A program made the position numbers and the translations under genes. The notes beneath the pieces are model-generated. The model had not been told where the DNA came from and made no database searches. It saw only the letters and a list, made by a program, of their open reading frames with translations. From Oscillospiraceae bacterium (GTDB taxonomy: Bacteria > Bacillota > Clostridia > Oscillospirales > Acutalibacteraceae), in assembly GCA_015066525.1 (NCBI GenBank), contig SVOG01000064.1, positions 1-34,334 of the forward strand: a DNA stretch of 34,334 nt. The letters run 5' to 3'. Below are positions 1 to 34,334 of the stretch, in pieces. Positions within the stretch are counted from its first letter, which is position 1. The number at the start of each line of letters is the position of its first letter.

Positions 1-57
1 AACACGAAGTTCCTTGTCTTTGATTTCGCCGTTAAGCTGGGGAGCATCCTTGCTGAT
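1..57 (-). CDS. infC: Translation initiation factor IF-3, N-terminal fragment
   Basis: Only the first 19 codons are inside the window; the gene continues past position 1. The reading ISKDAPQLNGEIKDKELRV matches the IF-3 N-terminus (ISKD...N..I...E.R.I). IF-3 binds the 30S subunit and proofreads start codons and initiator tRNA. There is no ATG. The sequence GAGAGGTG (64-71, minus strand) acts as ribosome site, followed by six T and then ATC at 57-55, so AUC is the likely start. An in-frame GTG at 66-64 is the alternative but lies inside the ribosome site. Non-AUG starts are normal for infC (AUU in E. coli) and allow IF-3 to repress its own translation. The family call is firm; the start is an inference. 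Confidence 0.82.
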   Translation of the reverse strand, partial: MSKDAPQLNGEIKDKELRV

Positions 58-245
58 AAAAAACACCTCTCATTAATTAGCTTTGAGCTGCGAGCTACAA
101 GCTGCAAGCTCTTGGGTGGGCTACGCCCACACCCATTGAATAAAAATAAGTACAAGCGCAGAATGCCCGTACTTACCGTGTATCAAATAAGTATTGCCCT
201 CTTTACTCACGCTGGAGGGGAGAACGGGTGTTCTGCTTTGTTGTG
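58..245 (-). promoter_or_regulatory. infC leader, probable L20-type attenuator
   Basis: A leader of about 190 nt separates the infC promoter from infC. It contains a small hairpin (AGAAC/GTTCT arms, 221-234) and a second hairpin with arms AAGTAC (148-153) and GTACTT (169-174). On the minus strand the second hairpin is followed by ATTTTTATT, which is terminator-like. Firmicute infC-rpmI-rplT operons are typically controlled by an L20-binding leader with a terminator, and the position fits. I did not fold the complete structure, so the L20 assignment is an inference. The start-proximal part is occupied by heptamer repeats. Confidence 0.5.
83..110 (+). repeat. Heptamer array (four 7-bp units)
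   Basis: Four consecutive 7-mers: TTGAGCT, GCGAGCT, ACAAGCT, GCAAGCT. It lies in the infC leader. The associated core (TTACTCGCTTTGCTC on the minus strand) sits separately at about 297-311. It belongs to the same family as the arrays at 2620, 9543, 24664, 25832, 26831 and 28843. Confidence 0.7.
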
Positions 246-250
246 CGGAT

Positions 251-279
251 ATATTAACATAAAAAAAGCGCTTTGTCAA
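251..279 (-). promoter_or_regulatory. infC promoter
   Basis: The -35 TTGACA (279-274) and -10 TAATAT (256-251) are separated by 17 bp. The start site would be near 244, giving the long infC leader. Confidence 0.75.
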
Positions 280-317
280 GCACTTTTTTATTGTTTGAGC
301 AAAGCGAGTAACAAATT

Positions 318-432
318 TGGCTTCCCCCGGGGGGGAAGCTGTCCGCAAACACTTGCAGCGGACTGATGAGGGGCATAATACACCTCATCCGTCGGCTTTG
401 CCGCCACCTTCCCCTCAAGGGGAAGGCTTTTT
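318..432. repeat. Intergenic palindromic repeat, possible transcript end
   Basis: A string of short inverted repeats fills the spacer between infC and the carboxypeptidase gene: a GGCTTCCCCC-type palindrome, CCGC/GCGG pairs, GATGAGG/CCTCATC, and finally CCTTCCCC/GGGGAAGG followed on the plus strand by a T run. It resembles common intergenic repeats of gut Firmicutes. No clean T-tailed terminator was found for the minus-strand carboxypeptidase gene, so this structure may serve as its 3' end. Confidence 0.5.
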
Positions 433-1841
433 TATTTTCTTCTTGCAGGTGGCGGAAGATAATCATCTCCGCCGTAGTATTCACGGTTTGCCTGCTCATC
501 AAGTTCGCGCTGACGGCGGCGTTTCTCGGCGATGCGACGGTTATTCTTGCGGATACGGTTGGCAAAAATAATGATATAAAGTACAACGAGAAGTATCAGT
601 ATCAGCAGAATGGCAAGCACAATCTTCTGTCCGAAGAAGCGCTTGAGTCCGTTGGAAATCGTCAGAAAGGTCGAAAGCTCCACCGATTTTGCCGCGACGA
701 GATCCACACGCGAAATGACCTTGTCGGCGTAGATAATCTCCGCCTTGCAGACACGCTCACCCGCCGTAATCGGCGCGTCGAGTTCCTCGGGCGCTTCAAC
801 GGGTTTCACCATCACTGCCGACGGGTCGAGCGACACGGGAACGAGGGTGGTCACATCCTCGTCAGCCACGAGCTGCACGGTGTCGGCGTCCTTGCCGTTC
901 TTCACGGGAATCTCGGTCACGAGGTCGTTTTTGCGGATAACGGTCGAATACTTCAGCGAGTCAAACGCCCAGTCAAAAAGCGTTGCCGCGTCGATAAACG
1001 AGCACTTTGTATCAATCCCCTTCAGCTTCTTAATCGGGGAATCCATCACGACGGCGAGATAGTTATAGCCGTCCTTCGACGCCTTGGTAATAACGCAGTA
1101 GCCCGCCTCGCTCGTGGAGCCGGTCTTGATACCCTCGGCATACTCATAATAATATGTTACATGGAATTTGTCGAGCATAAAGTTCGTGTGGATAAAATTG
1201 TATTTGCCGTATTTGTACTGCTGGGTGGTCGCGATTTTTACAAAAGTCTCGTTTTTAAGCGCCTCGAGCGTAATCTTCGCCATATCCTCAGCAGTGGTGT
1301 AGTGGTCGTCGGCGTGCAATCCGTCGGGATTGACAAAATGCGTATTCTCGCAGCCGATGGATTTCGCCCAGTCGTTCATCATCTTGACAAAATCGGTCAC
1401 CGTGCCCGCCACATACTCACCGAGCACCTCGCACGCGTCGCACGCTGAGTGTACCATCGTCAGATACAAAAGCTGCTCAATCGTCAGCTCATCGCCGGGT
1501 TTCAGTCCAGCCACCTGCGCACCCGTACCGGACAGCACGAGGATAGCGCCCTCGCTGACCGTCGTCTTAGCCTTCAAATCCTTGACGTGATTCAGCGTCA
1601 CGATGGCGGTCACAATCTTCGTCAGTGACGCGGGGTACTTTCTCTTTGTCTGATTCTTCGCGGCGATAACGGGGAAATCCGTATCGTCAAGGTTAATCAG
1701 CATATATGCGTCGGCATAGACCTTGGAGGTCACGTCGTAGAGTGCCTCGTTATCCTCCTGCGCGAAAGCCGCCATCGGCACCGTCAGCACCGAAAGCAAC
1801 ATTATAATAAACGCCATAAAAAGCGATAAGGTTTTCTTCAT
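432..1841 (-). CDS. D-alanyl-D-alanine carboxypeptidase (peptidase S11), membrane anchored
   Basis: A DacA-like low-molecular-weight penicillin-binding protein of 469 residues. It trims the terminal D-Ala of peptidoglycan stem peptides outside the cell. A signal peptide (1-28, ending AAFA) precedes the S11 domain. The catalytic SxxK is S72-L-T-K75 and the KTG motif is K239-T-G. The usual SxN triad is S132-A-C134, so Asn is replaced by Cys. After the catalytic domain and a beta-rich C-terminal domain comes a transmembrane helix (about 406-427) and a basic tail, a type I anchor in place of the usual amphipathic helix. The ribosome site before ATG is weak. It is divergent from the phosphoesterase-like gene. 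The family is secure; full activity with the Cys substitution is not shown. Confidence 0.93.
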   Translation of the reverse strand: MKKTLSLFMAFIIMLLSVLTVPMAAFAQEDNEALYDVTSKVYADAYMLINLDDTDFPVIAAKNQTKRKYPASLTKIVTAIVTLNHVKDLKAKTTVSEGAILVLSGTGAQVAGLKPGDELTIEQLLYLTMVHSACDACEVLGEYVAGTVTDFVKMMNDWAKSIGCENTHFVNPDGLHADDHYTTAEDMAKITLEALKNETFVKIATTQQYKYGKYNFIHTNFMLDKFHVTYYYEYAEGIKTGSTSEAGYCVITKASKDGYNYLAVVMDSPIKKLKGIDTKCSFIDAATLFDWAFDSLKYSTVIRKNDLVTEIPVKNGKDADTVQLVADEDVTTLVPVSLDPSAVMVKPVEAPEELDAPITAGERVCKAEIIYADKVISRVDLVAAKSVELSTFLTISNGLKRFFGQKIVLAILLILILLVVLYIIIFANRIRKNNRRIAEKRRRQRELDEQANREYYGGDDYLPPPARRK

Positions 1842-1845
1842 ACTC

Positions 1846-1905
1846 TTGACACCGTCCGAAATAAATTATATCATATATATTAGCATAAACGTCACGATAA
1901 TACAA
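1846..1905. promoter_or_regulatory. Divergent overlapping promoters
   Basis: On the plus strand TTGACA (1846-1851) and TATCAT (1869-1874), 17-bp spacer, point to the phosphoesterase-like gene. On the minus strand TTGTAT (1905-1900) and TAATAT (1882-1877), 17-bp spacer, point to the carboxypeptidase gene. The two face each other in the 84-bp gap, so transcription of one may interfere with the other. Confidence 0.6.
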
Positions 1906-1925
1906 GAAACTTTCGGGAGAAAAAT

Positions 1926-2600
1926 ATGGTTTACATCACGGGCGATGTCCACGGCGATATCCGCTTTTTCAAAAATCCGGCGCTGCGCAAACTGACCGAG
2001 GACGACACGCTGATTATCTGCGGCGATTTCGGTTTTCTGTGGAACGGCAGCGAGAGCGAGAAAAAGGCGCTCAAAGAACTGAGCAAGAAAAAATACACCA
2101 TCTGCTTCATAGACGGTGCGCACGAAAATTTTGATATGCTGAATGCCTACCGCCCCTACCGCTACAAGGGCGGAAACGCGCATAAAATAGCCGACAACAT
2201 CTACCACCTCTGCCGCGGCGAGATATTCACGTTTGAGAAAAAAACCTTTTTCTGTATGGGCGGCGGCGAGAGCGAAGACGCAAATATGCGCACCCTCGGA
2301 CAAAGCTGGTGGAAGGAAGAGATGCCGAGCAACGAGGAGTTGATGAACGGCGCCGAGAATCTCAAGGACGCAGGGTATCAGGTCAACTATGTGCTCTCCT
2401 ACGAGGCACCCGCGATTGCAAAGGATTTCATCCGCCTGCACACAAACCAAAACATCCACATTACCCCGCTGAATACCTATCTGCAGGAGCTGATGAAGAG
2501 TGTGGAATACGCGCACTGGTACTTCGGCTCGCTGCATATGGACCTCAATATCAGCAAAAAGATGACGGCAGTATTCAACGAGATAATAAAAATAAGGTAG
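1926..2600 (+). CDS. Metallophosphoesterase-fold protein with degenerate active site
   Basis: A calcineurin-like phosphoesterase-fold protein of 224 residues. ATG follows GGGAG at good spacing. The first metal motif G6-D-V-H-G-D is intact, as is G33-D-F-G. Later motifs are altered. The family GNHE is G64-A-H-E, the His of the TH motif is replaced (S158-Y159), and the final GHxH is G201-S-L-H. The surrounding sequence (NFDMLNAY, HWYFG) still matches the family closely, so these look like real substitutions and not misalignment. I expect reduced or lost hydrolase activity; it may bind a nucleotide or a partner instead. No partner gene is evident, and it forms a single-gene unit ended by its own terminator. 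Confidence 0.85.
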   Translation: MVYITGDVHGDIRFFKNPALRKLTEDDTLIICGDFGFLWNGSESEKKALKELSKKKYTICFIDGAHENFDMLNAYRPYRYKGGNAHKIADNIYHLCRGEIFTFEKKTFFCMGGGESEDANMRTLGQSWWKEEMPSNEELMNGAENLKDAGYQVNYVLSYEAPAIAKDFIRLHTNQNIHITPLNTYLQELMKSVEYAHWYFGSLHMDLNISKKMTAVFNEIIKIR

Positions 2601-2618
2601 GCAGCGCCTACCTTTTTT
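2596..2618 (+). terminator. Terminator of the phosphoesterase-like gene
   Basis: Stem GGTAGGC/GCCTACC with loop AGC, followed by TTTTTT. The TAG stop codon (2598-2600) lies inside the stem. Confidence 0.85.
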
Positions 2619-2619
2619 C

Positions 2620-2660
2620 TTGAGCCTTTTGCCCAAGGGGCAATCCTTGAGCCTTGAGCC
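2620..2660 (+). repeat. Heptamer array, TTGAGCC type
   Basis: TTGAGCC, then TTTTGCCC with a small GCCC/GGGC palindrome, then TTGAGCC twice. The same block occurs at 9543-9617 and 25832-25872. It sits between two terminators. Confidence 0.8.
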
Positions 2661-2661
2661 T

Positions 2662-2695
2662 AAAAAAAGCAACCGCAGAAGCGGTTGCATTTTTT
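2662..2695. terminator. Bidirectional terminator between the phosphoesterase-like gene and gdhA
   Basis: Stem GCAACCGC/GCGGTTGC (2669-2676/2681-2688), loop AGAA, flanked by an A run on the left and a T run on the right, so it can act on both strands. It mainly ends gdhA. Confidence 0.85.
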
Positions 2696-2696
2696 A

Positions 2697-4046
2697 TTAA
2701 TAAATACCCTGCTCAATCATTGCCTGAGCAACCTTTTCGAAGCCGGCGATGTTCGCGCCTGCAACAAGGTTATAGCCCATATTGTAACGAGCGGCAGCTT
2801 CCATAGAAATCTTATGAATCTCAATCATTGCGTTGTGGAGTCTCTCGTCAACTTCCTCCGCTGTCCAGCGAAGTCTCTGGGAGTTCTGGCTCATCTCGAG
2901 ACCGGATACGCAAACGCCGCCGGCGTTAACAGCCTTGGACGGAGCGATAATAACGCCCTCCGTCTCCATAAAGAGGTCAAATGCGTCCTCAGTAGTCGGC
3001 ATATTCGCAACCTCGATATAGTACTTCGTACCGTTAGCGATAATCTTCTTAGCTTCTTCGAGCGTTACCTCATTCTGGGTAGCGCAAGGCATTGCGACAT
3101 CAACCTTAACGCCCCACGGTTTCTCGCCCGGGTGGAACTCACAACCGAACTTGTCGGCATAATCCTGCGCCTTGTCCCTGCCTGATGCACGCATCTCAAG
3201 GAGGTAGTTAATCTTTTCATCCGTTACGATACCGTCCGGGTCGTAAACATATCCGTCGGGGCCGGAAATGGTCACTGCCTTACCGCCAAGTTCTGCAATC
3301 TTCTTAGCAGCGCCCCACGCAACGTTACCGAAACCGGAAAGGGCGAAGGTCTTGCCCTTGATATCGTCATTCTCGTGCTTAAATACTTCGCAAGCATAGT
3401 AAACTGCGCCGAAACCTGTTGCCTCGGGACGGATGAGAGAACCGCCGTAGGTCTGACCCTTACCGGTAAGGACGCCGTTTTCATAAGCGTCGCGGATTCT
3501 CTTGTACTGACCGAAGAGGTAGCCGATTTCTCTGCCGCCTACGCCGATATCGCCTGCGGGAACGTCAACATCGGGACCGATGTGGCGCTGAAGTTCTGTC
3601 ATAAATGCCTGGCAAAAACGCATAATTTCGCCGTTGCTTCTGCCTCTCGGGTCAAAGTCGGAGCCGCCCTTGCCGCCGCCCATCGGGAGACCGGTGAGGG
3701 AGTTCTTAAAGGTCTGCTCAAAACCGAGGAAGTACATAATAGAAGCGTTTACGCTGGGGTGGAAACGAAGTCCGCCCTTGTAAGGACCGATGGCAGAGTT
3801 AAACTGCACACGGAAACCTCTGTTTACCTGCGTCTTGCCGTTATCGTCAACCCATGCAACGCGGAAACAGATGAATCTCTCAGGCTCGACCATTCTGCCG
3901 AGGATATCGAATTCCTCAAGCTCGGGTCTCTCGTTGACAACACCCTCGAGTGAGCGAAGAACCTCTTTCACGCACTGGATGAATTCCGGCTTTTCGCTGT
4001 CGCGCTGCTCTACTCTGGCAATAACGCTTTCGATGTATTTGTTCAT
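2697..4046 (-). CDS. gdhA: Glutamate dehydrogenase (NADP-type, hexameric)
   Basis: 449 residues, the usual length of the hexameric bacterial enzyme. It interconverts 2-oxoglutarate plus ammonia and glutamate in the cytoplasm, linking nitrogen and carbon metabolism. The N-terminal substrate domain holds GPYKGGLRFHPSVN and the GGGKGGSDFDPRG segment with the catalytic Lys. The Rossmann domain begins near FALSGFGNVAWGAA. The C-terminal half contains NAGGVCVSGLEMSQNS, typical of this family. Start: ATG preceded by AAGGAG. It has its own consensus promoter and terminator, so it is monocistronic. NADP preference is assumed from the subfamily and not read from a decisive residue. Confidence 0.96.
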   Translation of the reverse strand: MNKYIESVIARVEQRDSEKPEFIQCVKEVLRSLEGVVNERPELEEFDILGRMVEPERFICFRVAWVDDNGKTQVNRGFRVQFNSAIGPYKGGLRFHPSVNASIMYFLGFEQTFKNSLTGLPMGGGKGGSDFDPRGRSNGEIMRFCQAFMTELQRHIGPDVDVPAGDIGVGGREIGYLFGQYKRIRDAYENGVLTGKGQTYGGSLIRPEATGFGAVYYACEVFKHENDDIKGKTFALSGFGNVAWGAAKKIAELGGKAVTISGPDGYVYDPDGIVTDEKINYLLEMRASGRDKAQDYADKFGCEFHPGEKPWGVKVDVAMPCATQNEVTLEEAKKIIANGTKYYIEVANMPTTEDAFDLFMETEGVIIAPSKAVNAGGVCVSGLEMSQNSQRLRWTAEEVDERLHNAMIEIHKISMEAAARYNMGYNLVAGANIAGFEKVAQAMIEQGIY

Positions 4047-4087
4047 AATAATCCACTCCTTATAATAAGTTACATCTTTACCTTTCT

Positions 4088-4116
4088 ATTGTACCGCGGC
4101 GGGTAAAATATGTCAA
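4088..4116 (-). promoter_or_regulatory. gdhA promoter
   Basis: TTGACA (4116-4111) and TACAAT (4093-4088) with a 17-bp spacer, about 40 bp before the start codon. Confidence 0.8.
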
Positions 4117-4159
4117 TGGTTTTTTACGTGACATAACCCAATCTCGCAGGGCGGTGCGT

Positions 4160-4334
4160 TTGTAGGGGCGATTCACGAATCGCCCGCGGGGCGCCGAGCC
4201 CTTGGAGCGGGCGCCTCACCCTTTTGTCACCTGCGGTGACATTTTTGCTAGCGCAGACGCTCCCCTCTGTCACTTCGTGACATCTCCCCGTTTAGCGGGG
4301 AGTACCTCAAGGGGAATCACGTCGCCCCCTACAA
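4160..4334. repeat. TGTAGGG-bounded inverted-repeat element (MITE-like)
   Basis: The element begins TTGTAGGGGCGA (4160-4171) and ends TCGCCCCCTACAA (4322-4334), nearly perfect terminal inverted repeats. Inside are several palindromes: CGATTCACGAATCG, GTCACCTGCGGTGAC, GTCACTTCGTGAC and CTCCCCGTTTAGCGGGGAG. There is no coding sequence. Smaller relatives lie at 6891-6952, 25728-25802 and 31075-31193. Mobility is an inference from structure and dispersal. Confidence 0.55.
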
Positions 4335-4383
4335 TTGCTCGTTCGTGCGTGGTTGTCCGCGGGAGGGTATCCCGACCCTCCCG

Positions 4384-4410
4384 CAAAAAAAGCACGGATT
4401 GCTCCGTGCT
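4384..4410 (-). terminator. Terminator of the secreted-protein gene
   Basis: Stem AGCACGGA/TCCGTGCT with loop TTGC (plus-strand reading), followed on the minus strand by a run of about eight T. Confidence 0.8.
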
Positions 4411-4419
4411 TTGTTGTGT

Positions 4420-6870
4420 TTATTTAACTTTTATGGTTTTGCTCTTTGACCAAGCGCTGTAGTACTTCGTCTTGCCGACGGTTTTGTATGTGCGGACGCG
4501 GACATAGTACTTTTTCTTGCTGCCCAGCTTTTTAATTATAGTGCTTGTGGTCTTGTTCTTTGATACGGTTACCTTTTTAATGTTCTTTGTGAACTTTGAA
4601 TCGGTGGCAACCTGAATCTGGTAACCCGTTGTTTTTGTGGTCTGCTTTTTCCACGTTGCTTTGAGCTGCGCCTTCTTGGGACTTGAAACCTTTGATACGC
4701 TTGTGCCCTTGGGATTAATCTTAAAGGTGAGCTTTTTGCTGCCCTCGTACTTGCTGCCCTTGAACTTAACCGTTACTGCGTAGGAGCCGATTGCTTTTCT
4801 GCCGCTTGCGTAAGTAACGGTATAGTTACTTGCTGCAATCGTGTTGCCCCGGCTGTCCTTTACGGTAACGGTGGGCTTTTTAGCCTTGCCATCGTAGGTG
4901 TACGCCGTCTTAGAGAGTGTAAAGGTTTTGGGAGCATAGATAACTTCGCTGCTCTGCACGTCACCGCACGCGCACTTTTGGACTATACTGCCGTTTTCGC
5001 TAAGCGTAGCAGGAGTAATCAAAGGGGCGTAGTCGTGTACGTGGGGCGGAATCGTAACGGTTACGAAAAATTCCCTGGCGGTGCCGCCGTAGTAACCGCC
5101 GATTTTACCCGTTTTGTCGTTAATCATTGCGTCTACGCTTTTTGCAATTGTGTTGTAGCCCTCGGGTGTAAAACGCACGCCTACCGTGTAAGTCTTATCG
5201 CCGACAAAGGTATCGGTTGCCTGCAAAACATTTTCGCCGTTTTTGTCGAATACGTTATCGCAGTCGAACCAGTCAACGATGGATACCGTGTATCCCTCGT
5301 CCGTAGTGCTTACAGTCGTTTCGCCGACGGTGCCGCCGTCCTTAAAGCCGCTGACCGTTGCCGAAACATCGGTAAATTCCTTAGCCGTAATGCCGTTTAC
5401 GGTAACGGTGAATTTCGCGCCGCTGTCAGACATATAGCTGTAATTGCTCAAATCAAGCTGAAGCTTAACAGTTGAATTTTCGCTGTAAACATCAAATGTG
5501 ATATTGCAGTCTGCATTATATTTTGCCTTCTGAGCAATACCCGACGCTATAGCATTAGTGTTTTCCGGTCCGAAAGTGCTTGTCCAGCCGCCGTCGAGCG
5601 CAAATTTAAATTCGTAATTTCCGGCGCCAACGTTATCATAAGCGATTTCCCATACACCGGATGTTACCTCACTCAGCTTATTGTCGTCTGAGAAAGTCCA
5701 ACCTTTATCATTGAGAAAGTTGTTTTTGCCCGTTCCTATTGCAGTAACAGAACTTACAGGCAAAACATATTCATCGACAACGTCACCGCTTACACTCACC
5801 TTATTAGTGCTTGAATAATACGTTACCGTAAATTCTCCGGCGCCTGTTATTGTAAAGGTGTAGTTTCTTCCGAATTCGTCGCCGTACCACTGTGAACCGC
5901 CGTCCGTAACTTTAAGCATTGCTTTGGGAACTGCTTTGGTAGCGGTAAAGGTTCTGCTGTATGTTCCGTCGCCGTTATTGCGAAGACCGCCTTCCGGATT
6001 GCCCGGTGTAAATCCCCAGGAGAAGCAGTCGCCCACTGCATAAAAGTCAAAAGTCTCCGCATAAGTTGACCGGAACCATTTGTAACTGTCGTTCTGGCTT
6101 GCGTCATAGGAAACGGCACCCGTGCTGGTCATATTATAGGACGCAAGGGCTGTAACGTTGCTTGTGAGCGTAGGCGCTATGCCCAAAGCATTGTTGTTGC
6201 CGATAGCAGTTACTCTTCCGCCGTTAATGCTTAATGAATCCGCGGAAATACCACATCCCGGATTTCCGTTCGTACCACCGGTTGCCGTCAGCGAGCCGCC
6301 GTTAACGGTAAGCTTTTCGGATTGTATTCCCAATCCGTAAGCATTCGTCTTACCGTTTCCCGTTGCACTCACATTACCGCCGTTTAAGGTAATATCGCCA
6401 TTAACGGAGGCAAAAATACCGTTAGTACCACCGGTTATGTTAATACTTCCGCCTTTAATTAACAGCTTGTTGTTATCATAAGAATAAATGCCGTTTAAGC
6501 TGCCTGTAATTGTGAAATCACCGTTCAACGTCAGATTCTTTTTACCTTCTGCATATATTCCGAATCCGGTACTGCTGTTGCCCACGGTTCCATAACCGAT
6601 AACGGTAAGGTTATCTGTCGTATAAATCGCAGCCGTGCCATAGTAGGTTTCATAGCTCGTTTGAATGTTTGCGTTATTAAGAATCAGGGTTTTTGTCTGG
6701 GCATTATAGCTTATTGTGCCATCGCCAAGAACGTTTTCTGCGTTGGTGCTTGTAACTTGTGTTCCGCCAACCCAGACGTCGTAATCCTCAGCAAGAGCCG
6801 AAAACGGCAGTGCACACAGCGTAGTGATTACCATAACTACCGCCAGCAGAACTGATAATGATTTTTTCAT
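4420..6870 (-). CDS. Large secreted multidomain surface protein, carbohydrate-related modules likely
   Basis: 816 residues, exported. The signal peptide covers about 1-27 (cleavage after ALA). Residues about 28-255 are short Asn/Gly-rich repeats (LTLNGDFTITGS, LLIKGGSINITGG, LTVNGGSLTATGG) typical of a right-handed beta-helix. Residues about 265-500 contain two beta-sandwich-like parts (FEFKF-type stretch with GGWTSTFG) reminiscent of starch-binding modules. A further beta domain follows, then an Ig-like domain (about 650-720) and an Fn3-like domain (about 725-816) with a Lys-rich end. No catalytic motif and no LPXTG or S-layer-homology anchor is seen. It has its own promoter and terminator. 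The function is unknown; binding of a polysaccharide is the best guess. Confidence 0.8.
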   Translation of the reverse strand: MKKSLSVLLAVVMVITTLCALPFSALAEDYDVWVGGTQVTSTNAENVLGDGTISYNAQTKTLILNNANIQTSYETYYGTAAIYTTDNLTVIGYGTVGNSSTGFGIYAEGKKNLTLNGDFTITGSLNGIYSYDNNKLLIKGGSINITGGTNGIFASVNGDITLNGGNVSATGNGKTNAYGLGIQSEKLTVNGGSLTATGGTNGNPGCGISADSLSINGGRVTAIGNNNALGIAPTLTSNVTALASYNMTSTGAVSYDASQNDSYKWFRSTYAETFDFYAVGDCFSWGFTPGNPEGGLRNNGDGTYSRTFTATKAVPKAMLKVTDGGSQWYGDEFGRNYTFTITGAGEFTVTYYSSTNKVSVSGDVVDEYVLPVSSVTAIGTGKNNFLNDKGWTFSDDNKLSEVTSGVWEIAYDNVGAGNYEFKFALDGGWTSTFGPENTNAIASGIAQKAKYNADCNITFDVYSENSTVKLQLDLSNYSYMSDSGAKFTVTVNGITAKEFTDVSATVSGFKDGGTVGETTVSTTDEGYTVSIVDWFDCDNVFDKNGENVLQATDTFVGDKTYTVGVRFTPEGYNTIAKSVDAMINDKTGKIGGYYGGTAREFFVTVTIPPHVHDYAPLITPATLSENGSIVQKCACGDVQSSEVIYAPKTFTLSKTAYTYDGKAKKPTVTVKDSRGNTIAASNYTVTYASGRKAIGSYAVTVKFKGSKYEGSKKLTFKINPKGTSVSKVSSPKKAQLKATWKKQTTKTTGYQIQVATDSKFTKNIKKVTVSKNKTTSTIIKKLGSKKKYYVRVRTYKTVGKTKYYSAWSKSKTIKVK

Positions 6871-6890
6871 AATTTTAACTCCTTTTTGTG

Positions 6891-6952
6891 CGGGCGGATG
6901 ATATCCGCCCCTACGGTTTTCTTTGGAGCGTCGGGGTCGCCGCTCCCTACAG
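6891..6952. repeat. Two short palindromic elements in the 5' leader
   Basis: GGGCGGATGATATCCGCCC followed by CTAC (6892-6914), then GGAGCG ... CGCTCCCTACAG (6925-6952). They belong to the TGTAGGG/CCCTACA family and lie in the untranslated leader of the secreted-protein gene, where they would form hairpins. Confidence 0.55.
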
Positions 6953-6963
6953 CTATCATATTA

Positions 6964-6993
6964 ATTTTAACATATAGCAATTTACATTGTCAA
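6964..6993 (-). promoter_or_regulatory. Promoter of the secreted-protein gene
   Basis: TTGACA (6993-6988) and TAAAAT (6969-6964), 18-bp spacer. The predicted leader is about 90 nt. Confidence 0.65.
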
Positions 6994-7042
6994 CGGTATA
7001 ATGATGCCGCAAACAACCCCTCAGTCTGCATAAATGAAGACA

Positions 7043-7063
7043 GCTCCCCTTACACAGGGGAGC
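7043..7063 (-). terminator. Hairpin downstream of clpC
   Basis: Stem GCTCCCCT/AGGGGAGC with a five-base loop, just past the clpC stop. There is no good T run on the minus strand, so it may be an RNA-stabilising 3' hairpin or a repeat; no better terminator for the operon was found. Confidence 0.4.
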
Positions 7064-7078
7064 CTTATTGGGATTGGT

Positions 7079-9508
7079 TTAATTGAACGTGAACGCGCCG
7101 TCTTTGAAGTCGACCGTGCACTTGGTGTTCGGTTTTACCTTTTCCTCGAGGATGAGTTCGCTGATGGGGTCCTCAATCTTCGACTGAATCGCACGGCGCA
7201 GCGGGCGCGCGCCGTAGGTCTTATCAAATCCTGCGTCCGCGAGCGCGTCGATTGCCGCGTCCGTAAACTCGATTTCGATATCCATATCGGAGAGGCGCTT
7301 GCTCAGTGTCACGAGCATACGGCGCGCAATCTCCTTAATGTCGTCTTTTTCGAGCTGTGTAAACACGATAATTTCATCAAGTCTGTTCAGAAATTCCGGC
7401 TTGAAGGTGCGCTTCAAATCGGGCATTACGAGTTCCTCAATCGTCTTATTCGCGTCGCCTTCGCTTGCGCCGAAACCGAGGGACTGCGTGCCGTCGGTGA
7501 GCTTCTGCGCGCCGACATTTGAGGTCATAATGATAATCGCGTTCTTAAACGATACCTGTCTGCCCTGCGAGTCGGTGAGCACGCCGTCCTCGAGAATCTG
7601 CAGCAGCATATTGAACACATCGGGGTGTGCCTTTTCAATTTCGTCAAAGAGGACGACACTGTAAGGCTTACGGCGGATTTTCTCGGTGAGCTGTCCGCCC
7701 TCGTCAAAACCGACGTAGCCCGGAGGCGAGCCGATGAGCTTCGACACGGTGTGCTTTTCCATATACTCGGACATATCGAGCTTGATAATCGCATTCTCGT
7801 CGCCGAACATTGCCTCGGCAAGCGTCTTACAAAGCTCCGTCTTGCCGACGCCCGTCGGTCCGAGGAAGATAAACGAGCCGATGGGACGGTTCGGATTTTT
7901 CAGTCCAACCCTGCCGCGGCGAATGGCTCTGGCAATCGAGGAAACCGCCTTATCCTGACCGACAATTCTCTTATGAAGGATGTTCTCCATATCGAGGAGG
8001 CGTTCGCTCTCCTCTTTCGTCAGCTGGTTGACGGGAATGCCCGTCCAGGAGGAAACAACCGCCGCTATCTCTTCGGTGGTGACGGATTTCACCTCGTGGG
8101 AGGAGGAATTACGCCACTTCTCCTTCTCGCCCTTGAGAAGTTCCTGCAGGCTGTTTTGCTTGTCGCGGAGTTTTGCCGCGTTTTCGAAATCCTGAGAGGA
8201 AATTGCGGACTGTTTCTCCGCCTCAAGGCGTTTGATTTCGTCCTCCATCTCCTTGAGATTCTGGGGCATCGTGTAGGTCTTGAGTCTGACGACGGACGCT
8301 GCCTCGTCGATAAGGTCAATCGCCTTGTCCGGCAGGAACCTGTCGGCAATATAACGCGAGGACATCTTCACCGCGTTCTCGATTGCCTCGTCGGTAATTT
8401 TTACTTTATGGTGCGCTTCGTATCTGTCACGCAGACCGCGGAGTATCTCCACGGTTTCCTCCTCGGTCGGCTCGCCCACGGTAACGGGCTGGAAACGCCG
8501 TTCGAGCGCTGCGTCCTTCTCAATATTCTTGCGGTACTCGTCAATCGTAGTCGCGCCGATTACCTGGAGTTCGCCGCGTGCGAGCGAGGGCTTCAGGATA
8601 TTCGCTGCGTCCACCGCGCCCTCCGCTGCGCCGGCGCCCATAATGGTATGCACCTCGTCGATGAAGAGGATGACATCCTTCGCCGCCTTGACCTCGTCCA
8701 TCGCCTTCTTAATGCGTTCCTCAAAGTCGCCGCGGTATTTCGTACCCGCTACCATCGAGGTAAGGTCGAGCGCCACAATCTTCTTGCCGCGCAGCATTTC
8801 GGGAACCTCATCCTCGACAATTTTCAGCGCCAGTCCCTCGGCGATGGCTGTCTTGCCGACACCGGGCTCACCGATGAGACAGGGATTATTCTTATTGCGG
8901 CGCGAAAGAATCTGGATAACGCGCTTAATTTCATTTTCTCTGCCGATGACGGGGTCAATCTTGCCCTCCTTCGCCTCGGCAGTGAGGTCGTGACCGAATT
9001 CGTCGAGCGTGGGCGTCTTGCTTTTGCCTTTCTTGCCGCCCCTCGTATTCTGATGCGAATCGGTTTCGCCGCTCGAGATGGACTCGGCAATCTCCTCAAT
9101 CAGCGAGCTTTCGTCCACACCGAGTTCGTTAAGAAACTTCACGGCATAGGAATCGCTCTCCTTAATCAGCGAGATAAGCAGATGCTCGGTACCGACAAAG
9201 GAATGGCGCATACTGCGCGCAATCTGGAAGGAAAGCTCGATAATGCGCTTCGAGCGGGGTGTGAAATCCTCGGGCGTGAGACGGGTGGGATTGCCCGTGC
9301 CGATTTGGGTTTTAATCAGGTTATCGACATCGTCGAAATAAACGCCCTTTTCATCGAGCACGTTAGCTGCAACGCCCGTGCCCTCACGAAGAAGTCCTAT
9401 TAATATATGCTCGCTGCCGATATAGTTATGACCGTATTCTTCGGCAGACTTGATAGCGAGGTTGAGCACCTCGTTGGCTTTTTGAGTGAAGGAATTAAAT
9501 TTGTACAT
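7079..9508 (-). CDS. clpC: ClpC AAA+ unfoldase
   Basis: 809 residues, the normal length. ClpC unfolds damaged or tagged proteins and feeds them to the ClpP protease. The N-terminal double repeat (about 1-140) holds [10 protein letters not shown] and [10 protein letters not shown]; these Glu residues (33 and 108) match the phosphoarginine-binding sites known in B. subtilis ClpC. The first AAA+ domain has Walker A GEPGVGKT (213-220) and [11 protein letters not shown] coiled middle domain with a UVR-like motif ([19 protein letters not shown]) follows. The second AAA+ domain has GPTGVGKT and the [13 protein letters not shown] Walker B. Start: ATG after AGGAGG. It is the last gene of the ctsR-mcsA-mcsB-clpC operon, separated from mcsB by 118 bp of repeats. 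Confidence 0.97.
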
Positions 9509-9542
9509 TGTTAAAACCTCCTTGTAGTATTAAGTTATCATC

Positions 9543-9617
9543 TTGCGCCTTGAGCCTTTTGCCCGAAGGGCAATCCTTGCGCCTTTTGCCCAAGGGGCAA
9601 TCCTTGAGCCTTGAGCC
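9543..9617 (+). repeat. Heptamer array, TTGAGCC/TTGCGCC type
   Basis: Order: TTGCGCC, TTGAGCC, a 20-bp palindrome unit (TTTTGCCCGAAGGGCAATCC), TTGCGCC, a second 20-bp unit (with CAAGGGG), TTGAGCC, TTGAGCC. It fills the mcsB-clpC spacer inside one operon. Confidence 0.8.
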
Positions 9618-9626
9618 TGCGAAAAG

Positions 9627-10622
9627 CTACAGCTTTTCGCGTACAATCTGCGCTCTCAGTTTTTCGAGCGTCTCGTCGGAAAGTTCCTTGCCCGTATCCG
9701 TTGCCAGGCTGGCATTCTGCAGGGTATGGAGCATCTCGCCCACCGTCGCATAAGAGGTGTCGAAATAACCGAGCGCCGTGCCGAGTCTGACGAGGGAAAG
9801 TCCGTTCAAAAATTCATCCGTTTTGAGAATTCTGGCAGATTTCATAATGCCGTAATTACGGTAGATTCTGTCCTCAAACTCGAAATTCTGCGAGAGTTCC
9901 TCGCGCGCCTCGCGCTCCTGCTTCACAATCTGGTCGCAGATGGCGGTAACATTATCCATCGCGCTCTTCTCACTGATGCCGAGCGATACCTGATTGGAGA
10001 GGATATATAAATCGCCCGCAGCGTTCTTATAGAGTTCGCGCAGATTCAGTCCGAGTTTGCCGACCATGGAAGCAAGTTTATACAGTGCCTTCTTCTCGCG
10101 CAGAGCGGGAAGGTGCAGCACGAACGACGCTTTCAGTCCCGTGCCGAGATTAATCGGCGAAGCGGTCAGAAATCCGAGTTTGTCGGAATATGCTACCTTG
10201 ACGGATTTCAAAAACATATCGTCGATATCGTTCGCGCGGTCATATGCCGCCTGCATATCCTCGCCCGCAGCGAAGGTATTAATCTTAATATGGTCCTCCT
10301 CGCAGAACATCACCGAAATGTCCTCGTTTTTGCTGAGCATAAACGAGCCGCCCTTCTTGACAAGGTCGGGGCTTGCGAGATATTTTTCAGCATAGGAAAC
10401 CGCCTGCGTGCTGCCGCATTCGGAGAGATTAATCAGGTCAAATTCGTTGGCATACTCCGAACTCTTTAGCGTCGCATAGAGTTTCTTCGTCACGGTTTTG
10501 CGAATCTCGTCGCTCATACGGGACGGGAAAGGATAATCCGCGAGATTACGCGCCAGTCGGATACGGGAAAAGAGAACGACATCCGCATTCTTGCCCTCGT
10601 GTTCATACCATTTGCTCATCAT
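9627..10622 (-). CDS. mcsB: McsB-like protein, arginine-kinase fold, catalytic residues missing
   Basis: 331 residues, phosphagen-kinase fold. In B. subtilis McsB phosphorylates arginines, marking proteins for ClpCP and inactivating CtsR. The fold is recognisable: FSRIRLARN (18-26), CEEDHIKI (107-114), NLGTGLKAS (158-166), ILSNQVSLG. Several key positions differ. The active-site Cys (TSCPTN) is Ser155. Two nucleotide-contacting Arg are Lys (113, 164). The GEGSE catalytic-Glu loop is replaced by YKNAAGD. The C-terminal RDIRRA phosphoarginine site is absent. I infer a kinase-dead or altered protein that may keep an adaptor role. A second ATG at 10619 has better ribosome-site spacing. The start overlaps the mcsA stop. 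Confidence 0.9.
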   Translation of the reverse strand: MMSKWYEHEGKNADVVLFSRIRLARNLADYPFPSRMSDEIRKTVTKKLYATLKSSEYANEFDLINLSECGSTQAVSYAEKYLASPDLVKKGGSFMLSKNEDISVMFCEEDHIKINTFAAGEDMQAAYDRANDIDDMFLKSVKVAYSDKLGFLTASPINLGTGLKASFVLHLPALREKKALYKLASMVGKLGLNLRELYKNAAGDLYILSNQVSLGISEKSAMDNVTAICDQIVKQEREAREELSQNFEFEDRIYRNYGIMKSARILKTDEFLNGLSLVRLGTALGYFDTSYATVGEMLHTLQNASLATDTGKELSDETLEKLRAQIVREKL

Positions 10623-11143
10623 TCTGCCTCCCCGATTGCTTTAATCTTATCTCTGAGTACCGCCGCGTCCTCGAAGCGTTGCTCCTTGACGGCTTTTTTC
10701 AGTTCTGCCTTGAGTTTGTCGAGTTCGCTGACTGCCGCGGCAGACTCCTCCTGCGCAGCAGGCTCGCTCTCCTCGGTATAGGTCACGCTCTTGCCGATAT
10801 GCTTTGCCCTGCCATGGAGCTTTTCAATACTCGGGGAGAGCATATCCTCGAATTTATCATAGCAATGCGCGCAACCGACCTGTCCGCTGCTGACAACGTC
10901 ATTAAACGACGAGCCGCAGTAGGTACAGCGGTCAACGCCCGCCAGGGAATTCAGCGCCGCTGCGCCCGCACCGAGCAGGTTGCCGAAGAAACTGTCCATC
11001 GAAAACGGCTCAAAATTAAACTCATTCATCACGCCGAGTTCTCTGGCGCATTCGGAGCAAAGGTGCATTTCCTCGCGCTTTCCGTTGATATTTTTCTTAA
11101 TATGTGTGGTTGCTTCTCTTTCATGACAATGTGTGCATTTCAT
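10619..11143 (-). CDS. mcsA: McsA zinc-binding partner of McsB
   Basis: 174 residues. In the family McsA binds zinc, activates McsB and helps control CtsR under heat and metal stress. Four CxxC pairs are visible: C3-T-H-C6, C29-S-E-C32, CTYC near 73 and CAHC near 90, all four kept. The C-terminus (about 143-170) is a UVR-type helical motif, EQRFEDAAVLRDKIKAI, shared with the ClpC middle domain. The start ATG follows GGAGGT. It overlaps mcsB by four bases, indicating translational coupling. All zinc ligands are retained although the neighbouring McsB looks catalytically degenerate. Confidence 0.94.
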   Translation of the reverse strand: MKCTHCHEREATTHIKKNINGKREEMHLCSECARELGVMNEFNFEPFSMDSFFGNLLGAGAAALNSLAGVDRCTYCGSSFNDVVSSGQVGCAHCYDKFEDMLSPSIEKLHGRAKHIGKSVTYTEESEPAAQEESAAAVSELDKLKAELKKAVKEQRFEDAAVLRDKIKAIGEAE

Positions 11144-11194
11144 TATTTCGTACCTCCATCGTTATAGTATAAAAGGTTTCATCTGCAAAGACTG

Positions 11195-11656
11195 TCAGTC
11201 GATGTAAGTGAGCAGCATTTGTTTAAGCTGCCGCGCTCTGATGATATTCGCACTCTGTCTGTCAAGCCCCTTAAAGTTATTATCGTTTACTGCCGCAAGC
11301 ATTAAGTGCGCGCTCGTTTCATCAATCAATTTCTGATAGTTGCAGTTATAAATATGTGCCCGGGCATTGCGCTCGTCAATCGCATCGCCGATACTCTTAA
11401 TCAGTGACACCACCGCGTCGCTCTTGCTGTTTGCGCGGGTAATCATAATGTAGCCGCCGCCACCGCGTCGGCTCTCGACCCGATACCCCGCCTCGGGGGT
11501 AAAGCGCGAGGTGATGACATAGTTAATCTGGCTGGGCACGCAGCCGAGGCGATTTGCCAAATCATTACGCTGAATCTGGACGGTCGACTCGCCCTCGTCG
11601 AACATATCCATAATCATATCAGCAATCATATCACTAATCTTCACTTGATAACTCAC
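11195..11656 (-). CDS. ctsR: CtsR, repressor of class III heat-shock genes
   Basis: About 153 residues. A dimeric winged-helix repressor of clp genes that loses DNA binding on heating. The N-terminal DNA-binding domain starts ISDMIADMI; the recognition part is RNDLANRLGCVPSQINYVITSRF, and the wing carries the heat-sensing glycine loop RRGGGGYI, which is intact. The C-terminal domain ends in a helix rich in Ala and Arg. Start: GTG at 11656 follows AGGA at good spacing; an ATG at 11671 has no ribosome site, and another GTG at 11644 is possible. It is the first gene of the operon, and CtsR-type boxes overlap its promoter, so it autoregulates. Confidence 0.94.
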   Translation of the reverse strand: MSYQVKISDMIADMIMDMFDEGESTVQIQRNDLANRLGCVPSQINYVITSRFTPEAGYRVESRRGGGGYIMITRANSKSDAVVSLIKSIGDAIDERNARAHIYNCNYQKLIDETSAHLMLAAVNDNNFKGLDRQSANIIRARQLKQMLLTYID

Positions 11657-11694
11657 TTCTTTCCTGTTCATTGACGGCTGAAAGTCATTTTTTA

Positions 11695-11751
11695 CTTTGA
11701 CTTTCTTTGTCCTTCGATATATTTATAACACAAAGGTCAGAGAAAGTCAAG
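11695..11751 (-). promoter_or_regulatory. ctsR operon promoter with two CtsR operators
   Basis: Promoter TTGACT (11750-11745) and TATAAA (11727-11722), 17-bp spacer. Two matches to the CtsR direct repeat (GGTCAAANANAGGTCAAA) flank it: GGTCAGAGAAAGTCAAG (11735-11751, plus-strand reading) over the -35, and GGACAAAGAAAGTCAAAG (11712-11695, minus) just downstream of the -10. Both positions would block RNA polymerase. Confidence 0.78.
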
Positions 11752-11796
11752 AACTTTTTTGACTTTTTATACAAAATTTTTCGGCTATATGTGACA

Positions 11797-15003
<3,207 letters not shown>

Positions 15004-15029
15004 ATGATAAATGATGAATGATTCATCAT
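15004..15029 (+). repeat. Short heptamer run ending in a 19-bp palindrome
   Basis: Units TAAATGA, TAAATGA, TGAATGA begin at the lacZ stop codon, and ATGATGAAT-G-ATTCATCAT (15011-15029) forms a perfect inverted repeat. No T run follows, so it is a weak terminator at best. Confidence 0.5.
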
Positions 15030-15044
15030 TAACCAGAGGTTTTT

Positions 15045-16082
15045 ATGCCAAAAATCGGTGAAAAAGAATTAAAAGAACAGATTAAAACTGAAGATTTTTC
15101 GCCCGTGTATCTGATATACGGCGAGGAGAGTTATCTCAAGGAATACTATGTCGGCAAACTGAAAAACAAGCTGGTCGACGAGGCATTCGCCGATTTCAAC
15201 TTTCACCAGTACGAGGGCAAGGACGCGAGCATCAGCGATATTCTGCAAAACGCGGATATGATACCGATGATGGGCGCGTACTCGCTCGTGCTCGTACACG
15301 ACTACCCGCTCGACAAGAGCCAGAAGGACATCGACGAACTCAAGGCGTATTTCAAGGATATGTCCCCGACCTGCGTGATAATCTTCTGGTACGACAGCAT
15401 CGAGGTCGACACCAAAAAGAGTGCCAAGTGGCGGTCGGTTGAGACCGCGTTTGCCAAAGCGGGCAGCGCCGTCAATCTCGAAAAGCGCACCGAGAGCGAA
15501 CTCGCCAAACTGATTGTCAACTCCGCCAAAAAGCGCGGCTGCACGCTAACGCCCGATTTGGCGCGCTATATCATCAGCGTGGTCGGCTCAGATATCCAGA
15601 CGATATTCTCCGAACTCGAGAAATTCTGTTCCTTCGTCGGCGAGGGTGAAATCACAAAGCAGGTGGTCGATGATTTAGCCATCAAATCCCTGCAGGCGCG
15701 CGTCTACGACCTGTCGAAATTCATTCTCAGGGGCGACAGCGACAGCGCCTACACGGTGCTCGGCACCCTCTTTTCACAAAAGGAGGAGCCGATTGCCATC
15801 CTCGCGGTTATCTCGTCGTGCTACATTGATATGTACCGCGTCAAATGCGCGAAGGCAGCGGGCGCTAACGAGAGCGAACTCTCACAGTATTTTTCGTATA
15901 AAGGCAGGGAATTCCTCATCCGCAACGCTGCGCGCGACTGCCGCAACATCAGCATCGACAATCTGCGCCGCGCGATTGACATCATCGCCGACACGGACGA
16001 GATGCTCAAATCCACCTCGATTGATAAGAATATTCTCCTCGAGGAAACGGTTGCCAAACTCCTGATGCTGAGGCACGCGTGA
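15045..16082 (+). CDS. holA: DNA polymerase III delta subunit
   Basis: 345 residues, normal length. Delta is the clamp-loader subunit that opens the sliding clamp. The N-terminal AAA+-like domain begins with the family hallmark SPVYLIYGEESYLKEYYV. The middle carries LTPDLARYIISVVGSDIQTIFSELEKFCSF, equivalent to the delta lid region. The C-terminal collar domain contains RNISIDNLRRAIDIIADTDEMLKST. ATG follows AGAGG. The stop codon overlaps the next gene (TGATG), so holA and rnmV are translationally coupled. Confidence 0.94.
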   Translation: MPKIGEKELKEQIKTEDFSPVYLIYGEESYLKEYYVGKLKNKLVDEAFADFNFHQYEGKDASISDILQNADMIPMMGAYSLVLVHDYPLDKSQKDIDELKAYFKDMSPTCVIIFWYDSIEVDTKKSAKWRSVETAFAKAGSAVNLEKRTESELAKLIVNSAKKRGCTLTPDLARYIISVVGSDIQTIFSELEKFCSFVGEGEITKQVVDDLAIKSLQARVYDLSKFILRGDSDSAYTVLGTLFSQKEEPIAILAVISSCYIDMYRVKCAKAAGANESELSQYFSYKGREFLIRNAARDCRNISIDNLRRAIDIIADTDEMLKSTSIDKNILLEETVAKLLMLRHA

Positions 16083-16687
16083 TGGAGAAGATTAAACTCA
16101 CCGAGGCGGTCATCGTCGAGGGCAGATACGACAAACTGAAGCTCGCCAATATCATCGACGCGTTCATCATCGAAACAAACGGTTTTGGCATCTTCAAGGA
16201 TAAAGCGAAACTGAATTTCATCAAAAAACTCGCGGCGGAGCGCGGCATCATCGTGCTGACCGACTCCGACCACGCGGGCTTTATGATAAGGGGGCACATC
16301 GCCTCAGCGGTGCCGAAGGACAGGATTAAGAACGTCTACATCCCCGACATCTACGGTAAGGAAAAGCGAAAAGCCGAGCCGTCCAAAGAGGGCAAGCTCG
16401 GCGTGGAGGGTATGACGAAGGAGGTCATCCTCGACGCATTCAACAAAGCAGGCGTCACCTGCTCCGTGTCGGAGAACGCCGACCCGATTACCACCGCCGA
16501 CCTCTTCGACCTCGGGCTGACGGGCACGCCGAACGCAAAAGAAAACCGCAGAAAACTGATGCAAAAACTTGACCTGCCCGAATTCCTCTCGACCTCCTCC
16601 CTCCTCTCCTGCCTCAACAATATGATGACAAAAGAAGAACTGTACAACTATATAGATGATGCACAATCATCAATAATCAAAGGATAA
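16082..16687 (+). CDS. rnmV: Ribonuclease M5 (5S rRNA maturation), Toprim domain
   Basis: 201 residues from ATG at 16082. RNase M5 trims 5S rRNA precursors. The Toprim domain shows the catalytic Glu in AVIVEGRYDK (E13) and the metal-binding TDSD (D61, D63), followed by HAGFMIRGHI. The C-terminal part (about 100-201) matches the RNase M5 C-terminal domain (DUF4093-like), with TTADLFDLGLTG. A GTG at 16079 is also in frame, but ATG is better placed behind GAGG. It overlaps holA by one base and precedes the glycan genes by five bases. Confidence 0.87.
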   Translation: MEKIKLTEAVIVEGRYDKLKLANIIDAFIIETNGFGIFKDKAKLNFIKKLAAERGIIVLTDSDHAGFMIRGHIASAVPKDRIKNVYIPDIYGKEKRKAEPSKEGKLGVEGMTKEVILDAFNKAGVTCSVSENADPITTADLFDLGLTGTPNAKENRRKLMQKLDLPEFLSTSSLLSCLNNMMTKEELYNYIDDAQSSIIKG

Positions 16688-16692
16688 TCATT

Positions 16693-17235
16693 ATGGACTT
16701 TATTCAAACAGGATTCGACGAACTTACCGTAATCAAAAACACCTTTATGCGAGACAGCAGAGGTGCTTTTGTAAAAAGATTCAACGATGATGATTTTATT
16801 CAGAACGGTATTGCATTTTCAATGAAAGAACAGTATTACTCCGTTTCTCAAAAAAATGTGGTTAGGGGTATGCATTTTCAGCGCCCACCGTTTGAACACA
16901 GCAAGCTGGTATATGTCATTAACGGTTCCATATTAGATGTTGTGCTCGATATCAGAAAAGGAAGTAAGACATACGGAAAGTTTTTTTCAATTGAACTCAA
17001 CGAAAACGAAAACACCTCATTATATATCCCTGTCGGATTCGCGCACGGATTCAAAGCACTCGAAGACAATACATTGATGCTGTACAATGTTTCCGGCGTA
17101 TATAACCGCGAATGTGACCAGGGAATAAAATGGGACAGCATCGGATTTAACTGGAATATCAGCAACCCTGTTTTATCTGACCGAGACCGCACATTTATTC
17201 CATTAAGTGATTTTGAAACACCCTTCCATATTTAA
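16693..17235 (+). CDS. rfbC: dTDP-4-dehydrorhamnose 3,5-epimerase-like protein (RmlC family)
   Basis: 180 residues, cupin fold, usual length. RmlC epimerises dTDP-4-keto-6-deoxyglucose on the way to dTDP-rhamnose or related deoxysugars. The catalytic His is in RGMHFQ (H61), the substrate-binding Lys in KLVYV (K71), and a Tyr matching the catalytic position is Y137 in VSGVYN; LYIPVGFAHGF is a strong family block. ATG follows AAAGGA. No rmlA, rmlB or rmlD is in the window, so the nucleotide sugar must come from elsewhere, or the product is a different deoxysugar. First gene of an AT-richer five-gene run. Confidence 0.88.
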   Translation: MDFIQTGFDELTVIKNTFMRDSRGAFVKRFNDDDFIQNGIAFSMKEQYYSVSQKNVVRGMHFQRPPFEHSKLVYVINGSILDVVLDIRKGSKTYGKFFSIELNENENTSLYIPVGFAHGFKALEDNTLMLYNVSGVYNRECDQGIKWDSIGFNWNISNPVLSDRDRTFIPLSDFETPFHI

Positions 17236-17247
17236 GTATTCACACCT

Positions 17248-18069
17248 ATGAAAGAAAAGAAAGTTACGATATGCATCCCGGTATACAATGCAGAAAAGTA
17301 TATCCAAAGCACACTTCATAGTCTAACGGAGCAGAGTTATTCAAATATCCAAATCATCGTCATCGATAACTGCTCCACCGACCGCACCTGCGATATTGTA
17401 AGCGCCTGCTCCGATCCGAGAATTAAGTTAATTAAAAATGAGAAAAATATCGGTATGGTAGGCAATTTTAATGCCTGTCTTCATCATATTGACGGCGACT
17501 ATCTCCAAATAGTATGTGCGGACGATTATCTCGAAAAAGATTGTATCAGACTAAAGGCGGAGGCGCTCGCCCATCATCCGGACTGCGTGATAGCAATCAG
17601 CGCTACCAACATCGCAAATAAAGACGAAAAAGTCATCTTCACCCGCAAATCATTCAGGAAAAGCTGCATTATCAGCGGTAAAAAAATGCTGCGCCTGTCC
17701 TTTGCAAAACACAATCTGTTTGGTGAACCCACCAATGTAATGCTCAGAGCAAACTGTATCGAAAAAGCCGGCGTATTCAGCGAGGAATTATACTATGCCG
17801 TAGACTGGGAATACTGGCTGAGAATGTGTACGCTGGGAGATGTGTATTATATTAATGAGCCGTTATCCCGATTCTATCTCAGAAACGATTCCGAATCTTC
17901 CAAACTGATAAAGCAATACAAACGCATTCTGAATGATGACAGGGTTTTGGTAAGACTATGTCAAAACAACCCGGCAATGCATCTCGACCGAGCGCAAATA
18001 ATACTGCACAAAACAAATGTTAAACTGAGATTAGCAAAAAAACTGCTTTTCTCTTTGTTATTCAATTAA
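17248..18069 (+). CDS. Glycosyltransferase family 2
   Basis: 273 residues, GT-A fold. It starts VTICIPVYNAEKYI, with nucleotide-binding VIDNCSTDRT (near 38-47) and the metal-binding ADD at 91-93. The acceptor/catalytic region contains VDWEYWLRM, common in GT2 enzymes that build surface polysaccharides. No transmembrane helix is clear, though the C-terminus (KKLLFSLLFN) is hydrophobic. The start codon has only a weak ribosome site, and coupling to the upstream gene (12-bp gap) is likely. Donor and acceptor cannot be read from the sequence. Confidence 0.88.
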   Translation: MKEKKVTICIPVYNAEKYIQSTLHSLTEQSYSNIQIIVIDNCSTDRTCDIVSACSDPRIKLIKNEKNIGMVGNFNACLHHIDGDYLQIVCADDYLEKDCIRLKAEALAHHPDCVIAISATNIANKDEKVIFTRKSFRKSCIISGKKMLRLSFAKHNLFGEPTNVMLRANCIEKAGVFSEELYYAVDWEYWLRMCTLGDVYYINEPLSRFYLRNDSESSKLIKQYKRILNDDRVLVRLCQNNPAMHLDRAQIILHKTNVKLRLAKKLLFSLLFN

Positions 18070-18081
18070 TGAGGTAACGAT

Positions 18082-18981
18082 ATGAATGTTATGATTACAG
18101 GCGCCGGAGGGTTTATCGGGCGCAATCTGATTGATTCACTTGTAAAAGAGAATCATCATATATATGTCATTGTAAAAGAGGGCACCGATATTCAGCAGCG
18201 TTATCCCGATATTACTGTGCTTACATACACCGGCAACTATCACGACCTTATTTCTCAAATCCATTTACCGATTGATATATTCTATAATTTAGCATGGAGC
18301 GGCACATCCGGTCCTAAAAGAAATGACGAATATATCCAAATAAACAATATACGGGAAAGTTGCGATGCCATTCATTTTGCTTCTGAAATAAAAGCCAGAC
18401 GCTTTGTTTTTTTTGCAAGCATAATGGAATACGATATATTCAACAAAGCGCCGCTCGAGATGTCACCGCAAAACACAACGATGTACAGTCTCGCTAAATA
18501 CGCAGCGCATTATTTTACGAATCTGATTGCCCGTCGCAGCGAAATGGAATTTATAACAGCCATCATCAGCAATATTTACGGTCCGGGTGAAATATCCAAG
18601 CGATTTGTATATGTAATGCTCAACAAAATGCTTCAGGGCGACATAATCAATCTCAGTTCGTGCAAGCAGCCATACGACTTCATCTACATTACCGATGCCA
18701 TCAGACAGATTCGTGCCGTCGGCGAAAGCGGCAAAAATTTCGAAACCTATTATATCGGAAACAGTCAACAAAGAGAACTCCGATATTATGTAGAAAAGAT
18801 GAACCGAATAGTGGGAAAAAACGCCCAACTCAATTACGCAACGGACACAAGTAATGTGGTGTATGACTATTATGCCAAGTTTGAAACCAATAAAGTGGAA
18901 AAAGAATTACACATTTTGCCACAAGTATCATTTGAGGAAGGAATTAAAAAAACACTGGATTGGGTAAAAAAGAATGATTAA
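18082..18981 (+). CDS. NAD-dependent epimerase/dehydratase (extended SDR)
   Basis: 299 residues. The Rossmann motif is G7-A-G-G-F-I-G13. The catalytic Ser is in FFASIMEYD (S113) and the YxxxK is Y135-SLAK139. A later block, YDFIYITDAIRQI, is typical of nucleotide-sugar reductases and epimerases. With the RmlC-like gene it could finish a deoxysugar nucleotide, for example by reducing a 4-keto group, but the exact reaction is not shown. ATG follows GAGGT. The end overlaps the next gene by eight bases. Confidence 0.86.
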   Translation: MNVMITGAGGFIGRNLIDSLVKENHHIYVIVKEGTDIQQRYPDITVLTYTGNYHDLISQIHLPIDIFYNLAWSGTSGPKRNDEYIQINNIRESCDAIHFASEIKARRFVFFASIMEYDIFNKAPLEMSPQNTTMYSLAKYAAHYFTNLIARRSEMEFITAIISNIYGPGEISKRFVYVMLNKMLQGDIINLSSCKQPYDFIYITDAIRQIRAVGESGKNFETYYIGNSQQRELRYYVEKMNRIVGKNAQLNYATDTSNVVYDYYAKFETNKVEKELHILPQVSFEEGIKKTLDWVKKND

Positions 18982-19942
18982 AAAAACTTTATATATCGTC
19001 GTACCGTGTTACAACGAAAGCGAGATGTTGCCAATCAGCATCCCGATTATGAAACAGAAACTAAATGACTTAATTGAAACCGAAATGGTATCCGATGCAA
19101 GCAGAATTCTGTTTGTAGATGACGGTTCCAAAGATAACACTTGGAAAATTATCCGCCATTTCTGCACAGAAGACAACACCCTATGTGCGATAAAACTATC
19201 CCGGAACCGCGGCCATCAGAGCGCATTAGTAGCAGGCATATCCTATTCCGTTGAATATGCCGACGCAATTATCACCATTGATTCCGACCTGCAGGACGAT
19301 ATTAACTGCATTGACAAAATGCTCGGAGAATTCTACGGCGGCAAAGATATCGTATTCGGTGTCAGAGCCGCACGCGATTCGGACACCGCATTCAAACGAA
19401 ATACGGCACAAACATATTATAAACTTCTGCATCTACTAGGCATTGAAATCGTATATAACCACGCCGATTACAGACTTCTCAGCAAACGAGCGGCTCAATC
19501 CCTCCTGCAGTATAAAGAAAGCAACCTTTTCATTCGCGGAATTGTTCCCGACTTAGGTTACGATACCTCAGTTGTGACTTACAATAGAGAAGAAAGAGCT
19601 GCAGGAAAAACAAAATATCCGCTGAGGCGAATGATTGCACTTGCTCTGGACGGCATCACATCATTTTCAGTAAAACCTGTAAGGCTGATACTTCTTTTGG
19701 GTGTCATTATGCTGCTCGTTTCCATTGTTTTCGGCTTTTATGTCATAGCGGGACACATAATGGGCAAAGCTATTCACGGCTGGACCTCAACCGTTATTTC
19801 CATATGGCTATTTGGTTCTCTGCAACTCATATCTACCGGTATTATCGGCGAATATATCGGAAAAACCTATTTAGAAACCAAACACAGACCCCGTTACTTT
19901 ATCGAAAGGATTATTAAGGATGAAGAAGAAAAGCAGGTATAA
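18974..19942 (+). CDS. Polyprenyl-phosphate glycosyltransferase, DPM1/GtrB-like
   Basis: 322 residues. The GT2 catalytic part starts IVVPCYNESEMLP, has VDDGSKDNT (48-56) and the metal motif D103-S-D105-LQDD. LSRNRGHQSALVAG and the TKYPLRRM segment are standard for enzymes that load a sugar onto undecaprenyl phosphate. Two transmembrane helices follow (about 237-260 and 270-292), then IGEYIGKTYLETKHRPRYFI. Together with the next, multi-membrane gene this suggests a lipid-linked sugar that is transferred outside the cell. Confidence 0.9.
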   Translation: MIKKTLYIVVPCYNESEMLPISIPIMKQKLNDLIETEMVSDASRILFVDDGSKDNTWKIIRHFCTEDNTLCAIKLSRNRGHQSALVAGISYSVEYADAIITIDSDLQDDINCIDKMLGEFYGGKDIVFGVRAARDSDTAFKRNTAQTYYKLLHLLGIEIVYNHADYRLLSKRAAQSLLQYKESNLFIRGIVPDLGYDTSVVTYNREERAAGKTKYPLRRMIALALDGITSFSVKPVRLILLLGVIMLLVSIVFGFYVIAGHIMGKAIHGWTSTVISIWLFGSLQLISTGIIGEYIGKTYLETKHRPRYFIERIIKDEEEKQV

Positions 19943-21203
19943 TTCCGTATTAAAGAACACGAATGACCGTAATATAAATCTGTTTATCGCCGTTTTCTTC
20001 GTTTGCGCTCTGTTTTATATCCTGGTCAAGATATTATTTACGAACTTCATAACAGGCGTCATTGAGACAGATTATACGGACATTTTCTTTGTATCTTCAA
20101 CGGACCACTTTATGGATTTCTTTAATCCGCTTTACTTTTCAAGTTTTGAGAATCCTTATGAATTCAAGGATTTGGGGGCTATTTATCCGCCAATCTGCTA
20201 TATACTATACAAAATCGTTTTGCTGTTTGTTCCTGCTGGAGAAATAACCGACAGATTTGAAATCAGAGAAAACCGCACCGTTGTAATGCTGTTTGCCATG
20301 ATAACGATGGCGCTCCTACTGGCAACGGTAGCAATCATCTTTCAGAATCTTCGCACCAGTCACATCAAAAAATGGATTCTCAGTTTCTGCATTATTTTCT
20401 CATTCCCAATGTTATTCTTAATAGAACGAGGAAATATTCTGCTTCTTTGTTTAGCGCTCAGTTTGTTTTTCGTCTTTTATCACGACAGTAAAAATAAACT
20501 GATGAGCGAATTATCACTGATTGCGCTGGCAATTGCCGCTGCCATAAAAATATACCCAGCCGTGTTTGGCATATTGCTTTTCTTTGAAAAAAGAATCGAC
20601 ATCAAAAAAATTGCTCGATGCATTCTTTACGGCATTGCGGCATTCGTTCTTCCGTTTTTTCTGTTAGACGGATTAAACACATATAAGATATTCTTCGCAA
20701 ATCTTATATCCGGAGTAGAAGTCACAAAACTTTCTATGTATGCTGTCATCACCCGCATTGATACTGACACATTCTTTTACCTCGTTCACTCCCTCGTATA
20801 TGGGGAGTCGGTTCCGTTTGATAGCGGCGTCTTCCCCGTTATTGCCAAAGTATTCAAAGTAATATTCATTGTCGCGAGTGGTGCGATAATTGCGTTTGCA
20901 AAAGAAGATTGGAAAAAGGCATTGGGAATTGTCAATCTGACCCTTCTGCTACCGGCTTTCAGTTACACTTATGTTTGTGTATTTGTGCTGATACCGCTTA
21001 TCTTGGCTTTCAACGAAAAAGCCGCAACCGACAAATGCGGAAAAATCTATTTATCCTTGATGACACTTATTATGATTCCGGTACCGTTATTGCCAAATAA
21101 TGTCAAAGTGCTGTTTGCGTTAGTAACGCTTTATAGCGTCGTCACAGTGGAAGCGGTCACCATTATCATAACGAAAGTCAAAACAAAACACCGTAAGGCT
21201 TAA
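19920..21203 (+). CDS. Polytopic membrane glycosyltransferase, GT-C/GT87-like
   Basis: 427 residues with about nine to ten hydrophobic helices. After the first helix comes a long external loop with acidic residues (IETDYTDIFFV) and AIYPPICYILYKI, a pattern seen in GT87/DUF2029-type enzymes that use polyprenyl-phosphate sugars. A later segment, IALAIAAAIKIYPAVFGILLF, is also characteristic. It overlaps the GtrB-like gene by 23 bases, which supports a donor-then-transferase pair. Last gene of the cluster, closed by a terminator containing its stop codon. The exact glycan is unknown. Confidence 0.78.
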   Translation: MKKKSRYNSVLKNTNDRNINLFIAVFFVCALFYILVKILFTNFITGVIETDYTDIFFVSSTDHFMDFFNPLYFSSFENPYEFKDLGAIYPPICYILYKIVLLFVPAGEITDRFEIRENRTVVMLFAMITMALLLATVAIIFQNLRTSHIKKWILSFCIIFSFPMLFLIERGNILLLCLALSLFFVFYHDSKNKLMSELSLIALAIAAAIKIYPAVFGILLFFEKRIDIKKIARCILYGIAAFVLPFFLLDGLNTYKIFFANLISGVEVTKLSMYAVITRIDTDTFFYLVHSLVYGESVPFDSGVFPVIAKVFKVIFIVASGAIIAFAKEDWKKALGIVNLTLLLPAFSYTYVCVFVLIPLILAFNEKAATDKCGKIYLSLMTLIMIPVPLLPNNVKVLFALVTLYSVVTVEAVTIIITKVKTKHRKA

Positions 21204-21216
21204 GCCCTACGGTGTT
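21187..21216. terminator. Bidirectional terminator between the glycan cluster and pheT
   Basis: Stem AACACCGTA.GGC/GCC.TACGGTGTT with loop TTAA; the stop codon of the upstream gene (21201-21203) is in the loop. A-rich on the left and T-rich on the right, it serves both converging transcripts. Confidence 0.85.
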
Positions 21217-21221
21217 TTAAT

Positions 21222-23582
21222 TTATCCCTTGAGGTTGATATTCTTGGATTTCAGTTTTTCGATGATGGTGTCGACCACCGACTGGACTTCCTCGCGGGTG
21301 AGGGTCTTCTCGGGGTGGGAGAAGGTCAGGCGGGTGGTGATGGACTTCGCGCCGTCGTCCTCGTAGACGTCGGTCACCGCCACGTTCTTGATGAGCTGGC
21401 AGTCCGCATCCTTGATTGCCTTTGCAATCGGCTCAAAGCGGTTGGTGATGAAGGAAAGGTCAATCTCAATTGCCGGGAACTTGCTCGGCTCCTCGTATAC
21501 GATGGAGGCATTTTCTATCTTGGCAAGCGCATCGACGTCAATCTGTGCATAGACGATTGCCGCCTTCTTATCAATCTTCTTCGACACGGTCGGGTGCACG
21601 ATACCGATTTCTCCGATTTCGACACCGTCACAGAGAATGCTGTTCAGGTTTCTCGGGTGCTGGTAGGCGTGCTCCGTTTCCTTCTTCTCAAAGGTAATTT
21701 CGCGGTGCTTGAGGTCGTCGACGGCGACGGCGAGCATATCGCGCAAATCGAAGTAGAGCATCGGCATCGGCTTCACTCTCGAATAGAGGGTAATGCCGAG
21801 CATCTTCTTCTCCACACAGAGGTCGTTTTCGTCAACGGCGGTAACGACCCTGCCGATTTCAAAGAGTCCGAAATCGGGCGCCCATCCGGTATTCGTCTTG
21901 ACCTGGCAAAGCTGGGTCGGAATCATCGAATTACGGATGGTTTCGATATTCGGGTTGGTCGCGTTTGCGAGCTTGATTTCGCCCTCGACGTCGAGTCCGA
22001 TTGCCTTGAGCTCGTCATAGTAACCCCACACATAGGAGTGTACCTCGTGGAGGGAGAATCGCTTGACGAGAATGTCCTTGAGTTTATCCTCGTCAGTCTT
22101 TTCCACATCGGGGCGCACGGGATAGAGCGGTGAACGCGTGGTGTGTACATCGAAATTATCATAGCCGTAGATACGGGTAATCTCCTCGATGATATCCGCC
22201 TTCATCGTGACGTCCTTCGTGGCGCGCCAGCTCGGTACGGCTACGCTGAACTTGTCGTCCTCGACGCTCGCGTCAAAGCCGAGCGAGGTCAGGGTATGAA
22301 TAATCGTATCGTTATCAATCTCAATGCCCGTGTACTTGTCGACGAACGCCTTGTCAAAGTCGAGTTTCACCTCGGGATAGGTGAACGCCACCTCGTCGGT
22401 GAGCGCGGACACAATTTTCGCGTCGCTGTCGGTATCGAGCAGGAGTTTCATAAATCTGGCAATCGCCACGGTCGTCATCGCGGGGTCGAGGCTCTTTTCA
22501 TAGCGCATGGACGCGTCGGTACGGTGACCGAGGCGCACCGTCGACTTACGGATGGACGCCGCATCAAAGGTCGCTGACTCAAGGGTCAGGGTGGTGGTGT
22601 CCTCAACGATTTCACTGTCGAGACCGCCCATAATACCGGCAATCGCCACAGGGGTGTCGTCGTTACAAATCATCAGCGTGTCGGTGTCGATATTTCTCTC
22701 CACGCCGTCGAGCGTCGTAAAGGTAAACGGCTCGTCGAAACGCTTAATACGGATTTTCTCCACCTTTCTGCTGTCGAAGGCGTGCATCGGCTGTCCCATC
22801 TCGAGCATTAAATAGTTCGTGAGGTCGGCAAGGAAATTAATCGCACGCATACCGCAGTAGAAGAGACGGATACGCATATTCACGGGAGAAATATTCGTTT
22901 TGATATTCTCCACCTGCATACAGGAATAACGCTGGCAAAGCGGGTCGAGAATCTTCAAATCGACCTTTTCGAGATTGTCATATTCTGCGGTGTCGATGAC
23001 ATCGAGGGGCTTCAGTTCCCTGCCGGCAAGCGCCGCGAACTCGCGCGCAATACCGTAATGTCCCCAGAGGTCGGGGCGGTTCGTCAGCGATTTGTTATCG
23101 ACCTCAAAGACGATATCCTCAATCTCATAAACATCCTTCAAATCGGTACCGTTCTTCACCTCGTCGGTGATGTCCATAATACCGCTGTTGTCATCGGAAA
23201 TGCCGATTTCCTTTTCACTGCAGCACATACCGTTGGAGGTATAGCCTGCGAGTTTACGCGGGGCAATCTCGATGTCGCCGATTTTTGCGCCGAGTTTGGC
23301 AAACGCGGTCTTCATACCGACTCTGACGTTCGGCGCACCGCAGACGACGTCGACGAGTTCCTCCTCGCCGATATCCACCTTGAGCAGATGGAGCTTCTTC
23401 GACTCGGGGTGTTCCTCCACGCTCATAATTTCGGCAACGACAATACCCGAAATATCCGAGCCCTTGAAGAAAATATCATTTTCCACCTCGGCAGTAGAGA
23501 GTGAAAACTGATTAATCAGCTTAATTTTGTCAAGTCCCGACAGGTCAACGAAGTCGGAAATCCAGTTCATTGATAAAAACAT
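21222..23582 (-). CDS. pheT: Phenylalanyl-tRNA synthetase beta subunit
   Basis: 786 residues, standard length. Partner of PheS in the alpha2-beta2 enzyme that charges tRNA-Phe; beta carries the editing and tRNA-binding parts. The start MFLSMNWISDFVDLSG is typical. An OB-fold tRNA-binding domain (about 40-155, with HLLKVDIGEEELVDVVCGAPNVR split) is followed by B3/B4 editing domains (NFLADLTNYLMLEMGQPMHAFD region), B5, the synthetase-like core (RNSMIPTQL, FGLFEIGRV) and the FDX-ACB anticodon-binding end (about 690-786). It follows pheS by 17 bp in the same T-box-controlled unit. Confidence 0.97.
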   Translation of the reverse strand: MFLSMNWISDFVDLSGLDKIKLINQFSLSTAEVENDIFFKGSDISGIVVAEIMSVEEHPESKKLHLLKVDIGEEELVDVVCGAPNVRVGMKTAFAKLGAKIGDIEIAPRKLAGYTSNGMCCSEKEIGISDDNSGIMDITDEVKNGTDLKDVYEIEDIVFEVDNKSLTNRPDLWGHYGIAREFAALAGRELKPLDVIDTAEYDNLEKVDLKILDPLCQRYSCMQVENIKTNISPVNMRIRLFYCGMRAINFLADLTNYLMLEMGQPMHAFDSRKVEKIRIKRFDEPFTFTTLDGVERNIDTDTLMICNDDTPVAIAGIMGGLDSEIVEDTTTLTLESATFDAASIRKSTVRLGHRTDASMRYEKSLDPAMTTVAIARFMKLLLDTDSDAKIVSALTDEVAFTYPEVKLDFDKAFVDKYTGIEIDNDTIIHTLTSLGFDASVEDDKFSVAVPSWRATKDVTMKADIIEEITRIYGYDNFDVHTTRSPLYPVRPDVEKTDEDKLKDILVKRFSLHEVHSYVWGYYDELKAIGLDVEGEIKLANATNPNIETIRNSMIPTQLCQVKTNTGWAPDFGLFEIGRVVTAVDENDLCVEKKMLGITLYSRVKPMPMLYFDLRDMLAVAVDDLKHREITFEKKETEHAYQHPRNLNSILCDGVEIGEIGIVHPTVSKKIDKKAAIVYAQIDVDALAKIENASIVYEEPSKFPAIEIDLSFITNRFEPIAKAIKDADCQLIKNVAVTDVYEDDGAKSITTRLTFSHPEKTLTREEVQSVVDTIIEKLKSKNINLKG

Positions 23583-23599
23583 ATTGTCACTCTCCTTTC

Positions 23600-24649
23600 T
23601 TATTCGTCGTCGGTGAACTGCGACAGTGCTTTGATGTTACCGCTGTTGAGGTCGCGAATGTCGCCGATACCGTATTTCATCATAACCAGTCGTGTCAGTC
23701 CGAGACCGAACGCAAATCCCGTGTACTCATCGGGGTCAATGCCGCCCATACGCAGCACCTCGGGGTGAATCATACCGCAGGGGCAGAGTTCCAGCCAGCC
23801 GCTGTGCTTACATGAAGGACAACCCTCGCCGCCGCAGATAAGGCAGCTGATGTCAAGCTCGAATCCCGGCTCGACGAACGGGAAGAATCCGGGGCGCAGA
23901 CGCACCTTGATGTCCTTTTGGAACACTTCGGAAAGCATCGTTTTCATAAAGTAGATGAGGTTTGAAATGGAGATGTCCTTATCGACCATCATACCCTCCA
24001 TCTGGAAGAAGGTATTTTCATGGCAGGCATCGGTCGCCTCGTTACGGAAGCATCTGCCGGGGAAAATCGCCTTAATCGGCACGCCGTCCTCGGTGAGAGG
24101 CTTCTTATACTTTCTGAGAATCGCGTTCTGCGCCGCTGAGGTCTGGCTCTTGAGGAGCTGACCGTTGGTGAGATAATAGGTATCCTGCATATCGCGGGCA
24201 GGGTGATTCTTCGGGATATTGACCGACTCGAAGCACTCGTAGTCGGTAACGACCTCGCTGTAATCCTCGACGGTGAAGCCCATCGACTTAAATATCTGCT
24301 CGCACTGACGCTGCACGAGGGTAATCGGGTGATACGAGCCCCTCTGCGTATTGGCGGGCATACTGAGGTCAAACTCGGGCATCAATTCAATCTCCGCCTG
24401 AATTTCCTTTTCCTTGAGTTCTGCCGTTTTCTCGGCAATCTTCTCGCCGACGGAATTCTTCAACTCGTTGACGAGCTGACCGAAGGTCTTTTTCTCCTCG
24501 TTGGAGAGTTCCTTCATTCCCTTGAGAAGTCCGGTTACCGAGCCTTTCTTGCCGAGATAGGCAACGCGCACGCCCTCGAGTTCGGACATATCGCGGATGG
24601 AAGAAAGTTCGGCTTCAAACTGCTTCTTTAATTCTTCTATCTTATCCAT
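23600..24649 (-). CDS. pheS: Phenylalanyl-tRNA synthetase alpha subunit
   Basis: 349 residues, standard length. Catalytic subunit: forms Phe-AMP and transfers Phe to tRNA. An N-terminal coiled coil (about 1-85) binds tRNA. Motif 2 is FRNEATDACHENTFFQMEG, the Cys-rich insertion CLICGGEGCPSC...CPCGMIHPEVL is typical of Firmicutes, and motif 3 is GFAFGLGLTRLVMMKYGI. ATG follows AGGAGG. The gene starts about 135 nt after the T-box terminator; the gap holds an inverted heptamer array. Confidence 0.97.
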   Translation of the reverse strand: MDKIEELKKQFEAELSSIRDMSELEGVRVAYLGKKGSVTGLLKGMKELSNEEKKTFGQLVNELKNSVGEKIAEKTAELKEKEIQAEIELMPEFDLSMPANTQRGSYHPITLVQRQCEQIFKSMGFTVEDYSEVVTDYECFESVNIPKNHPARDMQDTYYLTNGQLLKSQTSAAQNAILRKYKKPLTEDGVPIKAIFPGRCFRNEATDACHENTFFQMEGMMVDKDISISNLIYFMKTMLSEVFQKDIKVRLRPGFFPFVEPGFELDISCLICGGEGCPSCKHSGWLELCPCGMIHPEVLRMGGIDPDEYTGFAFGLGLTRLVMMKYGIGDIRDLNSGNIKALSQFTDDE

Positions 24650-24663
24650 AATAACCTCCTGTA

Positions 24664-24782
24664 GAATTGAGAATTGAGAGTTGAGAATTGAGAATTTATG
24701 TTACTCGCTACGCTCAAACAATAATTATAATTGCTGTGTGCAGCACCCGAAATTCTCCATTCTCCATTCTTCATTCTCCATT
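24664..24782 (+). repeat. Inverted pair of heptamer arrays around a core
   Basis: The left array is built from GAGAATT/GAGAGTT units (24664-24696). The core ACTCGCTACGCTC follows (about 24702-24715). The right array, reading ATTCTCC repeatedly (24752-24782), is the inverse of the left with G in place of T at one position. In the pheS leader RNA the arrays could pair into a long imperfect hairpin. Confidence 0.75.
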
Positions 24783-25016
24783 AAAAAAGCTTCCGCCTCA
24801 GATGAGGCGAAAGCATAACTTCCGTGGTACCACTCAAATTGCAGGGTTTCCCCTGCCGCTCCATAGTCTTAACGCGACTGCACGCTCTGCTTAGTTTCTC
24901 ACAGAGGGCTCCGTAACTGAAATTCAAACAGGTTTTCTCATATGCTCGCACCGACCGCATACTCTCTGCATCAAAAATGCTGCTCTACTTACATTACATC
25001 AACGCCGTCAATATTG
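24783..25016 (-). promoter_or_regulatory. T-box riboswitch controlling pheST (Phe specifier)
   Basis: The T-box sequence GAGTGGTACCACGG (24835-24822, minus) is near-consensus and pairs with the acceptor end of uncharged tRNA. The terminator stem GCTTTCGCCTCA/TGAGGCGGAAGC is followed by TTTTTT (down to 24783). Upstream, in the Stem I region, GAATTTCAG offers the specifier TTC (24921-24919), a Phe codon, matching the pheS-pheT genes downstream. Uncharged tRNA-Phe is expected to stabilise the antiterminator and permit expression. Confidence 0.92.
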
Positions 25017-25022
25017 ATATAG

Positions 25023-25051
25023 ATTATAATATTTTACTATTAATATGTCAA
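25023..25051 (-). promoter_or_regulatory. pheST promoter
   Basis: Perfect consensus: TTGACA (25051-25046) and TATAAT (25028-25023), 17-bp spacer, placing the start near 25016 at the head of the T-box. Confidence 0.85.
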
Positions 25052-25080
25052 GTTTTTCACAAAAAATTCAATAAAAAGTA

Positions 25081-25109
25081 TTGTAATTTATGAATTCTTT
25101 GTATATAAT
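25081..25109 (+). promoter_or_regulatory. ireB promoter
   Basis: TTGTAA (25081-25086) and TATAAT (25104-25109), 17-bp spacer. It runs divergent from the pheST promoter only 30 bp away. Confidence 0.75.
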
Positions 25110-25140
25110 GAATGTAATTAAGCACACGGAGGTGACTTTA

Positions 25141-25383
25141 ATGACTGATAAGACTATGACCTTTAAGATCGGCGGCAATGACGAGGATATTATGAAGGAA
25201 ACCCTGACTAAGGTTTACGACGCGCTGAGGGAAAAAGGCTATAACCCTATCAATCAGATTGTAGGTTATATTCTCTCCGAAGACCCTACTTACATTACAA
25301 CACATAATAACGCAAGAAGTCTCATTCGCCGTATCGACCGCGACGAGCTTCTCGCAGAAATGGTAAAGTCCTACCTCAGCTAA
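25141..25383 (+). CDS. ireB: IreB family regulatory phosphoprotein (UPF0297)
   Basis: 80 residues from ATG behind GGAGGTG. In Enterococcus IreB is phosphorylated by the PASTA kinase IreK on N-terminal Thr residues and influences cephalosporin resistance. This copy keeps the Thr-rich start ([12 protein letters not shown]), and the hallmark [20 protein letters not shown] and [14 protein letters not shown]. In many Firmicutes it is followed by ruvX; here a different small gene follows 27 bp later. Confidence 0.92.
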
Positions 25384-25410
25384 TGAATCTACGAAAGAGA
25401 GGTGTTACCC

Positions 25411-25698
25411 TTGGCAGAAGAAAAATTTCTTGAATATAAGGGCAAGCCGCTTGTCAGGAGCGGAAACACTATTTACTACGGTGATATGAACGACCCGTAT
25501 GTCGTTTGCCTCGGAATTAAGAATTCGGAGGAACTCAAGGACATCACCCTCGCAGGGGATGTCACCATCCAGCTACTCAGCACCGACGAGGACGCTTCCC
25601 CGAAGGACAGAATTATTAAGAAGAGCGAAAAGAACGGACTCTTCAACGCCCTCGACCTCGGCGCAGCCTGGCTCGAAAGACAGTTAAAAAAAGGTTAA
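25411..25698 (+). CDS. Small conserved-looking protein of unknown function
   Basis: 95 residues if TTG at 25411 is the start (GAGAGGTG ends seven bases before it); a GTG at 25402 lies inside that ribosome site. I do not recognise a named domain. It reads as a compact alpha/beta protein: LEYKGKPLVRSGNTIYYGDM and YVVCLGI look like strands, a middle part ITLAGDVTIQLLSTDED, a charged stretch KDRIIKKSEKNG, and a C-terminal helix LFNALDLGAAWLERQL. It has no signal peptide or membrane helix. It is co-transcribed with ireB, so a link to IreB/PASTA-kinase signalling is possible but unproven. Confidence 0.75.
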   Translation: MAEEKFLEYKGKPLVRSGNTIYYGDMNDPYVVCLGIKNSEELKDITLAGDVTIQLLSTDEDASPKDRIIKKSEKNGLFNALDLGAAWLERQLKKG

Positions 25699-25726
25699 TC
25701 GCAAATGCGGTTAGCCTTTTTATTTT
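25693..25726 (+). terminator. Terminator of the ireB operon
   Basis: Stem GGTTAATCGC/GCGGTTAGCC (two G-U pairs), loop AAAT, then TTTTTATTTT. The TAA stop (25696-25698) is inside the stem. Confidence 0.82.
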
Positions 25727-25727
25727 A

Positions 25728-25872
25728 TGTAGGGAGCGGCAACCTTGACGCTCCATTGTTACACGTGTGTCTGCGGGTCGCCGAGGTCGTCGACCCCTAC
25801 AATTGCCCGAGCGGAGCGAGTGACCGACGCCTTGAGCCTTTTGCCCGCAGGGCAATCCTTGCGCCTTGAGCC
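25728..25872. repeat. TGTAGGG element followed by heptamer array
   Basis: First part (25728-25802): TGTAGGGAGCG ... CGACCCCTACA, inverted ends with internal palindromes. Then the core in reverse (GAGCGGAGCGAGT, about 25810-25822), then TTGAGCC, a 20-bp TTTTGCCC..GGGCAATCC palindrome, TTGCGCC and TTGAGCC (25832-25872). Both repeat families meet in this one spacer. Confidence 0.65.
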
Positions 25873-25873
25873 T

Positions 25874-25904
25874 AAAAAAGCACCGCTATAATGCGGTGCT
25901 TTTT
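25874..25904. terminator. Terminator at the end of the iol genes
   Basis: Stem GCACCGC/GCGGTGC with A run on the left and T run on the right. On the minus strand it lies directly after the iolE stop. Confidence 0.85.
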
Positions 25905-25906
25905 GA

Positions 25907-26806
25907 TTATAATCCTGCTGTTTCGCGGATGTATTTGCGCGCCTTGACAGCGTACTCGAACGGGTTTGCCTTAGCAGGGTCCTGCTCTGCCTCGACGACT
26001 ACCCAGCCCTCGTAGTTATTCTCTGCGAGGATGTCGAATATCGGCTTGAAGTCCACGTCGCCGTCGCCCGGCACGGTAAACACGCCCGCGCGGACAGCAT
26101 CGAGGAAGCTCATATGCTGCGGTACAACCTGATTGTTATAAACATCCAGACGGACGTCCTTGAGGTGGACGTGCTTAATTCTGTTGACATACTTCTTCAG
26201 CACCGGCACGGGGTCGATGCCCGCAAAGGTGAGGTGTCCCGAGTCAAAGAGAAGGTAAACGAGGTCGGGGTCGGTAAGTTCCATCAGCTTGTCGATTTCC
26301 TCGACCGTCTGCACGCCCGTACCCATATGGTGATGCACGGTGAAGTACATACCCTTGCTCCTGGCATAAGCGCCCATCTCGTTAAAGCCCTTGGCTACGA
26401 TTGCCCACTCCTCATCGGTGTAGTACGGCTTCTCGTCAAGGATGGATTTCGTCAGGTCGCCCTGAATGGAATTACCCTGCTCCGACGCGCCGATGACGCG
26501 TGCGCCGAGTTTATAGAGCTTATCCGCGTGCGCCTTGAACGCCTCAATCGTCTCCTCGTAAGGTTTGGAAGTGAGGTAGGAGGAGAACCACGCGTTACAA
26601 ATCTGCAGACCGCGGATATCGAGATAGGGTTTGAGCACGTCGGGGTCAGCGGGGTACTTATTACCGATTTCAGAGCCCTTGAAATCGGCGAGCGCCATCT
26701 CGCTGATGCACTGCTCAAATGTATTCTCTGCACCGAGGTCGGGCATATCGTCGTTCGTCCAGCCAATCGGCGCGATAGCTAATTTTACTTTTTTAGAATC
26801 AAGCAT
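25907..26806 (-). CDS. iolE: Inosose dehydratase-like sugar phosphate isomerase/epimerase
   Basis: 299 residues, AP-endonuclease-type TIM barrel. IolE dehydrates 2-keto-myo-inositol to the diketone used by IolD. The start [20 protein letters not shown] is characteristic of IolE. Metal-binding regions are [34 protein letters not shown] and a final [14 protein letters not shown] follows AAGGAGAAAT. Last gene of the iolG-iolD-iolE set on the minus strand, 156 bp downstream of iolD across a repeat. No iolB, iolC, iolJ, iolA or inositol transporter is in the window. Confidence 0.9.
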
Positions 26807-26830
26807 ATAATTTCTCCTTTGTCGAAATTA

Positions 26831-26953
26831 GGCTATGAGCTACAGGCTACAAGCTACAAGCTTGCAGTTACTCGCTGCGCTCGCACAATTATTAATCAGG
26901 TGTGGACGGAGTCCACCATCAAGCCTGAAGCATGTAGCATGAGGCTTGAAGCC
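26831..26953 (+). repeat. Inverted pair of heptamer arrays around a core, iolD-iolE spacer
   Basis: The left array has units such as TGAGCTA, CAGGCTA, CAAGCTA, CAAGCTT. The core ACTCGCTGCGCTCGC (about 26870-26884) is followed by an AT-rich tract. The right array is the inverse with units AAGCCTG, AAGCATG, TAGCATG, AGGCTTG (about 26921-26953). Same plan as 24664-24782 with a different unit. Confidence 0.75.
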
Positions 26954-26962
26954 GACGTTTGA

Positions 26963-28816
26963 TTAATAATCAAACGTCTTAGCAATATTTTCCTGCATTT
27001 CCTTATATGCTGCGGCTACGGTCTCGCTCGTCGAAACCTCTGCCACACCGACACGCCACCAGCTCTCAAAGCCGGGAGTCATCGTCTTGGGCAAAACTTT
27101 GATGTCGAATACGCAAGCCTTTGTCTGCTTCTTCGCATCCGCGAGTGCGGCGCGCAATTCGTCGGAATTATGAATCGAATAGCCGACTGCGCCGTAACCC
27201 TCGGCAATCTTAGCAAAGTCAACGGTCATCTCAGCGCCGTCGAGCATACCCGTCTTGGGATTTCTGGCGCGGAATACGGTACCGAAGGTATCCGTACCCT
27301 GGTTATTCTGCAGATTCTCGATACAACCCCAGCCGAGGTTATCGAACAGGCAAACGTTAATCTTCAGTCCTTCCTGAAGCGCGGTATACAGTTCGCTGTG
27401 TCCCATCAGGAATGAGCCGTCGCCGCAGAAGGTATAAACCTCTGCCTCAGGTTTAGCGAGCTTTGCGCCGAGTGCGCCGTTTACCTCGTAGCCCATATTT
27501 GAATAGCCGTATTCCATATGATAGGTGCCGCGCGCCTTTGCTCTGAAGAGACGCTGCATATCGCCGGGGAGGGAGCCCGCGGAGCCGAGGGCGATGTCCT
27601 CGTCGTCCATAAACTCATTGATGATACCGAGCGCAAGCGTCTGATTCAGACCGCCCGGCAATTCCTTCGTATAATAATCGTCCACGATGGCGTCCCACTC
27701 GGTCTTAGCCTTCTCAATCTCGTCGGTGTAAGCGGTCTTGTAGCCGTCGAGCGCACCGTCGAGCGCGGTAATCGCCTCGCGTGCATCGGCAACGATTGCC
27801 TCAGCATCCATCTTATAAGCGTCAAACGGGCAGATATTGATGCCGAGCACCTTTCTATCCTCGTTGAAGAGCCACTTCGATGAAGTGGTGAAGTCCGTAA
27901 ATCTCGTGCCGACGCCGATGACGAGGTCCGCGTCGCGTCCGATGACGTTGGCAGCCTTGCCGCCCGTAACGCCGATACCGCCGAGATTGAGCGGATGTCT
28001 CCAGTCGATAAGACCCTTGCCTGCCTGGGTTTCGGAAATCGGGATATTGCACTTCTCAGCGAGTGCGAGAAGTTCTTTCTCCGCGCCGCTGTAACGCACA
28101 CCGCCGCCGCATACGATGATGGGCTTCTTCGCTGCCTTAATCATCTCTGCCGCTCTGTCGAGCTGGGACGCGCTGATGGGTCTGCGGTCAATATGCCAAA
28201 CTCTCTTTTGCAGGAAATGCTCGGGATAATCATATGCCTCGCCCTCGACGTCCTGCGGCATCGCAAGACATACGGCGCCCGTATCAGCGGGGTCGGTAAG
28301 CACGCGCATCGCGTTAATGCACGCGGTCATCAACTGCTCGGGGCGAAGGATTCTGTCGAAATAATGGCAAACACCCTTGAAGGCGTCTGTCACCGTTCTG
28401 CCGTAGTTGTCGAAAAACTCAGCCTGCTGGAGTACCGGGTCGGGCTGACGGCACGCAAAGGTGTCGCCGGGGAGAACGAGAAGCGGAATTCTGTTCGCCG
28501 TCGCACAACCGCAGGCGGTTACCATATTGGTAGCGCCGGGACCGATGGAGGAAACGCAGGGGATAATCGCCTTTCTGTCCATCTGCTTTGCGTAAGCAAC
28601 GGCAGCGAGCGCCATATTCTGCTCGTTTTTGCCCTGGAAGAAGGTGAGGTTATGGCCGCCCTGCTCGAGCGCCTGACCCACACCGACAACGCAGCCGTGA
28701 CCGAAGATGCCAAACATACCCGAAACAAATTTGGATTCCACACCGTCCACCTCTATGTACTGATTGTCAAGGAATTTGACAAGCGCCTGGGACATAGTGA
28801 GTCTTTGTCTTTTCAT
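26963..28816 (-). CDS. iolD: 3D-(3,5/4)-trihydroxycyclohexane-1,2-dione hydrolase
   Basis: 617 residues, a ThDP-dependent enzyme of the acetolactate-synthase superfamily. It opens the ring of the diketone in myo-inositol breakdown. Starts RLTMSQALVKFLDNQY, as in IolD. The N-terminal PYR domain has the ThDP-activating region near FGHGCVVGVGQAL; the middle domain has PIIVCGGGVRYSGA; the PP domain has GDGSFLMGHSEL ... FDNLGWGCIENLQ, the ThDP/Mg motif. ATG follows AAGGAGAAA. It lies between iolG and iolE in the same direction. Confidence 0.93.
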   Translation of the reverse strand: MKRQRLTMSQALVKFLDNQYIEVDGVESKFVSGMFGIFGHGCVVGVGQALEQGGHNLTFFQGKNEQNMALAAVAYAKQMDRKAIIPCVSSIGPGATNMVTACGCATANRIPLLVLPGDTFACRQPDPVLQQAEFFDNYGRTVTDAFKGVCHYFDRILRPEQLMTACINAMRVLTDPADTGAVCLAMPQDVEGEAYDYPEHFLQKRVWHIDRRPISASQLDRAAEMIKAAKKPIIVCGGGVRYSGAEKELLALAEKCNIPISETQAGKGLIDWRHPLNLGGIGVTGGKAANVIGRDADLVIGVGTRFTDFTTSSKWLFNEDRKVLGINICPFDAYKMDAEAIVADAREAITALDGALDGYKTAYTDEIEKAKTEWDAIVDDYYTKELPGGLNQTLALGIINEFMDDEDIALGSAGSLPGDMQRLFRAKARGTYHMEYGYSNMGYEVNGALGAKLAKPEAEVYTFCGDGSFLMGHSELYTALQEGLKINVCLFDNLGWGCIENLQNNQGTDTFGTVFRARNPKTGMLDGAEMTVDFAKIAEGYGAVGYSIHNSDELRAALADAKKQTKACVFDIKVLPKTMTPGFESWWRVGVAEVSTSETVAAAYKEMQENIAKTFDY

Positions 28817-28842
28817 AATTTTCTCCTTATAGTCGAAAAAAG

Positions 28843-28934
28843 TTTTGAGTTTTGAGATTTGAGTTTTGAGCAGTAAACGTATTACGACGTTGCCTATTGC
28901 AGCTCAACGCTCAAAACTTGCGAGCATAGCGAGC
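28843..28934 (+). repeat. Heptamer array with inverted partner and core, iolG-iolD spacer
   Basis: Four units TTTTGAG, TTTTGAG, ATTTGAG, TTTTGAG (28843-28870). An inverted, shorter partner (GCTCAACGCTCAAAACTT, about 28902-28919) follows, then the core in reverse (CGAGCATAGCGAGC, 28921-28934). The iolG stop is nearby within a hairpin ATTGAGGC-TTAA-GCCTCAAT. Confidence 0.75.
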
Positions 28935-28955
28935 CACTAAAAACTGAATTGAGGC

Positions 28956-29969
28956 TTAAGCCTCAATTTCAGAAAGCTTTACAGGTCTGTGCTCTGCCAC
29001 GGAGAGTTTTGCCGCAAGACCGAGACGCAGTGCCTCGAAACCGTCGTTGACGGTGGTCTTAGTCTCCTTGTCGTTCTGTACCGCGTCGATGAACTCGGTC
29101 ATCTCGTCGACAAAGGACTGCATATATCTCTCAAGGAAGAAGTAGAGCGGCTTGTCAGTCGTATTGCCGTTCTCGTTAATATAAGCGACGTTGGTCGGGG
29201 TATCGTTCGCAGCGGAAGCCTGACCGCCCGAGCCGAATACCTCGAGTCTCTGGTCGTAGCCGTAGCAAGCGCGGCGGCAGTTATCAATCACGCCGATGGC
29301 GCCGCTCTTGAACTTCAGCGCTACGAGTGCGGTGTCGACGTCTCCTGCCTCACCGATAGCGGGGTCAACCATAACGGTTGCGTTGGCGTAAACCTCTTCG
29401 ACCTCGCCGCCGATGAAGCGCGCCATATCGAAATCATGAACAGTCATATCGAGGAAGATACCGCCCGATACCTTCACATAGGACACCGGAGGTGCCTCGG
29501 GGTCACGGGATGTAATCTTAATAATCTGCAGGTCGCCGAGTTTGCCCTCGTTTGCGAGTTCTTTAATATGGGCAAAGTTGTGGTCATAGCGGCGGTTAAA
29601 ACCAATCTGGAGCTTCACGCCTGCTTTCTCAACAGCGGCGATAACCTTCTTAATCTTCGCTACGGTAAGGTCGACGGGTTTCTCGCAGAAGATATGCTTG
29701 CCTGCCTCAGCAGCCTCGCACGCAATGTCCGCGTGGGTATCGGTGGACGAGCAGATGAGTACCGCGTCAATCTCGGGATTATTGAGAATCTCGTGATAGT
29801 CCTCATAGTAATGCGGAATACCGAGTTCCTCTGCTACCTTCTTAGCACCGTCCACAAAGATGTCCGAAATTGCAACAATCTCTGCCGAAGGAATGTGGTA
29901 AGTGATGGACTTCGCGTGTACCTGACCGATACGACCGGCACCGATGATACCAACCTTTAATTTGTTCAT
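28956..29969 (-). CDS. iolG: Inositol 2-dehydrogenase (Gfo/Idh/MocA family)
   Basis: 337 residues. It oxidises myo-inositol to 2-keto-myo-inositol with NAD, the first step of the pathway. The Rossmann motif GIIGAGRIGQVHAKSI is at the N-terminus, the EKPVDLT block with the catalytic Lys near 100, and the HDFDMARFIGGEVEEVYA block with Asp and His near 175-180. NAD dependence is assumed from the family. ATG follows GTGAGGT. First of three iol genes with the only clear promoter upstream. The family also contains other sugar dehydrogenases; the iolD/iolE neighbours favour inositol. Confidence 0.92.
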   Translation of the reverse strand: MNKLKVGIIGAGRIGQVHAKSITYHIPSAEIVAISDIFVDGAKKVAEELGIPHYYEDYHEILNNPEIDAVLICSSTDTHADIACEAAEAGKHIFCEKPVDLTVAKIKKVIAAVEKAGVKLQIGFNRRYDHNFAHIKELANEGKLGDLQIIKITSRDPEAPPVSYVKVSGGIFLDMTVHDFDMARFIGGEVEEVYANATVMVDPAIGEAGDVDTALVALKFKSGAIGVIDNCRRACYGYDQRLEVFGSGGQASAANDTPTNVAYINENGNTTDKPLYFFLERYMQSFVDEMTEFIDAVQNDKETKTTVNDGFEALRLGLAAKLSVAEHRPVKLSEIEA

Positions 29970-30001
29970 AATATATACCTCACTTTATGGTTATTCAATT
30001 T

Positions 30002-30030
30002 ATTTTAACACAGCGATATTGAATATGCAA
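30002..30030 (-). promoter_or_regulatory. iolG promoter
   Basis: TTGCAT (30030-30025) and TAAAAT (30007-30002), 17-bp spacer, in a very AT-rich stretch. No IolR gene or obvious operator is visible. Confidence 0.6.
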
Positions 30031-30149
30031 TAATATAAATTAACAAATAGAATATTTTTTTCATATTATGGTAAAGACAATAACGCGCCATCATCCCCGC
30101 GGTGTGCGACGCACCGTGAAGAGCCGCCGGGAGCGCGCGATAGAATAAA

Positions 30150-30178
30150 AGCAGCCGCAGGAATACCCTACGGCTGCT
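30150..30178 (-). terminator. Terminator of the sigma-like gene pair
   Basis: Stem AGCAGCCG.AGG/CCT.CGGCTGCT with a five-base loop; on the minus strand it is followed by TTTTATT. It lies just past the stop of the sigma-like gene. Confidence 0.75.
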
Positions 30179-30184
30179 CTTCGG

Positions 30185-30511
30185 TTAATTCAGGTAATTT
30201 TGCTCGACTTCGCGGATTGCCATTTCGCAAGCCACGTAGCAATATTTCAGCGAATCGTTTAAGATATCCTTCGCCGCATTGATATGACGCGACACGGTCG
30301 GCTGACTGATGCCGAGCTTTTCGGCAATCTCGCACTGCGTCATATTGTTCAGATACTTGAAGCGAAAACACACGCTCTGTTTGTCGGTGAGTTTGTTTTC
30401 AATCATCTTCGGCAGGACAACGCTGAACGCCTTTCGTTTGGCGGACGCGTTGCACGCCGTGTCACTGCGGTCAAAATCCCGGGAGTAATAGAAAAGGTCA
30501 ATGAAGTCCAT
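30185..30511 (-). CDS. Small sigma-70 region 4-like DNA-binding protein, predicted SOS-controlled
   Basis: 108 residues from ATG at 30511 (ribosome site GGGGAGG six bases before). The N-terminal third is not recognisable. Residues about 41-82 form a region 4-like helix-turn-helix, LTDKQSVCFRFKYLNNMTQC then EIAEKLGISQPTVSRHINAA, resembling short sigma-like regulators often found in phages and integrative elements. No region 2 is present, so it is not a complete sigma factor on its own. It is second in a two-gene unit, overlapping the first gene by 14 bases, and is transcribed from a promoter with a LexA box. Its target promoters are unknown. Confidence 0.78.
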   Translation of the reverse strand: MDFIDLFYYSRDFDRSDTACNASAKRKAFSVVLPKMIENKLTDKQSVCFRFKYLNNMTQCEIAEKLGISQPTVSRHINAAKDILNDSLKYCYVACEMAIREVEQNYLN

Positions 30512-30716
30512 ACTCATCCTCCCCGTAATATGCGCTAAGCAGAGATGCAGTATTTTTGCATTCACAAGCCATATCGTTATAAACCTTAATTCGTTTTCTC
30601 AGCAGATACAAGTCTTTGCCGGTGTAGACGCAAAGCAGCGGTCTGAGCGCGCTCACCTTATTACGCAGACGAATATACTGCTGCTCGTATTCACGAGCTA
30701 ATTCATCAATGTTCAT
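30498..30716 (-). CDS. Small charged helical protein, partner of the sigma-like gene
   Basis: 72 residues from ATG at 30716; GAAGGG lies about seven bases upstream. An upstream in-frame ATG (30734) lacks a ribosome site. The sequence is almost entirely helical and charged (MNIDELAREYEQQYIRLRNK, then DLYLLRKRIKVYNDMACECKN), with heptad-like spacing that suggests a short coiled coil. I recognise no domain. Similar small helical genes commonly precede region 4-like genes in phage and conjugative elements. Overlap of the stop with the next start points to coupled translation and perhaps a complex. Confidence 0.7.
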   Translation of the reverse strand: MNIDELAREYEQQYIRLRNKVSALRPLLCVYTGKDLYLLRKRIKVYNDMACECKNTASLLSAYYGEDEYGLH

Positions 30717-30770
30717 CTTCTGCCCTTCTTTCATTATGGATTGAGACGCGGAGTGGCGGGTCTCAATTAC

Positions 30771-30799
30771 ATATTAGTCGAACTTTTGTTCGATGTCAA
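30771..30799 (-). promoter_or_regulatory. Promoter with embedded LexA (SOS) box
   Basis: TTGACA (30799-30794) and TAATAT (30776-30771), 17-bp spacer. The spacer itself is TCGAACTTTTGTTCGA (30778-30793, plus-strand reading), matching the Gram-positive LexA box CGAAC-N4-GTTCG with both arms perfect. LexA bound here would cover the promoter. Just downstream, inverted arms TTGAGAC (30741-30747) and GTCTCAA (30760-30766) form a hairpin at the expected 5' end. Confidence 0.82.
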
Positions 30800-30879
30800 T
30801 AGAACAGGGACAAAAAATGTACAATATGCAAAGAAAGTATATTTTTGTTGAATTTGCTGAAAAAATATTGACTTTTCCC

Positions 30880-30908
30880 TTGACAACTTGGTCAGGTTTG
30901 GGTATAAT
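30880..30908 (+). promoter_or_regulatory. Consensus promoter of the small RNA gene
   Basis: TTGACA (30880-30885), 17 bp, TATAAT (30903-30908): a perfect sigma-70/SigA promoter. Expected start is about 30914-30916. Confidence 0.85.
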
Positions 30909-30914
30909 TACATA

Positions 30915-31015
30915 TGCACCTTTGACGGAGCCGCAACCGTCATAGGTAACCTGTCCTCCTATAGTTTGTTATAGACAGAGAGGGAAATACCCGCGTGTTA
31001 TACGCGGGTATTTTT
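30915..31015 (+). ncRNA. Candidate free-standing small RNA, about 100 nt
   Basis: Bounded by a perfect promoter and a strong terminator, with no open reading frame and no same-strand gene downstream. Predicted structure by eye: hairpin 1 with arms ACCTtTGACGG and CCGTCAtAGGT (one mismatch, loop AGCCGCAA); a linker with CCTGTCCTCC; hairpin 2 with arms CTATA/TATAG; and the terminator AAATACCCGCGT/ACGCGGGTATTT (30985-31013) followed by T-rich sequence. The CCTCC stretch is complementary to ribosome binding sites, as in base-pairing regulatory RNAs. It does not match riboswitch, SRP, 6S or tmRNA features that I know. The ends are predicted only. Confidence 0.68.
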
Positions 31016-31074
31016 CTTTTTTCATCTGTCGAAGGTGGATTTCATAAATGAAACGTTTACTGCGAAAAGTGAAA

Positions 31075-31193
31075 GGAGCGATGTGGTTATCGCTCCCTAC
31101 AAAGGTTTTTTCGGGGTGTTCGTAGGGGTCATTCACGAATGACCCGTTAAAAAAAGTTCGTAGGGGTCATTCACGAATGACCCGTTAAAAAAA
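31075..31193. repeat. Palindromic element and a perfect 38-bp tandem duplication
   Basis: GGAGCGAT/ATCGCTCC followed by CTACA (31075-31100) belongs to the TGTAGGG family. Two identical 38-bp copies follow (31118-31155 and 31156-31193), each with the palindrome GGGTCATTCACGAATGACCC and an A run. The related CGATTCACGAATCG is in the 4160-4334 element. The rest of the spacer to the pdxK-like gene shows nothing coding. Confidence 0.8.
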
Positions 31194-31237
31194 GGACGAG
31201 CAGTGAATTCCCCTTGACAGGGGAATCTCATCGGTCC

Positions 31238-32041
31238 CTACAATAAACTCAATAATTTTTCAAAGTAAACCCCGTCCGCAAAGTAGTCCGCGGGGGCGTT
31301 TTCTTCGAGCGTGAGTCTGATTGCCTCTTCAATGAAGGCGCAGGCTTTTTTTACTGCGGTGAACACATCGTCGCCGCTGACAGCCGCTGCCGCAACGAAA
31401 CTAACGAGAAGGTCTCCCGTTCCCGAGAAACTCCCCGCGTATTTCTTCCCCGTAAAGACCTCAAATCGGTCGCCGCTCTTCACCGCGGTCGATACGGTGT
31501 CGCCGCGCTTGATTCCCGTGACGATAACAGTCGGCACCTGCGTCCTGTCACACAGGGCGCGTATCTCGTCATCGGAATAGTCGGGTAAGAACTCCGCGCC
31601 CGCGACGAGGCAGAGCTCGTGGAGATTCGGCGTGATGACATCCGCTTTGCGGCAAAGTGCTGTTACCGATGCGATACGCGCGTCGTCAAAGCCCTTATAG
31701 AGTTCGCCGTCATCCGCCATAATCGGGTCGACGAATACGAGCGCGTTTTCACCGAAGTCGTCGATGAAATCCGCGATGATACTTCCCTGCGCGGCACTCG
31801 TGACAAAGCCGGTCACAATCGCGTCAAAGGAGGCGCCAAGCTTCTTCCACTCGCCGATAAACGCGGGCAGACTGTCGGTCAAATCGACCGACTGAAAGCT
31901 GTCGTATCCCGTCTGGTTCGAGTAGACGCCCGTCACAAGCGGGCAGCACTGCACACCGAAAGAGGAGATAACAGGTAGCGCCGCCGTCAGCGAGCACCTG
32001 CCGAAGCCGGATATGTCATTGATAACTGCAATCTTTTTCAT
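31238..32041 (-). CDS. pdxY: Pyridoxal/pyridoxamine kinase
   Basis: 267 residues, ribokinase-type fold of the PdxK/PdxY/ThiD group. It phosphorylates pyridoxal, pyridoxamine or pyridoxine in B6 salvage. Markers: INDISGFGRCSLTAALPVISSFGVQ at the start, VYSNQTGY, FVDPIMADDGELY, ADVITPNLHEL, VIVTGIKRGD and the anion-hole/catalytic GSFSGTGDLLVS (Asp as base). ThiD is the main alternative, but the ISGFG and PNLHEL forms favour pyridoxal kinase. Only six bases separate its -10 element from the ATG and no ribosome site is present, so the mRNA is probably leaderless. Symbol uncertain between pdxK and pdxY. Confidence 0.88.
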   Translation of the reverse strand: MKKIAVINDISGFGRCSLTAALPVISSFGVQCCPLVTGVYSNQTGYDSFQSVDLTDSLPAFIGEWKKLGASFDAIVTGFVTSAAQGSIIADFIDDFGENALVFVDPIMADDGELYKGFDDARIASVTALCRKADVITPNLHELCLVAGAEFLPDYSDDEIRALCDRTQVPTVIVTGIKRGDTVSTAVKSGDRFEVFTGKKYAGSFSGTGDLLVSFVAAAAVSGDDVFTAVKKACAFIEEAIRLTLEENAPADYFADGVYFEKLLSLL

Positions 32042-32047
32042 AATGAA

Positions 32048-32077
32048 AGTATAACGCCGTCAGGGCGCGTATGTCAA
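32048..32077 (-). promoter_or_regulatory. Promoter of the pyridoxal kinase gene, leaderless arrangement
   Basis: TTGACA (32077-32072) and TATACT (32053-32048), 18-bp spacer. The -10 ends six bases before ATG (32041-32039), so transcription should start at or next to the start codon. Confidence 0.65.
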
Positions 32078-32092
32078 GTTAATAATTGATAC

Positions 32093-32121
32093 TTGAAACG
32101 GATAATATAATGTGATAAAAT
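32093..32121 (+). promoter_or_regulatory. yebC promoter
   Basis: TTGAAA (32093-32098) and TAAAAT (32116-32121), 17-bp spacer, ribosome site AAGGAG at 32141-32146. An alternative -10, TATAAT, overlaps at 32105-32110. Confidence 0.65.
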
Positions 32122-32154
32122 ACTAAATAGTTTTTAACAAAAGGAGTTAATTAT

Positions 32155-32901
32155 ATGAGCGGACATAATAAATGGAGTACAATAAAGCGCAAGAAGGGCG
32201 CAAACGACGCCGCAAGAGCGAAGATATTTACGAAAATCGGCAGAGAGCTTGCCGTTGCCGTTAAAAACGGCGGTCCCGACCCGAATAACAACGCCAAGCT
32301 TCGCGACGTTATCGCAAAGGCTAAGCAGAACAACGTTCCCAATGACAACATTGAGCGTATGCTCAAAAAGGCTGCAGGCGACACCGACAGCACGAACTAT
32401 GAGGAAATCATATACGAGGGCTACGGTCCGAGCGGCGTTGCAGTTGTAGTTGAAGCGCTTACCGATAACCGCAACCGTACAGCAGGCGAGGTTCGCCACT
32501 ACTTTGACAAGGCGGGCGGAAATATGGGCAACCCAGGCTCGGTAACGTTTATGTTTTCTCGTCAGGGCGTTATCATCATCGAAAAAGAGGACACCGACGA
32601 GGATCAGCTTATGGAGGACGCTCTTGAAGCAGGAGCGACTGATTTCCTCACGGACGACGAGGATATCTTTGAAATCCGCACCGAGCCTAACGACATCGGT
32701 CTTGTGCGCGACGACCTTGAAGCAAAGGGCTACACGATTGTTTCGTCTGAGCCTGCTTACATCCCGTCGACATATGTGCGTCTTGACAGTCAGGACGATA
32801 TGAAAAAGATGTCAAGAATGATTGATATGTTTGATGAAAACGAGGACGTTCAGAACATCTATCACAACTGGGAGAATGAAGACGAATACGAAGAGCAATA
32901 A
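32155..32901 (+). CDS. yebC: YebC/PmpR family protein
   Basis: 248 residues, full length. The family was named as transcriptional regulators, and members also help ribosomes pass proline stretches. The start MSGHNKWSTIKRKKGANDAAR is the family hallmark, followed by KIFTKIGRELAVAVKNGGPDPNNN and NNVPNDNIERMLKKA. The middle and C-terminal domains are acidic (EDTDEDQLMEDALEAGATDF). ATG follows AAGGAG. Monocistronic, with its own promoter and terminator. The ruvC and ruvAB genes often near yebC elsewhere are absent here. Confidence 0.96.
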   Translation: MSGHNKWSTIKRKKGANDAARAKIFTKIGRELAVAVKNGGPDPNNNAKLRDVIAKAKQNNVPNDNIERMLKKAAGDTDSTNYEEIIYEGYGPSGVAVVVEALTDNRNRTAGEVRHYFDKAGGNMGNPGSVTFMFSRQGVIIIEKEDTDEDQLMEDALEAGATDFLTDDEDIFEIRTEPNDIGLVRDDLEAKGYTIVSSEPAYIPSTYVRLDSQDDMKKMSRMIDMFDENEDVQNIYHNWENEDEYEEQ

Positions 32902-32918
32902 GCTGATAGGATGCATAC

Positions 32919-32947
32919 AAAGGGCAGTTCAAACGAACTGCCCTTTT
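32919..32947. terminator. Bidirectional terminator between yebC and the ABC gene
   Basis: Stem AAAGGGCAGTTC/GAACTGCCCTTT with loop AAAC, T run on the plus strand and A-rich on the other side. It ends both converging transcripts. Confidence 0.88.
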
Positions 32948-32974
32948 GTTATTGTTTATTCTCAATTGTTATTA

Positions 32975-34096
32975 TTAATTATCTATTTTTTTAAGTCTTT
33001 CCTCAAGCTTGTTCACGTGAGGTGTCTCATACGAGGAGGTTTCGTTGCTGAAGTCCATTTCCAGAAGGTGGTCAACCTCTTTGATAAAATCGTCCTTGCT
33101 GAGCTTTTCTGACATATAAGCCGACTTTATATTAAGATAGATTTCATATCTTTTTTCAGCCTCGTCGGTCTGTGCCATCTTTACGACAACCTCGTCCTCA
33201 TAATGCTTAATTCTTTCGTAAGCCGCTTCGGCATCGGCAACAGCCTTCTTTTCTTCCTTTTTCTCCTTATCGGTCAAAGGAACGACAACTGCCTTAGCCT
33301 TTTTTGCCTTTGGTTTAGCCATTTTTTCCTCGTATACTGCCGCTACGTCGTTAACGTCGCCTTTGGCAATAATCGTGCCGTGTTCAAGAAGAATCGCTTT
33401 GTTGCAAATCTCCTTAACCTGGTCAATATTATGCGAAACAAAGAGCACCGTAACGCCCTTGTCGAACAATGAGCGTACTTTGGCAAGGCTCTTTTTTCTG
33501 AATTTTGCGTCGCCGACCGAGAGCACCTCATCGAGGATGAGAACGTCGGGGTCAACTGCCGTCGCAATAGAAAATCCGAGACGCGCGCGCATACCCGAAG
33601 AGTAATTCTTGACGGGCACTTCGATAAAGTGACCGAGCTCGGAAAACTCGATAATCTCGTCGATTTTGCTCGCAATATACTCCCTCGAATAGCCGAGAAT
33701 CGCGCCGTAGAGGTAGATATTCTCCCTGCCCGAGTAGTTCGGCTCAAAGCCGGCACCGAGTTCGAGCAGAGGCGCGATAACGCCCTTCTTGAACACCTCG
33801 CCCTCCGTGGGCTTGTACACGCCGACAATCGCCTTGAGAAGCGTACTCTTGCCCGCTCCGTTAAAGCCGAGAATGGCAAGACGGTCGCCCTTATGGAGTT
33901 CGAAGCTGACATCATTCAGCGCAACGAACTGGTTGTGCTTTAAGGTACCCTTTATCTTACGGATAAAGAACTCCTTAAGGTTGTCGACCTTTTCCTGGTC
34001 AAGATTGAATTTCATATAGAGGTTGTCAACCTTGATGACGATATCGTCGTTCTGTTCGGTTTCGTTTGTGACTAATTCTTCTCTGATTTCATCCAT
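32975..34096 (-). CDS. Polysaccharide/teichoic acid ABC transporter ATP-binding protein
   Basis: 373 residues from ATG at 34096 (AAAGGTG six bases before); a GTG at 34105 falls in that ribosome site. It resembles TagH/Wzt-type ATPases that power export of lipid-linked glycans. Walker A is GFNGAGKST (77-85), the signature is YSSGM (165-169), Walker B is LILDE (186-190), and the switch His is in VSHNIDQ. The first 50 residues carry the extra NLYMKFNLDQEKVDNLKEF-type segment of this subfamily. After about residue 260 comes a Lys/Ala-rich linker and a long charged helical extension to 373 that is not part of the usual ATPase. The upstream gene at the window edge ends 11 bp before. Confidence 0.88.
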   Translation of the reverse strand: MDEIREELVTNETEQNDDIVIKVDNLYMKFNLDQEKVDNLKEFFIRKIKGTLKHNQFVALNDVSFELHKGDRLAILGFNGAGKSTLLKAIVGVYKPTEGEVFKKGVIAPLLELGAGFEPNYSGRENIYLYGAILGYSREYIASKIDEIIEFSELGHFIEVPVKNYSSGMRARLGFSIATAVDPDVLILDEVLSVGDAKFRKKSLAKVRSLFDKGVTVLFVSHNIDQVKEICNKAILLEHGTIIAKGDVNDVAAVYEEKMAKPKAKKAKAVVVPLTDKEKKEEKKAVADAEAAYERIKHYEDEVVVKMAQTDEAEKRYEIYLNIKSAYMSEKLSKDDFIKEVDHLLEMDFSNETSSYETPHVNKLEERLKKIDN

Positions 34097-34107
34097 AGTT
34101 TTCACCT

Positions 34108-34334
34108 TTATAAGCTGCTTGCCTTATGGCTGGAGCTGCTATCGAGTTTATCGGATTTCAGTTTCCAGGTAACTGCCATTACGGCAAATGATGCCACCGT
34201 GAGCAGCGCGCCCGTAAGCGCAAGCGCGCCTGCCGAGGCATCCAGATAACGCATCAGCGCCGCCTCGAGGTATTCCGGGAAAAAGAAGAGCTCCTTTTCC
34301 TCCCGAATGATACCGTAAAGCGCCGCCGTCCCGA
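34108..34334 (-). CDS. C-terminal end of a membrane protein (partial)
   Basis: The last 74 codons of a gene that enters from beyond the window, ending in TAA at 34110-34108. The visible end is a charged part (REEKELFFFPEYLEAALMRY), one transmembrane helix (about ALALTGALLTVASFAVMAV) and a short Ser/Lys-rich tail. It is just upstream of the ABC ATPase in the same direction, so it may be a transport or cell-surface partner, but the fragment does not resemble the usual ABC-2 permease end, and I cannot assign it. Confidence 0.7.
   Translation of the reverse strand, partial: GTAALYGIIREEKELFFFPEYLEAALMRYLDASAGALALTGALLTVASFAVMAVTWKLKSDKLDSSSSHKASSL

Follow-up and report, generated by a model that had tools for sequence, protein, structure and literature searches.

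The window analysed here, 34,334 nucleotides of contig SVOG01000064.1 from an Oscillospiraceae bacterium, carries a predicted small RNA (sRNA) gene together with a divergent neighbouring pair of open reading frames (ORFs) (Table 1). The original prediction had described a perfect TTGACA-17-TATAAT promoter followed by about 100 nt with two hairpins and a terminator; the promoter is exact (30880-30908), and the two hairpins and the terminator are borne out by the fold. Around 0.004 such exact promoter sites would be expected on both strands of the window at equal base frequencies. The predicted RNA (30913-31018) folds at -44.4 kcal/mol, compared with -23.6 kcal/mol (sd 3.1) for dinucleotide shuffles (z = -6.7), and none of 200 shuffles is equally stable. 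Two details of the prediction require revision. The CCTGTCCTCC linker had been taken as unpaired, which holds for CTCC (30956-30959), a bulge, and fails for CTGTC (30951-30955), which pairs with GACAG (30974-30978). The terminator, given as 12 GC-rich base pairs, stands as a terminator, with a stem that extends to 18 bp in the fold and has six consecutive G-C pairs in its core. The statement that no gene follows on the same strand, and hence that the RNA is not a leader, agrees with the position of the next convincing same-strand gene, of the YebC/TACO1 family, at 32155 and some 1.1 kb away. A small-peptide reading was rejected, as the ORFs spanning 30880-31018 are short and sequence invariance in the alignment tracks the hairpins. 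The unit is intergenic, has its own promoter and intrinsic terminator and, as judged from the alignment, no conserved ORF, as is characteristic of a trans-encoded sRNA. High abundance of the RNA is predicted.

Table 1. Features at the sRNA locus, in window coordinates
Feature	Position	Strand	Remarks
Sigma-70 region 4-like helix-turn-helix (HTH) protein, divergent neighbour	30185-30565	-	Family adjoins the sRNA in most of 37 loci
78-aa ORF between sRNA and HTH gene	30498-30734	-	Overlaps HTH gene
LexA-box-like palindrome CGAACTTTTGTTCG	30779-30792		Promoter region of divergent 78-aa ORF and HTH gene
sRNA promoter	-35 TTGACA 30880-30885; 17-nt spacer; -10 TATAAT 30903-30908	+	Exact match
Spacer element, possible operator	30886-30895	+	AATTRTGCAA in relatives; weaker in the window (ACTTGGTCAG); putative function
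Small RNA	30914-31018	+	Predicted start 30914-30916, end in terminator T run; about 105 nt
Hairpin 1	30918-30947	+	Compensatory changes in a variable stem; loop AGCCGCAA at 30929-30936, almost invariant in type A
Hairpin 2	30951-30978	+	CTGTC/GACAG, bulge CTCC 30956-30959, TATA/TATA, loop GTTTGT 30964-30969
Predicted antisense (seed) region	30954-30972	+	Putative pairing partner of target ribosome-binding regions; lysC leader in own genome
Intrinsic terminator	30980-31018	+	Fold, covariance

Two other elements of the window deserve mention. A second 12-of-12 TTGACA-17-TATAAT promoter lies at 25051-25023 on the minus strand, just before a T-box leader (24800-25011, minus strand; RF00230, 109 bits), and two near-identical tandem copies of GTTCGTAGGGGTCATTCACGAATGACCCGTTAAAAAA, with a palindrome, occupy 31118-31193, just 3' of the sRNA.

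The absence of a match to a known RNA class, as originally claimed, holds for Rfam at gathering score, where the sRNA has no match in the search of the window. The best weak match from 401 bases searched at E up to 10 is Leu_leader, at 25.5 bits against a cut-off of 50, and this identity was rejected because the match falls below cut-off and is aligned through the terminator. The GcvB and RoxS/RsaE family models are absent from the matches of both searches, and the sRNA loci of two relatives gave no Rfam match at E 0.1. Searched as DNA, the sRNA matches 37 of 98 genomes, its own included, all of the same genus, which includes Eubacterium coprostanoligenes ATCC 51222, a laboratory strain with the sRNA and with sites at amt and DAHP synthase in its genome. 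A covariance model (R1) built from 37 sequences, of the kind that the original prediction had proposed, finds the sRNA across most of the genus, matching 72 of 80 genomes (own included), or about 71 once the alignments are read. The match in G046 was dropped as a chance match to the terminator only, a second match in G100 (C38) is also chance, and the copy in G115 is degenerate. In 394 genomes of the order the model makes six matches, four of them within the genus and two (G139 and G342) beyond it; these two proved to be terminator-only on inspection, leaving no credible match in other genera among these genomes. The open literature (without bioRxiv and most subscription journals, and without supplement lists such as those of PMC8040213, described in the part cited as a human-microbiome structured-RNA survey) yielded no sRNA of this group or with the set of targets described below.

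The alignment supports the fold. Double-sided changes occur in 22 of 28 base pairs, and 96.3% of alignment cells are paired compared with 80.7% after shuffling (covariation 0.521 versus 0.203). Nine of ten pairs in helix 1, where the original prediction had proposed to look for compensatory changes, carry double-sided changes, as do 11 of 13 in the terminator and two of five in helix 2. The hairpin-1 loop and almost the whole of hairpin 2 show no sequence variation, which suggests that these parts pair or bind in trans.

The sRNA occurs as two types, GTTATA and GTAATR. Type A combines the loop AGCCGCAA with TCCTCCTATAGTTTGTTATAGACAGAG (40 of 68 extracted loci) and type B the loop GCCGCA with TCCTCCATAGTTTGTAATRACAGAG (28 of 68), both with small variations. 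These 68 loci were extracted by pattern from the 71; the three missed (G001, G032 and G042) were typed A by hand. On a pckG tree the types are clustered, with four changes and at least two, although the tree is weakly resolved and too weak for type origins to be counted. TTGACA and TATAAT are exact in 66 of the 68 loci, a count to be read with the similar promoter that extraction itself required. The spacer element forms a partial dyad, TTGnnnAATTnnnCAA, with the -35 hexamer, and its full TTG/AATT/CAA form is present in 18 of the 62 promoters with a 17-nt spacer; the conserved AATTRTGCAA-like stretch is perhaps an operator.

The nearest upstream ORF lies on the opposite strand in 34 of 37 loci, and the HTH family comprises 35 of the flanking ORFs; in 29 cases its member is the closest one upstream. 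The linked HTH protein is possibly a regulator. The 78-aa ORF has no NCBIfam or PHROG match. The palindrome between this ORF and the sRNA resembles the LexA box consensus, and a similar palindrome is present within 600 bases upstream in 41 of 67 sRNA loci, compared with about 0.04 per 600 bases over all loci, which suggests that the small operon next to the sRNA is under SOS control.

In relatives, hairpin 2 gave two weak DNA matches that proved to be the complementary strand at the amt ribosome binding site rather than copies. Hairpin 2 (CCTCC-ATAGTTTGT) is complementary to the ribosome-binding regions of amt, pckG, gdhA, lysC and other genes. The original idea that CCTCC could pair with ribosome binding sites is therefore supported computationally, now with named targets, and the predicted pairing region is much longer, taking in the GTTTGT loop and the stem arms. 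The pattern ACAAACTAT-N0-8-GGAG-N4-13-ATG occurs at 61 places in 80 genomes, whereas control patterns in the same genomes occur 3 times (backward) and 7 times (9-mer reversed). Removal of 11 matches to the sRNA itself and two duplicates leaves 48 distinct sites. These precede lysC and pckG in ten genomes each, amt in four, and citrate synthase, lysA and sugar kinase genes in two each, with single-genome sites at gdhA, serC, galE, purE, dnaK, a ribosomal protein gene and others. Several of the 48 are lone genes without a nitrogen link, such as dnaK, galE and the ribosomal protein gene, and these count against a common theme. A looser site at a DAHP synthase gene was found through BLAST with the sRNA core; core matches that fall inside coding sequence and not at starts (such as CTCTGTCTATAACA, seen in a single gene family in G002, G049 and G112) were set aside. 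One representative each of aspartate kinase, NADP-glutamate dehydrogenase, phosphoserine transaminase, citrate synthase, PEP carboxykinase (GTP) and DAHP synthase scores above its NCBIfam cut-off; that of lysA falls below (279 versus 298 bits), and the remaining target names are our reading of the translations. Several unlinked mRNAs are complementary to the sRNA at their start regions, and relatives retain this, again as found for trans-encoded sRNAs.

Sites were also assessed in orthologue leaders gathered irrespective of the motif by family or protein search. The sets comprise 39 amt (2 untyped), 58 pckG (5 untyped) and 54 gdhA leaders (2 untyped), with one amt leader added from the pattern search; they do not cover every genome, amt having been sought in 60 genomes and the other genes in 80. 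Scored by the longest run complementary to the type-consensus sRNA segment, type B leaders of pckG (10.50 versus 5.46 in dinucleotide shuffles, sd 0.21, n=24) and gdhA (8.72 versus 5.37, sd 0.19, n=25) stand well above shuffles, as do amt leaders of type A (7.55 versus 4.73, sd 0.18, n=22) and type B (6.93 versus 5.14, sd 0.24, n=15). Type A leaders of pckG (5.72 versus 5.08) and gdhA (5.58 versus 4.77) are weakly above them. Swapping in the sRNA of the other type lowers the mean run in all six leader sets. Duplex energies, calculated with one representative RNA per type, favour the cognate type in 17/22 type A and 8/15 type B leaders for amt, 23/29 and 19/24 for pckG, 15/27 and 19/25 for gdhA, and 27/37 and 23/26 for lysC; type B amt and type A gdhA leaders thus show scarcely any preference for the cognate RNA. 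The motif is missing from most rumen-type A amt leaders. Other elements are visible in these leaders. Four pckG leaders (L314, L335, L337 and L340) from the type A subgroup to which the window's genome belongs share TGATAAACTA...GTTTAAT, and type B amt leaders (for example L059, L060, L062, L065 and L072) carry CACAATGGGGTG hairpins followed by a terminator-like hairpin; the CACAATGGGGTG hairpins presumably resemble ANTAR-controlled attenuators.

The sRNA and its predicted targets change together. With a type A sRNA, the base 5' of ACAAACTAT, which lies outside the search pattern, is expected to be A, and with type B to be T. Of 20 type A sites 17 have the expected A, and of 24 type B sites 22 have the expected T (Fisher p 1e-8, A versus T); with lysC sites removed these become 13 of 16 and 17 of 19 (p 2e-6). 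All 48 sites entered this analysis, of which four in genomes without a typed sRNA, all A, were not counted. The types being clustered in the tree, these p-values treat related genomes as independent, and the counts should not be read as separate trials. The lysC site lies partly within the last codons (..KVTNY*) of the upstream gene, so part of the motif conservation is coding, and the exact 9-mer is present in 30 of 70 leaders. The Val codon before the motif is GTA in 27 and GTT in 8 type A genomes, compared with 1 and 25 in type B (p 3e-9, related genomes again counted singly), whereas no difference between types is seen at a control Val located six codons upstream (p 1). The Asn codon at the site is AAC in 21 and AAT in 1 of the type B genomes, whereas a control Asn is AAC in 8 and AAT in 18. 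Type A genomes have AAC at the site in 14 cases and AAT in 18, and a G-U pair would tolerate AAT. In G106 a second copy of the motif lies beside the lysC ribosome binding site, well past the stop codon. Such matching changes, seen here in genomes that are not independent of one another, are a further mark of a trans-encoded sRNA, and the agreement across several genes is a stronger argument than the site counts.

Within the window's own genome (G000, 74% complete), lysC is the sole clear predicted target. Its leader, with the site at G000:C22:26328-26359, forms a predicted duplex of -24.3 kcal/mol that takes in the Shine-Dalgarno sequence (SD). This is a slight advantage over 25 other window leaders, which reach -21.9 kcal/mol at most (mean -13.6). 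Possible pairing at -21.9 kcal/mol is seen for a window ORF with its start at 11143 on the minus strand. No amt gene was found in this 74% complete genome, and the leaders of pckG and two gdhA genes contain no sRNA site on inspection; one of the latter is a second glutamate dehydrogenase gene, in the window at 2697-4046 (minus strand). BLAST of the own genome with the core recovered the sRNA itself alone in one search and nothing in another.

The loop of hairpin 1 may provide a second contact. Its complement, TTGCGGC, is present in amt leaders L055, L058 and L171, with one change in L054, and also upstream of pckG in a subgroup of type A. Loop-complement runs of at least 7 occur in 7 of 29 type A pckG leaders (0.35 in shuffles) and 5 of 22 type A amt leaders (1.0 in shuffles), and no type B leader has a run of at least 7 complementary to the type B loop. 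G010, a type B genome, has an amt leader of the type A kind. A kissing contact between the loop and these leaders is plausible, and less well supported than pairing by hairpin 2.

The gene structure, its conservation, complementarity above shuffles and the matching changes in sRNA and targets, all established computationally, point to a stand-alone, trans-acting antisense repressor of multiple nitrogen and amino-acid mRNAs, a reading we consider very probable. The sRNA would be a transcription unit in its own right, with a strong promoter and a terminator, and the hairpin-2 region, 5'-TCCTCC(T)ATAGTTTGTWATR..ACAGAG-3', would serve as the antisense segment. Pairing would be initiated by the exposed GTTTGT loop with ACAAAC just upstream of the target SD and extend into the TATA stem arms and the CTCC bulge, covering GGAGG, so that 30S binding should be blocked. 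The main targets would be amt (ammonium transporter), gdhA (glutamate dehydrogenase), pckG (PEP carboxykinase) and lysC (aspartokinase), with citrate synthase, lysA, serC and DAHP synthase as further candidates in one or two genomes each. The predicted theme is nitrogen assimilation together with amino-acid synthesis and its supply of carbon skeletons. We infer from sequence that the sRNA is expressed, that it represses these mRNAs and that a nitrogen or amino-acid signal controls it.

Other explanations were weighed against this. ACAAACTAT upstream of the SD could be a translation enhancer independent of the sRNA, which would then act otherwise. ACA motifs upstream of the SD boost translation of GcvB targets in Salmonella (PMC3879156, in the part cited), and ACAAACTAT adjoins the SD in unrelated genes; however, an enhancer would not follow the sRNA type in several genes by turning from AACAAAC into TACAAAC, and enhancer and target roles can coexist. 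We regard this explanation as quite improbable, and give similarly little weight to a main role in binding or titrating a protein (the HTH protein or an RNA-binding protein) through the hairpin-1 loop GCCGCA, with mRNA pairing secondary. The HTH gene is linked to the sRNA, the loop is better conserved than its own stem, and its 7-nt complement exceeds chance in some type A leaders alone, yet it is hairpin 2 that forms the longest conserved block and has its complement at many targets with matching changes.

The least probable alternative, and a very slight one, is a terminated 5' leader (attenuator) of the downstream gene, for example the ORF family, read as a putative alanine racemase, that mostly follows type B loci. 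Among the 37 loci, window included, the next downstream ORF is on the same strand in 25, lying 18 to 190 nt away in 14 of the 15 type B loci concerned. These ORFs belong to several families, with the terminator in between. Against a leader, the next ORF is on the opposite strand in 12 of 37 loci (window included), type A neighbours differ, and no alternative fold is predicted, the minimum and centroid structures agreeing. A constant same-strand downstream gene, as for a cis-acting leader or riboswitch, was not found across the 37 loci.

As a predicted multi-target repressor, the sRNA is reminiscent of known systems. GcvB, a multi-target regulator of amino-acid genes (PMC11878033, PMC9409037, in the parts cited), likewise pairs just upstream of the SD at ACA-containing targets, and its gene is divergent from that of its activator, gcvA (PMC3879156, in part), as the sRNA here is from the HTH gene. 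The sRNA differs in size (about 105 versus 200 nt), phylum, a sigma-region-4-like neighbour and the lack of an Rfam match, and its predicted targets concern ammonium uptake and assimilation, where those of GcvB are peptide and amino-acid transporters. RoxS/RsaE of Bacillus and Staphylococcus is also a Firmicute RNA that directs a C-rich segment to the SD in central metabolism, and its targets include citrate synthase CitZ (PMC4409812, PMC8216469, in the parts cited). RoxS has several C-rich regions (CCCCUUUGUU), whereas the sRNA has one CCTCC joined to ATAGTTTGT, no Rfam match, and a predicted regulon centred on nitrogen and amino acids. FsrA of Bacillus is another C-rich antisense RNA, with targets that include gltAB and leuABCD (PMC8216469, in part); its sequence is different, and no iron pattern was noticed among the predicted targets here. 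By this comparison the sRNA functionally resembles GcvB and RoxS/FsrA and, with no Rfam match, appears to be a separate new family.

A broader interpretation, which we offer tentatively and hold rather less likely than its converse, is that this one sRNA is a central post-transcriptional carbon-nitrogen regulator in the E. coprostanoligenes group. It would have two modules, hairpin 2 for ribosome binding sites and a GCCGCAA loop kissing TTGCGGC in amt and pckG leaders, and a seed change between clades would have rewritten many targets, even via synonymous codons upstream of lysC. Many of the 56 named records of the genus are labelled rumen or gut, and ammonia use in these environments matters for host nutrition. 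The predicted regulon is readable from sequence, and the natural seed switch between types would provide ready-made compensatory tests and an unusual view of joint change in one sRNA and many targets.
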